A stretch of DNA of 64,000 nt, from contig CP043652.1 of NCBI GenBank assembly GCA_014218215.1, forward strand, positions 3,224,001 to 3,288,000, written 5' to 3'. The DNA comes from Geodermatophilaceae bacterium NBWT11 (lineage in GTDB: Bacteria; Actinomycetota; Actinomycetes; Mycobacteriales; Geodermatophilaceae). The position numbers were made by a program, and so were the translations under genes. This document shows, piece after piece, positions 1-64,000 of this stretch (its first letter is position 1; each line of letters opens with the position of its first letter). The notes below the pieces were generated by a model. That model did no database searches. It was given only the letters and a program-made list of their open reading frames with translations, and was not told the origin of the DNA.

Positions 1-2
1 CG

Positions 3-1097
3 ATGTCCTCGGCGCTGCCGCCGATCGTGGACGCCGAGACCGTGGTGCGCGACGTGCTGGACCGGGTGGCCGGCTTCGGCCCGCTGCAACGGTGGCTCGA
101 CGACCCCGAGGTCGAGGAGATCTGGGTCAACGAACCGGGCCGGGTCTTCATCGCCCGCCGCGGCCGCAGCGAGCTGACCACCACCATCCTGGGCGCGGGA
201 CAGCTGGCCGACCTGGTCGAGCGGATGCTGCGCACGTCGGGCCGACGGATCGACATGTCCACGCCCTTCGTCGACGCCACGCTGCCCGACGGTTCGCGGC
301 TGCACGTGGTCATCCCCGACATCACCCGCCGGCACATGGCGGTCAACATCCGGAAGTTCGTGCTGCAGGCGCACTCCCTCGATGAGCTGGTGGCGCTGGG
401 CACCCTGCCGGCGCAGGTCGCCCGCTTCCTGGAGGCCTCGGTCGCGGCGGGGCTGAACATCCTGGTCAGCGGTGGGACGCAGGCGGGCAAGACCACCTTG
501 TTGAACTGCCTGTGTGCCGCGATCCCGGCCCGGGAGCGGGTGATCACCGCGGAAGAGGTCTTCGAGCTGCGGGTGCCGCTGCCCGACGTGGTGGCCATGC
601 AGACCCGGCAGGCCAACCTCGAGGGCGCCGGGGAGATCCCGCTGCGCCGCCTGGTGAAGGAGGCGCTGCGGATGCGGCCCTCCCGGCTCGTCGTGGGCGA
701 GGTGCGCCAGGAGGAGTGCCTGGACCTGCTGATCGCCCTCAACAGCGGGCTCCCCGGCATGTGCACGTTGCACGCGAACAGCGCCCGCGAGGCCGTGGTC
801 AAGATGTGCACGCTCCCGCTGCTCGCGGGGGAGAACATCGGGCACGCCTTCGTGGTGCCGACGGTGGCCAGCAGCGTCGACCTGGTCGTGCACGTGGGCA
901 ACGACCCCTCCGGGCAGCGCCGGGTGCGGGAGGTCGTGGCACTGCCCGGCCGCACCGAGGGCACCGTCGTGGAGACCGCCGACGTGTTCACCACCCGGGA
1001 CGGTCGGCTGGTCCGCGCCGACGGGCACCCGCCGCACCCCGAGCGCTACGCCGCCCTCGGCCTGGACCTGCCCGCCCTGCTCGGGGACCGCCGGTGA
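3..1097 (+). CDS. tadA: TadA/CpaF-type secretion ATPase of a Tad (Flp) pilus, 5' end cut by window
   Basis: This is a type II/IV secretion ATPase that would power Tad/Flp pilus assembly at the inner face of the membrane. The protein shows the GFGPL and EEIWVNEPGRVF region typical of CpaF N-domains. It has a P-loop GGTQAGKTT around residues 157-165, which is a variant of the usual GGTGSGKTT, a Walker B-like RLVVGEVR, and a TLHANSAREA histidine box. The first ATG lies at base 3, and family members usually carry about 50-100 more N-terminal residues, so the true start is probably upstream of the window. Its stop overlaps the GTG of the next gene by 4 bp, which points to one operon with tadB and tadC. 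Confidence in family is high and in the start is low. Confidence 0.93.
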   Translation: MSSALPPIVDAETVVRDVLDRVAGFGPLQRWLDDPEVEEIWVNEPGRVFIARRGRSELTTTILGAGQLADLVERMLRTSGRRIDMSTPFVDATLPDGSRLHVVIPDITRRHMAVNIRKFVLQAHSLDELVALGTLPAQVARFLEASVAAGLNILVSGGTQAGKTTLLNCLCAAIPARERVITAEEVFELRVPLPDVVAMQTRQANLEGAGEIPLRRLVKEALRMRPSRLVVGEVRQEECLDLLIALNSGLPGMCTLHANSAREAVVKMCTLPLLAGENIGHAFVVPTVASSVDLVVHVGNDPSGQRRVREVVALPGRTEGTVVETADVFTTRDGRLVRADGHPPHPERYAALGLDLPALLGDRR

Positions 1098-1957
1098 GCG
1101 TGTCCGGTGCACTGCTCGGGCTCGGCCTGGGCGTGGGCCTGCTGCTGGTCTGGCGCAGCGGACCGCGGGCACCGCAGAAGCGGACCGGCCCCCGGCGTCC
1201 CGGACGCCGGCAGCAGCTGCTGTCCGCCGCCGGGCTCACCGGCATCAACCCCGCCCAGCTGGTGGCCCTCCAGGTCGCGCTCGGGCTGGCCGTCGCGGTC
1301 CTGGTGCTGGTCACGACCAGCACCGTGACGATCAGCCTGGTCTTCGGCGGGTTCGGGGCGGCGACGCCGCACCTGCTGGTGAAGCGGTTGGCGGTCAAGC
1401 GCCGCGCGGACCTGCGTGAGGTCTGGCCCGAGGTGGTGGACAACCTGGCGTCCGCCGTCCGGGCCGGCCTGAGCCTGCCCGAGGCCCTCGGTGCGCTCGC
1501 CGTCCGCGGCCCCGAGGCGCTGCGCGCCCCGTTCGGCCGGTTCGCCGCCGACCACCGGGCCACCGGCCGGTTCGCCGACTCCCTCGACCGGCTGAAGGCC
1601 GACCTGGCCGACCCGGTCGGTGACCGGATCGTCGAGACGCTGCGGGTGGCGCGCGAGGTCGGGGGCAGCGACCTGGGCCGGGTGCTGCGCACCCTGGCCG
1701 GCTTCCTCCGCGAGGACGCCCGGGCCCGCGCCGAGCTGGAGACCCGGCAGGGCTGGGTCGTGCAGGCGGCCCGGCTCGCTGTCGGTGCCCCCTGGGTCGT
1801 GCTCCTGCTGCTCGCCACCCAACAGCAGACCCTCGCCGCCTACGACAGCCCGGTCGGGACGGCGATCCTCGTGGCAGGCGGGGTGGTCTGCGTGGCCGCC
1901 TACCGGCTCATGCTGCGGATCGGTCGACTGCCCCAGGACCTGCGGGTGCTCCAGTGA
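1094..1957 (+). CDS. tadB: TadB-like type II secretion F-domain membrane protein
   Basis: This is an inner-membrane platform protein of the Tad pilus machine, 287 residues long. A hydrophobic N-terminal segment is followed by two more near residues 55-90, a soluble T2SSF domain (EVWPEVVDNLASAVRAGLSL) and a C-terminal membrane pair. The GTG at 1094 was chosen because it overlaps the tadA stop by 4 bp. The open frame continues upstream, but only antisense-like shadow sequence lies there. The gene ends in a 4-bp overlap with tadC. Platform proteins of this family work as TadB/TadC pairs with the ATPase, which fits the gene order here. Confidence 0.9.
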   Translation: MSVSGALLGLGLGVGLLLVWRSGPRAPQKRTGPRRPGRRQQLLSAAGLTGINPAQLVALQVALGLAVAVLVLVTTSTVTISLVFGGFGAATPHLLVKRLAVKRRADLREVWPEVVDNLASAVRAGLSLPEALGALAVRGPEALRAPFGRFAADHRATGRFADSLDRLKADLADPVGDRIVETLRVAREVGGSDLGRVLRTLAGFLREDARARAELETRQGWVVQAARLAVGAPWVVLLLLATQQQTLAAYDSPVGTAILVAGGVVCVAAYRLMLRIGRLPQDLRVLQ

Positions 1958-2895
1958 GCGCCGGTCTGACCGGTGTGCTGCTGGGTCTCACGGCGGCCAC
2001 CGGGCTGGTCCTGTTGCTGGCCTACGCACCGCCGGCCCGCCCGGTCCGGCTGGTCGACCGGCTCGCCCCGTACGTGCAGGACACCCCGCCGCCCTCCCGG
2101 CTGCTGGGCACCGCCACCCAGCCCGGACTCCTCTCCGCGGCCCGGCGGGTCTTCGGGCCCGCGCTGGGCGACGGCGCCCGGTTCGTCGACCGGCTGCTCG
2201 GTGGCCGCGTGGCGGTCCGCCGGCGGCTGGACGCCCTGGCCGCCGAGAGCACCGTCGAGGACTTCCGGGTGGAGCAGGTGGTGTGGGGCGGTCTGGGCCT
2301 GCTCGGCGGTGCCGTGCTGACCGCGGTCGGGTCGGTGCTCGCCGGCAGCGTGAACGTGCTGTCGGCGGTGCTGCTCTGCGTCGCGGGCCTGGTGGGTGGG
2401 GTGCTGGGCCGGGACTGGTGGCTGACCCAGCAGGTCGGCAGGCGCGAGGAGCTGTTGCTCGCCGAGTTCCCCGTGGTCGCCGAGCTGCTCGCGCTGGCCG
2501 TGACCGCGGGGGAGAGCCCCACCGCCGCCATCGCCCGGGTCACCCGTCTCTCCGGGGGCGAGCTGGCCCGTGAGCTCGGCGGCGCCCTGGGCCGGGCCCG
2601 CGCCGGCGTGCCGCTGGTCGAGGCCCTCCAGCAGGTGGCCGACCGGACGTCGTTGGACGCCCTGGCCCGCTTCGTCGACGGCGTCATCGTGGCCGTCGAG
2701 CGCGGCACGCCGCTGGCCGAGGTGCTCCGGGCCCAGGCCGCCGACGTCCGCGAGGCCGGCAAGCGCCGACTGCTGGAGGCGGGTGGGGCCAAGGAGATCC
2801 AGATGATGGTCCCGGTCGTCTTCCTCGTCCTGCCCGTCACCGTCCTGTTCGCCCTGTTCCCGGGGCTGATCAGCATCGTCACCCTCGCCCAGTGA
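1954..2895 (+). CDS. tadC: TadC-like type II secretion F-domain membrane protein
   Basis: This is the second platform protein of the Tad secretion system, 313 residues. The visible layout is an N-terminal membrane helix, a cytoplasmic stretch, two helices around residues 110-150, a T2SSF domain with the EELLLAEFPVVAELLALAV pattern, and a C-terminal hydrophobic helix (VFLVLPVTVLFALFPG). The start is a GTG overlapping tadB by 4 bp. The motif KEIQMMVPVVFLVLP near the end is typical of TadC. Translational coupling with tadB suggests the two are made in equal amounts. Confidence 0.9.
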   Translation: MSAGLTGVLLGLTAATGLVLLLAYAPPARPVRLVDRLAPYVQDTPPPSRLLGTATQPGLLSAARRVFGPALGDGARFVDRLLGGRVAVRRRLDALAAESTVEDFRVEQVVWGGLGLLGGAVLTAVGSVLAGSVNVLSAVLLCVAGLVGGVLGRDWWLTQQVGRREELLLAEFPVVAELLALAVTAGESPTAAIARVTRLSGGELARELGGALGRARAGVPLVEALQQVADRTSLDALARFVDGVIVAVERGTPLAEVLRAQAADVREAGKRRLLEAGGAKEIQMMVPVVFLVLPVTVLFALFPGLISIVTLAQ

Positions 2896-2926
2896 GGGCG
2901 TCCGTGGAACCCGAGGAGAGCACCGC

Positions 2927-3127
2927 ATGCCCGTCCTGACCGTCCTGCTCGCCGCGCTGGTCACCCGCCTGCGCGGCGGGGACCCCGAGCGGGGCGACGT
3001 GCCCGGCTGGGTGATGATCACCGTGATGACCGCCGCCCTGGTGCTGGCGATCCTCGTCCCGTTCCGCGAGGCCATCGTCACCGCGGTGCAGAACGCGCTG
3101 TCCTCGGTCACCAGCGGCGGTGGCTGA
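2927..3127 (+). CDS. small pilin-like single-pass membrane protein in the Tad operon
   Basis: This is a 66-residue protein with a charged N-terminal region (LRGGDPERGDVPG), then one hydrophobic helix (VMITVMTAALVLAILVPF) and a short tail. Size and position match the Flp-type pilin or pilin-like subunit in actinobacterial Tad loci. The GD-V-P-G before the helix could be a prepilin peptidase-like processing region, which is an inference. A clear GAGGAG ribosome site precedes the ATG. The 3' end overlaps the next gene by 8 bp. It could be the major pilin or only an assembly factor; the sequence alone does not decide. Confidence 0.65.
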   Translation: MPVLTVLLAALVTRLRGGDPERGDVPGWVMITVMTAALVLAILVPFREAIVTAVQNALSSVTSGGG

Positions 3128-3518
3128 GCGGGAGGACCGCGAGCGCGGCAGCGCCGTCGTCGACTTCGTGTTCGTCTCGGTGCTGGTCGTCGTCCTGCTG
3201 CTGGCGGTGCTGCAGGTCGCGGTCTACGTGCACGTCCGCAACGTGGTCACCGCCAGCGCCCAGGAGGGTGCCCGGTACGCGGCGAACGCCGACGTGCCGG
3301 CCGCCGGCGGGGCCGACCGCACCCTGGAGGTCGTCGCCGCGGCCACCAGCGCCCAGACCGCAGCCGGGCTGCGGTGCACCAGCGTCCCGGAGACCGACGG
3401 CACCGGGCTGACCCTGGTCGTCGTCCGCTGCTCCGGTCAGGTGCCCACGCTGCTGGCCGCCCTGGGGGAGCTGCTGCCGCTGCAGGTCACCGGGCGGGCC
3501 GTGGAGGAGGGCGCGTGA
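3120..3518 (+). CDS. TadE-like minor pilin
   Basis: This is a 132-residue TadE-family pseudopilin. The N-terminus carries the hallmark ERGSAVVDFVFVSVLVVVLLLAVLQ pattern: Arg-Gly-Ser, then an acidic residue inside the first hydrophobic helix. The rest is an extracytoplasmic domain with two cysteines (LRCTSVP and VVRCSGQ) that could form a disulfide. It starts with GTG inside the preceding pilin-like gene and overlaps the next TadE-like gene by 4 bp. TadE-type proteins are assembled with Flp pili and are processed by the prepilin peptidase. Confidence 0.85.
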   Translation: MAEREDRERGSAVVDFVFVSVLVVVLLLAVLQVAVYVHVRNVVTASAQEGARYAANADVPAAGGADRTLEVVAAATSAQTAAGLRCTSVPETDGTGLTLVVVRCSGQVPTLLAALGELLPLQVTGRAVEEGA

Positions 3519-3964
3519 GGCGCGACGACGACGAACGCGGCTCGGCGATCGTCGAGTTCGTCTTCATCGCCCTGGTCGTGTTCGTGCCACTGGTCTACCT
3601 GGTCGCCGGGTTCAGCGCCGTCCAGCGCGGGGTCTTCGCCGCCGACGCCGCCGCCCGGGAGGCCGGCCGCGCGATCGGCACCGCGCCCGACCCGGTGACC
3701 GGCGCCGCCCGGGCCGAGGCGGCGGTGGCCCTCGCCGTGGAGGACCAGTCGGTGGACGCCACCGACGTCCGGATCGCCTACCTGCCGGCCGGGGTGGAGT
3801 GCACCGCCACCAACGGCGGCTACCAGCCGGCGCTGGTGCCGGGGGAGGAGTTCAGCGTCTGCGTCACCGTGACCGTCCGGGTGCCCCTGCTCCCGGAGTT
3901 CATCGACGCCAACACCGCCACCGGCCAGTTCGTGGTCGAACGGGACCGTTACGTCGACCCGTGA
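3515..3964 (+). CDS. second TadE/TadG-like pseudopilin
   Basis: This 149-residue protein begins RRDDDERGSAIVEFVFIAL, the TadE signature with the conserved Glu after the Gly-Ser-Ala-Ile. One membrane helix is followed by an extracytoplasmic domain with two cysteines (VECTATN and SVCVTV). The GTG at 3515 was chosen for its 4-bp overlap with the previous stop. The open frame upstream is only a shadow. It is the last gene of the visible Tad operon; about 120 bases separate it from the c-di-GMP gene. Confidence 0.82.
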   Translation: MRRDDDERGSAIVEFVFIALVVFVPLVYLVAGFSAVQRGVFAADAAAREAGRAIGTAPDPVTGAARAEAAVALAVEDQSVDATDVRIAYLPAGVECTATNGGYQPALVPGEEFSVCVTVTVRVPLLPEFIDANTATGQFVVERDRYVDP

Positions 3965-4083
3965 GGCTGGTGGGACGGGTGGGGTGACGGGTCGGTGACT
4001 CGTCCGGGCGACACACCGACGGGGCATGCGTGAGCGGACGGTGACAGAGCGAGAGCGGGCTGCGCTTCCCTACGCTGGCCGCC

Positions 4084-5856
4084 GTGTCGTCACCTGCCGT
4101 CCCGCTCGTGGACGGCCCCCGCGCAGGTGGACACCGCGCGCGGGAGACCCCCGCGGCACCCCCGCCGATCGGCGCCGTCCTGGATGCCCTGCCCGCACCG
4201 GCGGTGCTGCTGCACCCCGACGGCACGATCCTGCAGGTCAACGCGGCGTGGACCGACCAGCTGCAGCACCGGCCCGGGCTCCCGGTCACCGTCGGCGACG
4301 ACTACGGCGAGGCCGTGCTGGCCGTCCGGGACGACGGCGACGTCCGCAGGCTGCTGGCTGCGCTCGGCGAGCTCTCCGCCCACGGCGGCGACCCGGTGTC
4401 CGTCGACTGCGCGCTGGCCCCCGGGCAGACCGGGCGCTGGGTGCACGTGCAGGCCGCCCGGGTCGACGCCGCCGGGCTCCTCGTGGTCACCCACACCGAC
4501 ATCACCGCCCGGGTCGAGGCCGTCCGGGCCACCGCCCGCCGCGACCGGGTCGACCACCTCACCGACCTGCCCAACCGCCGGCACCTGCAGGAGCTGATCG
4601 ACGCCGAGCTCGCCGGTGACGCCGACCGGCCGGTCGCCGTGCTGTTCCTCGACGTCGACGGGTTCAAGGCGGTCAACGACAGCCTCGGCCACGACGCCGG
4701 CGACCAGCTGATCCGCGACGTCGCGCTGCGGCTGGCCGAGCACACCCGCGAGGAGGACACCGTGGGCCGGCTGGGGGGAGACGAGTTCGTCGTCCTCGGC
4801 CGGGGCTGCACCGAGTCCGACGCCGCCGCCCTCGCGCTGCGCTGCCAGGACGCCTTCACCGAGCCCTTCCGGGTGGCCGGGTCCGTCGTCCCGCTGACCG
4901 TCAGCGTGGGCATCGCCGTGGCCACCGCCCGCCAGGTCGACCGGGCCACCGACCTCGTCCGCGACGCCGACCTCGCCGTCTACGCGGCCAAGGCCGCCGG
5001 CCGCAACACCGTGCGGCTGTTCTCCCCGGACCTGCGGGTCGCCGCCGAACGCCGGCTCCGGGTGGCCTCCGAGCTGCACGACGCCATCGCGGCCGGGCAG
5101 CTCGTCGTGCACTACCAACCGCTGATGCACCTGCGCACCCGCGCGGTCACCGGCGTCGAGGCGCTGGTCCGCTGGCAGCACCCCGAGCGCGGGCTGCTGC
5201 CGCCGGGGGAGTTCATCCCCGACGCCGAGGCCTCCGGGCTGGTCGGTGAGCTCACCCGCTGGGTGCTGGGCACCGTGGCCCGCGACGCCGCGGCCTGGGA
5301 CGCGATGGGCCTGCCGCTGACCGCGGCGGTGAACATCAGCGCCACCCACATCGGGGCCGGCACGCTGGTCGCCGACGTCACCGCGGCGCTGGTCGAGTCG
5401 GGCCTGCGGCCCGAGCGGCTGGTGCTCGAGCTGACCGAGACCAGCGTCGCCGAGGACCCCGAGCGGGCCGCCGAGCAGTTCGCCGAGCTGCGGGTGTCCG
5501 GCATCGAGGTGTCCATCGACGACTTCGGCAGCGGCTTCTCCTGCCTGGGCCAGATCGTGTCCATGCCCGCCGGCATCCTCAAGATCGACCGCAGCCTGGT
5601 GGCCGGGGTGGCCGGTGCCGGCCACCGGCGGGCCAGCCAGTCCGCGGCCGCGGTGGAGACGGTGGTCAGCCTGGCCCGGGCGTGCGGCATGCGCAGCGTC
5701 GCCGAGGGTGTGGAGACCGAGGAGCAGCTGGCCACGGTCACCGCGCTGGGCTGCACCTACGGCCAGGGCTTCTTCATCGCCCGCCCCATGCCCGCCGCGG
5801 ACCTGCCCCGCTGGCTCGGCTCCCGCAGCCGGCGTCGGGCCGTCGTCCCCGGCTGA
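4084..5856 (+). CDS. PAS-GGDEF-EAL bifunctional c-di-GMP protein
   Basis: This is a 590-residue cytoplasmic protein for turnover of the second messenger c-di-GMP. A PAS-like sensor domain spans about residues 30-145, a diguanylate cyclase domain about 155-310 and an EAL phosphodiesterase domain about 325-575. The active-site GGDEF is intact (near residue 231). An RxxD inhibitory site (REED) sits five residues before it, so product inhibition is likely. The EAL domain keeps [34 protein letters not shown] and the late GQGFF, that is, the expected metal and catalytic residues. Both activities are therefore possible. No membrane segment is seen. Its position just behind the Tad operon suggests, but does not prove, control of pili or surface attachment. 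Confidence 0.93.
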
Positions 5857-5915
5857 ACCGTCGCGGACCGTCCTGCGCTGTCCAGGGTGGTGGGCGACCA
5901 CTACCGTGGTCAGAC

Positions 5916-7028
5916 GTGGCCGCTGACTTCTCCTCCCGCCTGGACGACCTGAACGGGACGCTGCGGTCGATCGAGACCGTGCTCAAGCTCGACGACCTGC
6001 GCGACGAGATCCGTGACCTCGAACAGCAGTCCGCCGCCCCGGACCTCTGGGACGACGTCGAGACCGCCCAGAAGCTCACCTCGCGGCTGTCCTACCTGCA
6101 GGGCGACCTGCGCCGGGTCGAGGACCTCCGCAGCCGGATCGACGACGTCGGCGTGCTGTGGGAGATGGCGGCCGAGGAGGACGACGAGGCCACCCGCGCC
6201 GAGGCCGAGCGCGAGATGGAGGGCCTGCACAAGTCCATCGAGGAGCTCGAGGTCCGCACCCTGCTGTCCGGGGAGTACGACGCCCGCGAGGCCCTGGTGA
6301 CCATCCGCTCGGAGGCCGGGGGCGTGGACGCCGCGGACTTCGCCGAGATGCTGCTGCGCATGTACCTGCGCTGGGCCGAGCGCAAGGGCTACCCGACCGA
6401 GGTCTACGACACCTCCTACGCCGAGGAGGCCGGCATCAAGTCGGCCACCTTCGCGGTCAAGCAGCCCTACGCCTACGGCACGCTCTCGGTCGAGCAGGGC
6501 ACGCACCGCCTGGTGCGCATCTCGCCCTTCGACAACCAGGGACGACGACAGACCTCCTTCGCCGGTGTCGAGGTGCTCCCCGTCGTCGAGCAGACCGACC
6601 ACGTGGACATCCCCGACAACGAGATCCGGGTCGACGTCTTCCGCTCCAGCGGCCCCGGTGGCCAGTCGGTCAACACCACCGACTCCGCCGTCCGGATGAC
6701 CCACATCCCCACCGGCATCGTGGTGTCCTGCCAGAACGAGAAGTCCCAGATCCAGAACCGGGCCGCGGCGCTCCGGGTGCTGCAGGCGCGGCTGCTCGTC
6801 GTCCGCCAGCGGGAGCAGAAGGCCGAGATGGACGCCCTGAAGGGCGAGGGCAGCAGCTGGGGCAACCAGATGCGCTCCTACGTGCTGCACCCGTACCAGA
6901 TGGTGAAGGACCTGCGCACCGAGACCGAGTCGGGCAACCCGTCCAACGTGCTCGACGGCGACCTCGACCCGTTCATCGAGGCCGGCATCCGCTGGCGCAA
7001 GGAGCAGGAGGACGCGCCCGCCGTCTGA
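5916..7028 (+). CDS. prfB: peptide chain release factor 2
   Basis: RF2 ends translation at UGA and UAA in the ribosomal A site. The 370-residue protein carries the SPF stop-codon recognition tripeptide (ISPFDNQGR, about residue 202) and the catalytic GGQ ([15 protein letters not shown], about residue 248). The GTG at 5916 gives the usual length and N-terminus ([20 protein letters not shown]). The frame is continuous, so no programmed +1 frameshift with an internal UGA is present, unlike E. coli. It heads the conserved actinobacterial order prfB-ftsE-ftsX-smpB. A TACCGT element some 10-15 bases before the start could be the -10 of a promoter. Confidence 0.97.
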
Positions 7029-7090
7029 GCGGCGGTCCACCCCGGCGAGCCGACCAGGATGCCCAGGTCCGACGGGTACGGTCAGTCCCC

Positions 7091-7780
7091 GTGATCGAAT
7101 TGCAACACGTCACCAAGCTGTACCCGACGAGCAGTCGGCCGGCTCTGGACGACGTCTCCATGGAGATCGACAAGGGCGAGTTCGTCTTCCTCATCGGCGC
7201 CTCGGGGTCGGGCAAGTCGACCTTCCTGCGGCTGCTGCTCAAGGAGGACGACCCGACGACCGGCACCGTCACGGTCAACGACAAGAACCTGGGCACGATG
7301 AGCAAGTGGCAGGTGCCCAAGCTGCGCCGGACCATGGGCTGCGTCTTCCAGGACTTCCGGCTGCTGAAGAACCGCACCGTCGCCGAGAACGTGGCCTTCG
7401 CCCTCGAGGTGATCAACAAGCCGCAGAAGACGATCAAGCGCGTCGTCCCCGAGGTGCTGGAGATGGTCGGCCTGGAGGGCAAGGCCGAGCGGCTGCCCAC
7501 CGAGCTCTCCGGTGGTGAGCAGCAGCGCGTGGCCATCGCCCGCGCGTTCGTGAACCGCCCGCTGGTGCTGCTCGCCGACGAGCCCACCGGCAACCTCGAC
7601 CCCGAGACCAGCCAGGGGATCATGCTGCTGCTGGAGCGGATCAACCGCACCGGCACCACCGTGGTGATGGCCACGCACGACTACCACATCGTCGACTCCA
7701 TGCGCCGTCGCGTCATCGAGCTCAACGAGGGCGTCGTCAGCCGCGACCAGTCGCGCGGCGTCTACGGCGTCGGTCGCTGA
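7091..7780 (+). CDS. ftsE: cell division ATP-binding protein FtsE
   Basis: This is the ABC ATPase of the FtsEX complex, which couples ATP hydrolysis to activation of peptidoglycan hydrolases at the septum or growing wall. It has 229 residues, the normal family length. Walker A is GASGSGKST (about 36-44), the signature is LSGGEQQRV (about 138-146) and Walker B is [12 protein letters not shown]. The GTG at 7091 gives the canonical start [17 protein letters not shown] -10-like element sits just upstream. FtsX follows after 33 bases. Confidence 0.97.
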
Positions 7781-7813
7781 CCGCCTCCCCGCACAGGAAC
7801 TCCTGAGGAACAC

Positions 7814-8698
7814 ATGCGCGTCAACTTCGTCCTCTCCGAGGTGGCCACCGGGCTGCGTCGGAACCTGACCATGACGGTCGCCATGATCCTGACGACCGGC
7901 ATCTCGCTGGCGCTCATGGGGACCGGCCTGGTCATCGCCAACATGATCAGCGACATGCGCGCCATCTACTACGACAAGGTCCAGGTCTCGATCTTCCTGG
8001 CCGACGACGTGACCGAGGAGCAGCGCCAGTCGATCTCGGAGGAGCTGTCCGCCTCACCGGAGGTCGCGAACTTCATCTACGAGTCCAAGGCCGAGGCCTA
8101 CGAGCGGTTCACCGAGCAGTTCAGCCAGCAGCCGGCCCTGGTCGAGAACACCGACCCGAACGCCCTGCCGGAGAGCTTCCGGGTCGAGCTGGTCAACCCC
8201 GAGCGCTACGAGGTCATCGCCGCGGAGTTCCCCGACGGCCAGAACGGCGTGGACCAGGTGCGCGACGAGGGCGACTTCCTCGACCGGCTGTTCAGCCTGC
8301 TCAACGGGGCCCGCAACGCCACCATCGCGGTGGCCGTCGTCCAGGCCCTGGCCGCGTTGCTGCTGATCTCCAACACGATCCAGCTCGCGGCCTTCAACCG
8401 GCGCAACGAGACCAACATCATGAGACTCGTCGGCGCCTCCCGCTGGTACACCCAGCTGCCGTTCATCCTCGAGGCCGCGCTCGCCGGCCTCCTCGGTGGC
8501 CTGCTGGCAACCGTCGGGCTGGTGCTCACCAAGGTGCTGTTCATCGACCGGACGCTGGCCGGGCCGATCCGGGCGGGCATCATCCCGCCGGTCGACTGGG
8601 GCGTCATCGCCACGATCAGCCCGGTGATCACCGGCGCCGGCATGCTGCTGGCCGCGATCGCCGCCTACGTGACGCTGCGGTTGTACGTGCGTCTGTAG
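7814..8698 (+). CDS. ftsX: cell division membrane protein FtsX
   Basis: This is the membrane partner of FtsE, 294 residues. The visible topology is a first helix at about residues 20-45, a large extracellular loop of about 120 residues, and three C-terminal helices (IAVAVVQALAALLLISN, then two more). That is the four-helix FtsX plan. The loop is where FtsX of actinobacteria contacts NlpC/P60 wall hydrolases such as RipC (family knowledge). A GAGGAA ribosome site precedes the ATG. It is cotranscribed with ftsE. Confidence 0.96.
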   Translation: MRVNFVLSEVATGLRRNLTMTVAMILTTGISLALMGTGLVIANMISDMRAIYYDKVQVSIFLADDVTEEQRQSISEELSASPEVANFIYESKAEAYERFTEQFSQQPALVENTDPNALPESFRVELVNPERYEVIAAEFPDGQNGVDQVRDEGDFLDRLFSLLNGARNATIAVAVVQALAALLLISNTIQLAAFNRRNETNIMRLVGASRWYTQLPFILEAALAGLLGGLLATVGLVLTKVLFIDRTLAGPIRAGIIPPVDWGVIATISPVITGAGMLLAAIAAYVTLRLYVRL

Positions 8699-8767
8699 TG
8701 CCGTCCGAGGGGCCGGTGCCGCGTCCGCCGCGATTCCGGGTGGCGCGGCGCCGGTAACCTGGGGGGC

Positions 8768-9250
8768 ATGCCGCGTGAACAGGGGCGGAAGTTCATCGCC
8801 CAGAACAAGAAGGCGCGGCACGACTACTCGATCCTCGACACCTACGAGGTGGGCCTGGTGCTCACCGGCACCGAGGTCAAGAGCCTGCGCATGGGTCGTG
8901 CCTCGTTGGTGGACGGCTTCGCCATGGTCGAGGACGGCGAGGTGTGGCTGCACCACGTGCACATCCCGGAGTACACCGAGGGCACCTGGACCAACCACAC
9001 CCCGCGCCGCAAGCGGAAGATCCTCATGCACCGCTCGGAGATCGAGAAGCTGATCGGCAAGACCAAGGAGGGCGGGCTGACGCTCGTCCCGCTGGACATG
9101 TACTTCAAGGACGGCAAGGCCAAGGCCACGCTCGCCCTGGCCAAGGGCAAGAAGACCTACGACAAGCGCCAGGACCTCGCCGAGCGGGACAGCCGCCGGG
9201 AGATGGAGCGCGCGTTCGGGCAGTACGTGAAGCGGGGGGGCCGGAAGTGA
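8768..9250 (+). CDS. smpB: SsrA-binding protein SmpB
   Basis: SmpB binds the tRNA-like part of tmRNA and delivers it to stalled ribosomes for trans-translation. The protein has 160 residues, a normal length, with [21 protein letters not shown] and the basic tail [18 protein letters not shown] that enters the mRNA channel. A strong GGGGGG-type ribosome site precedes the ATG, and a TAACCT -10-like element is visible at about 8754. Its RNA partner ssrA is also in this window, but about 6.5 kb downstream rather than adjacent. The 3' end overlaps the next gene by 4 bp. Confidence 0.97.
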
Positions 9251-10170
9251 GGGGCATCGCGTACGACGCCTTCGGCGGTGTCGAGGTGCTGCAGCTCCGC
9301 GAGGACCTGCCCACCCCGCCGGTCGGACCCGACGTCGTGCTGGTCCGGGTGCACGCGGCAGGGGTCAACCCGGTCGACGTCGGCATCCGCTCCGGCGGGC
9401 TGGCCGAGCTGTTCCCGCACCACTTCCCGATCGTGCCGGGCTGGGACGTCTCCGGCGTCGTCGAGCAGGTCGGGCCGGCGGTCACGTCGTTCACCGTCGG
9501 CGACGAGGTGTTCGGCTACGTGCGTCGGGACGACGTCGGCCTGGGCACCTGCGCCGAGCTGGTCGCCGCCCCGCAGCGGTGCCTGGCGCACAAGCCGCCG
9601 TCGCTGTCCTTCGCCGAGGCCGGGGCACTGCCGCTGGCCGGGCTGACCGCCTACCAGGCGCTCACCGAGACCCTCGACGTGGGCGAGGGCGACCGGGTGC
9701 TGGTGCACCGGGCCTCGGGCGGGGTCGGCTTCAACGCCGTCCAGATCGCCGTCGCGCTGGGGGCGCACGTCATCGGCACGGCGTCGGCGAAGAACCACGG
9801 GTTCCTCCGCGAGGCCGGCTGTGCCGAGGTCTACGACTACGCCGATGGCCCGCTGAGCGAGCAGCTGTCCGAGCCGGTGGACGCCGTCCTGGACCTGGTC
9901 GGCGGACCCACCCTGGCCGACGCGCCCGACCAGGTGCGCGACCCGGCCCGGATCGCCTCGGTCGTCGACCCGGCGGTGAACGACCTGGGCGGTCGGTACG
10001 TGTTCGTCCGGCCCGAGGCCCACGACCTCGAGGAACTGGCCCGGCTGGTCGAGGACGGCCAGCTGCGGGTGCCGATCGCCAAGGCGTTCCCGCTGGAGCG
10101 CACCGCCGAGGCGCACGAGCTGGTCGCCGCCGGACACGTGCGCGGCAAGGTCGTCGTCACGCTGCGATGA
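9247..10170 (+). CDS. NADP-dependent quinone oxidoreductase-like protein (zinc-less MDR)
   Basis: This is a medium-chain dehydrogenase/reductase of the quinone oxidoreductase branch, 307 residues. The N-terminal GroES-like domain shows the pattern [16 protein letters not shown] nucleotide-binding domain follows with [13 protein letters not shown], a variant of the usual AxGGVG. No zinc-binding cysteine cluster is visible, in line with NADPH-quinone reductases. The substrate cannot be deduced. The GTG start overlaps the smpB stop by 4 bp and the gene ends in an overlap with the amidohydrolase, so the two enzymes are probably cotranscribed with smpB. Confidence 0.88.
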
Positions 10171-11060
10171 CCGTCCCGCCCCCGGTCGACGACGCCGACG
10201 TCCCCCGGTTCTGGGGCGAGCTGGGGCTGCCCGGGCTGGTCGACGTGCACGTGCACTTCATGCCCGAGCGGGTGCAGGCGGCGGTGTGGGCGTACTTCGC
10301 CGACGCCGAGAGCCACTACGGCGCGCCCTGGCCGATCAGCTACGAGGGGCCCGTCGAGCAGCGGCTGGACCGGCTGGCCGCGCTCGGCGTCCGGGCGTTC
10401 TCCGCACTGAACTACCCGCACAAGCCGGGCATGGCCGCCGGGCTCAACGACTGGTCGGCCGCGTTCGCCGCCGCCCACCCGCAGGTGCTCCAGTCGGCCA
10501 CGTTCTTCCCCGAGCCCGAGGCCGCGCACTACGTGCCCGAGGCGATCGAGGCCGGGGCTCGGGTGTTCAAGGTGCACGTGCAGGTCGGCTCGTTCGACCC
10601 GCGGCACGAGCTGCTCGACCCGGTCTGGACCCGGCTGGAGGAGTCCGGCACCCCGGTGGTCATCCACTGCGGGTCCGGCCCGCTGGCCGGGGAGCACACC
10701 GGGCCCGCGCCGATGGCGGGTCTGCTGGAGCGGCACCCGGACCTGCAGCTGGTGATCGCCCACCTCGGCATGCCCGAGTACGCCGAGTTCCTGACGCTGG
10801 CCGAGCGGTACGCCGGCGTGCGGCTGGACACCACGATGTTCGCCACCGACTTCACCGAGCGGCTGATGCCCTTCGACCGGGCGCTGCTGCCCCGCCTGGC
10901 GGCCCTGGGCCACAAGGTGCTGCTCGGCAGCGACTTCCCGACGATCCCCTACCCGTACGCCCACCAGCTCGCCGCGCTGCACGGGCTCGGGCTCGGCGAG
11001 GACTGGCTGCGGCGGGTGCTGTGGCAGAACGGGGCCGACCTGTTCGGCCTGCCCCGCTAG
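10167..11060 (+). CDS. amidohydrolase family (amidohydrolase_2) metal-dependent hydrolase
   Basis: This is a TIM-barrel hydrolase or decarboxylase of the amidohydrolase_2 group, 297 residues. Candidate metal and active-site residues are the HxH pair in VDVHVHFMPE, Lys/His in VFKVHVQVG, His in VVIHCGSGP, His in VIAHLGMPE and Asp in LLGSDFP. These match the family order HxH, H, H, D. The ATG overlaps the stop of the upstream oxidoreductase by 4 bp. The physiological substrate is unknown; members range from aromatic decarboxylases to lactonases. Confidence 0.88.
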   Translation: MTVPPPVDDADVPRFWGELGLPGLVDVHVHFMPERVQAAVWAYFADAESHYGAPWPISYEGPVEQRLDRLAALGVRAFSALNYPHKPGMAAGLNDWSAAFAAAHPQVLQSATFFPEPEAAHYVPEAIEAGARVFKVHVQVGSFDPRHELLDPVWTRLEESGTPVVIHCGSGPLAGEHTGPAPMAGLLERHPDLQLVIAHLGMPEYAEFLTLAERYAGVRLDTTMFATDFTERLMPFDRALLPRLAALGHKVLLGSDFPTIPYPYAHQLAALHGLGLGEDWLRRVLWQNGADLFGLPR

Positions 11061-11071
11061 CCTCGGCACCC

Positions 11072-12049
11072 GTGATCTTCCCCGCCGGCCTCACCGACCG
11101 ACCGCTCACCGCTGCGGACCTGCCCGCGGTCGCCGCGCTGTACGCCGCGGCCGAGGCGGTCGACGACACCGGTGAGCACCACGACGCCGACGACCTCGCC
11201 GAGTACTGGTTCGCGCCGTTCATCGACGTCGCCGCCGACACCCGGGTGGTGCTCGACGGCGACGAGCTGGTCGCCGTCGGTGTCGCGGTCGCGCCGCCCA
11301 CCTTCCGGGACGCCTACGGCGTGCACCTGGACGGCCGGGTGCACCCGGCGCGCCGCGGCGAGGGGATCGGCCGGGCCCTGCTGGGCTGGCAGCTCGAGCG
11401 GGGGACGGCGATCCACGCCGAACGGCACCCCGAGGCACCGGCCCGGCTGACCGTGCTGGCCCAGGCCTCGATCACCGGCCAGGAGGGCCTGCTCCGGCAC
11501 GCGGGCCTCGAACCGGTGCGCTGGTTCCAGCAGATGTCCCGGCCACTGGCCGACGTGCCCCCCGCGCGCACCGTCGAGGGCGTGGACCTCGTCGCCTTCG
11601 ACTGGTCCCGCGACGAGCAGGCCAGGCACGCGCACAACGCCGCGTTCACCGAGCACTACGGCTCCAGCGAGCGGGACCGGACCTCGTGGGAGTCGATGTT
11701 CACCGGGCAGCGGTCGTTCCGGCCCGACCTGTCGGTGCTCGCCCTGGACCACGACGAGGTCGTCGGCTACGTGCTGGCCTACGTCCACGAGGCGGACACC
11801 GCGGCGACCGGGGTCACCGACGCCTACTACGGGCAGATCGGCGTCGTCCCCACTGCCCGGGGCCGCGGCCTGGCCAAGCCGGTGATCATCGCCGCGCTCC
11901 GGGCCGCCGCAGCGGCCGGTTGCGACACCGCGAGCCTGGAGGTGGACAGCGACAACGTCACCCAGGCGCTGGGGCTGTACGAGTCGATCGGCTTCACCAC
12001 CCGGCGCACCCAGGTCTCCTGGTCGACGCACCTCGCCCCGCGCACCTGA
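11072..12049 (+). CDS. double-domain GNAT N-acetyltransferase
   Basis: This 325-residue protein has two GNAT folds in tandem. The N-terminal copy covers about residues 5-160, with an acetyl-CoA loop at RRGEGIGRALLGW. The C-terminal copy covers about 170-325, with GQIGVVPTARGRGLAKPVI and the late ALGLYESIGF strand. The layout is like mycothiol synthase and related two-domain acetyltransferases. No close assignment is possible, since mycothiol synthases carry other conserved residues. The GTG start follows the amidohydrolase stop by 11 bases. Confidence 0.82.
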   Translation: MIFPAGLTDRPLTAADLPAVAALYAAAEAVDDTGEHHDADDLAEYWFAPFIDVAADTRVVLDGDELVAVGVAVAPPTFRDAYGVHLDGRVHPARRGEGIGRALLGWQLERGTAIHAERHPEAPARLTVLAQASITGQEGLLRHAGLEPVRWFQQMSRPLADVPPARTVEGVDLVAFDWSRDEQARHAHNAAFTEHYGSSERDRTSWESMFTGQRSFRPDLSVLALDHDEVVGYVLAYVHEADTAATGVTDAYYGQIGVVPTARGRGLAKPVIIAALRAAAAAGCDTASLEVDSDNVTQALGLYESIGFTTRRTQVSWSTHLAPRT

Positions 12050-12077
12050 TCGGACCGCTCGCCAGTAGGGTCCGGCC

Positions 12078-12971
12078 ATGGTCAGTGTCGATCAGCTCAC
12101 ACCCGCCGCCCCGCCGGACGTCGACCGTCGGCTCGCCAGCCGGGCGCACCGGACGGTCGAGCCGCTGCACTCCCACACCTACTTCGCCCCCGAGCTCGAC
12201 GAGCACCTGACGGCAGCCGGGCTCCGACCGGGCCGGATGACCTACTTCGCCGGCCGGGCCGCCCCGATGGGCGCCGTCGGCCCGGGCGTGGTGACGGCGA
12301 CGTTCTACAACTTCCACCCCGGCCTCGTCGCCCGGCACGTGCCGCGCTGCTGGACGCTGGCCACCCCCGAGGCGGTCGCCGCGGCCCGGTTCGACTCCGC
12401 CCGGGCGTCGCTGACGAGGCTGCTGGGCGACACCGCCACCGATGACGTCGTCGAGCTCGGTGACCTGCTGGCCGAGGCGTGCACGGTGCTGGCCCCCGAG
12501 GCCCGCCCGCTCTACGCCGGGCACGCCGACCTCGCGTGGCCGACCGACCCGGTCACCCGGCTCTGGCACGCCGTCACCCTGGTGCGCGAGCACCGCGGCG
12601 ACGGGCACCTCATGGCGCTGCAGCAGCACGGTCTCTCCGGGCTCGAGGCGCTCATCACGCACACCGCGACCGGACGGGGGTTCACCGTGCAGGCAGCCCA
12701 GAAGACCCGAGGGTGGTCCGAGCAGGAGTGGGCGGAGGGCTGGCAACGGCTCGCCGACCGCGGGCTGGTCGACGACGCCGGGCTCACCGACGAGGGCGAG
12801 GCCCAGCGCCGGGCCGTGGAGGACCTCACCGACGACCTGTCGCTGGCGCCCTTCACGCACCTGGGCACCGAGCGCACCGAGCGGGTGGTGGACCTGGCCC
12901 GTCCGATGGCCCGCACCCTGGCCGCCCACGGCGCCTACCCCGCCGGCGTCCTCGCGGGGGCCCGGTCGTGA
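12078..12971 (+). CDS. SCO6745/SalK-like family protein of unknown function
   Basis: This 297-residue soluble protein resembles the actinobacterial SCO6745 (SalK) family, with the start pattern LASRAHRTVEPLHSHTYFAPE and a long helical body. Residues about 195-270 (EALITHTATGRGFTVQAAQ, EEWAEGWQRLADRGLVD, TDEGEAQRRAVEDLTD) look like a winged-helix module, so a DNA-binding or sensor role is possible. The biochemical function is not established to my knowledge. It overlaps the downstream CMD gene by 4 bp. Confidence 0.7.
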   Translation: MVSVDQLTPAAPPDVDRRLASRAHRTVEPLHSHTYFAPELDEHLTAAGLRPGRMTYFAGRAAPMGAVGPGVVTATFYNFHPGLVARHVPRCWTLATPEAVAAARFDSARASLTRLLGDTATDDVVELGDLLAEACTVLAPEARPLYAGHADLAWPTDPVTRLWHAVTLVREHRGDGHLMALQQHGLSGLEALITHTATGRGFTVQAAQKTRGWSEQEWAEGWQRLADRGLVDDAGLTDEGEAQRRAVEDLTDDLSLAPFTHLGTERTERVVDLARPMARTLAAHGAYPAGVLAGARS

Positions 12972-13531
12972 GCGCCCACGAGCACGAGGCCACCGGCCCG
13001 GCCCGGCTGCCCTTCCCCGAGGTCGGTGCGGACGACGCGGCGATCGCCGAGCGGATGGCCGCCCGCCGTGGTGGCGAGCTGTCCGCGCTGGACAAGCTGC
13101 TGCTGCACAGCCCGCCGGTCGCCGACGGCTGGAACGAGCTGCTCGGCGCGCTGCGGCACCGCTCCTCGCTGGGCGCGGACCTGCGCGAGCTGGCCATCCT
13201 GCGGGTCGCGGTGCTCAACAACGCCGCCTTCGAGTGGGTCGCGCACAAGGCCGCCGCGCGCCGGGCCGGCATCACCGAGGAGCAGATCGACGCCCTCTAC
13301 GAGCAGGACCCCTCCGCGCACTTCGACGCCCGGCAGAACCTGGTCCTGGAGCTGACCGATGCCTCGACCTGGGGCATCGAGGTCCCCGAGCTGCTCTTCG
13401 AGCAGGTCCGGGCCACCTTCAGCGAGCGGGAGATCGTCGAGCTGATGGTGACCATCGGCGGCTACGCGATGGTCAGCCGGTTCCTCGTCGCCCTGCAGGT
13501 GCCCCCGCCGGAGGGCGAGGTCGCCGGCTGA
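12968..13531 (+). CDS. carboxymuconolactone decarboxylase (CMD) family protein
   Basis: This is a 187-residue helical protein of the CMD/AhpD superfamily. The core LRELAILRVAVLNNAAFEWVAHKAAARRAGI holds the EWxxH signature. The AhpD-type CxxC is absent, so a peroxidase role is unlikely and a CMD-like or unknown activity is preferred. The GTG at 12968 was chosen for its overlap with the preceding stop. The last 59 bases overlap the convergent membrane-protein gene on the other strand. Confidence 0.85.
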   Translation: MSAHEHEATGPARLPFPEVGADDAAIAERMAARRGGELSALDKLLLHSPPVADGWNELLGALRHRSSLGADLRELAILRVAVLNNAAFEWVAHKAAARRAGITEEQIDALYEQDPSAHFDARQNLVLELTDASTWGIEVPELLFEQVRATFSEREIVELMVTIGGYAMVSRFLVALQVPPPEGEVAG

Positions 13532-14183
13532 CCGGCGGGTGCGGGGTGCGCCCGGGCAGCCGGACGGCGACCAGCGGCAGGAACAGCTGGACCAGCGGCC
13601 CGATGGCCACCGCGTAGAGCACCGTGCCGATGCCGACCGTGCCGCCCAGCAGCACGCCGACGCCCAGCACGGTGAGCTCGATCAGCGTGCGGACCAGGCG
13701 GACGCTGCGCCCGGTGCGGGCGACCAGGCCGGTCATCAGCCCGTCCCGCGGACCGGCGCCGAACGAGCTGGCCAGGTAGGTCGCGCCGGCCAGCCCGTTC
13801 GCGACCACCCCGCCCAGCAGCAGCGCGATCCGGACCGGCAGGGAGTCCACCGGCGGCAGCAGCCAGAGCCCGGCGTCGACCGCGACCCCGATGACCACCA
13901 CGTTGCTGACCGTGCCGAGCCCCGGCCACTGGCGCAGCGGGATCCACAGCAGCAGCACCAGGGCGCCGACCACGATGGTCACCGTGCCGAACGACCAGCC
14001 CAGCTGCTCGCCGAGACCCTGGTGCAGCACGTCCCACGGGTCCAGGCCCAGGCCGGCCTCGATCACCATCGCCATCGAGAAGCCGTAGAGGGCGAGGCCG
14101 AGGTAGAGCTGGGTGAGCCGGCGGGGGAGCCGGCCGGCGCGCAGCTGCTCGCGGGGGGTCAGCGAGGGGAGAGCGGTGGGCAC
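13473..14183 (-). CDS. YczE/YitT-like multi-pass membrane protein
   Basis: This is an integral membrane protein of about 236 residues with five or six hydrophobic helices. Motifs are LYLGLALYGFSMAMVIEAGLGLDPWDVLHQG and SFGAGPRDGLMTGL, the usual repeat pattern of the YczE family (GLG-PWDV and G-GPRDGLM). The function is unknown; some relatives sit near antibiotic synthesis or sulfur genes. The GTG at 14183 was chosen because the longer open frame up to 14258 adds only low-complexity residues. Its Pro/Arg-rich 3' end overlaps the convergent CMD gene by 59 bp, which is unusual for such a compact locus. Confidence 0.8.
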   Translation of the reverse strand: MPTALPSLTPREQLRAGRLPRRLTQLYLGLALYGFSMAMVIEAGLGLDPWDVLHQGLGEQLGWSFGTVTIVVGALVLLLWIPLRQWPGLGTVSNVVVIGVAVDAGLWLLPPVDSLPVRIALLLGGVVANGLAGATYLASSFGAGPRDGLMTGLVARTGRSVRLVRTLIELTVLGVGVLLGGTVGIGTVLYAVAIGPLVQLFLPLVAVRLPGRTPHPPVSRRPRPPAGAPAGRRGTG

Positions 14184-14384
14184 CGGCCCAGCCTGACGCA
14201 GTCCACCGTCGTCCCGGGCAGTCCACTGCGGCCGGTGGACCGCAGGCCACCGACCCACCCCGGGGGTGTGGTGTTCACCTCCCCGACCGGGACCGGTCGT
14301 GCGGCGGGTCGCCCCGGCGTGTCACGATGGTCGGCGGTCCACCCGGGCCCGACGACGATGCTCCAGGACAGGGAGGTGGCCGCG

Positions 14385-14435
14385 ATGCGCAGCAGCGAGC
14401 CCCCCAGTCACAGTCCCGAGGTCCCCGCCGCCTGA
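14385..14435 (+). CDS. possible 16-residue Pro-rich leader peptide upstream of corA
   Basis: A short open frame with a GGGAGGT ribosome site 8 bases before its ATG would encode MRSSEPPSHSPEVPAA. Four of sixteen residues are proline. It ends 55 bases before the corA GTG. A GACGGGG / CCCTCGTC pairing is possible in the gap. Proline-rich leaders (mgtL, corL) regulate Mg2+ transporters in enterobacteria, so a similar arrangement is conceivable, but there is no direct evidence here. The rest of the 307-base gap between the YczE-like gene and corA shows no other gene. Confidence 0.3.
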   Translation: MRSSEPPSHSPEVPAA

Positions 14436-14490
14436 TGCGCGACGGGGCCTCTGCCGACGTCCCTCGTCCGCACCACCCCGGGAGTCCGCC

Positions 14491-15642
14491 GTGACCGACC
14501 GTCGCCGCACCCAGCTCACCGCGCCCCTGACCGCGCTGAGCACCCTCACCCGCCGTCCCCGCCCGGGCGGTGCCGCGCCCGCGCCGGCACCCCGTCTCGA
14601 GCTGCCCGGACGGGCGTCCAAGCTGATCGACAACGCCGTCTACGAGAACGGCCGGCGGATCGCCACCCCGGAGTCCCCGGCCGAGAGCCGGGAGTGGCTC
14701 ACCGACGGGTTCGCCGAGGACCGGTTGGCCTGGCTGGGCCTCTACCGCCCCGAGCCGCACGAGCTGGGGGATCTCGCCGAGCAGTACGACCTGCCCGAGC
14801 TGGCCGTCGAGGACGCGATCCACGCCCACCAGCGGCCGAAGTTCGAGCGCTACGGGGACACGCTGTTCGTCGTCCTCAAGGCCGCCCGGTACCTCGACGC
14901 CCGTGAGGAGGTCGAGTTCGGCGAGCTGCACCTGTTCCTCGGCCGGGACTTCGCGATCACCGTCCGGCACTCGGAGTCCCCGGACCTCGCCCGGGTGCGC
15001 CGCCGGTTGGAGAGCGACCCGGAGCTGCTGGGCAAGGGCAGCGAGGCGGTCCTCTACGCGATCCTCGACGCCGTGGTCGACGGGTACGCCCCGGTCGTCG
15101 AGGGCCTGGACAAGGACATCGACGAGATCGAGCTCGAGGTGTTCGGTGGGGACCCGCGGGTGTCCCGGCGCATCTACGAGCTCTCCCAGGAGGTTCTCGA
15201 CGTCTCCCGGGCGACCGCGCCGCTGGCCGGGATCTGCGCCGCCATCGCCGCCGGCTTCGAGAAGTACGGCGTCGACGAGGACCTGCGGGCCTACCTGCGC
15301 GACGTCGCCGACCACGTCGCCGGGATCAACGAGCGGGTGGAGGGCTTCCGGCTCCAGCTGCGCGACATCCTCACCGTGAACGCGACCCTGGTCGCGCAGC
15401 GGCAGAACGAGGAGATGAAGACGCTCTCGGAGACCTCGATCGCCCAGGGCGAGGAGGTCAAGAAGATCTCGGCCTGGGCGGCCATCCTCTTCGCCCCGTC
15501 GCTGGTCGGAGGCGTGTACGGGATGAACTTCGAGCACATGCCCGAGCTGGGCTGGGTGTTCGGCTACCCGTTCGCGTTGGCCCTCATGTTCGGGGTCAGC
15601 TTCACCCTCTACGTGATCTTCAAGCGCCGCGACTGGATCTAA
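14491..15642 (+). CDS. corA: CorA-type Mg2+/Co2+ channel
   Basis: This is a pentameric CorA family divalent-cation channel, 383 residues. A long cytoplasmic funnel (residues about 30-320) is followed by two C-terminal membrane helices. The diagnostic GMN motif (YGMNFEHMPE, about residue 342) lies in the loop after the first helix, and the basic end KRRDWI is typical. The GTG at 14491 begins TDRRRTQL; the first 45 residues are poorly conserved and probably disordered. It is transcribed toward ssrA and followed directly by a palindromic repeat that could end transcription. Confidence 0.93.
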   Translation: MTDRRRTQLTAPLTALSTLTRRPRPGGAAPAPAPRLELPGRASKLIDNAVYENGRRIATPESPAESREWLTDGFAEDRLAWLGLYRPEPHELGDLAEQYDLPELAVEDAIHAHQRPKFERYGDTLFVVLKAARYLDAREEVEFGELHLFLGRDFAITVRHSESPDLARVRRRLESDPELLGKGSEAVLYAILDAVVDGYAPVVEGLDKDIDEIELEVFGGDPRVSRRIYELSQEVLDVSRATAPLAGICAAIAAGFEKYGVDEDLRAYLRDVADHVAGINERVEGFRLQLRDILTVNATLVAQRQNEEMKTLSETSIAQGEEVKKISAWAAILFAPSLVGGVYGMNFEHMPELGWVFGYPFALALMFGVSFTLYVIFKRRDWI

Positions 15643-15643
15643 G

Positions 15644-15710
15644 GAAGGACCCCGTCGCCCCCCAGCACTCGCAAGCTCGCACCGGGCCCCTGCGACGGGG
15701 CCGACAGGGC
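15644..15710 (+). repeat. about 67-bp palindromic intergenic repeat, copy 1 (after corA)
   Basis: This element starts at the corA stop codon. Its arms CCCCGTCGC (15650-15658) and GCGACGGGG (15692-15700) pair perfectly over 9 bp, enclosing a 33-base loop. The outer blocks GAAGGACC and GGGCCCCTG-GACG-GGCCGA recur after yceI at 42565-42632. It may serve as a rho-independent-like terminator. No U-tract follows, as is usual in GC-rich actinobacteria. Confidence 0.7.
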
Positions 15711-15733
15711 TATGCTGGATCTACAACTGCACA

Positions 15734-16110
15734 GGGGGTGATTGGTCTCGACTTCGGTCGTGGCATCAGGGGAAGCGGGCCGAGGAAGGCAACGATGAGC
15801 TCGTTAACCACGCGTTGCAAAACACACAAGCGCCGACTCCAGTCAGCGCGACTTCGCACTCGCTGCCTAAGCAGCCAGTGTGAGTCTGTCAGCCCGGGTT
15901 CTGCCATCGGCCCGGATCCTGGCATCAGCTAGATGGCTCCACCGTGCGGATCGGCCGCGGATCTGCACGGGACACCACACAGCGGCTGGGCCTGTCGTCC
16001 TGACTTGTTCGTGTGATCAGGAAGGCCAAGCAGGGACAGAGCGGACTGCGCTCGGAGAAGCCCTGGTGATGCGTCGAAGGACGCGGGTTCGATTCCCGCC
16101 ACCTCCACCA
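15734..16110 (+). ncRNA. ssrA: transfer-messenger RNA (tmRNA)
   Basis: tmRNA rescues stalled ribosomes with SmpB by adding a degradation tag. The mature RNA is bounded by the tRNA-like ends: GGGGGTG (15734-15740) pairs with CACCTCC (16100-16106), followed by an encoded ACCA. The 5' part ATTGGTCTCGAC and the T-arm GGGTTCGATTCCC are the classic tmRNA signatures. The length is 377 bases. A TATGCT -10-like box lies at 15711-15716. The RNA is one-piece, not permuted. Confidence 0.96.
15817..15870 (+). other. tmRNA proteolysis-tag reading frame
   Basis: Reading back from the TAA at 15868, the tag frame encodes AKHTSADSSQRDFALAA, 17 residues, with GCA at 15817 as the likely resume codon. The terminal ALAA is the ClpXP/ClpAP degron, and QRDFALAA matches the actinobacterial tag style. 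The resume codon is inferred from the upstream in-frame TAA at 15805 and from the Ala preference, so the N-terminal residues of the tag are less certain. Confidence 0.85.
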
Positions 16111-16183
16111 TCAGCACCACCCAGCCACCACCCCTGGCAGGACAGCGCCCGCACGGTCACCGACCGTGCGGGCGCTGTCGCGT

Positions 16184-17218
16184 CTACAGCTCGGTGCGCA
16201 GGACGGCGGCCGCCTGCGCGAGGGCACGCATCTTGCCGGCCGCGGCGGCACGGGGCAGGTACTTCAGCCCGCAGTCGCTGGACAGCAGCAGCTCGTCCAC
16301 GTCCACGTGGTCCAGCGCCCGGCGCACCCGGTCGGCGATCACCTCGGGGGTCTCCACCTCCGGCGTGGACAGGTCGAGCACGCCGAGGGCGATGCCCTTG
16401 CCGCGCAGCGGGGCGAGGGTGGCCGGGTCCAGGTGCGACTGCGCGGTCTCCACGGAGATCGCGTCGGCCGGGACGTCGGCCAGCTCGGGCAGGAACGAGT
16501 AGCCCTCGGGGCGCTCGGCGACCATGGCGGCGTAGCCGAAGCACAGGTGCACGTGGGTGGTGCCGGCCGCGCCGGCCAGCGCCCGGTCGAGCACCTCGAC
16601 CCCGTAGCGCTTGGCGACCTCGGGCCGGGCCTGCAGCCAGGGCTCGTCGAGCTGCACGATGTCGGCGCCGGCGGCGAACAGGTCGGCGATCTCCTCCCGG
16701 ACGACGTCGGCGTAGGCCAGCGCCAGCAGCCGGTCGTCGCCGTAGAAGTCGTCCTGCGCCTGCTGGGCCATGGTGAACGGGCCCGGCACGGTGATCTTGA
16801 CGGCCCGGTCGGTGTGCTCGCGGAGGAACCGGACGTCCTCGACCTGCACGGGCGAGGGACGGCGCAGCTCGCCGGTCACCCGGGGCACGTGCACGTCCAG
16901 GCCCGACCGGTTGCGCACCGTGCCGGGGTGGTCCAGGTCCAGCCCTGCGAGCGCGGTGGCGAAGTGGTTGGAGTAGGACTCGCGGCGGATCTCGCCGTCC
17001 CCGATCACGTCCAGCCCGGCCGCCTCCTGGGCGCGGATGGTGACCAGGGTGGCGTCGTCCTGGGCCTCCAGCAGGTGGTCGGCGGGGATGCGCCACAGCT
17101 CGGCGGCCCGCACCCGGGGCGGGAACTGGTGACCCAGCCGGTCGCGGTCGATCAGCCAGTCCGGCTGGGGCAGGCTGCCGACGACGGTCGTGGGCAGCGG
17201 GGGCAGCGTCGGGGGCAT
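16184..17218 (-). CDS. MetE C-terminal-like (cobalamin-independent methionine synthase family) protein
   Basis: This 344-residue protein has a single UROD/MetE-like barrel, equal to the C-terminal half of MetE and lacking the N-terminal half. Zinc-ligand candidates are His and Cys in THVHLCFGY and Cys in SSDCGLKYLPR. TTVVGSLPQP at the N-terminus and VQLDEPWLQ are typical of the family. Short MetE-like enzymes transfer methyl groups to thiols from donors other than methyltetrahydrofolate-glutamates, but the substrate here is unknown. The ATG at 17218 was chosen over an upstream extension of low-complexity residues. It is divergent from a MetX-like gene across about 100 bases, so a shared promoter is likely. 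Confidence 0.85.
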   Translation of the reverse strand: MPPTLPPLPTTVVGSLPQPDWLIDRDRLGHQFPPRVRAAELWRIPADHLLEAQDDATLVTIRAQEAAGLDVIGDGEIRRESYSNHFATALAGLDLDHPGTVRNRSGLDVHVPRVTGELRRPSPVQVEDVRFLREHTDRAVKITVPGPFTMAQQAQDDFYGDDRLLALAYADVVREEIADLFAAGADIVQLDEPWLQARPEVAKRYGVEVLDRALAGAAGTTHVHLCFGYAAMVAERPEGYSFLPELADVPADAISVETAQSHLDPATLAPLRGKGIALGVLDLSTPEVETPEVIADRVRRALDHVDVDELLLSSDCGLKYLPRAAAAGKMRALAQAAAVLRTEL

Positions 17219-17319
17219 GGGGCGATCCTGCCGCAGACCGCGCGACCGGGGGTGGTCAGCGGGGGGTGGAGACGGGAGGGTGAGCCCCGTCACCCCGACT
17301 GCTCGACGAGGAGCTGCTC

Positions 17320-18390
17320 GTGATCGAGAACGCGTTCTACACACCCGAGGCCCAGGGGGCCTACCAGCTGCACTCGCTGGGCAGCTTCGCGCTGGAGGAG
17401 GGCGGGGGCATCCCCGACCTGCAGCTGGCCTACGCCACGTACGGCGAGCTGAACGCCGCCAAGGACAACGCGATCCTGATCCCGACGTGGTTCAGCGGTA
17501 CGCACGCGACCTGGGAGCAGGTCTACATCGGTCCCGGCCGGGCCCTGGACCCCACCCGGTGGTTCATCGTCGTGGTCAACCAGATCGGCAACGGGCTGTC
17601 GACCTCCCCGCACAACACCGACGACGCGTCGATCGCGATGGCCGCCTTCCCGAAGGTGCGGATCGGGGACGACGTCCGGGCCCAGCAGCAGCTGGCCGCC
17701 GAGCTGTTCGGCATCGAGCGGTGGGCGCTGGTCGTCGGCGGGTCGATGGGTGCCCAGCAGACCTGGGAGTGGGCGGTCCGCTTCCCCGAGCAGGTCGCCC
17801 GGGCGGCCCCGATCGCCGGCACCGCGCAGAACACCCCGCACGACTTCCTCTTCACCCGGGCTCTCCTGGACGCGATCACCTCCGACCCGGGGTGGGCCGG
17901 GGGTGCCTACCGGTCGAACACGGAGGTGGCCGACGGGCTGCGCCGGCACGCCGACATCTGGGCGATCATGGGCCTGTCGACCGAGTTCTGGCGCTCGGGG
18001 TTCTGGAGGGGCATCGAGCTGCCCGACGTCACGTGGGACACCTTCGAGGAGTTCCAGGAGCGCTTCGTCCAGGCCGTCTTCGGCGCGATGGACCCCAATT
18101 CGCTGCTGGTGCAGGGCTGGAAGTGGCAGCGCGGCGACGTCGCCCGCAACACCGGCGGAGACCTGGCCGCGGCGCTGGGCCGGGTCACCGCGACGACCTT
18201 CGTGATGCCGATCGACGAGGACATGTTCTTCCCGCCGCGGGACTGTGCCGCCGAGCAGGCCCTCACCCCGAACAGCGAGCTGCGGGTGCTGCCCAGCATC
18301 GCCGGGCACTTCGGGCTGTTCGGGTTCGAGAAGACCTACCTGGACGCCGTCGACACGAACCTGTCCGAGCTGCTGGCCCGGCCGGCCTGA
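17320..18390 (+). CDS. MetX-like alpha/beta hydrolase (homoserine O-acyltransferase family)
   Basis: This 356-residue protein has the MetX fold. The nucleophile elbow is GGSMGAQQ (Ser near residue 144), the acid is in PIDEDMFF and the His is in IAGHFGLFGF. LAYATYGELNAAKDNAIL is the usual MetX-like beginning. True MetX enzymes acetylate homoserine. This subgroup is often annotated only as alpha/beta hydrolase, so the acyl acceptor is uncertain. Divergent pairing with the MetE-like gene supports a role in methionine or other thiol metabolism. A GAGGAG ribosome site precedes the GTG. Confidence 0.82.
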   Translation: MIENAFYTPEAQGAYQLHSLGSFALEEGGGIPDLQLAYATYGELNAAKDNAILIPTWFSGTHATWEQVYIGPGRALDPTRWFIVVVNQIGNGLSTSPHNTDDASIAMAAFPKVRIGDDVRAQQQLAAELFGIERWALVVGGSMGAQQTWEWAVRFPEQVARAAPIAGTAQNTPHDFLFTRALLDAITSDPGWAGGAYRSNTEVADGLRRHADIWAIMGLSTEFWRSGFWRGIELPDVTWDTFEEFQERFVQAVFGAMDPNSLLVQGWKWQRGDVARNTGGDLAAALGRVTATTFVMPIDEDMFFPPRDCAAEQALTPNSELRVLPSIAGHFGLFGFEKTYLDAVDTNLSELLARPA

Positions 18391-18431
18391 ACTCGCTGGA
18401 CCACGGCGGCGGGGTCGGGCACGGTCGGGGG

Positions 18432-19331
18432 ATGCCCCGCGAACAGCTCGTCCCCGTCGCCCCCGGCGTCGACCTCTGGGTCGAGGAGCGGGGGGATCCC
18501 GACGCCCCCGCCGTCCTGCTGGTCATGGGTGCTGCCTCGTCTGGTCTGCTGTGGCCCCCGGAGCTGGTCACCGCCCTCGCCCGTGAGCACCGCGTCGTCG
18601 TCTACGACCACCGGGACACCGGCCGCTCGACCGGGGGGAGCACCTACGCCCTGCGCGACCTGGCCACCGACGCGGTGGCCGTCCTGGACGCGCTCGGGAT
18701 CGAGCGGGCGCACGTCGTCGGCATGTCGCTGGGCGGGATGCTGGTCCAGCTGCTGCTGCTCGACCACCCCGACCGGCTGCGCAGCGCCACGTTGATCTGC
18801 ACCGGCGCTCTCGGGGGCGCGCCGGGGGAGGAGTCGGCCGGGCCGTCGGCGGAGCTGCTCGCGTTCTGGGCCACGATGGCCGAGCCCCGCGACGACGACG
18901 CCGAGCTGGCCTGGCGGGTCGAGCACTGGCGGCTGCTCAACGGCACCGGCACCCCGTTCGACCCTGCCGAGTGGGCGCGCACCGAGCAACGGGCAGCCGC
19001 GCATGCCGGTGGGTTCCGGTCCGCGCTGCCGCACGCCACCGCTGACCAGTCCGGCCTGGAGCGGGGCGCCGAGCTGGCCTCGGTCGTCGTCCCGAGGCTG
19101 GTGGTGGAGGCGCCGGCCGACCCGGCCTACCCGCCGCCGGCCGCGGGGCACCTGGCCGCGGCCCTCGGGCCGGCCGCACGGCTGGTCACCGTGCCGGGCA
19201 TGGGCCACGCGCTGGCCGGGGCGGTGCTGCCGGAGTTCCTCGCCGTGCTGACCGACCACCTGTCACGTTCCGGGCGCGCCGCACGTCAGCACGGTGAGGA
19301 CGCCACCGACCACGAGGAGCACCGACCGTGA
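18432..19331 (+). CDS. alpha/beta hydrolase
   Basis: This is a 299-residue alpha/beta hydrolase with the oxyanion region VLLVMGAASSGLLW, the nucleophile elbow GMSLGGM, a likely acid in VEAPADPAYPP and the catalytic His in GMGHALAG. It resembles aclacinomycin methylesterase RdmC-type and related esterases. The physiological ester is unknown. It starts 41 bases after the MetX-like gene and its stop overlaps the next small gene by 4 bp. Confidence 0.85.
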   Translation: MPREQLVPVAPGVDLWVEERGDPDAPAVLLVMGAASSGLLWPPELVTALAREHRVVVYDHRDTGRSTGGSTYALRDLATDAVAVLDALGIERAHVVGMSLGGMLVQLLLLDHPDRLRSATLICTGALGGAPGEESAGPSAELLAFWATMAEPRDDDAELAWRVEHWRLLNGTGTPFDPAEWARTEQRAAAHAGGFRSALPHATADQSGLERGAELASVVVPRLVVEAPADPAYPPPAAGHLAAALGPAARLVTVPGMGHALAGAVLPEFLAVLTDHLSRSGRAARQHGEDATDHEEHRP

Positions 19332-19564
19332 AGACCATGACCTGCCGCCAGCTGGGCGGCCCCTGCGACACCGCGCACCGCGGCGAGAGCGCCGACGACG
19401 TGATCAACGCGCAGGACCAGCACCTCAAGGACGCCGAGAAGGCCGGGGACGCCGCCCACCAGCCGGCCCGGGACGACATGAAGAGCCGTTGGCGGCACCC
19501 GAAGAAGGCGATGGGTTGGTACCGGGGCGCGAAGCAGACCTTCGCCGAGCTGCCTGCGGACTGA
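19328..19564 (+). CDS. DUF1059-like small protein
   Basis: This 78-residue protein begins MKTMTCRQLGGPCD, the hallmark of DUF1059 small proteins, and carries a two-cysteine patch that could bind metal. The C-terminal half (MKSRWRHPKKAMGWYRGAK) is basic. The function is unknown. The GTG start overlaps the hydrolase stop by 4 bp, so the two are cotranscribed. The 3' end is close to the convergent DUF4240 gene, only 5 bases apart. Confidence 0.75.
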   Translation: MKTMTCRQLGGPCDTAHRGESADDVINAQDQHLKDAEKAGDAAHQPARDDMKSRWRHPKKAMGWYRGAKQTFAELPAD

Positions 19565-19569
19565 GGGCC

Positions 19570-20055
19570 TCAGAGACCGCCGGACCGCGCCCAGAGCCGG
19601 GGGAGGTGCTCGGCGAACCAGGCCCGGTCCTCCTCCGGGAACTCCTCGCCGGTCGGGTCGGCGAACAGCGAGACGCCGTCGGCGGGCACGCTGGTCCCGC
19701 GGGCGGTGAGCACCTCGTCGGCGACGTAGCCGAGGTCCTCGGCGTGCTCGAACTCCTCGTCGGTCCAGCTCAGCCCGGCCAGAGCGTCGGGCTCGGCGAG
19801 CACGGCGTCGACGGCGGCGCGGCCCTGGTGCACCAGCCAGAAGCGGAAGTCCAGGAACGAGTCGTCGCTCATCCCGCCGTGTGCCAGGTAGCCCGCCGCC
19901 CAGACGCCCCAGTCGTTGGCCCGGGCGACCTGGGCGCGCAGCAGGGCGCGGAAGGCGACCACCTCGTCGTCGGGCAGGCCCTCCAGCGCGGCGCGCACCC
20001 GGTCGGGGGTGGGCCCGGCGGTCTCGACCAGCTCCCAGAACGCGTCCTCGGTCAC
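19570..20055 (-). CDS. DUF4240 domain protein
   Basis: This 161-residue acidic soluble protein begins TEDAFWELVETAG and continues with DWGVWAAGYLAHGGMSDDSFLDFRFWLVHQG, the defining pattern of DUF4240. No catalytic residues are recognised and the function is unknown. The GTG at 20055 overlaps the 3' end of the upstream glucosylglycerate hydrolase gene by 4 bp, so they form a two-gene unit on the minus strand. The longer open frame upstream is a shadow of that gene. Confidence 0.8.
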   Translation of the reverse strand: MTEDAFWELVETAGPTPDRVRAALEGLPDDEVVAFRALLRAQVARANDWGVWAAGYLAHGGMSDDSFLDFRFWLVHQGRAAVDAVLAEPDALAGLSWTDEEFEHAEDLGYVADEVLTARGTSVPADGVSLFADPTGEEFPEEDRAWFAEHLPRLWARSGGL

Positions 20056-21503
20056 CGGGTCACCGTAGGACCTCCGAACTCCTGGGTCGGCGGGCGCCCG
20101 GCCGGCGTGACCCGGGGCAGCTCGCTGGTCAGCAGCCGCACCGGGCGGCGCCGGCCGGGGCGCCGCGCGGCCAGGAAGTCCAGCGCGATGGCCGCCGTCC
20201 AGGACTGGTCCCGCGAGCCCAGCTGCTCGCCGGTGAGCGGCTCGTAGTACTCGGCGAAGTCGCAGTCCACCAGCTGCGCGAGCCCCGCCAGCCGCAGCGA
20301 GTTCGCGGCCTCCTGCTCCCCGGACCGGTTCAGCGCCCAGGCCATCAGCCAGTTGAGCACCGGCCACTGCGGCCCACGCCAGTAGGTGCGCTCCCGGAAG
20401 TGCGGGGACGCCGGGGACACCGAGGGGACGACGGGCCAGCGCAGCCGGGAGTGCCCGCACCAGCGGGGGCCCAGCAGCAGGTCGCGCTGGCGGCGGATCA
20501 GCGCGTCGTCCCCACCGCACAGCAGCGGCGCGAACCCGGCCGCGGAGTCGACGTCGAGGTACGTCCCGGTGCGCAGGTCCAGGTCGCGGGCCAGGTCGGT
20601 GGCCGGGTCGACCGAGCGGAGCACCCCGGTGCGGAACCGGCGGGCGATCGCGCGGGACTCCTCGACCCCCTCGACGATGCCCAGCTCGGTGCCGATGTCG
20701 GCCAGCAGGTCGCTGGCGGCGGCGAGCAGCGCGCTGACCAGCACGTCGCCGACGACGAAGTCCCCGGTCGCCCGGTAGGCGGCGTCGTCGTAGCGGGCCC
20801 GGACCTTCTGCTCCAGCAGCCACAGGTAGCGGGCGTACTCGGCGTCCGAGGGGCGCTGCGACGGGTCGGACACGTGGGCCAGGTCCCGGCGGACGAACGG
20901 CGGCATCCCCGGGCCCGGGTGCACGTGGGAGTAGGGCTCGTCCCAGCGCGGGGAGTCGTCCATCCCGGACTCCCAGCCGTGGTGGATCTCCACCAGCCCG
21001 TGCGCGTAGGGGTCGCGGGCGGTGGCCAGGTAGCGGTGCCAGGCCAGCCACTGCGGGAAGGTCTCGACCACGAACTGCTCGGCCAGCTCCTGGTCCGGAC
21101 CCCCGCGGCGCCGGGCGTCGTGCAGGATCCGGGACAGCGCGATGACGTGGATCGGCGGCTGGGTGATGCCCGAGGTGAGCACCCCGGCCGGGCGGGCCGC
21201 GGCGACCTGGGTGCGCCAGCGGTCCGGGTCGGGGAAGTAGTCGCTGGGGGAGTGGAACAGGATGTGCGGGAGCATCCCGGTGGCCCACTGACCCGAGAGC
21301 AGCGTGCGCAGCTCGGTCAGCGCCCGCGGCACCGAGACCGTCGCGATGCCCAGCGCCACGAAGCCGGCATCCCAGCTCCACATGTGCGGGTAGAGCGTGG
21401 GTGAGGCGACGGTGAAGTCCCCGCGGTCGTTGCCCTTGAGCACGTAGCCGGCACGCCCGGCCATCAGCGCGACGTCGTTCGGGGTGGGCTGCGAGACCGT
21501 CAT
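20052..21503 (-). CDS. ggh: glucosylglycerate hydrolase (GH63-type, MGH1-like)
   Basis: This 483-residue intracellular glycosidase closely resembles mycobacterial glucosylglycerate hydrolase, which releases glucose and glycerate from the compatible solute glucosylglycerate. Matching blocks are LYPHMWSWDAGFVALGI, TSGITQPPIHVIALSRIL, DPSQRPSDAEYARYLWLLE, FAPLLCGG and RTYWRGPQWPVLNWL. Catalytic acid/base candidates are the Asp in HGWESGMDDS (about residue 183) and the Glu in EYYEPLTGE (about residue 422). These align with the Asp and Glu identified in the Mycolicibacterium hassiacum enzyme. The ATG at 21503 follows a GAGGAG ribosome site. No synthase genes for the solute are in the window. A mannosylglycerate activity is the main alternative. 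Confidence 0.87.
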   Translation of the reverse strand: MTVSQPTPNDVALMAGRAGYVLKGNDRGDFTVASPTLYPHMWSWDAGFVALGIATVSVPRALTELRTLLSGQWATGMLPHILFHSPSDYFPDPDRWRTQVAAARPAGVLTSGITQPPIHVIALSRILHDARRRGGPDQELAEQFVVETFPQWLAWHRYLATARDPYAHGLVEIHHGWESGMDDSPRWDEPYSHVHPGPGMPPFVRRDLAHVSDPSQRPSDAEYARYLWLLEQKVRARYDDAAYRATGDFVVGDVLVSALLAAASDLLADIGTELGIVEGVEESRAIARRFRTGVLRSVDPATDLARDLDLRTGTYLDVDSAAGFAPLLCGGDDALIRRQRDLLLGPRWCGHSRLRWPVVPSVSPASPHFRERTYWRGPQWPVLNWLMAWALNRSGEQEAANSLRLAGLAQLVDCDFAEYYEPLTGEQLGSRDQSWTAAIALDFLAARRPGRRRPVRLLTSELPRVTPAGRPPTQEFGGPTVTR

Positions 21504-21620
21504 CGTGCTCCTCAGCGGTGGCCGAGTGCCGATCCTCGCCCGCGGCCGGGCCCTGACCAACCCGGGGTGGGTGCGAGCCGGGTCACGTGTCCCGGCGGCG
21601 ACCTGCTCGTTGGGACGTCC

Positions 21621-23117
21621 GTGAGGGTCACCGGGGTCGTGCGCGCGGTGCGCCGCGTCGCCCCGGCCGACCGGGTCGTCGTCCCGGTCATCGTGCTGCT
21701 GGTCGTGGTGGCGAACCTGGTCGGCGCCGGCGTGGTGACCCTGCTGCTGCTCGGGGTGACCACCTCGGACTCCACCACCGCCCGGTTGGTCACCGCGGTC
21801 AGCGGCGCCGGCTACCTGCTGCTCGCCGTCCCGGTGGGCACGGTCTGGGGGCTGCGGCGCCAGCGGCGCACCAACGCCTGGTTGTGGTCCGGCCGTGAGC
21901 CCATCCCCGAGGAGGCGCTGATCGCGCTGCGGCTGCCCGCCGACGTGGCCCGGATCGTCGCGGTGGTCTGGGCGGTCGGGGCGGTGGGCATCGGCGTGGT
22001 CGCGGCGTCGGTCTACCCGCAGCCCCTCGTCGGGCTGCGCACCGGGCTGTCGGTCGTCCTCGGCGGGGTGGTGACCGCGGGCGTCACCCACCTGCTGGTC
22101 GCCCGGGCCGGCCGGCACGTGACCGCCCGGGCCCTGGCCGCGCACCCGCCGGAGGTGCCGCGGACGCTGTCGGTGCGCCGACGCCTGCTGCTCACCTGGG
22201 GCCTGACCAGCGGGGTCCCCATGGTCGGGTTGGTGCTGCTGGTCCTGGACCCCACCGGGACGGGCACGCCGGGACGGTTCACCGCGCTGTTCCTGCCCGG
22301 GGTGAGCCTGGTCGTCGGGCTGTTGGCCACCCTGCTGGTCGCCCGCTCGGTGGGCACCCCGCTGGTGGTGCTGCGGCGGGCCGTCCAGCGGGTGGGGGAG
22401 GGGGAGACCGACGTCCGGGTGCAGGTCGACGACGCCGGCGAGATCGGGTTGCTGCAGACCGGGGTGAACTCGATGGCCGCCGGACTGGCCGAGCGGGAGC
22501 GGATGCGCGACCTGTTCGGCCGGCACGTCGGGGCCGACGTCGCGGCCCGGGCGTTGGAGAACGGCGTCGAGCTGGGCGGGGAGACCCGCACCGTGGCCGC
22601 GCTGTTCGTCGACGTCTCGGGCTCCACCACGCTGGCCGAGCAGGTCGGCCCGCAGGAGATGGTCGGCCTGCTCAACCGGTTCTTCGCCGTCGTCGTGGAC
22701 GCGGTGTCCGCCGAAGGGGGCTTGGTCAACAAGTTCGAGGGCGACGCCGCGCTGTGCGTCTTCGGCGCCCCGGCGGCACTGCTCGACGCGGCCGGCTCGG
22801 CCCTGCGGGCGGCCCGGGCGGTCTGCGCGGCCGTGGCCGAGGCGGGGGAGGTCGACGTCGGCGTCGGGGTGGCCTGGGGCGACGTCGTCGCCGGTCAGGT
22901 CGGGGCGGCCAGCCGGCTGGAGTACACCGTCATCGGCGACGCGGTGAACACCGCGGCCCGGCTCACCGAGCTGGCCAAGGACCACCCGGGCCGGGTCGTC
23001 GCCTCCGACGCCGCGCTGGCGGCCGCGGACCCCGCCGAGCGGCGCTGGTGGTCCCGCGGCGAGGACGTCGTCCTGCGCGGGCGCTCCGAGCCGACGAGGA
23101 CCTGGGTGGCCGCCTGA
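21621..23117 (+). CDS. membrane-bound class III adenylate cyclase with HAMP domain
   Basis: This is a membrane cyclase of about 498 residues in the mycobacterial Rv1318c/Rv3645 style. Six hydrophobic helices lie in the first 270 residues, then a HAMP linker (GTPLVVLRRAVQRVGEGETD), then the cyclase domain from about residue 330. Catalytic features are the metal Asp in FVDVSGST, the NKFEGDAAL Lys/Asp, the second metal Asp in EYTVIGD and the transition-state NTAAR. ATP specificity is inferred. The start is uncertain: GTG at 21621 is used here, but the frame is open to a GTG at 21567. The 3' end abuts the convergent K+ channel gene. Confidence 0.9.
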   Translation: MRVTGVVRAVRRVAPADRVVVPVIVLLVVVANLVGAGVVTLLLLGVTTSDSTTARLVTAVSGAGYLLLAVPVGTVWGLRRQRRTNAWLWSGREPIPEEALIALRLPADVARIVAVVWAVGAVGIGVVAASVYPQPLVGLRTGLSVVLGGVVTAGVTHLLVARAGRHVTARALAAHPPEVPRTLSVRRRLLLTWGLTSGVPMVGLVLLVLDPTGTGTPGRFTALFLPGVSLVVGLLATLLVARSVGTPLVVLRRAVQRVGEGETDVRVQVDDAGEIGLLQTGVNSMAAGLAERERMRDLFGRHVGADVAARALENGVELGGETRTVAALFVDVSGSTTLAEQVGPQEMVGLLNRFFAVVVDAVSAEGGLVNKFEGDAALCVFGAPAALLDAAGSALRAARAVCAAVAEAGEVDVGVGVAWGDVVAGQVGAASRLEYTVIGDAVNTAARLTELAKDHPGRVVASDAALAAADPAERRWWSRGEDVVLRGRSEPTRTWVAA

Positions 23118-23118
23118 C

Positions 23119-24123
23119 TCAGGCGTGCGAGCGGACGACGACGAGCACGTCCTCGCTCTGCAGGGTGCCGATCTGGGGGTCGTCGAAGCGCAGCGTGCGC
23201 CCGCCCCGGGTCACCGACAGCACCACGTCGCGCAGCTGACGGGCGCCCATGCCCACCTCGGAGGAGGACACGGTGCGCTGGGTGAGGTCCAGGCCGTGCC
23301 CGGAGGTGAGCAGGTCCTCGACCACGGCGACGACCCGCGGGCTGTCGGTGGCCAGGCCGAGCAGTCGGCCCGAGGTGGAGGAGGAGGTGATCACCGAGTC
23401 GGCGCCGGACTGGCGCAGCAGGCTGGCGTTCTCCTCCTCGCGCACGCTGGCGGTGATCGGCACGCTGGGGTTGAGCTGGCGCACGGTGAGGGTGATGAGG
23501 ACGGCGGTGTCGTCCCGGTTGGCCGCGACGATGACCGCGCGGGCCTTCTCGATCGACGTCCGCTTGAGCACGTCGGCCCGGGTGGCGTCCCCGACGATGC
23601 CGGTCAGCCCGATCGAGTTGGCCTCCTCGATCATCGCCGGGCTGGGGTCGACGACCACGATGTGGTCCGGCGCGGTGCCGGTGGAGACCAGGGCGCGGAT
23701 CGCGCTGCGGCCCTTGGTGCCGTAACCGCACACGATGACGTGCTGACGCACCGAGGACCTCCAACGGCGGACCCGGAACTCCTCGCGGGAGCGCGCGGTG
23801 AGCGCCTCCAGCGTGGTCCCGATGAGGATGAGCAGGAACAGCACGCGCAGCGGCGTGATGATGAGGATGTTGACCAGCCGGGCGCCCGGGGTGACCGGGG
23901 TGATGTCGCCGTAGCCGGTGGTCGAGAGGCTCACCGTGGCGTAGTACGTGGCGTCGAGCAGGGAGAGCTCGCCGCCGTTGTTGTCCCGGTAGCCGTCCCG
24001 GTCGAAGTACACGAGCAGCACGGTGGCCACCAGCACCACCGTGGCGATGACCACGCGCTTGCCGACCTGGCGGAACGGGGACTGCTCGGTGTGCGCCAGC
24101 TGCACGCCACCGTGGTCGTTCAT
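23119..24123 (-). CDS. two-helix potassium channel with RCK (TrkA-N/TrkA-C) domain
   Basis: This 334-residue channel has a first membrane helix (VVIATVVLVATVLLVYF), a pore with the selectivity filter TTGYGD (about residue 70) and a second helix. A cytosolic RCK domain follows, with the NAD-binding loop VIVCGYGTKGRSA and the VVVDPSP acid, and then a TrkA-C domain. This is the MthK/Kch-like plan. The ligand could be NAD(H), Ca2+ or a nucleotide. The ATG at 24123 has a GTG codon directly before it that could also be used. The neighbouring cyclase is convergent and not cotranscribed. Confidence 0.92.
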   Translation of the reverse strand: MNDHGGVQLAHTEQSPFRQVGKRVVIATVVLVATVLLVYFDRDGYRDNNGGELSLLDATYYATVSLSTTGYGDITPVTPGARLVNILIITPLRVLFLLILIGTTLEALTARSREEFRVRRWRSSVRQHVIVCGYGTKGRSAIRALVSTGTAPDHIVVVDPSPAMIEEANSIGLTGIVGDATRADVLKRTSIEKARAVIVAANRDDTAVLITLTVRQLNPSVPITASVREEENASLLRQSGADSVITSSSTSGRLLGLATDSPRVVAVVEDLLTSGHGLDLTQRTVSSSEVGMGARQLRDVVLSVTRGGRTLRFDDPQIGTLQSEDVLVVVRSHA

Positions 24124-24202
24124 CACCGACGCCGCCCCGTTGCCACGGCGAGGACGGTAGTGGGCCCCGGGCCCGTCGGTGCGCGGGGCACACCCCTCCG
24201 GG

Positions 24203-25936
24203 TCACCCGACCCGGGACCTCTCCAGGTCGCTGAGCTGGCGCTTGAGCACCTTGCCCGCGGCCGAGACCGGGATCGCGTCGGTGAACACGACGTCGCGCA
24301 GCCGCTTGTACGGCGTCACCCGGTCGTTGACCGCGGCCATCACCGACGCCGCGGTCAGTCCTGCCCCGGCGTCGTCGGCCCGGCGGACGACGTAGGCGAC
24401 CGGCAGCTCCCCGGCAGCGTCGTCCGGACGGCCGACGACGGCGGCACCGGCGACCCCGGGGACGGCGTGCAGCAGCTCCTCGAGCTCGCGGGGGAAGACG
24501 TTGTAGCCCTTGTGGATCAGCATGTCCTTCGTCCGGTCGACCACCGCCAGGTAGCCGTCGGCGTCGAGCACCCCGACGTCCCCGGTGCGGAACCAGCCCT
24601 CGGCGTCGATCGCCCCGTCGGGCCTGCCGGCGTAGCCGCGCATCACCTGCGGCCCGCGCAGGTGGATCTCCCCGCGCTCCCCGGTCGGGACCGGGGCGCC
24701 GTCCTCCAGCGAGCGGATCTGCACCTCGGTGTCGAAGACCGGCAGCCCCACGGTGCCCGGCTTGCGCACCCCGGACCGGCTCACCGGGTTGCCGGTGGCC
24801 TGCATGGTGACCTCGGTCAGCCCGTACCCCTCGCCGATGACGACGTCGGGCAGCAGTGCCTGCAGCCGCTCGATCAGCGGCACCGGCAACGGGGCGGCCC
24901 CGCTGGACAGCCCCCGCACCGACGACAGGTCGGCCTCGCCGATGCCCGGCACCTGCAGCAGTGCGGCGAAGACCGGCGGTGCGCCGCCGATCGAGGTGAC
25001 CCGGTGGGCGACGGCGTCGGCGACGTAGGCGACCGGGTCGAAGCGCTCGTGGATGACGACGCTGGCCCCGGTGAGCACCTGGCCGTTGAGGTAGCCGATC
25101 ACCCCCATCGCGTGGAACCACGGCGTCAGGTTGATCGAGCACGCGGTGCCCAGCCGGGTGGGGAACTCCTCGGCGCCGACGACCTGCTCGAGGGTCACGT
25201 CGCCCTCGTCGTCCCGGGCGGGGACCGAGCCGGAGGACCAGCACGCCGACTGCAGCACGTTGGTGACCACCTGGGCGTGCGGCAGCTCCACGCCCTTGCT
25301 GACCCCGGTGGTGCCGCCGGTGTAGGCCAGGTGCGCGAGGTCGGCGACCGGGTCGACGCCGGCGTCGCGGTGGGCGTCGGTGGGGTCGGCGCGCAGCAGC
25401 TCGGCCAGGCTGACTGGCCGGTCGGTGCGGCCGAGGTCGGGGAGCTCGACCGCCGCGTCGGGGTCGGCGACCTGCTGCGGGCCGGTGACCACCACGGTGG
25501 CCACGGCGGTGTCGGGCAGCGCGGCGCGCACCGCGGGCAGGCACGGCTCCCAGGTGACCAGCACCCGCGCCCGGGCGTCGGCCAGCTGGTGGGCGAGCTC
25601 GGCCGGGGGCAGCAGCGGGTTGGTGGGGGAGAACGTCGCGCCGGCCAGCAGCACCCCGTAGTAGACCGCCGGGTACTGCAGGCAGTTGGGCAGGTGCACC
25701 GCGACGACGTCGCCGCGGCCCACGCCCCGCTCGGCCAGCCCGGCCGCGACCGCGTGCGCCCGGCGACCCAGCTCGGCGTAGCTCAGCGCCACGCCGTGCT
25801 GGGTGAACGCCGTCCGGTCGCCCCAGCGGCGCACGGCGGCGCGCAGCACCGACCCCACCGGGGCCAGCGGGTAGTCCAGGCTGCGCGGCAGTCCTGCGGG
25901 CCAGTGGTCGGTGGTGCTCTCCGGTGCCGCGGTCAT
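24203..25936 (-). CDS. AMP-forming acyl-CoA synthetase (FadD-like)
   Basis: This 577-residue ANL-family ligase activates a carboxylic acid to its acyl-CoA through an adenylate. Motifs are A3 YTGGTTGVSKG, A5-like EGYGLTEV, A7 GWFRTGD, A8 VDRTKDMLIHKGYNVFPRELE and a C-terminal catalytic Lys in AGKVLKRQL. It lies outside the TetR-type operator set found farther right, so it may belong to another pathway. The ATG at 25936 is the only good start in the conserved frame. It is divergent from the patatin gene across 64 bases. Confidence 0.9.
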   Translation of the reverse strand: MTAAPESTTDHWPAGLPRSLDYPLAPVGSVLRAAVRRWGDRTAFTQHGVALSYAELGRRAHAVAAGLAERGVGRGDVVAVHLPNCLQYPAVYYGVLLAGATFSPTNPLLPPAELAHQLADARARVLVTWEPCLPAVRAALPDTAVATVVVTGPQQVADPDAAVELPDLGRTDRPVSLAELLRADPTDAHRDAGVDPVADLAHLAYTGGTTGVSKGVELPHAQVVTNVLQSACWSSGSVPARDDEGDVTLEQVVGAEEFPTRLGTACSINLTPWFHAMGVIGYLNGQVLTGASVVIHERFDPVAYVADAVAHRVTSIGGAPPVFAALLQVPGIGEADLSSVRGLSSGAAPLPVPLIERLQALLPDVVIGEGYGLTEVTMQATGNPVSRSGVRKPGTVGLPVFDTEVQIRSLEDGAPVPTGERGEIHLRGPQVMRGYAGRPDGAIDAEGWFRTGDVGVLDADGYLAVVDRTKDMLIHKGYNVFPRELEELLHAVPGVAGAAVVGRPDDAAGELPVAYVVRRADDAGAGLTAASVMAAVNDRVTPYKRLRDVVFTDAIPVSAAGKVLKRQLSDLERSRVG

Positions 25937-26000
25937 GGACCCCAGCGTGGCCCGCGTCACACCAGCTGTCGAGCGGTGGACGGCGGGTGAGGATGGGCCG

Positions 26001-26855
26001 ATGAGCAACGGGCGCACGGCACTGGTCCTCGGCGGCGGCGGCATCACCGGGATCGCGTGGGAGATCGGCGTGGTCACCGGGTTGGCCGACGCCGGGGTCG
26101 ACCTGCGGACCGCCGACCTCGTCGTCGGCACCTCGGCGGGGTCGGTGGTGGGCACCCAGCTGCGCAGCGCCCTCGACGTGCACGAGCTGTTCGACCAGCA
26201 GCTGGCACCCCCCGTGGAGACCGGGCCGCCGGCGGCGATGGGCCGTGGGCTGGTGCTGCGCTTCGGCCTGGCCGTGCTGCGCCACCGCAAGCACGAGCAG
26301 GCCTTCCGTGCCCAGGTGGGCCGGCTGGCGCTGCAGGCCGAGGCCGCCGGGAAGACCCCCACCGAGCAGCAGCGCCGCGACGTGATCACCGCCCGGCTGC
26401 CGTCGGTGTCCTGGCCGGACCGCCCGCTCACCCTCACCGCCGTGGATGCCGAGACCGGCGCCTTCGAGACCTTCACCCGCGACTCCGGGGTCGACCTGGT
26501 GTCCGCGGTCGCGGCCAGCTGCGCCGTCCCGGGCGTCTACCCGCCGGTGACCATCGGCGTGCGGCGCTTCGTCGACGGCGGGATGCGCTCGGTGGCCAAC
26601 GTCGACCTGGCCACCGGCTACGACCGGATCGTCGTGCTCGCCCCGATCACCCGGGGCATCGGCCCGATGACCAGCGTGGACGCCCAGGTCACCGGGCTGG
26701 TCTCCCGGGTCGCGGTGGTCAGCCCGGACGCCGGGTCGAGGGCCGCGATCGGCAAGAACGTGCTGGACCCGGCCGCCCGCGCGGCCTCGGCGCGGGCCGG
26801 CCGGGCCCAGGCCGCAGCCGAGGTCGACCGGGTCCGCGAGGCCTGGACGGGCTGA
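26001..26855 (+). CDS. patatin-like phospholipase
   Basis: This 284-residue serine lipid acyl hydrolase has a Ser-Asp dyad. The oxyanion loop is LGGGGITG, the nucleophile elbow is GTSAGS and the catalytic Asp is in FVDGGMRS. No signal peptide is visible, so the enzyme is cytosolic. Divergent from the acyl-CoA ligase gene, it could supply fatty acids for activation, which is an inference from position. The ATG at 26001 precedes MSNGRTALVLGGGG. Confidence 0.9.
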   Translation: MSNGRTALVLGGGGITGIAWEIGVVTGLADAGVDLRTADLVVGTSAGSVVGTQLRSALDVHELFDQQLAPPVETGPPAAMGRGLVLRFGLAVLRHRKHEQAFRAQVGRLALQAEAAGKTPTEQQRRDVITARLPSVSWPDRPLTLTAVDAETGAFETFTRDSGVDLVSAVAASCAVPGVYPPVTIGVRRFVDGGMRSVANVDLATGYDRIVVLAPITRGIGPMTSVDAQVTGLVSRVAVVSPDAGSRAAIGKNVLDPAARAASARAGRAQAAAEVDRVREAWTG

Positions 26856-26878
26856 GGACCCACCCCCCGATCGGGTGA

Positions 26879-26901
26879 GGTCACGTGCACCGAGCGTGAC
26901 C
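26879..26901. promoter_or_regulatory. 7-bp inverted repeat after patatin gene
   Basis: The arms GGTCACG and CGTGACC are separated by nine bases, 24 bases after the patatin stop. It may be a weak terminator or an operator for the downstream surface-protein gene. The 200-base gap up to 27055 holds no other gene. A second GGACAC/GTGTCC pairing follows at about 26908-26938. Confidence 0.35.
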
Positions 26902-27055
26902 ACTCGCGGACACGGGTGTGGCGACTCGCTGTCGGTGTCCACCGGTGGTGGGACTGGGGTTGGCCGAGCGGCACATGTGGTGTCACGTTCCGTGTCCGCG
27001 GGGACGCCATGTCCCCGCTGTGCCCCCGCGAGGGGCTGAGGACGGGACGGGGTTC

Positions 27056-28318
27056 GTGCGGGTCGACGTGGTGCGTGCAGTGACGGCAGTGGTGCTGACA
27101 GCGGGAGTGCTGGTCGGGGGTGCAGGAGCGGCCTGGGCGACCGGTGTCGAGGCCTCTCCGGCGGCGGAGGTGACGACGGCTGACCCGGGACCGGCGACCG
27201 GCGGTGCACCGGACGAGCTGCCGGGCACCTCGGCGCCCGCGTCCTCCAGCGAGTCCTCTGCGCCGTCGACGTCGGCCGCCCCGACGACCGAGGCCCCGAC
27301 GTCCGAGGCTCCGACGACCTCCGCTCCCGAGACCTCTGCTCCCGAGACCTCTGCTCCCGGGACCTCTGCTCCCGAGACCTCTGCTCCGGAGACCACCGCA
27401 CCGACCGGGACCACGCCCCCTGCGCCGCCGTCGGGGACCCCGGGGCCCACGGACGGGGCCGAGCCCTCGACCGGTCTCCCGTCGACGGGCGGGACCACGG
27501 CCACCGCGTCCCGAGGGTGCCTCGGTGAGACGGCCGTCGTCGTCACGGTCCCCGGCCTGGAGGTCGGCACCCCGGTCACCGTGCTCGTCGAGGGCCTCGA
27601 GCCCGTGGCCGCCGAGGTCCTGCCCGACGGCCGGATCGTGGTGCAGACCGTGGGGCTGCTCGACGACGCGACGAGCGTCGCGATCACCGTCCGGGTGGAG
27701 GACCTCGTGTTCACGACCTCCGCGACGGTCGCCGACGTGTGCACGGCCACCGGCACGATCACCGTCTCCCGGGACTGCCTGACGCCCGACCTCGTGACCG
27801 CGACCGTCGACGTCACCGGACTGCAGGACCGCGTGTACGGGGTCGCCGTGATCGGGTCCTCGGCCTCCGGGCAGGACGTGCTCCTCGCCAGCGCCGACGT
27901 GCGTCCCGTCGCCGGCCGCCTGACCGGCACGCTCCCGCTGGTCAGCGCCACCGGCACGGTCCCGCTGGAGGCCGTCTCCGGGCTCTCCCTCGTCGTCGAC
28001 GGGGTGACCTACGCGTCGGTCGCCGGAGACCTCGTCGAGCTGGGCAGCTGTGTCCCGGTGACGCCGCTCCCCGTCGCCCCGGTCCCGGCCGCACCGGCCC
28101 CGGTCGTGCCGACGACCGGTGGCTCGACGCCCGCCCCGCACCCCGTCACCCGCCCGGCGGCGACCGGCACCGCTCCGGCGTCGACGACCGTGACGGCCCG
28201 CCCGACGACGCTGGCGACCACCGGCGACGAGGTCGGCAGCCTCGCTCTCCTGGGTGGCCTGGTGCTCGCCCTGGGTGTCGGCGCGACCGTCGCCGCCCGC
28301 CGTCCGGCGGCTCGCTGA
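27056..28318 (+). CDS. secreted wall-anchored protein with LATTG sortase signal
   Basis: This is a 420-residue surface protein. The signal peptide comprises about 28 residues (VVRAVTAVVLTAGVLVGGAG then AWA). A Thr/Ser/Pro/Ala-rich stalk follows at about residues 30-150, with ETSAP tandem repeats. Two Ig-like repeats come next (each beginning near a cysteine, SRGCLGETAVVVTVPG and SRDCLTPDLVTATVDV), then another Pro-rich linker. The C-terminus is a sorting signal: LATTG, a hydrophobic helix and RRPAAR. LAxTG signals are used by class E sortases of actinomycetes. The GTG at 27056 was chosen as the first start before the signal peptide. The ligand is unknown. No class E sortase is in the window. 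Confidence 0.82.
   Translation: MRVDVVRAVTAVVLTAGVLVGGAGAAWATGVEASPAAEVTTADPGPATGGAPDELPGTSAPASSSESSAPSTSAAPTTEAPTSEAPTTSAPETSAPETSAPGTSAPETSAPETTAPTGTTPPAPPSGTPGPTDGAEPSTGLPSTGGTTATASRGCLGETAVVVTVPGLEVGTPVTVLVEGLEPVAAEVLPDGRIVVQTVGLLDDATSVAITVRVEDLVFTTSATVADVCTATGTITVSRDCLTPDLVTATVDVTGLQDRVYGVAVIGSSASGQDVLLASADVRPVAGRLTGTLPLVSATGTVPLEAVSGLSLVVDGVTYASVAGDLVELGSCVPVTPLPVAPVPAAPAPVVPTTGGSTPAPHPVTRPAATGTAPASTTVTARPTTLATTGDEVGSLALLGGLVLALGVGATVAARRPAAR
27329..27388 (+). repeat. four 15-bp tandem repeats coding ETSAP
   Basis: The unit GAGACCTCTGCTCCC occurs four times head to tail (the third begins GGG, the fourth ends CCG), giving ETSAP-ETSAP-GTSAP-ETSAP. TCT and GCT codons are rare in the surrounding genes, so the block looks like a recent slippage expansion. 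Copy number probably varies between strains and changes stalk length. Confidence 0.85.
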
Positions 28319-28328
28319 CCGGTCGGGT

Positions 28329-28348
28329 CGCGGGCCCCACGGCCCGCG
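28329..28348 (+). terminator. hairpin terminator after surface-protein gene
   Basis: The arms CGCGGGCC and GGCCCGCG form a perfect 8-bp stem with a CCAC loop, 11 bases after the stop of the LATTG protein gene. No U-run follows, as is common in high-GC actinobacteria. Confidence 0.6.
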
Positions 28349-28414
28349 GCCCGGCCCGGAGCGGAGCGGCCCCGCCCTCCGGTAGCACTCCTGGCACCCC
28401 GGGCGGATGATCAC

Positions 28415-28439
28415 GTGGTTGAGAGTTGCAACGAACCAC
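28415..28439. promoter_or_regulatory. putative operator before the sugar MFS gene
   Basis: A GTTGCAAC palindrome (28425-28432) is nested inside a wider GTGGTT/AACCAC inverted repeat (28415-28439), just before the ribosome site of the MFS gene. A central TTGCAA palindrome is typical of LacI-family operators, which often control sugar transporters. No LacI gene is in the window, so the regulator is unknown. Confidence 0.45.
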
Positions 28440-28456
28440 CCGGGGGAGAAAGCACC

Positions 28457-29830
28457 ATGAGCGAGACCCAGTCCTCGGCGGCCGCATCGGCCACCCACCG
28501 GCGGGCGGTGACCAAGGCCGCGGCGCTGACCGCGGTCGGCGGCATCCTGTTCGGCTACGACACCGGCGTCATCGGCGGCGTCCTGCCGAACATCAGCGAC
28601 GACTTCACCCTCGACACCCCGTTCCTGCAGGGGACGGTCGTGTCGATCCTGCTCGTCGGTGCCGCGGTCGGAGCGCTGATCGCCGGACGGGTGGCCGACA
28701 CCCTCGGCCGGCGCCGGGCGATCATCGTGACGTCGGTCGTCTTCGTGGTCGCGCTCCTGCTGTCGATCGTCGCGCCCTCGTTCTGGGTGCTCCTGCTCTC
28801 CCGGTTCCTGATCGGTGTGGGCGTGGGGTCGGCGTCCTTCGTCGTCCCGGTCTACATCGGGGAGATCGCCCCGCCCGAGCGCCGGGGCGCCCTGGTCAGC
28901 CTCAACCAGCTGTCGGTGACCATGGGCATCCTGGTCAGCCAGCTGGTCGCCTACTTCCTGGCCGGCAGCGGCGACTGGCGGATCAGCGTGGGCCTGGCGC
29001 TGGCCCCGGCCGTCGTCCTGGGCCTGGGCATGATCCGCGAGCCGGAGAGCCCCGCCTGGCTGGTCCGCCAGGGCCGGGACGACGAGGCCCGGACGGTGCT
29101 GCGCACGCTGCGCGACTCCGAGGAGGCCATCGAGGCCGAGATCGACGAGATCCGCGGCACCGCCACCGAGGAGGAGAAGGGCGCCAAGCGCTCCTTGCTG
29201 GCCCCCAAGCTCCGCCCGGCGATGATCCTGGGGATCACGCTGGCCGTCGTCCAGCAGATCACCGGCGTGAACACCGTCATCTACTTCGCCCCCACCGTGC
29301 TGGAGAACGCCGGCCTGGGCGCGCAGGCCGCGCTGCTCGCGCTGCTCGTCGTCGGGCTCACCAACGTGGTCATGACGATCGTGGCGATCAAGGTCATCGA
29401 CCGGGTCGGCCGCCGGGCGTTGCTGATCTGGGGCATGAGCGGCATGACCCTGGGCCTGATCGGGCTCGCCGTCGCGTTCCTCTTCGATATCAACGGCGCC
29501 GGGGCCATCGCCACCACGCTGGTGCTGGCGTTCTACGTCGGCTCGTTCGCGGTCAGCCTGGGCCCGGTGGTCTGGTTGCTGATCAGCGAGATCTTCCCGC
29601 TGGCGGTGCGGGGGCGGGCGTCCTCGGTGGCCACGATGGCCAACTGGATCGCCAACTTCGTGGTCGCGGTCAGCTACCTGTCGATCATCTCCGCGATCGG
29701 GGAGACCGCGACGTTCGGCGCCTACGCCGTCGTCACGGTGCTCTCGCTGGTCTACGTGGTGAAGGCGGTGCCGGAGACCAAGAACCGGAGCCTGTCCGAC
29801 ATCGAGCGCGAGCTGTCGCCGTCGTCCTAG
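28457..29830 (+). CDS. sugar porter family MFS transporter
   Basis: This 457-residue, 12-helix major facilitator of the sugar porter family is probably a sugar/H+ symporter. Signature motifs are GGILFGYDTGVIGG in helix 1, RVADTLGRRRAI after helix 2, PVYIGEIAPPERRG, QQITGVNTVIYFAP in helix 7, and PETKNRSLSDIE at the C-terminus. The substrate may be xylose, glucose or inositol; this cannot be resolved. A GGGGGAG ribosome site precedes the ATG at 28457. A LacI-type palindrome lies just upstream. Confidence 0.92.
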   Translation: MSETQSSAAASATHRRAVTKAAALTAVGGILFGYDTGVIGGVLPNISDDFTLDTPFLQGTVVSILLVGAAVGALIAGRVADTLGRRRAIIVTSVVFVVALLLSIVAPSFWVLLLSRFLIGVGVGSASFVVPVYIGEIAPPERRGALVSLNQLSVTMGILVSQLVAYFLAGSGDWRISVGLALAPAVVLGLGMIREPESPAWLVRQGRDDEARTVLRTLRDSEEAIEAEIDEIRGTATEEEKGAKRSLLAPKLRPAMILGITLAVVQQITGVNTVIYFAPTVLENAGLGAQAALLALLVVGLTNVVMTIVAIKVIDRVGRRALLIWGMSGMTLGLIGLAVAFLFDINGAGAIATTLVLAFYVGSFAVSLGPVVWLLISEIFPLAVRGRASSVATMANWIANFVVAVSYLSIISAIGETATFGAYAVVTVLSLVYVVKAVPETKNRSLSDIERELSPSS

Positions 29831-29846
29831 CGGTCAGGGTTGACCG
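29831..29846. promoter_or_regulatory. TetR-type operator, site A (before crotonase)
   Basis: CGGTCAGGGTTGACCG is a perfect CGGTCA-N4-TGACCG inverted repeat. It lies 29 bases before the crotonase ATG and right after the MFS stop. Near-identical 16-mers recur at 33179-33194 and 34600-34615, the latter in front of the TetR gene, which makes that TetR the likely binder. Confidence 0.75.
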
Positions 29847-29875
29847 TCAGCCCGCGACCTGGCACACATGTCGCC

Positions 29876-30640
29876 ATGGCTGACACGGTGCTCACCGAGG
29901 TGTCCGACGGCGTCGGGGTCCTCACCCTCAACCGCCCCGAGGCGAAGAACGCGGTCGACCTCGCGACCACGGAGGCGCTCGCCGCGGCGGTGGACGACTT
30001 CGACGCGCGGGACGACGTCACGGTCATGGTGCTCACCGGCGCCGGCGGGGTGTTCTGCGCCGGGATGGACCTCAAGGCCTTCGCCCGCGGCGAGCGGCCC
30101 TCGCTGCCCGGGCGCGGGTTCGCCGGGCTCACCGAGGCCCCGCCGGCCAAGCCGTTGATCGCCGCCGTCGAGGGCTGGGCGCTGGCCGGCGGGTTCGAGC
30201 TCGTGCTGGCCTGCGACCTGGTGGTGGCCTCCCGCGAGGCGCGCTTCGGCATCCCCGAGGTGAAGCGCTCCCTGGTCGCGGCCGGCGGCGGGGTGCTCCG
30301 GCTGCCCAAGACTTTGCCCTACCAGCGGGCGATGGAGCTGGCGCTGACGGGTGACCCGATGGGCGCCGAGGAGGCGCACCGGTTCGGCCTGGTCAACGCC
30401 CTCACCGAGCCCGGCGGCGCGCTCGCCGGCGCCCGCGAGCTCGCCGCCCGCATCGCCGTCAACGGGCCGCTGGCGATCAAGGCCACCAAGAGCCTGGTCG
30501 CCGGGGCCGTCCGCTGGACCGACCGGGAGCTCCTGGACCACCAGGCCACCGTGACCGAGTCGGTGTTCTCCTCCGCCGACGCCCGCGAGGGTGCCGTCGC
30601 CTTCGCCGAGAAGCGCCCCCCGGTCTGGCGCGGCGTCTGA
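29876..30640 (+). CDS. enoyl-CoA hydratase/isomerase (crotonase) family protein
   Basis: This 254-residue crotonase-fold enzyme acts on acyl-CoAs, typically by adding water to enoyl-CoA. LTLNRPEAKNAVD, the oxyanion region GVFCAGMDLKAF and AVEGWALAGGFELVLACDLVVA are the family blocks. The second catalytic Glu region reads ARFGIPEVKRSL, so one acid of the hydratase pair seems present. Operator A lies directly upstream, tying the gene to the acyl-CoA regulon. The 3' end faces the DUF559 gene, with a 55-bp palindrome between them. An isomerase or hydrolase role remains possible. Confidence 0.88.
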   Translation: MADTVLTEVSDGVGVLTLNRPEAKNAVDLATTEALAAAVDDFDARDDVTVMVLTGAGGVFCAGMDLKAFARGERPSLPGRGFAGLTEAPPAKPLIAAVEGWALAGGFELVLACDLVVASREARFGIPEVKRSLVAAGGGVLRLPKTLPYQRAMELALTGDPMGAEEAHRFGLVNALTEPGGALAGARELAARIAVNGPLAIKATKSLVAGAVRWTDRELLDHQATVTESVFSSADAREGAVAFAEKRPPVWRGV

Positions 30641-30648
30641 ACGTCGTC

Positions 30649-30703
30649 GAGTGACAGCTGAGGGGGCGCACCACCCGCTCCGGTGCCCCTTCAGCTGTCA
30701 CTC
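30649..30703. repeat. 55-bp palindromic element, copy 1
   Basis: The element runs from GAGTGACAGCTGAG to CAGCTGTCACTC. Near-complementary outer arms of about 20 bases enclose a variable centre. It sits between the convergent crotonase and DUF559 genes. The DUF559 stop codon and last residues (SDS) lie inside the right arm. Two other copies of exactly 55 bp are at 31491-31545 and 62600-62654. It probably works as a two-way terminator. Confidence 0.85.
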
Positions 30704-31434
30704 AGTGCGGCAGCGATGCGAGCGATGAGCTCGGCCGGACGGAGCAGGTCGGCGGCGGTCACGAAGAGCACCCGCCAGCCTGCTGCCTGCAACGCCTCGA
30801 TGCGCCGACGGTCCGCGGCCACCTGACGGGTGTGCCACGCGCCCTCGTACTCCAGAGCGAGCCGACGTCCCGGCCACGCGAAGTCCGTCCGGGCCACGAA
30901 GCAGCCGCCGATCCGTACCTCGTGCTGCGCGACGGGCCAAGGGAGCCCGGAGAACCGGATGACGAGCCGCAGCCTGGTCTCCTGAGGTGATCCGGCCAGT
31001 CCGTCAGCGAGGTCCAGGGCCGCCCGAGCCCCTCGGCACCCGCGGCCGGTCGTCACCGCCACCCCGGACCGCTGGGTCACCGATGCGCGCGGCAGGGTGC
31101 GGCGGCGGACCCGGACGGCCGGGCAGTCCGCCCGGGGGGCACCGGGGCGGACGGTGAGCTCGACTGGGTCGGTGGGCCCGGCGAGGTCGTGCAGCCCCCA
31201 GAGGACCCCGGCGCTGGCACCGGACACCACGGCGTGCGGGAGGAGCAGCCCGGCCGCAGCACGGACGAGGAGCTCGTGGTCGACCACCGCACCGGCCGCA
31301 ACGTGGATCCCGGGGAGGATCCGCCGCCATCGGGGCCCGCGCAGGTCGTCGACGGTCAGGAGTCCACCGTCGACCGCCGTCCGACCCCGGAACGGCTGGT
31401 CGCCGAACGGGTGCGCTCGACGGGCCGGGGTCAC
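30691..31434 (-). CDS. DUF559 protein with AbiEi-like N-terminal region, apparently shortened
   Basis: This 247-residue protein belongs to a common actinobacterial family with an AbiEi antitoxin-like winged-helix start (VDDLRGPRWRRILPGIHVA) and a C-terminal DUF559 (Vsr/restriction endonuclease-like) domain. Core residues include VARTDFAWPGRRLALEYEGAWH and QAAGWRVLFVTAADL. Family members are usually near 290-300 residues. The stretch between about 125 and 155 (VTTGRGCRGARAALDLADGLAGSPQETR) looks contracted, so an internal deletion is likely. The function is unproven. 55-bp palindromes flank it on both sides, suggesting it moved as a cassette. It splits the acyl-CoA regulon and shows no operator of its own. 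Confidence 0.78.
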   Translation of the reverse strand: MTPARRAHPFGDQPFRGRTAVDGGLLTVDDLRGPRWRRILPGIHVAAGAVVDHELLVRAAAGLLLPHAVVSGASAGVLWGLHDLAGPTDPVELTVRPGAPRADCPAVRVRRRTLPRASVTQRSGVAVTTGRGCRGARAALDLADGLAGSPQETRLRLVIRFSGLPWPVAQHEVRIGGCFVARTDFAWPGRRLALEYEGAWHTRQVAADRRRIEALQAAGWRVLFVTAADLLRPAELIARIAAALSDS

Positions 31435-31490
31435 CGGGGCAGCGTCCCCGAAGCGGGCCCGCCCGGGAGACCGCCTGTGGACAGGCCGCC

Positions 31491-31545
31491 GAGTGACTGC
31501 TGAGGGGGTGCGCGACGAGCGCCTGCGCCCGCTCAGCTGTCACTC
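31491..31545. repeat. 55-bp palindromic element, copy 2
   Basis: This copy has the same length and ends as copy 1 (GAGTGACTGCTGAG to CAGCTGTCACTC) but a different centre. It lies between the 5' end of the DUF559 gene and the 3' end of the acyl-CoA ligase gene, 5 bases after the ligase stop in the direction of ligase transcription. It probably terminates the ligase transcript. Confidence 0.85.
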
Positions 31546-31550
31546 GGTGC

Positions 31551-33113
31551 TCAGACCGCCGGGTGGGCGACCAGGGAGCCGGCGGAGTGCTCCTGGCGGA
31601 GCTGGGTCTTGAGCACCTTGCCGCTGGGGTTGCGGGGGAGGGCGCCGACGACGGAGAACTCGCGGGGGCACTTGTAGCCGGCCAGCCGCTCGCGGCACCA
31701 GGCGGTCAGCTCGGCCGGGGTGGGGGGAGCGGAGGGGTCGCGCGGGGCGACGACGGCCAGCGGCGCCTCGCCCCAGCGGGTGTCGGGCACCCCGATGAGC
31801 GCGACCTCGGCGACGCCGGGGTGTGCGGCGAGCACGTCCTCGACCTCGGCGCAGTAGACGTTCTCCCCGCCGGAGATGATCATGTCCTTCACCCGGTCGA
31901 CGACGAAGAAGTAGCCGTCCTCGTCCTGCCGCACCAGGTCGCCCGAGTGGAACCAGCCGCCGGCGAAGGCCTCCGCGGTCTCTGCGGGCTTGCCCCAGTA
32001 CTCGCGCATGACCATCGGCGAGCGGTAGACGATCTCGCCGACCTCCCCGCGCGGGACGTCGACCATCGCCTCGTCCACGACCCGCACCTCCACGTTGAGG
32101 ATCGGGGTGCCGACGGAGCCGATCTTGCGCAGCGCGTCCTCCCCGCGGAGCAGGCAGGTCACCGGGGAGCACTCGGTCTGGCCGAACGCGGTGACCATCT
32201 CGGCCTGGGGGAAGGCCGCCAGCATCGCGCGCAGCAGCGTCGTCGACGCCGGGGCCGCACCCCACGAGATCCGCCGCAGCCGGGAGAGGTCGCGCCCGGC
32301 GAGGTCCGGGACGGCGACGACCGCCTGCCAGGCCGCCGGGACGAAGAAGCAGGAGGTGACCTGCTCGGCCACCATCTCGTCCAGCGTCGCCGCCGGGTCG
32401 AAGGCGCCGGACCGGGTGATCACGAACGTGCCGCCGATGAGCAGGTTCGGCAGCATCCCGGCCACCGCGGCGATGTGGAAGAGCGGGGCCCCGTAGAGGG
32501 TCGTCCGGTCGTCGGGGGACCAGCCCAGGTGGGTCATGTGGCTGACGGCGTGCATCAGCAGGTTGCGGTGGGTGAGGACGGCGCCCTTGGGCTTGCCGGT
32601 GGTGCCCGAGGTGTACATCAGGAACGCGGGGTCGGCCTCCTCCACGACGGGGTCCACCGGGGTCGGGTCGGCCGCGGCCAGCGCCGCCTCGTACTCCGGA
32701 CCGACGGTGAGCACCGAGGTGACCGCGGGTGCCCGGTCCCGGGCCTTCGCAGCGGTCTCGGCGGTCGCCGCGTCCACCACGAGCGCGACGGCACCGGAGT
32801 CGGCGAGCACGTAGGCCACCTCGTCGGCGACCAGCCGGAAGTTCACCGGGACGGCGATCGCCCCCAGCCGCACGGTCGCGAGGTACGTCTCCACCACCTC
32901 GAGCCCGTTGAGCGCGAGCACCGCGACCCGGTCGCCGTGCCCGACGCCGGCGGCGGTGAGCACGGCGGCCAGCCGGGTGACCCGCTCGTCCAGCTCGGCG
33001 TAGGTGCGACCGGTGCCGGCGAAGCGGAGGGCGACGGCGTCCGGGGTGGACCGGGCGTGCCGGGCGACCTGGTCGGAGATCGTCATCCCGCGCCAGCTCT
33101 GGGTGGTGGTCAT
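31551..33113 (-). CDS. fatty-acid/acyl-CoA ligase (FadD-like)
   Basis: This 520-residue AMP-forming acyl-CoA ligase has MYTSGTTGKPKGAVLTH (P-loop-like A3), TAFGQTECSP, GWFHSGDL, VDRVKDMIISGGENVYCAEVE and SGKVLKTQL with the C-terminal catalytic Lys. The chain-length or cyclic substrate is not resolved. It is divergent from the SDR gene; operator B lies in the shared promoter region 65 bases before the ATG, so the TetR regulator probably represses it. It would supply the CoA ester on which the nearby dehydrogenase, hydratase and SDR act. The ATG at 33113 was chosen; an internal ATG at 33086 is possible. Confidence 0.92.
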   Translation of the reverse strand: MTTTQSWRGMTISDQVARHARSTPDAVALRFAGTGRTYAELDERVTRLAAVLTAAGVGHGDRVAVLALNGLEVVETYLATVRLGAIAVPVNFRLVADEVAYVLADSGAVALVVDAATAETAAKARDRAPAVTSVLTVGPEYEAALAAADPTPVDPVVEEADPAFLMYTSGTTGKPKGAVLTHRNLLMHAVSHMTHLGWSPDDRTTLYGAPLFHIAAVAGMLPNLLIGGTFVITRSGAFDPAATLDEMVAEQVTSCFFVPAAWQAVVAVPDLAGRDLSRLRRISWGAAPASTTLLRAMLAAFPQAEMVTAFGQTECSPVTCLLRGEDALRKIGSVGTPILNVEVRVVDEAMVDVPRGEVGEIVYRSPMVMREYWGKPAETAEAFAGGWFHSGDLVRQDEDGYFFVVDRVKDMIISGGENVYCAEVEDVLAAHPGVAEVALIGVPDTRWGEAPLAVVAPRDPSAPPTPAELTAWCRERLAGYKCPREFSVVGALPRNPSGKVLKTQLRQEHSAGSLVAHPAV

Positions 33114-33178
33114 CGCGGTGGGCTCCCTGCTGCACGGCGGGCGGGTGACGTGGGCCATGCTGTCGGCAGCGTTGTAGA

Positions 33179-33194
33179 CGGTCAACCCTGACTG
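33179..33194. promoter_or_regulatory. TetR-type operator, site B (between ligase and SDR)
   Basis: CGGTCAACCCTGACTG is read on the plus strand. Its reverse complement, CAGTCAGGGTTGACCG, is identical to site C. It is placed 23 bases before the SDR GTG and 65 before the ligase ATG, so one bound regulator could block both divergent promoters. Confidence 0.75.
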
Positions 33195-33217
33195 TCGCCG
33201 ATCGAGGAGGAGAGCTC

Positions 33218-33973
33218 GTGGACGTCACCGATGCCGTCGCCGTCGTCACCGGAGGGGCCTCGGGTCTCGGCCTGGCCACCGCGAAGCGGCTGCGCGCCGC
33301 CGGCGCGCAGGTCGTGCTGCTGGACCTGCCCGGCTCGGCCGGGGAGCAGGTCGCCGGCGAGCTCGGCGCGCACTTCGCCGCCACCGACGTCACCGACACC
33401 GCCCAGGTCGAGGCGGCGCTGGACCAGGCCGTCGAGCTCGGTCCGCTGCGCGTGGTGGTCAACTGCGCCGGGATCGGCAACGCGGTGAAGACCGCGGGGA
33501 AGAAGGGCCCGTTCCCGCTGGAGGCCTTCCAGAAGGTCGTCGCGGTCAACCTGTTCGGCACGTTCAACGTCATCCGGCTGGGCGCCCAGCGGATGCTCGA
33601 CGTGGACCTGCTCGGCGAGGAGCGCGGCGTCATCGTCAACACCGCCTCGGTGGCCGCGTTCGACGGCCAGATCGGGCAGGCGGCCTACTCCGCGTCCAAG
33701 GGCGGCATCGTCGGCATGACGCTGCCGATCGCCCGCGACCTGGCGCAGTACGCGATCCGGGTGGTCACCATCGCGCCCGGGCTGTTCAACACCCCGCTGC
33801 TGGCCGGGCTGCCCGAGGAGGCCAAGGCGTCCCTGGGTGCCCAGGTGCCGCACCCGGCCCGGCTCGGTGAGCCCGACGAGTTCGGCGCGCTGGCCGCGCA
33901 CATCGTGGCCAACCCGATGCTCAACGGCGAGACGATCCGGCTCGACGGCGCGATCCGGATGGCCCCCCGCTAG
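33218..33973 (+). CDS. SDR-type 3-hydroxyacyl-CoA dehydrogenase (HSD17B10-like)
   Basis: This 251-residue classical short-chain dehydrogenase has the NAD-binding [16 protein letters not shown], and the catalytic Ser ([11 protein letters not shown]) and YSASKGG motif. The overall sequence style, including [12 protein letters not shown], resembles type II 3-hydroxyacyl-CoA dehydrogenases. It would oxidise the hydroxyacyl-CoA made by the crotonases. A strong GAGGAGGAG ribosome site precedes the GTG, and operator B is just upstream. The stop overlaps the convergent TetR stop by 4 bp. Confidence 0.9.
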
Positions 33974-34578
33974 GACTCCAGCAGCTCCCTGGCCAGCGAC
34001 TGCCACATCGCCACGTGGGGGTCGGTGGCCGGGGGGCGGTCCTCGAAGGCGTAGGCGATGGCCACCCCGCGCATCGAGGTGAAGAGCAGCTCGGAGACCA
34101 CCGCGTAGCGGGGCGACGACGTCACGGTCGGGCCCCAGATGCGGTCCCCGACCCCGCGGATCGCCGCCCGCAACCGGCGCTCCTGCGGGCGCAGTGCCGC
34201 CCGCAGGGTCGCGTCGGTGCGGGCGGCGTTCCACAGCTCCATGGCCGCCCAGAACGGCGGCTCGAAGAACGTCGCCCAGATCAGCTCCACGCACCGGTCG
34301 ACCCGCTCGGCCGGGTCGGTGATGGCCGCACCCACCTCGACGGCGTGGTCGGCGGCCTCGGTCAGCATCGTCTCGGCCAGGTGCGAGGTGGCCGCGACCA
34401 GCAGCTCCTCCCGGGACGGGAAGTGGTGCAGCAGTCGGCCGCGGGACACCCCGGCCCGGGCCTGCACGGCCAGCGTCGAGGCCCCGGCGTAGCCGTCGGA
34501 GACCAGGCAGGCGACGGCGGCGTCGAGGATCAGCGCGCGGCTGTCGGCGCTGCGTTCGCTGCGGCTGCGGGTCTGCAC
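33970..34578 (-). CDS. TetR family regulator of the acyl-CoA regulon
   Basis: This 202-residue TetR repressor has the N-terminal helix-turn-helix at about residues 14-60 ([20 protein letters not shown] and [19 protein letters not shown]) and a helical ligand domain after it. It starts with GTG and is divergent from the acyl-CoA dehydrogenase operon; operator C lies 22 bases from its start. The three matching operators suggest autoregulation and control of all four catabolic units. Ligands of such regulators are usually acyl-CoA intermediates (as for KstR-type proteins), but the ligand here is unknown. Confidence 0.9.
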
Positions 34579-34599
34579 CTCGCCAGCCTACGCAGGTGA

Positions 34600-34615
34600 C
34601 AGTCAGGGTTGACCG
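34600..34615. promoter_or_regulatory. TetR-type operator, site C (between tetR and dehydrogenase operon)
   Basis: CAGTCAGGGTTGACCG shows the same CRGTCA-N4-TGACCG inverted repeat as sites A and B. It lies 20 bases before the dehydrogenase ATG and 22 bases before the tetR start, the classic position for an autoregulated divergent repressor. Confidence 0.78.
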
Positions 34616-34635
34616 TTCCGTGACCCGGCCGGAGG

Positions 34636-35889
34636 ATGCCCGACGTGGACTTCGACGACACACCCGACGAGGCCGCCTACCGGGCGCGCGTGCGGGACCT
34701 GCTGGCCGAGCACGCCGCCGACCTGGTGCACCTCGATGCCGGCGAGGAGGCCGGGGACGCCGCCGAGCAGGAGCAGGCGCTGCGCCGCACGCAGCGGGTG
34801 CTCGCCGACGCCGGGCTGGTCGGGGTGGCCTGGGCCGCCGAGCACGGGGGACAGGCCGGCAGCCTGGCCCAGCAGGCGATCGTGGGCCAGGAGCTTGCCC
34901 GCGCCCGGGTGCCCGCGCTGATCAACCACATCGGGCTGGGCATGTGCGGGCCGACCGTGGTCGCGCACGGCACCCCCGCGCAGCACGAGCGGTACCTGGC
35001 CCGGCTGCTGCGGGCCGACGACGTCTGGTGCCAGCTGTTCAGCGAGCCGGCCAGCGGCTCGGACCTCGCCGCACTGCGCACCACCGCCGTCCGCGACGGC
35101 GAGGACTGGGTGGTCAACGGCCAGAAGGTCTGGACGACGCTCGCGCACGTCGCCGACTTCGGCATCCTGCTGACCCGCACCGACCCCGGGAAGCCCAAGC
35201 ACGCCGGGCTGACCATGTTCGTGGTCGACATGCACGCCCCCGGGGTGACGGTCCGGCCGCTGCGCCAGATGGGCGGGCAGTCGGACTTCAACGAGGTGTT
35301 CTTCGACGACGTCCGGATCCTCGACAGCGAGCGGCTCGGCGAGCCCGGGGAGGGCTGGCGGGTCGCGCTGACCACGCTGCTCAACGAGCGGGTGGCGGTC
35401 GGCGGCGGCGGCAACGACCTGGGGCTGTCGGTGGAGTCGCTGGCCCGGCTGGCTGCCGCGAAGCTGCCCGGGCTCACCCCCGAGCGCCGGGTGCTGGCCC
35501 GGCAGGCGGTCGGTCGGGCCGCCGTCGCCGCGCTCGGCAACCGGTACACCGGCTACCGCCGGCTCACCGCGATCAGCCAGGGCGGGCTGCCCGGGCCCGA
35601 GGCCAGCGCCGGCAAGCTCGCCGGCACCGCGGCCTCCCGGCTGGTCTCCGACGCCGGGGTCCGGTTGCTGGGCGACGACGCCGTCTTCGCCGTCGGCACG
35701 GGGGACGACGGCACTGGGGAGGACGGAGCCGGCCGCTGGCAGCGCAACCAGGCCTGGCTGCCCGGCATCGCGATCGCCGGGGGCACCGACGAGGTGCTCC
35801 GCAACATCATCGGCGAGCGGGTGCTGGGGCTCCCGCCGGAGCCGCGCGAGGACAAGCACCGTCCCTTCGACGCCGGGAGCCGGGCGTGA
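34636..35889 (+). CDS. acyl-CoA dehydrogenase, large-type subunit of a paired enzyme (FadE17-like)
   Basis: This 417-residue flavin-dependent acyl-CoA dehydrogenase has LFSEPASGSDLAAL and VVNGQKVWTTLAHVADFGIL for FAD and substrate binding, NEVFFDDVRI, and the C-terminal AGGTDEVLRNIIGERVLGLP. The gene is followed, with a 4-bp overlap, by a second dehydrogenase-like gene. Such pairs (fadE17-fadE18, fadE28-fadE29 in mycobacteria) form alpha2beta2 enzymes acting on bulky acyl-CoAs such as steroid side chains. That substrate class is an inference. Operator C is directly upstream. Confidence 0.92.
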   Translation: MPDVDFDDTPDEAAYRARVRDLLAEHAADLVHLDAGEEAGDAAEQEQALRRTQRVLADAGLVGVAWAAEHGGQAGSLAQQAIVGQELARARVPALINHIGLGMCGPTVVAHGTPAQHERYLARLLRADDVWCQLFSEPASGSDLAALRTTAVRDGEDWVVNGQKVWTTLAHVADFGILLTRTDPGKPKHAGLTMFVVDMHAPGVTVRPLRQMGGQSDFNEVFFDDVRILDSERLGEPGEGWRVALTTLLNERVAVGGGGNDLGLSVESLARLAAAKLPGLTPERRVLARQAVGRAAVAALGNRYTGYRRLTAISQGGLPGPEASAGKLAGTAASRLVSDAGVRLLGDDAVFAVGTGDDGTGEDGAGRWQRNQAWLPGIAIAGGTDEVLRNIIGERVLGLPPEPREDKHRPFDAGSRA

Positions 35890-36863
35890 ACTTCGACCTC
35901 GACCAGGACCAGCTCGACGCCGCCGCTGGGGCGCGCCGGTTCTTCACCGACCAGGCCTCCCCGGCCGCCGCCCGCGCGGCGCTGGAGGAGGGACCGGTGC
36001 AGCCGGGCCGGCAGGCGCTGGCCGACATCGGGTTCCTCGGGATCACCGTGGCGGAGTCCACCGGTGGGGGCGGCGGTGCGCTGCTGGACCTCGCCGTCGT
36101 CGCCGAGCAGGCCGGTGCGGTGCTGGCCGGTCCCTCGCTGGTCACCGCGGCCCGTGCCGCGGTGCTGCTGGCGGAGGAGCCCGAGCTGGCCGCCGCGCTG
36201 GCCGACGGGTCACGGGCCTTCTGCGTGGTGGACGGCTCGTCCCCGGCGCTGGACGCGGTCGGGGCCGACACGTTCCTGGCGCTCGTCGACGGCGACCTCG
36301 TGGTGGGGGGCGGCACCGTGGTCACCGGGCAGCCGATGGACGCCACCCGGGGCCTCGGCGTCGTCACGCTCACCGACCCCCGGGTGCTCGTGCCCGACGC
36401 CGCGGCGCTGTGGGCCCGGGCCCGGGACGTCGCCCTGGTCGTACTGGCCGCCGAGGACCTGGGCACGGCCGGGAGGGCCGTCGAGGTGGGCGTGGCCTAC
36501 GCGAAGGAGCGGCACGCCTTCGGCCGGGCGATCGGCAGCTACCAGGCGGTCAAACATTCCCTGGTCGACGCCTGGGTCGGGGTCGAGCAGCTGCGCTCGC
36601 TGGTCTGGTGGTCGGCCTGGGCCGCCGACCGCGCCCCCGACGAGCTGCCGTTGGCCGCAGCCGCCGCGAAGGCGTTCGCCGCGGAGACCCTGGAGCGCGC
36701 CGCGGAGACCTGCATCCAGGTGCACGGCGGCACCGGGTTCACCTGGGAGCACGACGCGCACCTGTACTGGCGGCGGGCCAAGGTCGACCGGCTGCTGCTG
36801 GGCGACGCTGCCGAGCACCACGACGTCGTCGCCGGGCTCGTCCTGGCCGGGGCGCTGTCGTGA
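35886..36863 (+). CDS. acyl-CoA dehydrogenase, partner subunit (FadE18-like)
   Basis: This 325-residue shortened acyl-CoA dehydrogenase has an N-terminal helical domain (NFDLDQDQLDAAAGARRFF) and a C-terminal domain (YAKERHAFGRAIGSYQAVKHSL, CIQVHGGTGFTWEHDAHLYWRRAK). The middle beta domain is degenerate, as in the non-FAD-complete partner of heteromeric dehydrogenases. The GTG at 35886 overlaps the upstream gene by 4 bp and the 3' end overlaps the crotonase gene by 4 bp, so the three are coupled. The order dehydrogenase-dehydrogenase-hydratase recalls mycobacterial fadE17-fadE18-echA13. Confidence 0.9.
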   Translation: MNFDLDQDQLDAAAGARRFFTDQASPAAARAALEEGPVQPGRQALADIGFLGITVAESTGGGGGALLDLAVVAEQAGAVLAGPSLVTAARAAVLLAEEPELAAALADGSRAFCVVDGSSPALDAVGADTFLALVDGDLVVGGGTVVTGQPMDATRGLGVVTLTDPRVLVPDAAALWARARDVALVVLAAEDLGTAGRAVEVGVAYAKERHAFGRAIGSYQAVKHSLVDAWVGVEQLRSLVWWSAWAADRAPDELPLAAAAAKAFAAETLERAAETCIQVHGGTGFTWEHDAHLYWRRAKVDRLLLGDAAEHHDVVAGLVLAGALS

Positions 36864-37720
36864 GGCAGTGGGAGCAGGTCTCCTGGGCCGTGGACGGCGG
36901 GGTCGGCACGTTGACCCTGGACCGGCCGGACCGGCGCAACGCCTACACCCCGGTGATGGCCCGCGAGCTGGGCGAGGTGGCCGCGGTGGCCGATGCCGAC
37001 GACGCGGTCCGGGTCGTGGTGGTGACCGGCACCGGACGGGACTTCTGCGTCGGGGCCGACCTGCAGGGGGCGGGCACCTTCGACCGCAGCGCCCAGGCCG
37101 CGCAGGCCGGCACCATCGACGGGGTCGCCCGCGACTGGGGTGGCATCGGTGCACTGCCGTTCGCCGCGCTGCGCAAGCCGGTGATCGCCGCGGTCAACGG
37201 TGCCGCGGTGGGCATCGGCGCCACGATGATCCTGCCGATGGACGTCCGGATCGCCGGGGAGTCGGCCCGCTTCGGCTACGTCTTCGCCCGCCGCGGGATC
37301 GTCCCGGAGGCCGCCTCGAGCTGGTTCCTGCCGCGGGTGGTGGGGATCAGCCAGGCCATGGAGTGGGTGGCGACCGGGCGGGTGTTCGACGCCGCCGAGG
37401 CGCTGCGCGGCCGCCTGGTGTCCCGCGTCGTCCCCGATGCCGAGCTGCTGGACACCGCCTACGCGGTGGCCCACGAGATCGCCGACAACACCTCCGGGGT
37501 CTCCGTGGCGGCGTCCCGGCAGCTGCTGTGGTCGATGTTGTCGGCGTCCAGCCCGTGGGACGCGCACCGGGCCGAGTCCCGGGCGCTGGTCGAGCTCGGC
37601 GCCGGGGCCGACGCCGCGGAGGGCGTGGCCTCCTTCCTGGAGAAGCGGCCCGCGGTGTTCACCGCCCCGCTGGACGGCATCGGCGAGGGCTGGCCCGCAC
37701 CCCCGCCGGACCTGGCCTGA
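36860..37720 (+). CDS. enoyl-CoA hydratase (EchA-like)
   Basis: This 286-residue crotonase family enzyme is the third gene of the dehydrogenase operon. Motifs are LTLDRPDRRNAYTP, the oxyanion loop RDFCVGADLQG, AAVNGAAVGIGATMILPMDVRIA and FGYVFARRGIVPEAASSWFLPR, whose Glu is the usual catalytic acid. It would hydrate the enoyl-CoA made by the paired dehydrogenase. The GTG at 36860 overlaps the upstream stop by 4 bp. The open frame further upstream is a shadow. Confidence 0.9.
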   Translation: MRQWEQVSWAVDGGVGTLTLDRPDRRNAYTPVMARELGEVAAVADADDAVRVVVVTGTGRDFCVGADLQGAGTFDRSAQAAQAGTIDGVARDWGGIGALPFAALRKPVIAAVNGAAVGIGATMILPMDVRIAGESARFGYVFARRGIVPEAASSWFLPRVVGISQAMEWVATGRVFDAAEALRGRLVSRVVPDAELLDTAYAVAHEIADNTSGVSVAASRQLLWSMLSASSPWDAHRAESRALVELGAGADAAEGVASFLEKRPAVFTAPLDGIGEGWPAPPPDLA

Positions 37721-37776
37721 CCAGAGACCGGGTGGTCCCCGGTTCAGCCTGGGGGGCCTGGGGCACCTGTGTTGCC

Positions 37777-38298
37777 GTGGACAACGAGATCACCCTGCGG
37801 GTGGACGGCGCGGTCACCCCGCTGACCGTCGACACCCGCACCTCCCTGCTGGACGCCCTGCGCGAGCGCCTGGGCAACACGAGTGCGAAGAAGGGCTGCG
37901 ACCACGGCCAGTGCGGGGCCTGCACGGTCCTGCTCGACGGCCGCCGGGTCAACAGCTGCCTGGTCCTGGCGGTCACCGCCGAGGGCCAGGAGGTCACCAC
38001 CTCGGACGGGCTGGCCGGCGACGGACCGCACCGGCTGCACGAGACGTTCGTCGACCACGACGCCTACCAGTGCGGCTACTGCACCCCCGGCCAGATCACC
38101 TCGGCGGCCGGCGTGCTCGCCGAGGCCGCGCAGGGCTGGCCCAGCGCGGTGAGCGAGGACCTCGTCGCCGAGCGGACCGACCTCACCGACGCCGAGATCC
38201 GCGAGCGCATGTCGGGCAACCTCTGCCGCTGCGCCGCGTACGCCAACATCGTCCCGGCGGTCGCCGAGGTCGCCACGGAACAGGGAGTGCGCGCGTGA
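37777..38298 (+). CDS. two-[2Fe-2S] subunit of molybdenum aldehyde oxidoreductase (PaoA/CoxS-like)
   Basis: This 173-residue iron-sulfur subunit of a xanthine-oxidase family enzyme carries electrons from the Mo site to FAD. The first, plant-ferredoxin-type cluster uses the cysteines of KKGCDHGQCGACTV and NSCLV. The second, helical cluster uses CGYCTPGQ and LCRCAAY. No Tat signal is present, so the enzyme should be cytoplasmic, unlike periplasmic E. coli PaoABC. The GTG at 37777 is the only start in the conserved frame. It lies 56 bases after the crotonase gene and may be read through or have its own promoter. Confidence 0.93.
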   Translation: MDNEITLRVDGAVTPLTVDTRTSLLDALRERLGNTSAKKGCDHGQCGACTVLLDGRRVNSCLVLAVTAEGQEVTTSDGLAGDGPHRLHETFVDHDAYQCGYCTPGQITSAAGVLAEAAQGWPSAVSEDLVAERTDLTDAEIRERMSGNLCRCAAYANIVPAVAEVATEQGVRA

Positions 38299-39320
38299 GG
38301 GAGTTCCGGTACGAGAAGGCCGCCGACCCGGCCAGCGCGGTCGCGCTGCTGGCCGACGAACCGACCGGGGCCTACCTGGGCGGGGGCACCAACCTGGTCG
38401 ACCTCATGCGGCTGGGCGTGGCCACCCCGGACCTGCTGGTCGACGTCCGGCAGCTGACCTCCACCGAGGTCACCGACCTGCCCGACGGCGGGCTGCGCAT
38501 CGGTGCCGCGGTGCCCAACGCCGACCTCACCGGCGAGCGCCGGGTCCGGGAGCGCTACCCGCTGCTGGCCCAGGCGCTGCTGGCCGGGGCGAGCGGGCAG
38601 CTGCGCAACCGGGCCACCACCGGCGGCAACCTGCTCCAGCGCACGCGGTGCACCTACTTCACCGACGTGACGATGCCGTGCAACAAGCGGGAGGCGGGCT
38701 CCGGCTGCGCCGCCGTCGGCGGCTACCACCGCAACCTCGCCGTGCTCGGCGCCACGAACGAGGGCGGGGAGTCCCCGCACACCTGCGTGGCCACCCACCC
38801 CTCCGACATGGCCGTCGCGCTGCGCGCCCTGGACGCCACCGTGCAGGTGCTGGGCCGGGACGGCGAGCGGAGCATCCCGATCGCCGAGCTGCACCGCCTG
38901 CCCGGGGACGACCCGACCCGCGACACCACGCTCGCGCACGGGGAGCTGATCACCGCGATCGACGTCCCGGCTCTGCCGTGGGCGACCCGCTCGCGCTACC
39001 GCAAGGTCCGGGACCGGGCCTCCTACGCCTTCGCCCTGGTCAGCGTGGCCGCGGCCATGGACCTGCAGGGCACCGGCCCGGACGCCGTCGTCGGTGACGT
39101 CCGGATCGCCCTGGGCGGGGTCGCGCACAAGCCCTGGCGGGCCACCGTGGCCGAGGACGCCCTGCGTGGCGGGCCGGCCACCGAGGCCGCCTTCACCGCG
39201 GCCGCCGAGGCCGAGCTGGCCGCCGCCGACCCGCTCAGCGACAACGCGTTCAAGATCCCGATGGTCACGAACATGATCACCCGCACCCTGCTCCAGATCT
39301 CCGCGGAGGCCCGCGCATGA
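38295..39320 (+). CDS. FAD and [4Fe-4S] subunit of aldehyde oxidoreductase (PaoB-like)
   Basis: This 341-residue FAD-binding medium subunit has the FAD loop LGGGTNLVDLM and the TTGGNLLQRTRC block. Between them and HPSDMAV lie extra cysteines (RC, PCNK, SGCAA, HTCVATHPSDMAV). This is the four-cysteine pattern that binds a [4Fe-4S] cluster in E. coli PaoB (YagS). The resemblance places the enzyme in the PaoABC aldehyde oxidase branch rather than CO dehydrogenase. The GTG overlaps the upstream stop by 4 bp. Confidence 0.92.
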   Translation: MREFRYEKAADPASAVALLADEPTGAYLGGGTNLVDLMRLGVATPDLLVDVRQLTSTEVTDLPDGGLRIGAAVPNADLTGERRVRERYPLLAQALLAGASGQLRNRATTGGNLLQRTRCTYFTDVTMPCNKREAGSGCAAVGGYHRNLAVLGATNEGGESPHTCVATHPSDMAVALRALDATVQVLGRDGERSIPIAELHRLPGDDPTRDTTLAHGELITAIDVPALPWATRSRYRKVRDRASYAFALVSVAAAMDLQGTGPDAVVGDVRIALGGVAHKPWRATVAEDALRGGPATEAAFTAAAEAELAAADPLSDNAFKIPMVTNMITRTLLQISAEARA

Positions 39321-41386
39321 CCGCCACCACCGAACGGGCCGTCGGCAGCGACGTCCGCCGCATCGACGGACCGGACAAGGTCCGCGGCCGCGCGCCCTAC
39401 GCCTACGAGCACGAACTGGGCGCGCAGGCGGTCTTCGTGGCCCTCGTCCAGTCGACCGCGGCCAGGGGACGGATCACCTCGATCGACGTCAGCGCGGCCG
39501 AGGCGCTGCCGGGGGTGCTCGCCGTCCTGACGCACGAGAACGCGCCGCGGCTGGGTGACGTGGCCGACGAGATCGTCGTGCTGCAGTCCGACCGGGTGCA
39601 GTACGTCGGCGAACCGGTGGCCGCCGTGGTCGCGGAGTCCTCCGAGGTCGCCCGGGACGCCATCGGCCGGGTCGTCGTCACCTACGACGCGCAGCCCGCC
39701 GACGTCCGGCTGGCCACCGACCGAGACGACCTGTACCCGCCGGAGGAGCTGATGGCCGGCTTCGAGACCGACTCGGTCATCGGGGACGTCGACGCCGCGC
39801 TGGACGCGGCACCGGTGAGCATCGACGTCACCTACGAGACGCCGAACCAGCACAACAACCCCATCGAGATGCACGCGACCGTCGCCCGCTGGGACGGCGA
39901 CGTGCTGCGCATGTGGGACGCCAACCAGGGCCCGCACAACCTCGTGCCGGTGATCACCGAGGCGTTCGGGATCACCGAGGACCAGCTGCACATCACCTCG
40001 CCCTACGTGGGCGGTGCGTTCGGGTCCAAGGCCTACACCCACGTGCACCAGCTGATCGCGGGGATGGCCGCGAAGGTCACCGGGCGCACGGTCAAGCTGG
40101 AGCTGACCCGGCCACAGATGTTCACCCTGGTCGGGCACCGCACGCCCACCATCCAGCGGTTGCGCCTGGGCGCGCAGCCCGACGGCACCCTGACGGCGAT
40201 CAGCCACGAGGTCGTCGAGCACACCTCGCAGAACGCCGAGTTCGCCGAGCAGACCGCCACCGCGACGCGGTTGATGTACTCGGCGCCGGCCCGCCGGACG
40301 ACGCACCGGCTGGCCAAGCTCGACGTCCCGGCGCCGACGATCATGCGGGCGCCGGGGGAGACCCCGGGCATGTACGCCCTGGAGTCGGCGATGGACGAGC
40401 TGGCCGCCGAGCTGGGCATCGACCCGATCGAGCTGCGGCTGCGCAACGAGCCCGACCGCGACCCCGAGCGCGGCGTGCCGTGGAGCACCCGCAATCTGGT
40501 CGCCTGTTTGCGCCAGGGGGCGCAGCGGTTCGGCTGGGCCGACCGCGACCCGCGCCCGGGCGTCCGGGAGGACGGCCGCTGGTTGGTCGGCACCGGCGCC
40601 GCCGCGGCGACCTACCCGACCCGTCGCCGTCCGTCTGCGGCCCGGATCGAGGCCGTGGAGGGCAAGCCGTACGTGGTGAGCATCGACGCCTCGGACATCG
40701 GCACCGGCGCGTGGACCGCGCTGACCCAGATCGCCGCCGACGCCCTCCGGGTGCCGATGGACCGGATCGACCTGCGGATCGGCGACAGCCGGCTGCCGAA
40801 GGCGTCGGGGGCCGGCGGCTCCACCGGGATCACGTCGTGGGGTCCCGCGATCATGGCCGCGGCCGAGCAGCTGGCCGACCGGGAGGTCCCGGCCGGTGGG
40901 CTCACCGTCACCGGTGAGGCCGGCCCCGGTGACGAGGCCGAGCAGTACTCCAGCCACGCCTTCGGGGCGCACTTCGCCGAGGTCCGGGTCGACCAGGACT
41001 CCGGGGAGGTGCGGGTGCCGCGGATGACCGGGGTGTTCGCGGCCGGGCGGATCATCAACGCCACGACCGGCCGCTCACAGTTCCTGGGCGGCATGACGAT
41101 GGGCCTGTCGATGGCGCTGCACGAGGAGTCGGTGCTCGACCAGACCCGCGGGCACTACGCCAACCACGACCTGGCCGAGTACCACATCGCCAGCAACGCC
41201 GACGTCGGCGAGATGGACATCAGCTGGATCGACGAGTCCGACGACCTGCACAACCCGCTGGGCGCCAAGGGCATCGGCGAGATCGGCATCGTCGGGTCCG
41301 CGGCGGCGATCGGCAACGCGTACTGGCACGCCACCGGACGCCGGGTCCGCGACCTGCCCATCACCCCGGACAAGTACTTCCGCTGA
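39317..41386 (+). CDS. molybdopterin-binding subunit of aldehyde oxidoreductase (PaoC-like)
   Basis: This 689-residue Mo-cofactor subunit has an Ald_Xan_dh_C domain at about residues 20-130 and two MoCo-binding domains after it. Recognisable blocks are SPYVGGAFGSKAY, MRAPGETPGMYALESAMDELA and the C-terminal GAKGIGEIGIVG, where Glu is the base of the xanthine-oxidase family. The substrate is probably an aldehyde or N-heterocycle. Beside an acyl-CoA regulon it could oxidise an aldehyde to the acid that the ligase activates, which is an inference. The ATG overlaps the upstream stop by 4 bp. A perfect palindrome follows the stop. Confidence 0.93.
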   Translation: MTATTERAVGSDVRRIDGPDKVRGRAPYAYEHELGAQAVFVALVQSTAARGRITSIDVSAAEALPGVLAVLTHENAPRLGDVADEIVVLQSDRVQYVGEPVAAVVAESSEVARDAIGRVVVTYDAQPADVRLATDRDDLYPPEELMAGFETDSVIGDVDAALDAAPVSIDVTYETPNQHNNPIEMHATVARWDGDVLRMWDANQGPHNLVPVITEAFGITEDQLHITSPYVGGAFGSKAYTHVHQLIAGMAAKVTGRTVKLELTRPQMFTLVGHRTPTIQRLRLGAQPDGTLTAISHEVVEHTSQNAEFAEQTATATRLMYSAPARRTTHRLAKLDVPAPTIMRAPGETPGMYALESAMDELAAELGIDPIELRLRNEPDRDPERGVPWSTRNLVACLRQGAQRFGWADRDPRPGVREDGRWLVGTGAAAATYPTRRRPSAARIEAVEGKPYVVSIDASDIGTGAWTALTQIAADALRVPMDRIDLRIGDSRLPKASGAGGSTGITSWGPAIMAAAEQLADREVPAGGLTVTGEAGPGDEAEQYSSHAFGAHFAEVRVDQDSGEVRVPRMTGVFAAGRIINATTGRSQFLGGMTMGLSMALHEESVLDQTRGHYANHDLAEYHIASNADVGEMDISWIDESDDLHNPLGAKGIGEIGIVGSAAAIGNAYWHATGRRVRDLPITPDKYFR

Positions 41387-41393
41387 TCCTGCC

Positions 41394-41421
41394 GACCGGC
41401 TCCCCCGCGGGGGAGCCGGTC
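41394..41421. terminator. perfect 28-bp palindrome, two-way terminator
   Basis: GACCGGCTCCCCCG is followed directly by its reverse complement, with no unpaired bases. It lies between the convergent paoC-like and marR genes and touches the marR stop codon. It should end transcription from both sides. Confidence 0.8.
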
Positions 41422-41917
41422 AGCGGGGCGGGTCGAGGTGGGCCAGCAGGGTCTGGCCGATGTCGGTCATCGCCGCGACCTGCGCCGGGCTGAGCTGGTC
41501 GAACAGGTGGGTGCGGACGCTCTCCACGTGCACCGGGGCAGCAGCCTCCAGGGCGCGGAACCCCTCCTCGGTGAGGACGGCGAGCTGGCCCCGGCCGTCG
41601 TCCGGGCACACCTGCCGGCGCACCCAACCGCGCTCCTCGAGCCGGGACACCGCGTGGGAGAGCCGGCTGCGGGAGGACAGGCAGCGCTCGGCGAGCTCGC
41701 TCATCCGCAGCGAGCGGCCCGGGGTCTCCGACAGCTGGACGAGGATCTCGTAGTAGGCGTGCGAGATGCCCGTCTCCCGGGTCAGCTCCCGGTCGAGGCG
41801 GTCGGCGAGCAGCTGGGTGCTGTACAACCAGGCGCGCCAGGCCTGCTGCTCGGACTCGTCCAGCCAGCGGGGGGCGGGCGCGGTGGCCGGTGACGGGGAC
41901 GACACCTCTGCGGTCAT
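41420..41917 (-). CDS. MarR family regulator
   Basis: This 165-residue winged-helix MarR regulator has LSETPGRSLRMSELAERCLSS (helix-turn-helix), then SRSRLSHAVSRLEERGWVRRQVCPDDGRG (recognition helix and wing with the usual DDGRG). It is divergent from yceI across 87 bases, and two matching 13-bp sites lie in that gap, so it likely controls yceI and itself. A cysteine in the wing (VCPDD) and another in ERCLSS could sense thiol oxidation, but this is speculative. Confidence 0.9.
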   Translation of the reverse strand: MTAEVSSPSPATAPAPRWLDESEQQAWRAWLYSTQLLADRLDRELTRETGISHAYYEILVQLSETPGRSLRMSELAERCLSSRSRLSHAVSRLEERGWVRRQVCPDDGRGQLAVLTEEGFRALEAAAPVHVESVRTHLFDQLSPAQVAAMTDIGQTLLAHLDPPR

Positions 41918-41941
41918 GCCCCGAGGGTACTGGCGGAATGC

Positions 41942-41990
41942 TCAAGGGTTCAACTACGCTACGGTCCAGCGAAGCAGTCAAGCGCTCAAC
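41942..41990. promoter_or_regulatory. two direct 13-bp sites between marR and yceI
   Basis: TCAAGGGTTCAAC (41942-41954) and TCAAGCGCTCAAC (41978-41990) differ at two positions and are spaced 36 bases start to start. Read on the minus strand they are GTTGA-N-C-N-CTTGA. The second is 14 bases before the yceI ATG, next to its GGAGG ribosome site. Good candidates for MarR binding. Confidence 0.6.
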
Positions 41991-42004
41991 CACTTGGAGG
42001 AAGC

Positions 42005-42562
42005 ATGAGCAGCACCACGCAGATCCCCGGCTACCTGGCCGGCACCTGGGACATCGACGCCACCCACTCCACGGTCGGCTTCTCCGTCCGCCACATGATG
42101 GTCAGCAAGGTCCGCGGCTACTTCACGAAGTTCGACGGCGTCATCGTCACCGCCGCCGACCCGGCCGCCTCCACCGTCGAGGCCTCGATCGACATGGACT
42201 CGATCGACACCCGCCAGGAGCAGCGCGACGCCCACATCAAGTCCGCCGACTTCTTCGACACCGGCAACCACACCGTGATGACCTTCCGGTCCACCGGCAT
42301 CAAGGCCAAGGGCGACGACTGGACCGTCGAGGGCGAGCTCACCATCAAGGGCATCACCAAGCCCACCACGCTGTCGCTGGAGCTGAACGGCTTCGGGCCG
42401 GACGCCTACGGCGGCACGCGCGCCGGCTTCACCGGCAAGACCGACATCTCCCGCAAGGAGTTCGGCGTGGACATCGACATGCCCATGGACGGTGGCGGCG
42501 TCGTCGTCGGCGACAAGATCTCCGTCGAGCTCGAGATCGAGGCCGTGCTCCGCGCCGCCTGA
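42005..42562 (+). CDS. YceI family lipid-binding-like protein
   Basis: This 185-residue lipocalin-like beta-barrel of the YceI family begins TWDIDATHSTVGFSVRHMMVSKVRG and contains FDTGNHTVMTFRST and WTVEGELTIKGITKPTTL. Relatives bind isoprenoid chains. No signal peptide is visible, so this copy is cytosolic. It is highly expressed in some actinomycetes under stress (family knowledge). A good GGAGG ribosome site precedes the ATG. The MarR gene upstream is the probable regulator, and a strong terminator follows. Confidence 0.92.
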   Translation: MSSTTQIPGYLAGTWDIDATHSTVGFSVRHMMVSKVRGYFTKFDGVIVTAADPAASTVEASIDMDSIDTRQEQRDAHIKSADFFDTGNHTVMTFRSTGIKAKGDDWTVEGELTIKGITKPTTLSLELNGFGPDAYGGTRAGFTGKTDISRKEFGVDIDMPMDGGGVVVGDKISVELEIEAVLRAA

Positions 42563-42564
42563 CT

Positions 42565-42632
42565 GAAGGACCTCGTCCCACCCCACGACACGCTCCGCGC
42601 GCCGCGGGCCCCTGGGACGAGGCCGAGAGGGC
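42565..42632 (+). repeat. about 68-bp palindromic intergenic repeat, copy 2 (after yceI)
   Basis: This copy starts two bases after the yceI stop. Arms CCTCGTCCCA (42571-42580) and TGGGACGAGG (42613-42622) pair perfectly over 10 bp. The blocks GAAGGACC at the left and CGGGCCCCTG-GACG-GGCCGA at the right match the element behind corA, with compensating arm changes that keep the stem. Confidence 0.7.
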
Positions 42633-42660
42633 CCCGGGGTGACGACACCCCCGGGGCCCT
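42628..42660 (+). terminator. strong hairpin terminator
   Basis: AGGGCCCCGGGG pairs with CCCCGGGGCCCT (stem of 12 bp or more, loop around TGACGACAC). It follows the repeat copy, giving yceI two hairpins in series before the MauE-like gene at 42730. Confidence 0.8.
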
Positions 42661-42729
42661 CCGTCGTTCCCGGGAGATCCACAGCTGAGCTGCGGGAACC
42701 TCCGACGGTCCCCGGACGACTGTGGGGGA

Positions 42730-43206
42730 GTGCGGTCCGACCTGCGTCCCTGGCTGGCTCTCGCCGCCCGGCTGCTGCTGGGCGGCGTCTTCGTCGTCGC
42801 CGGCCTGCTGAAGCTGCCCGACCCCGCCGCGGCGGTGCGGGCCGTCCGGGCCTACCGGCTGCTGCCCGAGGTGCTGGTCGGCCCGGTCGCCTTCGGCCTG
42901 CCCGTCGTCGAGGTCGCCGTCGGTCTGGCGCTGCTCGCCGGGGTGTTCGTCCGGACGGCGGCGGTGGCCTCCGCGCTGCTGCTCGCGGTCTTCCTCGTCG
43001 GCGTCGGCTCCGCCTGGGCGCGCGGCCTGCAGATCGACTGCGGCTGCTTCGGCGGCGGGGGTCAGGTGCAGACCGGGCAGACCGCCTACCCGGCCGAGGT
43101 CGCCCGGGACACCGCCCTGCTGCTGGTCGCCCTCGCACTGGCCCGGTGGCCGCACTCCCGGTTCTCGCTCGCCCCCTCCCGTCAGGAGCCCATCCGTGTC
43201 CAGTGA
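42730..43206 (+). CDS. MauE/DoxX-like redox membrane protein
   Basis: This 158-residue, four-helix membrane protein of the MauE/DoxX group starts RSDLRPWLALAARLLLGGVFVVAG. A conserved Cys-Gly-Cys-Phe-Gly (IDCGCFGG) lies in the loop before the last helix, the hallmark of MauE-type proteins. These work with thioredoxin-like partners in disulfide handling outside the membrane. The next gene, a DsbA-like protein, overlaps it by 11 bp, so the two very likely cooperate. Confidence 0.85.
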   Translation: MRSDLRPWLALAARLLLGGVFVVAGLLKLPDPAAAVRAVRAYRLLPEVLVGPVAFGLPVVEVAVGLALLAGVFVRTAAVASALLLAVFLVGVGSAWARGLQIDCGCFGGGGQVQTGQTAYPAEVARDTALLLVALALARWPHSRFSLAPSRQEPIRVQ

Positions 43207-43969
43207 CCCCACCCGCGGCCGCGCCGCCGCCCAGCGCCGGATCGCCGAGAGGCGTGCCGCCGAGGCCGCCGTCCGCGCCGCGGAGCAGAAGCGCCGACGC
43301 ACCCTGGTCGGCGGGGTCGTCGCGGCGGTGCTCGTCGTGGTGGCCGTGGTCGCCGTCGTCCTGGTGCAGACCGCCCGGACGTCGACCGCCGCCGACGCCG
43401 CGGTGCCCTCGGGGACGGCGCCGGGCAGCTCGCAGACCGCCTTCGCGGTCGGCAGCGCCGACGCCCCGGTCACGGTGGACCTCTACGAGGACTACCAGTG
43501 CCCCAACTGCCGGGACTTCGAGGCCGCCGCCGGGTCGACGCTGGAGGACCTCGTGGACGCCGGGACGGTCCGCGTGGAGTACCACGGCATGGCCTTCCTG
43601 GACTCCGACCGGAACGACGACTACTCCACCCGGGCGCTGAACGCCGCGGCCGTGGTGGCCTCGACCACCGGCCCCGAGGCGCTGGAGCGCTTCCACGACC
43701 TGCTCTACGCGAACCAGCCCGACGAGGCCACCGGCAGCGGGCTGACCGACGACCAGCTGGTCTCCTACGCCGAGCAGGCCGGGGCCACCGGCGACGCGGT
43801 CACCGCGGGGATCGAGGACCAGACCTACCGGGACTGGACGGTCACCGCCACCGACCAGGCGTCGAAGGACGGCGTCACCGGCACCCCGACGGTGTTCGTC
43901 GACGGGACGGCGCTCACCGACCTGTCCGCCGACGGGCTGACCGCCGCGGTCGCCGCCGCCCAGCAGTGA
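43196..43969 (+). CDS. membrane-anchored DsbA-like thioredoxin-fold protein
   Basis: This 257-residue protein has a charged N-terminus, a single membrane helix (VGGVVAAVLVVVAVVAVVLVQ, about residues 35-58) and an extracytoplasmic thioredoxin_4 domain. The active site is YQCPNC (about residue 100), and the cis-Pro loop is GVTGTPTVFVDG. It belongs to the actinobacterial DsbA-like oxidoreductases, probably catalysing disulfide exchange outside the membrane. The MauE-like protein encoded upstream is its likely electron partner in place of VKOR or DsbB. Confidence 0.9.
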   Translation: MSSDPTRGRAAAQRRIAERRAAEAAVRAAEQKRRRTLVGGVVAAVLVVVAVVAVVLVQTARTSTAADAAVPSGTAPGSSQTAFAVGSADAPVTVDLYEDYQCPNCRDFEAAAGSTLEDLVDAGTVRVEYHGMAFLDSDRNDDYSTRALNAAAVVASTTGPEALERFHDLLYANQPDEATGSGLTDDQLVSYAEQAGATGDAVTAGIEDQTYRDWTVTATDQASKDGVTGTPTVFVDGTALTDLSADGLTAAVAAAQQ

Positions 43970-43989
43970 GCGGCGGGGACACTGGGCCC

Positions 43990-44334
43990 ATGTCGACCAG
44001 CACGCTGAACCGCTCCCGGCTCGCCGCCCTGCCCTCCGCCCTGCCCGTCGCGATCGGCCTGGCCGCCGGGTTCGGCATCGCCCAGGGCACCGGCGTCCGG
44101 GCCCTGGGTGGCGCCGTCTTCCTCGCCGGCGGGCTCGCGGCCGGGTGGCTGTGGCGGCGCCGGCGCGGCTGGGCGGTCACCGCCGGGCTGGCGGCGGTCT
44201 ACCTCGTGGCCTTCGTGCTCGCCCACGTGCTGGCCATCGGCGTCGGCTGGCCGGCCTGGCTGGCTGTGGGCGTCGTCACGATCGTGGCCGCGGGCATCGC
44301 CTTCGGGGTGGCTGACCGGTCACAGCCGGCCTGA
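43990..44334 (+). CDS. small four-helix hypothetical membrane protein
   Basis: This 114-residue membrane protein has about four hydrophobic helices and an Arg-rich short loop (WLWRRRRGW). No family is recognised with confidence. It begins 20 bases after the DsbA-like gene, so it may share that transcript. The ATG at 43990 precedes STSTLNRSRLAAL. Confidence 0.6.
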   Translation: MSTSTLNRSRLAALPSALPVAIGLAAGFGIAQGTGVRALGGAVFLAGGLAAGWLWRRRRGWAVTAGLAAVYLVAFVLAHVLAIGVGWPAWLAVGVVTIVAAGIAFGVADRSQPA

Positions 44335-44441
44335 GGTCGGGCCGGAGCGCCTACCATGGGAGGGTCGCCGGTCGGCGACGGGCGGTGCTCGGGGGATCCC
44401 ACCAGTGCCGCGAACCCCGATCTCCTGAGGTGCCTCTCCGC

Positions 44442-46334
44442 ATGCCCACCCGTAATGACCTGCGCAACGTGGCGATCGTCGCCCACGTCGACCACGGCAA
44501 GACCACCCTGGTCGACGCCCTGCTCCGGCAGGCCGGCGCCCTCGGTCGCTCCAAGGGCGAGGGCACGGACAACGACTCGACCCAGGACCGGGTCATGGAC
44601 TCCATGGACCTCGAGCGCGAGCGTGGCATCACCATCCTGGCCAAGAACACCGCGATCCGGCTCGCCGACGCCGACGGCAACCCCGTCGTCGTCAACATCG
44701 TCGACACCCCCGGTCACGCCGACTTCGGCGGTGAGGTCGAGCGTGGTCTGTCCATGGTCGACGGCGTCGTGCTGCTCGTCGACGCCTCCGAGGGCCCGCT
44801 GCCGCAGACCCGCTTCGTGCTGCGCAAGGCGCTGGCCAAGGGGATGCCGGTCATCCTCGCCGTCAACAAGACCGACCGTGGCGACGCCCGGATCGAAGAG
44901 GTCGTCGACGAGTGCTACGAGCTCTTCATGGAGCTCCTCGAGGACGCGGGCCTCCCCGCCGAGACCCTCGAGTTCCCGATCGTCTACTGCAACGGCCGCA
45001 CCGGCCAGGCCTCGCTGAACAAGCCGGAGAACGGCACCGTCCCGGACAGCCCGGACCTCGGTCCGCTGGTCCAGACGCTGCTGGACACCATCCCGGCGCC
45101 GGAGTACGACGCCGAGGAGCCGCTGCGCGCGCAGGTCACCAACCTCGACGCCTCCCCGTTCCTGGGCCGCCTCGCCCTGCTGCGCATCCACTCCGGTGAG
45201 ATGAAGCGCGGCCAGCAGGTCGCGTGGTGCAAGGTCGACGGCACGATCACCAAGGTCAAGATCACCGAGCTGTTGTCCACCGAGGGCCTGACCCGCGTGC
45301 CGGCCGAGAGCGCCGGCCCCGGCGACCTGGTCGCCATCGCCGGCATCGAGGACATCGGCATCGGCGACACGCTCGCCGACCCTGACGACCCGCGCCCGCT
45401 GCCGGCGCTGACCGTCGACGAGCCCTCCATCTCGATCACCATCGGGATCAACACCTCGCCGCTGTCGGGCAAGTCGGGCAAGAAGGTCACCGCCCGTCTG
45501 ATCAAGAACCGCCTCGACCAGGAGCTCGTCGGCAACGTCTCGGTGCGCATGCTGCCCACCGAGCGCCCCGACACCTGGGAGATGCAGGGCCGTGGCGAGC
45601 TCGCCCTCGCGATCCTGGTCGAGCAGCTGCGCCGCGAGGACTTCGAGCTCACCGTCGGCCGCCCGCAGGTGGTCACCAAGGAGATCGACGGCAAGCTGCA
45701 CGAGCCGGTCGAGCGGGTCACCATCGACACCCCCGGTGAGTACGTCGGCACGCTGACCCAGGCCCTGGCGATCCGCCGCGGCCGCCTGGAGAACCTGGTG
45801 CACCACGACACCGGCTGGGCGCGGATGGAGTACGTCGCTCCCTCCCGTGGCCTGATCGGGTTCCGCACCGAGTTCCTCACCGAGACCCGCGGCACCGGCG
45901 TCTTCAACCACGTCCTCGAGGGCTACGAGCCGTGGCTGGGCGACATGCGCGCCCGTCCGACCGGCTCGCTGGTCGCCGACCGCACCGGCGTCGCGACCAC
46001 GTACTCGATGTTCTCGCTCCAGGAGCGCGGCTCGATGATGGTCGAGCCCGGCACCGAGGTCTACGAGGGCATGCTCGTGGGTGAGAACTCGCGTCCCGAC
46101 GACATGGACGTGAACATCACCAAGGAGAAGAAGCTCACCAACATGCGCAAGTCCACCTCCGAGGAGCTGGAGCGGCTCATCCCGCCGCGCATCCTCAACC
46201 TGGAGCAGGCGCTGGAGTTCTGCGCCGAGGACGAGTGCGTCGAGGTCACCCCGGCCACCGTGCGGGTGCGCAAGGTCGTGCTGGACCAGACCGAGCGCGG
46301 CAAGAGCAAGAACCGCAAGCCCAAGCCGGTCTGA
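44442..46334 (+). CDS. typA: ribosome-associated GTPase TypA/BipA
   Basis: This 630-residue translational GTPase binds ribosomes and helps assembly and stress adaptation. G1 is AHVDHGKTT (14-22), switch/G2 includes [11 protein letters not shown]3 is [10 protein letters not shown] and G4 is NKTD. EF-G-like domains III and V and the BipA-specific C-terminal domain ([21 protein letters not shown]) follow. The ATG at 44442, with a CCTGAGG ribosome site region, gives the normal start [13 protein letters not shown] strong hairpin follows the stop. Confidence 0.97.
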
Positions 46335-46349
46335 TCGACTGGCTGTCGT

Positions 46350-46380
46350 CGCCCCCGTCACCCTCGTGGTGGCGGGGGCG
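46350..46380 (+). terminator. hairpin terminator after typA
   Basis: CGCCCCCGTCACC pairs with GGTGGCGGGGGCG around a CTCGT loop, one G-U pair in an otherwise perfect 13-bp stem, starting 16 bases after the typA stop. Confidence 0.8.
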
Positions 46381-46503
46381 TCGTCGTTCCGCGGTGGTCG
46401 CGGATCGGTGACGGTGGGTGAGGACCGGCCGTGTGACGGAGGGGTCCGGTGGGGCGCGGCGTGTCCGTCGGGACGGCGTCCCCGGGCTGCCTAGCGTCGT
46501 CCC

Positions 46504-47001
46504 GTGGAGAACCCGAGGACCAACCGCGCGGCATGGGTCGGCGAGCAGGAGCTGCCCGGTTTCCGCGGTGGGATCGACGTGCGGGTGAGCCTGCGCACCG
46601 ATGCCGGCGAGGGTCTGCACGGCGCCTGGTGGCCCCGCTCCACCGACCTGGCCCTGGAGCTGCCCGAGCTCGTCGCCGCCCTGGACCGCCGCGGGGTCGG
46701 CGTCACCCGGTTCACCTACCCGTTCTCGGCCTGGCACCGGGTGCCGCGCAAGCTGGCCGTGGGGGAGCGGGTGGTCCGGGTCGGCGGCTTCGCCACCGGT
46801 GACCCCCAGGTCGTCACGCTCACCTGCGGTGACCGGCAGCTGCAGCTCCAGCTGCTCGTCGTCCCGCCGGCCACCGAGGCGCTGCTCAGCGCGCGGGCGC
46901 TGCGGCTGGCCGCGCACCCCGGCCGCGCCCGCACCCCGGTCGCCGTCCTCGACGACGCCGCCCGGCACCCGGCGCTGCAGGTGGTCCGCAGCGCCGGGTG
47001 A
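46504..47001 (+). CDS. DUF5994 family protein
   Basis: This 165-residue soluble protein has the DUF5994 pattern: GLHGAWWPRSTDLALELPELVAALDRRG near the middle and VVRVGGFATGDPQVVTL after it. The function is unknown. Several copies per genome are common in Geodermatophilaceae and Streptomyces. The GTG at 46504 begins ENPRTNRAAW. It is convergent with the following SDR gene. Confidence 0.75.
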   Translation: MENPRTNRAAWVGEQELPGFRGGIDVRVSLRTDAGEGLHGAWWPRSTDLALELPELVAALDRRGVGVTRFTYPFSAWHRVPRKLAVGERVVRVGGFATGDPQVVTLTCGDRQLQLQLLVVPPATEALLSARALRLAAHPGRARTPVAVLDDAARHPALQVVRSAG

Positions 47002-47011
47002 GCGCCTCGTC

Positions 47012-47683
47012 TCAGTCGGTGCCCTCGACCTGGAAGCGGAAGGCGTCGCGCTTGCTGTGCAGGTCCCACAGGTGGCCGGCCATCACGTCGGGGCCCTTGA
47101 CCGGGTCGCCGTCGACCATCGCGCCGGGGATGACCAGCTGGGAGACCTGGATGCCCTCGTCGGTGAGCACCTCGTTCAGCAGCTGCGCGTAGGCGGTCAG
47201 TCCGGCGAAGGCGACGCTGGTGCCGGCCACGCCCTTGTTCGGGACGACGGCCGAACCGCCGTTGACGAACAGGATCGATGGCTTCGAGCCCTCGGGCAGG
47301 TAGCGCATCCCGGGCAGCACCTGCCGGACGGCGGCCACCGGGCCGTAGATCGAGAACTCCACCGGGCCGACCAGGTCGGCGGCGGTGGTCTCCAGCACCG
47401 GGCGCAGGAAGGTCTTGTCCGGCAGCGGGCTGTACTGCAGCACCTCGATCGGGCCCATGGTCTCCCCGATCTGGGCCAGGGTGTGGGCGATCGAGTCGGG
47501 GTCGCGCACGTCGGCGACGAAGCCGCCGGTGGTGATGCCCTCGGCGGCCAGGTCGGCGGCGAGCTCGGAGACCCGGGTCTGGTTGCGGGCGACCAGGGCG
47601 ATGTCGTAGCCCTGTGCCCCGAACACGCGGGCGGTGGCGGCGCCCAGTCCTCGACCGGCTCCGATGATGGCCATGACGCTCAT
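47012..47683 (-). CDS. short-chain dehydrogenase (SDR) family protein
   Basis: This 223-residue Rossmann-fold protein has the NAD(P) loop GAGRGLGAATARVFG and VADVRDPDSI for the adenine. The usual YxxxK motif is not clear: the region reads AGTSVAFAGLTAYAQLLNEVL, so Tyr and Lys are not in standard spacing. The activity may therefore differ from a classical dehydrogenase. A strong AGGAGGTACC ribosome site precedes the ATG at 47683. It stands alone on the minus strand. Confidence 0.8.
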   Translation of the reverse strand: MSVMAIIGAGRGLGAATARVFGAQGYDIALVARNQTRVSELAADLAAEGITTGGFVADVRDPDSIAHTLAQIGETMGPIEVLQYSPLPDKTFLRPVLETTAADLVGPVEFSIYGPVAAVRQVLPGMRYLPEGSKPSILFVNGGSAVVPNKGVAGTSVAFAGLTAYAQLLNEVLTDEGIQVSQLVIPGAMVDGDPVKGPDVMAGHLWDLHSKRDAFRFQVEGTD

Positions 47684-47776
47684 TGCGGTGGTACCTCCTG
47701 CGGTGTCGCGCCGTCCGGGTGACGACGCCGTCCTCCGTCCCCTACCCGGTTGTGCGCAACCCACCCGTCCGTCGGG

Positions 47777-48754
47777 CTAGTCGCGGGGGTCCTGCGGGCG
47801 ACCGGCGCCGACGGACCCACCGTCGGAGAGCTGCCGCACCAGGGCGTCGCGGCGCTCCTGCTCGAGCTCGGCGGCGGCCTCGACCGACTCGGACTCGGTG
47901 TCGGCCCGGTAGACCCGCCAGGAGTGCACGACCGCGGCGATCCAGCCGACGACGATGACCGCGTACACCGGCCAGCGGACGGCGTCGGCGACCTCGAAGG
48001 CGTTGAACAGCGAGCGGGTGTTGGTGAAGACGATGATCCCGCCGACCGCGGAGCCCAGCAGCCGCGGCGGGACGTGCCGGACCAGCCAGGCGGCGATCGG
48101 GGCGGCGATGACGCCGCCGATGAGCAGGCCGGCGACCCAGGTGGCGTTGATCCCTTGCGAGCCGAGGGCGAACAGGAAGCCCAGCGAGGCGGCGAGCGCG
48201 ACGATGAACTCCGAGGTGTCGATCGAGCCGATCACCTTGCGGGGCTCCATCCGGCCGCTGGCCAGGATGGCGGGCGTGCCGACCGGGCCCCAGCCGCCGC
48301 CGCCGGTGGCGTCGACGAACCCGGCGACCAGGCCGAGCGGGCCGAGGAAGCGCTTGCGCATCGGCTTGCCGAGGTTCTGCTTGTTCAGGCCGCGGAAGGT
48401 GAAGCGGATCAGCACGTAGAGGCCGAGCACCAGCAGGATGCCGCTCATCAGCGGCGCGGCGACCGAGGTGTCCAGCGAGGACAGGAAGGTCGCTCCGGCG
48501 AAGGCGCCGACGCCGCCGGGGATGCCGATCTTGGCGACGACCCTCCAGTCGACGTTGCCGAACTTCCAGTGCGAGGCGCCGGAGACCAGCGTGGTGCCGA
48601 TCTCAGCGAGGTGGACGGTGGCCGACGCGGCGGCCGGGCTGGCGCCGACGGCCAGCAGCAGCGTCGTGGACGTGACGCCGTAGGCCATGCCCAGGCTGCC
48701 GTCGACGAGCTGGGCGCCGAGGCCCACGAGGGCGAAGAGGATCAGGGTGCGCAC
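47777..48754 (-). CDS. TauE/SafE family sulfite/organosulfonate exporter
   Basis: This 325-residue integral membrane protein has about eight helices and the two-repeat TauE pattern: AQLVDGSLGMAYGVTSTTLLL and GPLGLVAGFVDATGGGGWGPVGTPAIL. Family members export sulfite or related anions. A C-terminal soluble acidic tail of about 40 residues is unusual for the family. The GTG at 48754 precedes RTLILFALVGLG. A cysteine-type leader peptide lies about 90 bases upstream (48844-48903), so expression probably depends on cysteine or sulfur supply. Confidence 0.9.
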   Translation of the reverse strand: MRTLILFALVGLGAQLVDGSLGMAYGVTSTTLLLAVGASPAAASATVHLAEIGTTLVSGASHWKFGNVDWRVVAKIGIPGGVGAFAGATFLSSLDTSVAAPLMSGILLVLGLYVLIRFTFRGLNKQNLGKPMRKRFLGPLGLVAGFVDATGGGGWGPVGTPAILASGRMEPRKVIGSIDTSEFIVALAASLGFLFALGSQGINATWVAGLLIGGVIAAPIAAWLVRHVPPRLLGSAVGGIIVFTNTRSLFNAFEVADAVRWPVYAVIVVGWIAAVVHSWRVYRADTESESVEAAAELEQERRDALVRQLSDGGSVGAGRPQDPRD

Positions 48755-48843
48755 AGGGGTGCTCCGGGGTGAGGGGTCTGGCGGGGGAGGGGCCCGGCTG
48801 CGCACCCGCGCCGGGACGGGGGTCGTCGAGGACCCCGGGTCGT

Positions 48844-48903
48844 TCAGCGAGCCAGACAGGCTGCGGTGGTGACGCGCACCAGGTCGACGTGGATGCGGGT
48901 CAC
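48844..48903 (-). CDS. putative cysteine-responsive leader peptide upstream of tauE
   Basis: A 19-residue open frame reads MTRIHVDLVRVTTAACLAR. The core HVDLVRV followed by an Ala-Cys-x-Arg end matches the short leader peptides found before sulfur-assimilation genes in many actinomycetes, where scarce Cys-tRNA is thought to stall the ribosome on the Cys codon and release downstream expression. In-frame upstream GTGs would give 26 or 31 residues, so the start is uncertain. It ends 89 bases before the tauE-like GTG. In the rest of the 235-base gap I see nothing else. Confidence 0.65.
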   Translation of the reverse strand: MTRIHVDLVRVTTAACLAR

Positions 48904-48989
48904 CAGGAGGTCACCTGGGAGCACACCGGTCGCCGACACGGGGCAATGTCTACCAGCCCGATGCACTTAGGAGGTACACCGGCGTCCCG

Positions 48990-50441
48990 TCAGGTGGGAT
49001 CGGGTTCCAGGACGTCGGCCCGGATGGTCACCAGCGAGATCACGCCGCCCAGTGCGATGAGCCCGGCGCACAGCCGCATGGCCAGCGCGTACCCGTCGGT
49101 GAAGGCGTCCGGGCGGGCGTAGTCGTCCCCGGAGAGGCCGACCGCCAGGGGCAGCGCGGCGACGGCGAGCAGCTGGGCGGCCCGGGCGACGGCGTTGTTC
49201 ACCCCGCTGGCCACCCCGGCCAGGTGGTCCGGGGCCGCGCCCAGCACGGTCGCGGTCAACGGGGCCACGGTCAGCGCCATGCCCAGGCCGAACACCAGGG
49301 AGCCGGGCAGGATGCCGGTCGCCCACCGGGTGCCGGCGTCGACGAAGGACAGGTACAGCACCCCGGACGCCGCGACGAGCGGACCGACCGTCATCGGGAT
49401 CCGGGGGCCCAGCCGGGTGGCCAGCGCTCCGGCGCGGGAGGACAGCAGCGAGATGACCAGGATCGAGGGCACGACCGCAGCACCGGACTGCAGCGCGTCG
49501 TAACCGAGCACGGTCTGCAGCTGCAGCACCAGGAAGAAGGAGAACCCGCCCATCGCGCCGTAGACGGCCAGCGTGGTCAGGTTCGCGCCGGTGAACTGCC
49601 GGTCGGCGAAGACGCCCAGGGGCAGCATCGGGTCCGCCGTCGTCCGCTCCCGGGCGACGAAGCCCACCGCGCCGGCCACCCCGAGCGCCAGCGCCACCCA
49701 GGTGCCCGGGCCGGAACCGGCGTCGATCAGCGCGTACGTGACACCGCCGAGGGCCAGTGCGGTGAGCGCGGCACCGGGGACGTCGAAGCGCCCGTGGTGG
49801 GCGGGGTCCCGGCTCTCCGGCACGTGCCGCAGGGCGACGACCACGACCGCGACCGCCAGCGGCACGTTGACCAGGAACACCCACCGCCAGCTGACGGCGT
49901 CGACCAGGAACCCGCCCAGGAACGGCCCGCCCAGTCCGGCGACCCCGCCCAGCCCTGACCACAGCCCGATGGCGCGGGCCCGGTCGACGTGCCGGAAGGA
50001 GGACTGGATGAGCGACAGGGAGCCGGGCACCAGGAGCGCGCCGCCGATGCCCTGCAGCACGCGGGCGGCGACCAGCAGCTCGGTGGTGGGTGCGAGACCG
50101 CAGAGCAGGGAGGTGGAGGCGAACCAGACGACGCCGACCAGGAACACCCGGCGGCGGCCGTACCGGTCGCCCAGGGCGCCGCCGAGCAGGATCAGCGAGG
50201 CCAGCGCGAGGGTGTAGCCGGTGACGGTCCACTGCAGGCCCGACAGCGAGGACCCCAGGTCGGCGCCGATGGTGGGCAGCGCGACGTTGACCGCGGTGGA
50301 GTCCAGGAACGCCATCGCCGAGGCGAGCACGGTGGCCAGCAGCACCCAGCGGGCCGACGTCGTCCCCAGTGCCAGGGGGGCCGGGGCGGTCGTGGTCGGC
50401 GGGTGGTCGACGGGGTTCCCGACGGGGTCGTGCGCGGACAC
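48990..50441 (-). CDS. DHA2 family (14-helix) MFS drug exporter
   Basis: This 483-residue proton-driven exporter of the EmrB/QacA group has about 14 helices. Motif A is LGDRYGRRRVFL, motif C-like is GPFLGGFLVDAVSWRWVFLVNVP, and motif D1 is LDSTAVNVALPTI. The substrate is unknown. A GGGAGGGG ribosome site precedes the GTG at 50441. The gene starts 16 bases after the pit gene stop, so it may be read from the phosphate transporter transcript. Confidence 0.92.
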   Translation of the reverse strand: MSAHDPVGNPVDHPPTTTAPAPLALGTTSARWVLLATVLASAMAFLDSTAVNVALPTIGADLGSSLSGLQWTVTGYTLALASLILLGGALGDRYGRRRVFLVGVVWFASTSLLCGLAPTTELLVAARVLQGIGGALLVPGSLSLIQSSFRHVDRARAIGLWSGLGGVAGLGGPFLGGFLVDAVSWRWVFLVNVPLAVAVVVVALRHVPESRDPAHHGRFDVPGAALTALALGGVTYALIDAGSGPGTWVALALGVAGAVGFVARERTTADPMLPLGVFADRQFTGANLTTLAVYGAMGGFSFFLVLQLQTVLGYDALQSGAAVVPSILVISLLSSRAGALATRLGPRIPMTVGPLVAASGVLYLSFVDAGTRWATGILPGSLVFGLGMALTVAPLTATVLGAAPDHLAGVASGVNNAVARAAQLLAVAALPLAVGLSGDDYARPDAFTDGYALAMRLCAGLIALGGVISLVTIRADVLEPDPT

Positions 50442-50457
50442 CCGGGCCCCTCCCTGT

Positions 50458-51459
50458 TCAGCCGACGATCGCGTGCGTCACCCAGTACACCGCGGCGGCG
50501 ACGAGACCGGCGGCCGGGAGCGTCAACACCCAGGCGACGACGATGTTCCCGGCCACGCCCCAGCGGACGGCGGACAGCCGGCGGGTGGCACCCACGCCCA
50601 TGATCGAGGTGGTGGTGATGTGCGTGGTCGACACCGGGACGGCGAAGACCGTGGCCGTGGTGATCATGACGCTGGACGCCACGGTCTGGGCGGAGAAGCC
50701 CCCGGCCGGGGTGAGCTGGATGATCCGCCGGCCCAGCGTGCGCATGATCCGGAAGCCACCGGCGTAGGTGCCCGCGCTGATCGCGAGAGCGGCGGCCAGC
50801 ACCACCCACAGCGGCACCTCGAAGGTGTCGATCTGCCCGGCGGTGACCAGGGCCAGGGTGATGATGCCCATCGTCTTCTGGGCGTCCTGCAGTCCGTGGC
50901 CCAGTGCCATGGTGGCCGAGCTGACGATCTGGGCGTACCGGAAGCCGCGGTTGGCCCGGGTGACGTTGGCGCCGCGGAAGGACCACAGCACCGCGAGCAT
51001 CACCAGGTAGCCCAGGCCGAACCCGACCAGCGGGGACAGCACCATCGGGACGACGACCTTCTCCACGATGCCCAGCCACTGCACCGAGTGGACGGCGGAC
51101 AGCGCAGCGCCGACCAGGCCGCCGATCAGGGCGTGCGAGGAGGAGCTGGGCAGGCCGAAGTACCAGGTGATCAGGTTCCAGGTGATCGCGCCGATGAGCG
51201 CGGCGAAGACGATCTGCAGGCCGTCGCTGCCGCTGGGGGTGTCGATGATGCCGGCGCCCACGGTCTGGGCGACCTCGGTGGAGATCAGCGCCCCGACCAG
51301 GTTCATCACCGCGGCCAGCGCCAGGGCGACCCGCGGGGTGAGCGCCTTGGTGGAGACGGCGACGGCGATGGAGTTGGCGGCGTCGTGGAAGCCGTTGGTG
51401 TAGTCGAAGGCCAGCGCCACCACCACGATGACGACGAGAGCCAGGAAGAGCCCGTCCAC
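50458..51459 (-). CDS. pit: Pit family inorganic phosphate transporter
   Basis: This 333-residue low-affinity phosphate transporter has about ten helices. The inverted PD001131-type repeats are visible as FDYTNGFHDAANSIA and SLVGAALSAVHSVQW/GLPSSSSHALIGGL, with a second copy FAVPVSTTHITTTSIMG. It probably imports metal-phosphate complexes with H+. The upstream gene, a DUF47 (PhoU-like) protein, ends 6 bases before it and is its usual partner. Confidence 0.94.
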   Translation of the reverse strand: MDGLFLALVVIVVVALAFDYTNGFHDAANSIAVAVSTKALTPRVALALAAVMNLVGALISTEVAQTVGAGIIDTPSGSDGLQIVFAALIGAITWNLITWYFGLPSSSSHALIGGLVGAALSAVHSVQWLGIVEKVVVPMVLSPLVGFGLGYLVMLAVLWSFRGANVTRANRGFRYAQIVSSATMALGHGLQDAQKTMGIITLALVTAGQIDTFEVPLWVVLAAALAISAGTYAGGFRIMRTLGRRIIQLTPAGGFSAQTVASSVMITTATVFAVPVSTTHITTTSIMGVGATRRLSAVRWGVAGNIVVAWVLTLPAAGLVAAAVYWVTHAIVG

Positions 51460-51465
51460 CGTCGG

Positions 51466-52083
51466 TCAGGACTCCTTGACCGAGATGGTCTCCACCACGT
51501 TGGCGACGTGCTCGAAGGCGTCGGCGGCCTCCTCGAGCTGGTCGGCCACCTCCTTGAGCTTGAGGATCTCCAGGGCGTCGAACTCCCCGGAGTACAGCCG
51601 GGACAGCAGCCGGCGGTACAGCTTGTCCGCCTCGTTCTCCAGGCTGTTGACCTCGATCCAGTAGTCGGCGAGGTCCTTCATCGCCCGCAGCCGGGGCATC
51701 GCGTCGGCGGTCACCTGGGCGCAGCGCTGCAGCAGGGCCACCTGCTGGCCCATCTCGGCCGGGAGGGTGCCCAGCCCGGTGAGCACGACCAGGTCCGCGG
51801 CGGCCTCGATCGCGTCCATCACGTCGTCGAGGTCGCTGGCCAGGGCGTAGATGTCCTCCCGGTCGAACGGGGTGACGAAGCTGGAGTTGAGCTGCCGGAA
51901 CACCGCGTGGGTCAGGTTGTCCCCGGCGTGCTCCAGGTCGCGCAGCACGCCGCCGAGCTCCTCGCGGCGGGAGACGTCGTGCACGAAGTCCCCGAGCACG
52001 GTCGTCGCCTCGACGAGGTTCTGCGCCGAGGCGGTGAACATGTCGTAGAAGCGGGTGTCCTTGGGCGTGAGGCTGAAGGCCAC
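51466..52083 (-). CDS. DUF47 (PhoU-like) accessory protein of Pit
   Basis: This 205-residue all-helical PhoU-like protein begins AFSLTPKDTRFYDMFTASAQN. The E/DxxxD-type metal patterns LRDLEHAGDNLTHAVF and LENEADKLYRRLL recur in each half. DUF47 proteins act with Pit transporters and probably regulate phosphate uptake. The GTG at 52083 was chosen over the longer frame because the family begins at this point. It is cotranscribed with pit, 6 bases apart. Confidence 0.92.
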   Translation of the reverse strand: MAFSLTPKDTRFYDMFTASAQNLVEATTVLGDFVHDVSRREELGGVLRDLEHAGDNLTHAVFRQLNSSFVTPFDREDIYALASDLDDVMDAIEAAADLVVLTGLGTLPAEMGQQVALLQRCAQVTADAMPRLRAMKDLADYWIEVNSLENEADKLYRRLLSRLYSGEFDALEILKLKEVADQLEEAADAFEHVANVVETISVKES

Positions 52084-52178
52084 GAGCAGAGACTCCGGGG
52101 GGAGGACGGGGACGGCCGGACGGCCGCGGCAGAGCTTAGGTCCCCTTGCGTTCACCAACCGTCCACCGGGCCGTCATC

Positions 52179-52760
52179 TCAGCCGTGGGTGCGTCGTCCC
52201 CCGTGCTCGTCGTCGGCCGCGGTGTCGGCGCCCAGCGCCTCGACCAGGTCGGCCCGGGCGCGGGCGACCCGGGAACGGATCGTGCCGACCGGGACGTCGG
52301 CCACCGCGGCGGCCTCCGCGTAGGGCAGGCCCATCAGCTGGGTGAGCACGAAGGCCTCGCGCCGGTCGGGGTGCAGCCGGGCGAGCAGGTCGCCGACGAC
52401 GGCGTCCTCGCCCACCCGGTCGGCGGTGGTGCCGGTGTCGGCGCGCTCGAGGAGCTCGTCGTCCCCGACGAGGGTGAGCCGCCGGCGGCCGGTGCGGCGG
52501 ATGGCGTCGGCGCACGTGCGGCGGGCGATGGAGAACAGCCAGGTGCGCACGGTCGACCGGCCGGCGAAGCGGTGCAGCGAGCCGAAGGCCCGCAGGTAGG
52601 TCTCCTGGGTCAGGTCGTCGGCGGACTGCCGGTCGCCCAGGTGCGCGCACAGCCGCCACACGTCGGCCTGGGTGGCCCGGACGAAGGCCGCAGCGGCGAG
52701 CGGGTCCCCGTCGGCGGCGGCCGCGGCGACCCGCGCCAGCTCGTCGACCGGGGGCTCCAC
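52179..52760 (-). CDS. ECF-type RNA polymerase sigma factor
   Basis: This 193-residue ECF sigma factor has region 2 (FVRATQADVWRLCAHLGDRQSADDLTQETYLRAFGSLHRF with the conserved DDLTQETYLRA) and region 4 (LPYAEAAAVADVPVGTIRSRVARARADL). It is divergent from an anti-sigma-like gene at the head of a copper operon, with 76 bases between the two starts. The GTG at 52760 is the first start in the conserved frame. The anti-sigma/copper operon is the probable target, since an ECF-like promoter lies in front of it. Confidence 0.93.
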   Translation of the reverse strand: MEPPVDELARVAAAAADGDPLAAAAFVRATQADVWRLCAHLGDRQSADDLTQETYLRAFGSLHRFAGRSTVRTWLFSIARRTCADAIRRTGRRRLTLVGDDELLERADTGTTADRVGEDAVVGDLLARLHPDRREAFVLTQLMGLPYAEAAAVADVPVGTIRSRVARARADLVEALGADTAADDEHGGRRTHG

Positions 52761-52801
52761 GTCCCCCAGTCTGACCTGTGACCGGGCCCATGCGGACCCC
52801 G

Positions 52802-52828
52802 GGAACTGGGGGTGCCCCGGGAGCGACT
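52802..52828 (+). promoter_or_regulatory. ECF-type promoter before anti-sigma/copper operon
   Basis: GGAAC (52802-52806), 17 bases, then CGACT (52824-52828) fits an ECF promoter (GGAAC - N16-17 - CGTC/CGTT-like). The -10 lies about 9 bases before the ATG at 52837, so the transcript would be nearly leaderless. CCCCGGG occurs twice, overlapping the -35 and inside the spacer. Confidence 0.5.
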
Positions 52829-52836
52829 CTCCTCCC

Positions 52837-53475
52837 ATGCACTGCGAGCGCTGGCGCGAGGCGGCTTCTGCCCGGATGGACGGCGAGGGGTCCCCGGTCC
52901 CCGCGGCGGCCCTGGACGCCCACCTGGCCGGGTGTGCGGCCTGTTCGGCCTGGGTGGAGACCGCGGGGCTGGTGACCCGGCGCGCCCGGCTGGCGCCCGC
53001 CCCGGCCGTCCCCGACCTCACCGCGGCCGTGTTGTCCGCGCTGCCCGACCGGCTCCCCGGTGCGGCTGCCGCGGCCCGCTCCCGGCTGGTGACGACGGCC
53101 CTGCGGCTGGCGCTGCTGGCCGTCGGGGTCGCCCAGGTCGGGCTGGCCACGCCGTCGCTGGTCAGCGGGGCCGGCGCGATGAGCGCCCCGGTGCACGTCG
53201 CGCACGAGACCGGGGCCTGGAACCTCGGGCTGGCCGTGGCCTTCCTGGCCTGCGCTGCCGCCCCGCGGCTGGCCGCCGGCGCGCTGCCGTTCCTGGCCAC
53301 CTTCACCGCGGTGCTCACCGTCGTCACGGTCACCGACCTCGGCGCCGGGCACGTGCACGCCGACCGGGCGGTGGGCCACCTCCTGCTCCTGGCCGGGCTG
53401 GTGGTCACCGCGGCCCTGGCCTGGCGAGGACGGCGCCGCGGGACGGCATCGGCCGGGGTGCGGGTGCTCGCGTGA
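52837..53475 (+). CDS. zinc-finger anti-sigma-like membrane protein
   Basis: This 212-residue protein has an N-terminal zf-HC2 motif (AHLAGCAACSAWVE; the His-x3-Cys-x2-Cys of zinc-binding anti-sigma domains), then five or so hydrophobic helices. The N-terminal part would bind the divergently encoded ECF sigma factor and the membrane part would sense a signal. Later residues HVHADRAVGHLLLL hold histidines that may bind metal. It overlaps CopCD by 4 bp, suggesting copper or periplasmic redox status as the signal. Confidence 0.85.
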   Translation: MHCERWREAASARMDGEGSPVPAAALDAHLAGCAACSAWVETAGLVTRRARLAPAPAVPDLTAAVLSALPDRLPGAAAAARSRLVTTALRLALLAVGVAQVGLATPSLVSGAGAMSAPVHVAHETGAWNLGLAVAFLACAAAPRLAAGALPFLATFTAVLTVVTVTDLGAGHVHADRAVGHLLLLAGLVVTAALAWRGRRRGTASAGVRVLA

Positions 53476-55202
53476 GGCGCCTGGTCCTCCTCCTGCTCGC
53501 CGCGCTGCCCCTGGCCCTGCTGGTCGACGTCGGCACCGCGGCCCCGGCCAGCGCGCACGCCACCCTGGTCACCACCACCCCGGCCGAGAGCGCCCGGCTG
53601 GAGACCGCCCCGACCGAGGTGACCCTGGAGTTCGACGAGGGGGTCTCGCTCGGGGCCGGCTACGCCCGGGTGCTCGACAGCGTCGGCGAACGCGTCGACA
53701 CCGGTGCCGCGACCGCCAGCGACGGCACGATCACCGTCCCGCTGCGGGCCGACCTGCCCGACGCCAGCTACGTGGTGACCTACCGGGTCGTCTCGGCGGA
53801 CTCGCACCCGATCAGCGGGGCCTACGCCTTCGTGGTCGGGGACGGGGAGCTCGTGCCCACCACCGGTGCCGAGGCCGGCAGCGACGTCGACCCGGTCGTC
53901 GGGGCGCTGCTCCCGGTGGCCCGCTGGCTCGGCTTCGCCGGGTTGGCCCTCGGCGTCGGCGTCCCGGTCTTCCTGCTCGCCTGCTGGTCGGCCGGCTGGC
54001 GCTCCCGCCGGGTGCGCACGCTGACCCTCTCCGGGCTCGGTGCCGTCGCCGCCGGGGCAGTGCTGTCCTTCCTGCTGCAGGGCCCCTACGCCGCGGCCAC
54101 CGGGCTGGCCGACCTGGTCGACCCGCAGCTGCTCGCCACCACCGCGGGCTCGGCGTTCGGCCTCACCCTGCTGGCCCGGGTCGTGCTGGCCGCCGGGCTC
54201 GCCGCCCTGACCGTCGTGGCCTTCCGGGCCGCTGCCCCGTCGCGGGGGCTGGTCGTCGCCGGGGGGGTGCTGGCCCTGGGTCTCGTGGTCACCACCGCGG
54301 CCGTCGGACACCCCGTCGCCGGCCCGCTGCCGGGTCTGGCCGTCGTCGTCACCGCCGTGCACGTGGCCGCGATGACCGTGTGGCTGGGCGGGCTGACCGC
54401 CCTGCTGGCCGGCGCGCTGCGGCGCGGGGTGCCGGCCGGTGAGCTGGCGACCGCGCTGCCCCGCTACAGCCGGCTCGCCGCCGGATCGGTGGCCGCGCTG
54501 GTGGTCACCGGGGTGGTCCAGTCGGCGCGCGAGGTCGGCTCACCGGCGGCGCTGGTGTCCACCACCTACGGCTGGGTGCTGGTCGCCAAGCTCGCGCTGG
54601 TGCTCGGGCTGCTCGCCGTCGCCGGGGTCAGCCGGGTGTGGGTGCAGCAGCAGCTGGGCGCCCCCCGCACCACCCGGCGCCGGGTGGTGGCGCACGCGTT
54701 CAGCGCCGAGGACGAGGACAGCGCTGCCCGGGAGCGGGCCGGTGCCGCGGTCGCCGACGTCGCCCCGTTCCGCCGCTCGGTGCTGATCGAGGTCGCGGTC
54801 GCGGCCGTGGTCCTCGCCCTCTCGGCGGTCCTGGTGGGCACCCCGCCGGCCAAGGCCGCCGTCGCCGACCCGGTCGACGTCACGCTCCCGCTGCAGGGTG
54901 CGACCGGCGCCGACGGCAGCGTGCAGCTGTCGGTCGACCCCGCGCAGCCCGGCCCGAACACCCTGCACGTCTACCTCTTCGACGCCGACGGCCAGCTGGC
55001 CCAGCCGCAGTCGCTGCGGGTGACCCTCACCGAGGCCGAGCAGCAGATCGGCCCGCTCGACGTCGAGCTCCAGCCGGCCGGGCCGGGCCACTCCGTCGGC
55101 GACGCGCAGCTGCCCACCGCGGGCAGTTGGACGGTCACCGTCACCGTCCGGCTCGACGAGTTCACCGCCCTCACGGCGTCCACCACGTTCCCCGTGCGCT
55201 GA
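53472..55202 (+). CDS. CopC-CopD fusion copper transport protein
   Basis: This is a 576-residue membrane protein. A signal peptide is cleaved before His (PASAHATLVTTTPAESARL), so mature CopC (residues about 29-125) begins with a copper-binding histidine; another His lies in VSADSHPISGAYAF. CopD (about 135-430) has about eight helices. A soluble YtkA-like beta domain (about 470-576) completes the protein. Fused CopCD proteins import or deliver copper, often for cytochrome oxidase. It is cotranscribed with the anti-sigma gene (4-bp overlap) and followed by ycnI and sco. Confidence 0.92.
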   Translation: MRRLVLLLLAALPLALLVDVGTAAPASAHATLVTTTPAESARLETAPTEVTLEFDEGVSLGAGYARVLDSVGERVDTGAATASDGTITVPLRADLPDASYVVTYRVVSADSHPISGAYAFVVGDGELVPTTGAEAGSDVDPVVGALLPVARWLGFAGLALGVGVPVFLLACWSAGWRSRRVRTLTLSGLGAVAAGAVLSFLLQGPYAAATGLADLVDPQLLATTAGSAFGLTLLARVVLAAGLAALTVVAFRAAAPSRGLVVAGGVLALGLVVTTAAVGHPVAGPLPGLAVVVTAVHVAAMTVWLGGLTALLAGALRRGVPAGELATALPRYSRLAAGSVAALVVTGVVQSAREVGSPAALVSTTYGWVLVAKLALVLGLLAVAGVSRVWVQQQLGAPRTTRRRVVAHAFSAEDEDSAARERAGAAVADVAPFRRSVLIEVAVAAVVLALSAVLVGTPPAKAAVADPVDVTLPLQGATGADGSVQLSVDPAQPGPNTLHVYLFDADGQLAQPQSLRVTLTEAEQQIGPLDVELQPAGPGHSVGDAQLPTAGSWTVTVTVRLDEFTALTASTTFPVR

Positions 55203-55231
55203 CCTGCGCACACCCCTCTGACAGGAGAAGC

Positions 55232-55969
55232 ATGTCCACCACCCCCCGTCGTCTCGCCGTCCTCACCCTGGCCACCGGCATCGCCGTGGCCGCCGGCGGT
55301 GGCGTCGCCTCCGCGCACGTCCGGGTGTCCTCCGACGAGGCCGCCCCGGGCGGCTTCGGCGTGATGACCTTCCGGGTGCCCAACGAGAGCGACACCGCCA
55401 GCACCGTCTCGCTGCGCATCCAGCTGCCCACCGACACCCCGCTGACCTTCGTGCAGGCCGAGCCGGTGGCCGGCTGGACGATCACCCCGACCACCACCCA
55501 GCTCGACCCGCCGGTGGAGTCCGACGGCGAGGAGATCACCAGTGCGGTGACCGTCGTGCAGTTCACCGCCGACGCCGGTGGTGGCATCGCCCCCGGCCAG
55601 TTCCAGGAGTTCTCCCTGCTGGGCGGGCCGTTCCCCGACGCCGAGACCGTCTCCTTCGGCACCGTGCAGACCTACAGCGACGGCACCGAGTCCGCCTGGA
55701 TCGAGCCGACCGTCGAGGGCCAGCCCGAGCCGCAGTACCCGGCCCCGGTCCTGGACCTGGGCGGCTCGACGGCCGCCAGCGGTGACGCGCACGGCTCGGA
55801 CGGCGGCACCGACACCGCCGCCTCGGGCACCGATGCCACCGCGGCCGAGGACGGCAGCGGCAACGGGATCGCCGTCACCGCGCTGGTGCTCGGTGGGCTC
55901 GGGCTGGTCGCCGGTGTGGCCGGACTCGCCCTGGGCCTGGCCGCACGCCGTCGTACCGTGGCCTCGTGA
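55232..55969 (+). CDS. YcnI family (DUF1775) copper-binding protein
   Basis: This 245-residue membrane-anchored extracellular protein has a signal peptide that ends at SAHVRVSSDEAAPGG, exposing an N-terminal His as in the YcnI copper site. A DUF1775 beta domain is followed by a Gly/Ser/Asp/Thr-rich linker and one C-terminal helix with RRR. YcnI of Bacillus binds Cu(II) through the N-terminal His and a Trp; VAGWTITPTT may hold the equivalent Trp. A GGAG ribosome site precedes the ATG at 55232. The stop overlaps sco by 4 bp. Confidence 0.92.
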   Translation: MSTTPRRLAVLTLATGIAVAAGGGVASAHVRVSSDEAAPGGFGVMTFRVPNESDTASTVSLRIQLPTDTPLTFVQAEPVAGWTITPTTTQLDPPVESDGEEITSAVTVVQFTADAGGGIAPGQFQEFSLLGGPFPDAETVSFGTVQTYSDGTESAWIEPTVEGQPEPQYPAPVLDLGGSTAASGDAHGSDGGTDTAASGTDATAAEDGSGNGIAVTALVLGGLGLVAGVAGLALGLAARRRTVAS

Positions 55970-56640
55970 GCTCCCTCCCACGTCGCACGTCCCTGGCCAC
56001 GATCGCGCTGACCGCCGGGCTGGTGCTGGCCGGCTGCGGTGGGTCCGCGGAGGCCGACCAGGCCGCGGCGGGCGGGCACGGCGACCACACCTCGGGCGAG
56101 GCGCCCGCGACGGTGTCCGGGCCGGACAACCCGTACGACGGGCTGTTCCTGCGGGATGCGTACCAGAAGCCGTCGTTCACCCTGACCGACCAGGCCGGGG
56201 CGCCGTACGACTTCGCGGCGCAGACCGCCGACGGGCCGACGCTGCTGTTCTTCGGGTACACCAACTGCCCGGACATCTGCCCGACCACGATGGCCGACGT
56301 CGCGATCGCGCTGCAGACCTCGGACCCGGAGGTCGCCGCGGCGACCACGGTGGTCTTCGTGACCACCGACCCGGCCCGGGACACCCCCGAGGTGCTGGGG
56401 GACTACCTGTCCCTGTTCTCCACCGCACCGGCCCCGGCGATCGTCGGGCTCACCGGCACGCAGGCCGAGATCGACGCCGCCCAGCTGGCGGCGGGGGTGC
56501 CGCTGGCCGAGGAGATGGGCCAGCAGCACTCCTCGCTGCTGCTGCTCTACGGCACGGACGGCGAGGCCGACGTGGCCTTCGACGCCGGGAACACCTCGCG
56601 GGACATCGCGCACGACCTGGCGGTCGTCGCCGGCGAGTGA
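55966..56640 (+). CDS. SCO1/SenC-type copper metallochaperone lipoprotein
   Basis: This 224-residue thioredoxin-fold protein is used in copper delivery to cytochrome c oxidase (CuA). The N-terminus has a lipobox (LAGCGGS). Copper ligands are the two Cys in TNCPDICPTT and the His in QQHSSLLLLY, the standard C-x3-C plus His set. A His/Asp-rich stretch (GGHGDHTSGE) follows the lipid anchor. It overlaps ycnI by 4 bp and is followed by an uncharacterised gene after 16 bases. Confidence 0.93.
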   Translation: MSSLPRRTSLATIALTAGLVLAGCGGSAEADQAAAGGHGDHTSGEAPATVSGPDNPYDGLFLRDAYQKPSFTLTDQAGAPYDFAAQTADGPTLLFFGYTNCPDICPTTMADVAIALQTSDPEVAAATTVVFVTTDPARDTPEVLGDYLSLFSTAPAPAIVGLTGTQAEIDAAQLAAGVPLAEEMGQQHSSLLLLYGTDGEADVAFDAGNTSRDIAHDLAVVAGE

Positions 56641-56656
56641 GGGCAGACTGGCCGGC

Positions 56657-57715
56657 GTGACCGCGGGGCTGCGCCGGGTGGGGGCACGGGCGCTGCTCGT
56701 GCTCCTGGCCGTGGTCGCGGCCGGTGCGCTGGCCGGTCCGGCCGCGGCGCACGTCGGCGAGGGCGTGGCCGGCAGCGACTTCGACGGCGCGGTGACCTCG
56801 GTGCGTCCGGACCTGCCCGGGGTCGACGTCCGGGTGCTGCAGTTCGGCGACGAGCTCGAGGTCGTCAACACCACCGACACCGAGCTCACCGTGCCCGGCT
56901 ACTCCGGGGAGCCCTACCTGCGGATCGGCCCCGACGGGGTCTGGCGCAACGCGCACAGCCCGGCGACCACGATCAACCTGGACCGGTTCGGCCGGACGCC
57001 GCTGCCGTCCGACGCCGACCCGCTGGGGACGCCGGACTGGGTGCAGGTCTCGACGCAGCCGCAGTACGCCTGGCACGACCACCGGACGCACTGGATGAGC
57101 GAGGGTCAGCTGCCCCCGGTGGTCACCGCCGACCCGAGCGTGTCGCACACCGTCATCTCCTGGACGGTGCCGATGGCGCTGGGGGGCACGCCGGTGGACG
57201 TCGCAGGGGTGCTGACCTGGTCGCCCCCGCCGCCGGGCTGGCTGGTGTGGCCGCTCTACGCGCTGGTGCTCGCCGGCGTCGTCGCCGCCGGCTCGCTGGC
57301 CCGCACCGCCGGTCCGCTCGCTGCCGCGCTGGGGCTGGGGGCGTCGGCCTCGCTGGGACACGCCGTGGCCACCCCGGCCCCCTCGGTGACCGTCGGGTCG
57401 CACCCGGGCGCCGTGCTGTCCGCGCTGGTGCCGGCGCTGCTGGTGCTGCTCGTGGTGGTGGCCGCGGTCCGGGCGGCGGCGCGGGGGCGGGGGTCGCTGA
57501 CCGGCGTGCTGGCCGTCGTCGTCGGCTGGCTGCTGCTGGTGCAGGGCCTGCCCGACGTCGACGTGCTGTGGACGGCGAACCTGCTCGCGGCCGGCCCCCC
57601 GGTGCTGGCCCGGGCCTCGGTCGCCGTGCTGCTGGCCGGGGGGCTGGGCCTGGTGGTCGGCGGGGCGCTGGCCGCGCGCCGGTTCCGCGACCGGCCCGTC
57701 GTCGTCCCCGTCTGA
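56657..57715 (+). CDS. uncharacterised membrane protein of actinobacterial copper loci
   Basis: This 352-residue protein has a signal peptide ending AAAHVGEG, with an extracellular His at the mature N-terminus. An extracellular domain follows with the motif WHDHRTHWM (about residue 140) and VNTTDTELTVPGYSGEPYLRIGPDG. Four or five membrane helices complete it (about 195-340). I do not know a characterised homologue; the position among copC, ycnI and sco and the exposed His/Met cluster suggest copper binding or oxidase assembly. No enzyme motif is recognised. Confidence 0.75.
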   Translation: MTAGLRRVGARALLVLLAVVAAGALAGPAAAHVGEGVAGSDFDGAVTSVRPDLPGVDVRVLQFGDELEVVNTTDTELTVPGYSGEPYLRIGPDGVWRNAHSPATTINLDRFGRTPLPSDADPLGTPDWVQVSTQPQYAWHDHRTHWMSEGQLPPVVTADPSVSHTVISWTVPMALGGTPVDVAGVLTWSPPPPGWLVWPLYALVLAGVVAAGSLARTAGPLAAALGLGASASLGHAVATPAPSVTVGSHPGAVLSALVPALLVLLVVVAAVRAAARGRGSLTGVLAVVVGWLLLVQGLPDVDVLWTANLLAAGPPVLARASVAVLLAGGLGLVVGGALAARRFRDRPVVVPV

Positions 57716-57773
57716 GCCCCGGAGAGGACGGTCACGGGTTCGACCACCTCGACCGGGGGCACCTCCACCACTC

Positions 57774-58235
57774 GTGACCCGTTCCCTGCTGGCCCTCCCG
57801 CTCGCCGCCCTCGTGCTCACCGGGTGCGCCGGCAGCGGTGACCTCGGGCAGACCGCTGCCGAGGAGGCACCGGGCGGGGAGACCTCGGCGCAGGTCGAGG
57901 TGAGCAAGGACGTCACGGTGCTGCGGGCCTCGATCGCCGACGCGAGCGACGGGGCGCTGGACGCCGGGGACGACGCGGTGCTGCGGCTGGACGTGCAGAA
58001 CGCCGGGCCCGACGACGACACGCTGCAGACGGTGAGCGGCACGGGCTTCGGCGCCGTGGACGCCGGGCCGTGGACCGTGCCGGCCGAGGGGGTGCTGCAC
58101 CTGGGCCTGGACGGCACGGCCGCGGTGGTGCTCCCGGACACCGAGCGGCCGGTGGCGGTGGGCGACGAGGTCGAGGTGACGTTCGTGTTCGACCGGTCCG
58201 GCGAGGTCACCGTGACGGTGCCGGTCACCGACTGA
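57774..58235 (+). CDS. small lipoprotein at end of copper operon
   Basis: This 153-residue lipoprotein has a signal peptide with the lipobox LTGCAGS followed by an immunoglobulin-like beta domain. The size and place recall PCu(A)C copper chaperones, but the HM-x10-M-x21-HxM ligands are missing (the domain has almost no His or Met), so copper binding is unlikely. Its role is unknown. The GTG at 57774 lies 58 bases after the membrane gene. Confidence 0.6.
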   Translation: MTRSLLALPLAALVLTGCAGSGDLGQTAAEEAPGGETSAQVEVSKDVTVLRASIADASDGALDAGDDAVLRLDVQNAGPDDDTLQTVSGTGFGAVDAGPWTVPAEGVLHLGLDGTAAVVLPDTERPVAVGDEVEVTFVFDRSGEVTVTVPVTD

Positions 58236-58284
58236 CCGGGCGTCCCGCGCGACGTCGACCCCGACCCGTGGCAGGCTCGGGCCC

Positions 58285-59292
58285 GTGCTGGACACGGGGG
58301 TGCGCGCCGGGTCTCTGGACACCCACGCCCTGGCGGTCCTCGCCGCCCAGGGCCCTCCGCCCGGTCAGCAGGGGCACCTCGGGGCGTCGATCCTGCTGGC
58401 GCTGCTCTCGGCGTGCGCCTTCGCGGTGTCCACCGTCGTGCAGCACCGGGCGGCCACGGATGCCGCCGCCGACCTCCCGCAGGGGGCGGTGCTCCGCCTG
58501 GTCGGCAAGCTGGTGCGCAACCGGGCCTGGATCGGCGGTCAGGGTGCCGCGCTCTGCGGGTTCCTGCTGCACGCCTCGGCGCTGAAGTTCGGGCCGGTCG
58601 TGGTCGTGCAGCCGCTGCTGTCCGGCGGTCTCGTCATCTCCCTGGCGCTCGGTGCCCTGGTCGACCGGCGGCACGCCGACCGGCTGCTGCCCGAGCGCGG
58701 GCAGTGGATCGCCGCCGGCGTCGTCGCGGTGACCCTGGGCCTGTTCGTCGTGTCCGCCCGGCCCCAGCACGGCAGCTCCTTCGCCGAGCCGAGGGCGCTG
58801 CTGCTGTGCGCCGGTGGGGCTGCGGCGGTGATGGTGCTGGCTGCGCTCTGGTCGCTGCGCCCGGCCGCCCCGCACAAGGCGCTGGCGCTGGGCCTGGCGG
58901 CCGGAGGCGGGTTCGGCATCACCGGGCTGCTGCTCAAGGACGTGGTGGCCCACCCGCCGGCCGAGCTGCTCGGCAGCTGGACCACCTACCTGCTGCTGGC
59001 CTCCGGTGCCGCCTCGATCGTGTTCGCCCAGTGGGCCTACCAGTCCGGCGCGCTCATCGAGTCCTTGCCGGTGATGGCCGTGCTCGAGCCGCTGGTCGCG
59101 GTCGGGCTCGCCGCACCGGTCTACGGGGAGGTCCTGGCCCCGGGTCTGCTGGCCACCATCGGCCAGGTGGTCGGTGTGGTCGGGCTGGTCGTCGGGGTCG
59201 CCGTCCTGGCCCGGCGCACCGCGGCGCGGGAGACCACCGGGGTGCCCCTCGCCGTCCCGGCGCCCGCACCGGCACCACACCCGCACCACTGA
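58285..59292 (+). CDS. DMT/EamA-like transporter
   Basis: This 335-residue membrane protein has about ten helices and two EamA-like repeats. Blocks include ASILLALLSACAFAVSTVVQHRAA, LHASALKFGPVVVVQPLLSGGLV and GALIESLPVMAVLEPLVAVGLAAPVYGEVL. It resembles the NIPA/EamA metabolite or Mg2+ transporter side of the drug/metabolite superfamily. The substrate is unknown. The start (GTG or CTG region at 58285) is uncertain, because the first 35 residues are not membrane-like. It ends His-rich (PHPHH). Confidence 0.8.
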   Translation: MLDTGVRAGSLDTHALAVLAAQGPPPGQQGHLGASILLALLSACAFAVSTVVQHRAATDAAADLPQGAVLRLVGKLVRNRAWIGGQGAALCGFLLHASALKFGPVVVVQPLLSGGLVISLALGALVDRRHADRLLPERGQWIAAGVVAVTLGLFVVSARPQHGSSFAEPRALLLCAGGAAAVMVLAALWSLRPAAPHKALALGLAAGGGFGITGLLLKDVVAHPPAELLGSWTTYLLLASGAASIVFAQWAYQSGALIESLPVMAVLEPLVAVGLAAPVYGEVLAPGLLATIGQVVGVVGLVVGVAVLARRTAARETTGVPLAVPAPAPAPHPHH

Positions 59293-59442
59293 CCGACCTC
59301 CGCGGGCGGCCCGAATGACACCGGTGTGGTTTGCCACACGGCGTGTCAGCGAAGACGCGCCGAGCGGGGGGTCACAGACCGGTCACGGCTCGTTAGGTTG
59401 CCTGCTGTCGAGCCAGGCGCAGCAGACGACGGGGGAGCACGG

Positions 59443-60141
59443 GTGGCGGTAGTAACGGGTGCTCGACGGCGACCGGCGGTCCTGGTGGCGGCGCTCGCCC
59501 TGGGCGGGGTGCTCGCCGCGACCCTGGGGCTCCCGGGCACACCGGCCGAGGCCACGTCCGACGACAGCGTCGCCCAGGCGCTGGCCGCCTCGGAGAACGC
59601 GGCGTTCCTCGACGAGGCCGAGCTCATGCCGCAGATGGCGATCACCGAGGCCCAGGCCCAGCAGCGGCTGGCCGAGGTGGCCGCCAGCCGGGCCGAGCGC
59701 GCCGAGGCCGAGGCGGCCGCGGTCGCCGCTGCCGAGGCGGCCCGCCCGAAGGTCGTCGTCCCGGTGGACGGCGCCCGGATGACCACCTGCTTCTGCCAGC
59801 GCTGGGGCACCATGCACTGGGGCATCGACCTCGCCGCGCCGATGCTGACGCCGGAGTACGCGGCCGAGGACGGCGTCGTGCTGCGGGCGGGTGCGGCCAG
59901 CGGGTACGGCCAGGCCGTCTACGTCCTGGGTGTTAGCGGTGACGTGACGATCTACGGCCACATGGAGGAGATCGAGGTCTCCGCCGGCGACGTCGTCGAG
60001 GCCGGGCAGACCATCGCGCTGCTGGGCAGCCGGGGACAATCCACCGGCCCGCACCTGCACTTCGAGGTCCACTCGGGCGGCCTGGACGGCCCGCCCGTCG
60101 ACCCGGTCGTCTGGCTCCGCGAGCAGGGCGCAGACATCTGA
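59443..60141 (+). CDS. secreted M23 family metallopeptidase (LytM-like)
   Basis: This 232-residue secreted peptidoglycan endopeptidase-like protein has a signal peptide (AVLVAALALGGVLAATLGL), an Ala/Glu-rich coiled coil at about residues 55-100 (EAQAQQRLAEVAASRAERAEAEAA), then an M23 domain. Zinc ligands are His in MHWGIDLA with the Asp, and the HLHFE pair near the end. FCQRWGTMHWG holds two Cys not seen in most LytM proteins. GRSGYG and GQSTGPHLHFEVH are typical. It probably cleaves peptide stems in the wall. The GTG follows a GGGGGAG ribosome site. No riboswitch was recognised upstream. Confidence 0.9.
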   Translation: MAVVTGARRRPAVLVAALALGGVLAATLGLPGTPAEATSDDSVAQALAASENAAFLDEAELMPQMAITEAQAQQRLAEVAASRAERAEAEAAAVAAAEAARPKVVVPVDGARMTTCFCQRWGTMHWGIDLAAPMLTPEYAAEDGVVLRAGAASGYGQAVYVLGVSGDVTIYGHMEEIEVSAGDVVEAGQTIALLGSRGQSTGPHLHFEVHSGGLDGPPVDPVVWLREQGADI

Positions 60142-60184
60142 GGCGTGCTCACCCACGGTGAGCCGCCGGACCGAGAGTCACTCG

Positions 60185-60207
60185 ACGAGTGGAATCACTC
60201 CACTCGT
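60185..60207. promoter_or_regulatory. 9-bp inverted repeat before the DUF3494 gene
   Basis: The arms ACGAGTGGA and TCCACTCGT are separated by five bases, 44 bases after the M23 stop. The stem could end the M23 transcript or act as an operator. The remaining 150 bases up to 60358 have several GC-rich pairings but no recognised riboswitch. Confidence 0.5.
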
Positions 60208-60358
60208 GTGACGACACGCCGCTGATCCTGCCGGGATGGGACCGCCAGGGAGTCAGGCTGATCCCACGAAGGTCCCTCGTGCCTCGGCATCCACGCCGGC
60301 GTCGTCTTCTGTGAACGACGCGAACCGGCCCACGAGGGTCGGAGACAGGAGTGCCGAC

Positions 60359-61417
60359 ATGACGTCGGTCCTCGACCACGGGCGTCAGCCCACCCGAACC
60401 ACATGGCTCGCCGGCGGGGTCGCCTCCACGATCCTGCTGGCTGCCGTCGGACTGATCAGCACGGCCGGCACCGCCGAGGCGGCGGCCGCCACCGCGGTAC
60501 CGCAGGGGACGACGCAGTCGTTCGCCGTCCTGGCGGCCACCGGGATCACCAACACCGGCACGACCACGATCAACGGGGACACCGGGAGCTTCCCGGACGC
60601 GAGCCTCACCGACAACGGGACGATCGTGCAGACCGGCGTGGCCCGGGGCGGTGACGGTGTCGCCCAGCAGGCGCAGAGCGACCTGGACGTCGCGTACCTG
60701 GACACCGCGGGTCAGGGGCCGGCCGACCAGGTGCCGGCCGACCTGGCCGACGTGGACGCCCGCACCCTCGTGCCGGGGGTCTACACCAACCCGACGTCAC
60801 TGTCGCTGACCGGCCCGCTCACCCTCGACGCGCAGGGCGACCCCACGGCCGTCTTCGTGTTCCAGTCGGGCTCGACGCTGATCACCGCCTCGGACAGCAC
60901 CATCACGCTGATCGGCGGGGCGCAGGCCTGCAACGTCTTCTGGCAGGTCACCAGCTCGGCGACGCTGGGCACCAACAGCACCTTCGTCGGGACGGTCTAC
61001 GCGAACACCGCGATCGAGGCCCAGACGGGTGCCGTCGTCCAGGGGCGGCTGCTGGCGCGCAACGCAGCGGTCACCCTGGACTCCAACGTGATCACCGCCC
61101 CGGCGTGTGCGACCACCCCGCCGACGTCCTCGGCGCCGGTCACCACGTCGGCGGCCCCCACGACCTCGGCGGCCCCGACCCCGGCCGGTCCCACGACGAC
61201 CCCGGCGGGCGGCCCCGGGTCCCCGGGCAGTACGACCGGCGGCGGCACGAGCGGGACCCCGGGCGGGGGCACCCCGACCGGAGCCGGCCCCACGGGCGGC
61301 AACGGCGGCGGGAACGGCACCCGCGGCACGGGGGTCTTCTCCCAGGTGGGCACGGTCCCGGTCGGCTCGGTGGACACCGGCGACGGCAGCGCCGCCGGAC
61401 CCCCGTCCACCCGGTGA
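60359..61417 (+). CDS. secreted ice-binding-like protein (DUF3494)
   Basis: This 352-residue secreted protein has a signal peptide ending around TAEAAAATAVP, then a DUF3494 beta-helix (residues about 45-245) with SFAVLAATGITNTGTTTINGD, VPGVYTNPTSLSLTGPLTLDA, and FWQVTSSATLGTNSTFVGTVYA. This is the fold of ice-binding proteins and related adhesins. The Gly/Thr/Pro-rich tail ends VGSVDTGDGSAAG, a type of C-terminus often encoded next to class F sortases. Ice binding itself is not proven; many DUF3494 proteins of mesophiles have other surface roles. The stop overlaps the sortase GTG by 4 bp. Confidence 0.85.
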   Translation: MTSVLDHGRQPTRTTWLAGGVASTILLAAVGLISTAGTAEAAAATAVPQGTTQSFAVLAATGITNTGTTTINGDTGSFPDASLTDNGTIVQTGVARGGDGVAQQAQSDLDVAYLDTAGQGPADQVPADLADVDARTLVPGVYTNPTSLSLTGPLTLDAQGDPTAVFVFQSGSTLITASDSTITLIGGAQACNVFWQVTSSATLGTNSTFVGTVYANTAIEAQTGAVVQGRLLARNAAVTLDSNVITAPACATTPPTSSAPVTTSAAPTTSAAPTPAGPTTTPAGGPGSPGSTTGGGTSGTPGGGTPTGAGPTGGNGGGNGTRGTGVFSQVGTVPVGSVDTGDGSAAGPPSTR

Positions 61418-62010
61418 CCCCGCTGCGGGGGCGCCGGGCCCGGCTGGTCGGCGCCCTCCTGGGCGCAGCGGTCCTGGCGGGGTGCGGCTCGTCGGCGGCG
61501 CCCCCGCCGGTCGCGGCACCCTCGGCGACCAGCGTCGCGCCTGCGGCGTCGTCCCCGGTGCTGCCGGCGTCGGCACCGGTGCGCGTGCAGGTGCCGGCGA
61601 TCGGCGTGGACTCCGAGCTGATGGACCTCGGTCTGCAGGCCGACGGCAGCCTCGAGGTGCCGCCGGACGGGTTCCCGGCCGGCTGGTTCACCGGCGCGCC
61701 CACCCCCGGCGAGCTCGGTCCCGCGGTGCTCGCCGGGCACGTGGACTGGGCCGGTGAGCCCGGGGTCTTCGCCGACCTCGCCCAGCTGGTCGCCGGCGAC
61801 GAGGTGGTGGTCGACCGCGCCGACGGGAGCACCGCGCGGTTCGTGGTCGTCGAGGTCGACCAGATGGCCAAGGAGGACTTCCCGACCGCGGAGGTCTACG
61901 GCGACCTCGACCACGCCGGGCTGCGGCTGATCACCTGCGGTGGGGACTTCGACGCCGCCACCGGGGACTACCTGGACGACGTCGTCGTCTACGCCGACCT
62001 CGTCGGCTGA
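61414..62010 (+). CDS. class F sortase
   Basis: This 198-residue lipoprotein-like sortase (LAGCGSS near the N-terminus could be a lipobox) has a catalytic domain from about residue 55. His is in VLAGHVDW and Cys in LRLITCGGDFD. The third catalytic residue is normally Arg in a Y-R-D-N-type strand; here the strand reads DYLDDVVVY, with Leu at that position. It may use a different Arg, or activity may be reduced. The GTG overlaps the DUF3494 gene by 4 bp, so the two are coupled and the upstream protein is the likely substrate. Confidence 0.85.
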   Translation: MTPLRGRRARLVGALLGAAVLAGCGSSAAPPPVAAPSATSVAPAASSPVLPASAPVRVQVPAIGVDSELMDLGLQADGSLEVPPDGFPAGWFTGAPTPGELGPAVLAGHVDWAGEPGVFADLAQLVAGDEVVVDRADGSTARFVVVEVDQMAKEDFPTAEVYGDLDHAGLRLITCGGDFDAATGDYLDDVVVYADLVG

Positions 62011-62066
62011 GACACCGAGCAGTCCTACCCAGGGCGCACGACCTCGGGCCGGGGAGGGTGGAGGGC

Positions 62067-62429
62067 ATGGTCTCCTCCGTCCTCCTCCGGTCCGTCGTCC
62101 TGGCCCTGGTCTTCGCCTTGCCCCGGTTGCTGCCGGTGGGCGCGGAGGACGGGCTCGGTCTCGGGCTCGCGGTCTTCACCGTGCTGGCCGCGGTCTCCCT
62201 GGTCTGGGCGTTCCTCGACGGCCGCCGGGCCGGGCTCACCGCGGTCGCCGTGCGGTGGGCCGTCGTCGCGGTCGTCGTCGGGCTGGCGACGTCGGTGCTG
62301 GTGGCCGTCCCGGGCGCCGGCTGGTCGGACGTCGCCGCGGTGACGCCGGTGGTCGCTGCGCTCGTCGCCGTGCCGGCCGCGGTCGGCCTGCTCGTCGGGG
62401 CTCTCGTCCGTCGGATGCGGGTGCGCTGA
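62067..62429 (+). CDS. small hypothetical membrane protein
   Basis: This 120-residue membrane protein has four hydrophobic helices. No family is recognised. The ATG at 62067 with GGGGAGG ten bases upstream is preferred over the GTG at 62058, which lies inside the ribosome site. It is the last clearly chromosomal gene before the tRNA/integrase boundary. Confidence 0.55.
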   Translation: MVSSVLLRSVVLALVFALPRLLPVGAEDGLGLGLAVFTVLAAVSLVWAFLDGRRAGLTAVAVRWAVVAVVVGLATSVLVAVPGAGWSDVAAVTPVVAALVAVPAAVGLLVGALVRRMRVR

Positions 62430-62439
62430 CCCGACGGCG

Positions 62440-64000
62440 TCAGGCCTCCGCCCTCCCGTTACAGCGACTGCAAGCACCGCTGTCGCTGTCCAACGGGTGG
62501 TCGAGGTCGAGTCGTCCATCGCCTCGCGGTCTGGCCGGCACCGGCTCCCGTCGCCGGCCGTCCCGCAGCCCGACCCGGGCCTGGACCGCGCGTCCCGGTG
62601 AGTGACAGCTCAGCGGGCGTCCAGGCCGTGGGCCTGCCCGCTCGGCTGTCACCCGGTGACGTGCCGGTGGCCGGGACCCCCCGCGGGGACGACGCCGCGG
62701 GGACTGTATGGTTGGTGACGGCTCGGACGCACCAGACCGGGTCGGCAAGGGGCTGTGGCGCAGCTGGTAGCGCACCACACTGGCAGTGTGGGGGTCAGGG
62801 GTTCGAGTCCCCTCAGCTCCACCCGAATGACCAGGCCGTTCTCCATCCGGAGGACGGCCTGAGTCGTCTCTGGTTGCAGTTGTGGTTGCAGTTGGCTCCA
62901 CTCGGCCGGGCATCAGGAGGCCGCTCATCCGGTCGGCGGCCTCTCTCGCCAGGGCCGGCATGACGTGGCTGTAGATGTCCATCGTGGTGCGCATCTGGCT
63001 GTGGCCGAGCAGTTCCATGACCACCCGCGGGTGCACGTTCTCGCTCAGCAGCAGGGTGGCCGCGGTGTGCCGGCCGTCGTGCAGCCGGACGTGGCGGACG
63101 CCGGCGGACTGCAGCAGCCGGGTCCAGTCGTCGTAGTCGACCTTCTTGTCGATCGGCCGGCCGTTGGCCTGCGCGAAGACCAGGTCTTCCTCGTGCCACT
63201 CGGAGCCGGCCAGCATCTGCACGCCCAACTGGGCTGCCTTGTGCATGCCCAGGTCGGCGACCAGCGGGAGGGGCAGCGCCAGGGTGCGCTGGCTGCGCCG
63301 GGTCTTGGGCTCCTCGTAGACCAGGCCGCCCCGGACCCGGTGGATGCTGCGCCGCACCGTGAGGGTGCCGGTGAGCAGGTCGATGTCCTTCCACTGCAGG
63401 GCCAACGCCTCGGACTGCCGCAGGCCCAGCGCGAGGGCCACGGTCCATCGGGCGGAGTTCCGGACGTGTCGGGCGGCGGTGAGGACGGCGCGCGCCTCGT
63501 CGAGGTCCAGAGCGGTGGCGATGTCGCTCTGCTTCTGGGCGGGCGGGTCGACGAGGGTGGCGACGTTGCGGGGGACGTGCCCGCGCTGCAGGGCGACCGT
63601 GAGCGCGCGCGACAGGATGCGGTGCTGGCGGAGGACGGTGGCGGGGGAGTAGTCCGCAGCGAGCTTCGCGGTGTACAGCTCGTCCAGGTGCTCGGGGCGC
63701 AACCGGTCCAATCGGTGCCGGCCGAGCCCGGGGATCAGGTGCTTGCGGACGGCGGACTCGTAGCTCTCCAGCGTGCGCTGGCGCACCCGGCGCGGCGCGA
63801 TGGTGGTGAGCCAGTGCTCCAGCCACTCGGCGACGGTCGGGGTGGAGACAGCCCCGACGGTGCCGGCCGCACGCTGCCGCTCGAGCTCGCGCACCTTCGT
63901 CACGACGACCGCGCGGGTCTTGCCGGTGACGTGCCGGCGGTCGAGCTTGCCGGCCGCGGTGAAGCCGACCGAGATGTAGCCGTGCCACCGCCCGTCCGCG
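62440..64000 (-). CDS. tyrosine recombinase/integrase, 5' end beyond window
   Basis: This is a phage/ICE-type tyrosine integrase. An N-terminal AP2-like arm (GRWHGYISVGFTAAGKLDRRHV) is followed by a SAM-like core-binding domain (PTVAEWLEHWLTTIAPRRVRQ) and the catalytic domain. The R-H-R-H/Y residues are Arg in LGLRQSEALALQW, HxxR in LHDGRHTAATLLL, His in LLGHSQMRTT and the nucleophile Tyr in DIYSHVMPAL. The conserved protein ends near 62880. The frame then runs on antisense through the tRNA and a palindrome to 62440, which looks like an accident of integration rather than a real domain. The start codon lies past 64000. It marks the edge of an integrated element. Confidence 0.9.
   Translation of the reverse strand, partial: ADGRWHGYISVGFTAAGKLDRRHVTGKTRAVVVTKVRELERQRAAGTVGAVSTPTVAEWLEHWLTTIAPRRVRQRTLESYESAVRKHLIPGLGRHRLDRLRPEHLDELYTAKLAADYSPATVLRQHRILSRALTVALQRGHVPRNVATLVDPPAQKQSDIATALDLDEARAVLTAARHVRNSARWTVALALGLRQSEALALQWKDIDLLTGTLTVRRSIHRVRGGLVYEEPKTRRSQRTLALPLPLVADLGMHKAAQLGVQMLAGSEWHEEDLVFAQANGRPIDKKVDYDDWTRLLQSAGVRHVRLHDGRHTAATLLLSENVHPRVVMELLGHSQMRTTMDIYSHVMPALAREAADRMSGLLMPGRVEPTATTTATRDDSGRPPDGERPGHSGGAEGTRTPDPHTASVVRYQLRHSPLPTRSGASEPSPTIQSPRRRPRGGSRPPARHRVTAERAGPRPGRPLSCHSPGRAVQARVGLRDGRRREPVPARPRGDGRLDLDHPLDSDSGACSRCNGRAEA
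62600..62654. repeat. 55-bp palindromic element, copy 3
   Basis: GAGTGACAGCTCAGC to GCTCGGCTGTCACCC, exactly 55 bp like the copies at 30649 and 31491, with an inner CAGGCC/GGCCTG stem. It lies in the 319-base gap between the small membrane gene and tRNA-Ala, within the antisense extension of the integrase frame. Otherwise I see nothing in that gap. Confidence 0.8.
62749..62821 (+). tRNA. tRNA-Ala (GGC anticodon)
   Basis: The cloverleaf is complete: acceptor GGGGCTG/CAGCTCC, D stem GCGC/GCGC, anticodon stem CCACA/TGTGG with loop CTGGCAG giving anticodon GGC, T arm AGGGG-TTCGAGT-CCCCT, discriminator A. The CCA end is not encoded (CCC follows). It reads GCC codons. The 3' half is the probable attachment site of the adjacent integrase. 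Confidence 0.95.
62785..62821. other. probable att site at the 3' end of tRNA-Ala
   Basis: A tyrosine integrase gene lies directly beyond the tRNA 3' end, the usual arrangement of actinomycete integrative elements, whose core site is the 3' part of the tRNA. The exact core and the second copy cannot be set from this window because the other end of the element is outside it. Confidence 0.45.

Follow-up and report, generated by a model that had tools for sequence, protein, structure and literature searches.

A single short palindromic operator and the TetR-family protein encoded beside it appear to govern an acyl-CoA regulon in the 64-kb stretch of DNA analysed here (the window). The operator sites, their conservation, their link to tetR, their overlap with predicted promoters and the accompanying enzyme set can all be read from the sequences, and from these we infer TetR binding, repression rather than activation, an acyl-CoA ligand and a substrate class. 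We give a probability of roughly three in four to an autoregulated TetR repressor that would be released by an acyl-CoA and would otherwise block RNA polymerase at β-oxidation genes, the likely substrate being a methyl-branched, isoprenoid-type acid.

Operator sites and the genes that they precede

The sequence-only reading of this DNA had described an inverted repeat in three copies, each in a promoter region, with no further copy in the window. Both points hold: exact copies of CRGTCAGGGTTGACCG number three, at 29831 (+), 33179 (−) and 34600 (+), and there are none in any of 100 dinucleotide shuffles of the window. The sites and the genes of the locus are as follows.

29831 to 29846, + strand: operator site A, CGGTCAGGGTTGACCG, a perfect 6+4+6 palindrome
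29876 to 30640, + strand: ech1, enoyl-CoA hydratase of the crotonase family, placed above cut-off in the NCBIfam PRK08252 subfamily
31551 to 33113, − strand: fadD, AMP-binding acyl-CoA ligase; FadD5 is the best NCBIfam model, but the score is below its cut-off
33179 to 33194, − strand: operator site B, between the divergent fadD (start 33113, −) and SDR (33218, +)
33218 to 33973, + strand: SDR of the type-2 3-hydroxyacyl-CoA dehydrogenase (HSD10) kind; nearest solved relative Rv1144 (6ujk)
33970 to 34578, − strand: tetR, TetR-family regulator and putative regulon repressor
34600 to 34615, + strand: operator site C, between the divergent tetR (start 34578, −) and acd1 (34636, +)
34636 to 35889, + strand: acd1, acyl-CoA dehydrogenase; nearest solved relative Tcur3483, then 4x28 chain A (the third sequence among its matches)
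35886 to 36863, + strand: acd2, second subunit of the acyl-CoA dehydrogenase; 1ukw is its best solved match, followed by Tcur3481, with 4x28 chain D lower
36860 to 37720, + strand: ech2, second crotonase, with a stop/start overlap with acd2

Sites B and C have the same sequence on opposite strands, as had been noticed earlier. The first base of site A comes directly after the stop codon of an upstream transporter ORF, and its end is 29 bp from the ech1 ATG (29876). Loose matching of CRGTCAGGGTTGACCG, with up to three mismatches, was rejected; it gave 6 matches in the window against 2.93 expected, a number that 10 of 100 shuffles reach, so that only the exact copies exceed chance and the extra matches do not. 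The broad palindrome at one mismatch, counted in the window alone, was likewise discarded as not significant (3 against 1.11 expected). By itself this last count is insufficiently rare to dispose of chance palindromes or a repeat element, but such an origin is barely credible in view of the exact copies missing from every shuffle, the 96 sites found in 775 kb against 0 for the reversed pattern, and the conserved position of the sites before start codons.

The core GTCAGGGTTGAC occurs at 3 places in the genome of 4,594,226 bases, all within the window (reversed-pattern control, 0). With respect to the broad palindrome CRGTCANNNNTGACYG (the half-sites with a free spacer, CRGTCA-N4-TGACYG), the genome-wide search that the sequence-only reading had in view gave 6 places, of which 5 are in promoter position and 1 is inside a called ORF, rather than a scatter through coding regions. 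The promoters are those of the three window sites, an unlinked thiolase and an unlinked FabK-like flavin enzyme. Place 2473973, inside a called and unrelated ORF, was set aside as an operator, and GGTCANNNNTGACC at one mismatch was dropped as too loose (307 places per strand in the genome).

At both of its junctions, the acd1-acd2-ech2 operon has the stop codon of one gene overlapping the start codon of the next; ech2 is an addition to the gene list first drawn up for this locus. It had been suggested that the paired dehydrogenases act on a bulky or branched acyl-CoA, and this fits the finding that the adjacent acd1 and acd2 products each match one chain of the solved heteromeric complex Tcur3481/Tcur3483. 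The aligned Glu of the NER/HER stretch, which we take to be catalytic in the acd1-type subunit, is present in acd1, Tcur3483 and 4x28 chain A.

The earlier remark that the window holds no thiolase stands, but it probably does not extend to the regulon as a whole: the operator half-sites before the unlinked thiolase suggest that this gene probably belongs to it. All 8 of the Klenkia-group genomes tested carry the site in the thiolase promoter, and the flavin-enzyme promoter carries it in 8/8 as well. In other genomes the thiolase copy examined is without a site in 14 of 22, a figure that is an upper bound because 8 of these 14 genomes list further copies (59–77% identical) outside the count. 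A second fadD, with a one-mismatch site, is possibly a sixth promoter region in the genome. The promoter regions bound by TetR through CRGTCA-N4-TGACYG would number five or perhaps six: ech1, fadD/SDR, tetR/acd1-acd2-ech2, the thiolase, the flavin enzyme and possibly the second fadD.

The operator follows tetR across genomes

The source organism is a soil actinobacterium, and the nearest named relatives of its genome are Klenkia. Among the family genomes, the strict motif is present in 43 of 51 with a tetR ortholog versus 5 of 61 without one (Fisher P 4e-17, with the genomes treated as unrelated and kinship uncorrected). The operator lies within about 250 bp of tetR in 42/45 family loci and upstream of ech1 in 10/10 distinct regions of the family loci used; 11 of 44 fadD upstream regions are without the exact site. 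Across loci the half-sites are constant and the spacer is variable. In other families, 10 of 21 loci have the exact operator beside tetR and 5 have no site there even at one mismatch; the operator adjoins tetR in Frankia, Pseudonocardia, Mycolicibacterium and Williamsia despite changed neighbouring genes. Some unlinked places with the strict motif were left out of the regulon count: those in G012:C29, G022, G040 and G093, which fall within called ORFs or at their margins (ambiguous for G022), and those in G018:C2 and G069.

These patterns bear on whether tetR might be a bystander, with some other regulator binding the three sites. Such an arrangement could be read from G031, one of the five genomes that hold the strict motif without a tetR ortholog, since it retains the site before a CYP124-type gene with no ortholog detectable. 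It is nonetheless very improbable, as the motif stays with the tetR ortholog across families while the neighbours change, and no site was found in any of the 5 weaker TetR relatives examined (of 33). The conservation of the operator, the putative repressor and the wider gene set in related genera suggests a genuine regulon of a well-known type, and the original proposal of an acyl-CoA regulon under the adjoining TetR gains from the tracking of the ortholog, the persistence of the operator across genera and the unlinked β-oxidation copies.

The tetR product has the N-terminal TetR helix-turn-helix domain (PF00440 at 9.4e-13), its structure model (pLDDT 89.8) has TetR-family structures as best matches, and a palindromic operator stands beside its own gene; it can thus be placed in the TetR family, and we propose that it acts as an autoregulated dimeric repressor. 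The nearest structure by Foldseek E-value is KstR, which has been solved with acyl-CoA ligands; this likeness is that of the general TetR fold (TM about 0.5–0.6), and some other TetR chains score a higher TM. No curated family among those searched names the regulator above cut-off; the sequence-only reading, too, had not recognised it as a described one.

Overlap with predicted promoters

At acd1 and fadD the right half of the operator could be the −35 box, with the following predicted elements.

33157 to 33162, − strand: predicted fadD −10, CAGCAT, 17 bp from the TTGACC of site B
33180 to 33185, − strand: predicted fadD −35, TTGACC, in site B
34609 to 34614, + strand: predicted acd1 −35, TTGACC, in site C
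34632 to 34637, + strand: predicted acd1 −10, GAGGAT, 17 bp from TTGACC

A NANNNT sequence 17–18 bp from the right half is found in 39/39 distinct acd1 promoters and 33/33 distinct fadD promoters with the site, as against 0–4 in control windows, the motif having been picked after inspection and the control being shifted windows only. The ech1 promoters have a −10 at the expected place in 0 of 10, and a sigma-70 scan detected no promoter. TAxxxT was rejected as the −10 downstream of the operator when a search found none. The predicted acd1 −10 runs into the ATG at 34636, and translation may therefore begin at GTG 34645 on a leaderless transcript.

If the right half serves as the −35 box in this way, the bound repressor would exclude RNA polymerase. 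An activator or dual regulator acting on the same operator is quite improbable, the overlap with the predicted −35 in all 72 of the distinct site-holding fadD and acd1 promoters being a position suited to a repressor. Under the repressor reading, the acyl-CoA produced by the ligase would release TetR, inducing the full β-oxidation set of ligase, paired dehydrogenase, hydratases, 3-hydroxyacyl-CoA dehydrogenase and thiolase.

Nature of the substrate

The exact site stands before 14 of 29 CYP124-type genes, 13/22 in genomes with a tetR ortholog and 1/7 in those without, a weak contrast; at the cut-off used, none of the 8 Klenkia-group genomes has a CYP124-type gene. Atu is the acyclic terpene utilisation pathway of Pseudomonas, and a likeness to it appears in the Klenkia relatives, where an AtuA-family gene is under the operator: the AtuA cluster is preceded by it in 4 of the 5 Klenkia-group genomes with a close AtuA, and at one such locus a carboxyltransferase is also under it. 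The likeness is limited in that this cluster is unlinked to tetR and that the AtuA relatives of the source genome are only 56–58% identical, and the one inspected lacks a site. That the operator precedes these P450 genes and the AtuA cluster in relatives is a hint of methyl-branched substrates.

Alternatively, the same operator and regulon may serve a cyclic or steroid-like substrate: the side chain of a sterol, a fragment of the steroid ring or some other cyclic acid. The best NCBIfam model for acd2 is IpdE2 (138.9 bits, below the cut-off of 450), part of the IpdE1/IpdE2 steroid-catabolism dehydrogenase, and this leans towards a cyclic substrate, as do the matches of acd1 and acd2 to Tcur3483/Tcur3481 and 4x28, the presence of FadA5 among the thiolase matches and the nearness of the TetR model to KstR. 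Against this, the best solved match of the thiolase is a putative acetyl-CoA acetyltransferase, and the CYP124-type and AtuA genes point the other way. On balance we consider the cyclic alternative unlikely, and a methyl-branched, isoprenoid-type acid would be the most likely substrate.

Relation to known systems

Literature searches found no description of this operator, regulator or gene list. The mycobacterial KstR is a TetR-type protein that represses its own gene and has a short palindrome in front of many genes of lipid catabolism; its operator overlaps a promoter element in part (PMC1995591). Autorepression, a short palindrome and operator/promoter overlap would thus be common to both regulons, but the KstR motif is TnnAACnnGTTnnA (PMC1995591), whereas ours is CRGTCA-N4-TGACYG, and the KstR model gives the present protein 27.4 bits against a cut-off of 280, which places it outside that regulon. 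The mycobacterial BkaR, which controls a branched-chain keto-acid operon, is also a TetR repressor that regulates itself; its motif has the core GTTA(N)T(N4)A(N)TAAC (PMC3920632). MftR is likewise a TetR repressor, with long-chain acyl-CoA effectors; both its palindrome, T-N2-GGCA-N5-TGCC-N2-A, and its mycofactocin genes are unlike those found here (PMC8728441). MadR is another acyl-CoA-responsive regulator, with the consensus TCTGTGxxxxxxxGT at desaturase promoters (PMC8872791). All three published operators differ from CRGTCA-N4-TGACYG, and the locus falls outside the BkaR, MftR and MadR regulons.

More tentatively, one may think of a TetR sensor, absent from the papers searched, with a single conserved operator across Geodermatophilaceae, Frankia, Pseudonocardia, Williamsia and Mycolicibacterium, devoted to the breakdown of methyl-branched isoprenoid acids by lineage-specific enzyme sets. 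The route would comprise CoA ligation, heteromeric dehydrogenation and thiolysis, with P450 oxidation in some genera and an AtuA/carboxylase branch in others. The operator ties the unlinked thiolase, the flavin enzyme and the CYP124-type P450 of sister genera to one pathway, and together with the regulator and the gene list it makes a testable set for a catabolic route in Geodermatophilaceae. With the operator constant and the enzyme sets changing beneath it, this is also a clear example of regulon rewiring.

Operator sites in the genome

The 16-bp palindrome CRGTCAGGGTTGACCG occurs as three exact copies in the window and in none of 100 dinucleotide shuffles of it. The sequence-only reading had placed three copies here, each in a promoter region, and both points stand, all three lying in gaps 5' of start codons:

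29831, + strand: operator site A, gap before the crotonase gene ech1
33179, - strand: operator site B, gap between the divergent ligase (fadD) and SDR genes
34600, + strand: operator site C, gap between the divergent tetR (proposed repressor) and acd1 (acyl-CoA dehydrogenase) genes

The core GTCAGGGTTGAC is found at three places in the 4.59-Mb genome, all within the window, and the broad form CRGTCANNNNTGACYG (half-sites CRGTCA-N4-TGACYG with a free spacer) at six, including the window sites; the reversed patterns of both, taken as controls, have no match in the whole genome. Outside the window this leaves three places:

1597527: perfect palindrome, ~120 bp upstream of where a thiolase gene probably starts
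2786896: 13 or 61 bp upstream of a flavin enzyme, depending on the start codon picked
2473973: within a called ORF

A second acyl-CoA ligase gene of the host has a one-mismatch site upstream. The earlier remark that there is no thiolase holds for the window only, since the genome carries one elsewhere, behind the near-identical operator at 1597527.

Enzymes of the proposed regulon

Site C is followed by the operon acd1-acd2-ech2, whose stop and start codons overlap, and the locus therefore has two crotonases. The SDR is of the type-2 3-hydroxyacyl-CoA dehydrogenase kind (closest solved relative Rv1144), and the best solved matches of the flavin enzyme are FabK-type enoyl-ACP reductases (E ~1e-18). 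As judged from their sequences, the ligase, heteromeric dehydrogenase, hydratases, type-2 3-hydroxyacyl-CoA dehydrogenase and thiolase would make a complete turn of beta-oxidation.

Directly 3' of ech2 (window 37786-41386) are molybdenum hydroxylase genes (2Fe-2S, FAD and Mo subunits), which are also close to the locus in some other genera; no operator copy precedes them within the window. Around the regulated thiolase (locus L080, genome 1592000-1604000), translations read by eye give a mutase-like ORF 5' of the gene and, after it, hydrolase-like and flavin-monooxygenase-like ORFs.

Between ech1 and fadD, two 55-bp hairpins (30649-30703 and 31491-31545; GAGTGACAGCTGAG...CTCAGCTGTCACTC type, DNA folding z ~-6.5) stand on either side of an ORF at 30691-31434 that has no Pfam match at 1e-5. 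Some Klenkia-group genomes have relatives of this ORF (57% identity) at the same place, pointing one way or the other, and in another no relative was found there, which gives it the look of a mobile insertion. The hairpin recurs around 322138, 3481465 and 3286600 (window ~62600) in the genome, two of these copies being at convergent gene ends and the one near window 62600 within a called ORF.

Conservation of the operator with tetR

From sequence, there is a strong case that these acyl-CoA breakdown genes form a conserved TetR regulon. An ortholog of tetR (at least 65% identity) is present in 51 of 112 family genomes, and the strict operator form CRGTCANSGTTGACCG in 43/51 of these versus 5/61 of those without one (Fisher P 4e-17, ignoring the kinship of the genomes). 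An exact broad site lies within ~250 bp of tetR at 42/45 family loci. At 21 other-family loci (L129-L144, L146-L148, L150, L151) the exact broad site is beside tetR in 10, and 16 have one with up to one mismatch; L136, L141, L148, L150 and L151 have none beside tetR even at one mismatch. Nor is there one beside tetR in any of L152-L156, five weaker relatives (34-42%) excluded from the locus counts. Another 33 weaker TetR matches (37-50%) occur among the family genomes, and the five of them examined (44-47%; 12-13 kb each) have no site with one mismatch allowed. In Mycolicibacterium, Pseudonocardia and Williamsia, sites remain beside tetR while the adjacent genes change, for example to a different acyl-CoA dehydrogenase or SDR.

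The nearest named relatives of the host are Klenkia. In the genus set (the host, G076, G077, G078, G079, G080, G082 and G083; a ninth genome, G081, was left out) an exact operator is upstream of a thiolase copy and of the flavin enzyme in 8/8 genomes each, with differing spacers; in G076 and G080 it is at a second thiolase copy, the best-matching one having no site. An exact site is found no further than 300 bp from 5/6 close second-ligase genes of the genus; in G078 the site faces an acyl-CoA dehydrogenase instead. Among 22 other genomes, the thiolase copies examined have an exact site in 6, a one-mismatch site in 2 and none in 14, and no flavin-enzyme match reaches the cut-off.

Overlap with predicted promoters

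The operator's TTGAC is on the coding strand in all upstream regions of acd1 (40/40) and ech1 (10/10), in all fadD regions with a site (33/33; 11 of 44 lack one) and in 5/5 second-ligase regions, a sample picked for having a site. NANNNT follows TTGACC after 17 or 18 bp in 39/39 distinct acd1 and 33/33 distinct fadD promoters (0-4 in shifted windows) and in 0/10 ech1 promoters. The natural reading of this spacing is that the right half-site would serve as the -35 element of the acd1 and fadD promoters, where a bound TetR repressor would exclude RNA polymerase. Thiolase (10/11) and flavin-enzyme (8/8) promoters with a site have a spacer that is not of the TTGAC type, so the mechanism there may be different. 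In the host, the predicted -10 of acd1 overlaps ATG 34636, so that translation may instead begin, leaderless, at GTG 34645.

Substrate

A methyl-branched substrate is a testable guess. Sister genera have a CYP124-type P450, closest among solved structures to CYP124A1; its loci carry an exact site in 14/29 cases, 36-87 bp 5' of the matched start (one more at one mismatch), the exact site being found in 13/22 with a tetR ortholog versus 1/7 without. In G031 (loci L066 and L192), where no tetR ortholog was found, an exact operator is retained at this gene. Because no CYP124-type gene reaches the cut-off in the eight Klenkia-group genomes, and the best curated model for acd2 is IpdE2, at a score well under its cut-off, the methyl-branched assignment is a lean by kinship rather than a result. 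IpdE2 belongs to steroid catabolism.

Other associations are scattered. Close AtuA relatives (88-100%) are present in 5/9 genus genomes, four of which have an exact site ~800 bp upstream, preceding, where read, a mycothiol-isomerase-like gene 5' of AtuA; in the other four genus genomes, the host among them, the more distant copies (58-59%) have no site, one copy being examined in each of the nine. Near the TetR ortholog there is a P450 gene in one Pseudonocardia and a CYP268-type P450 in a Sporichthya locus, where no operator was found. A Frankia site lies upstream of a thiolase and an SDR; the gene next to these, on the opposite strand, is a CoA-transferase family III gene.

The regulator and known systems

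None of the NCBIfam models listed scores the TetR protein above its cut-off, and its PDB matches are all weak (best E 7e-9); the sequence-only reading had not recognised it as a described regulator. Its predicted model (pLDDT 89.8) is nearest to KstR by E-value, at a TM of ~0.5-0.6. The operator here is unlike those of KstR (PMC1995591), BkaR (PMC3920632), MftR (PMC8728441) and MadR (PMC8872791). Among the papers searched, six forms of the operator sequence led to two unrelated papers and no relevant one, and none on this regulon came up by subject. TetR regulons for acyl-CoA breakdown are a well-known kind, of which this conserved one, absent from the literature searched, would be a further case.
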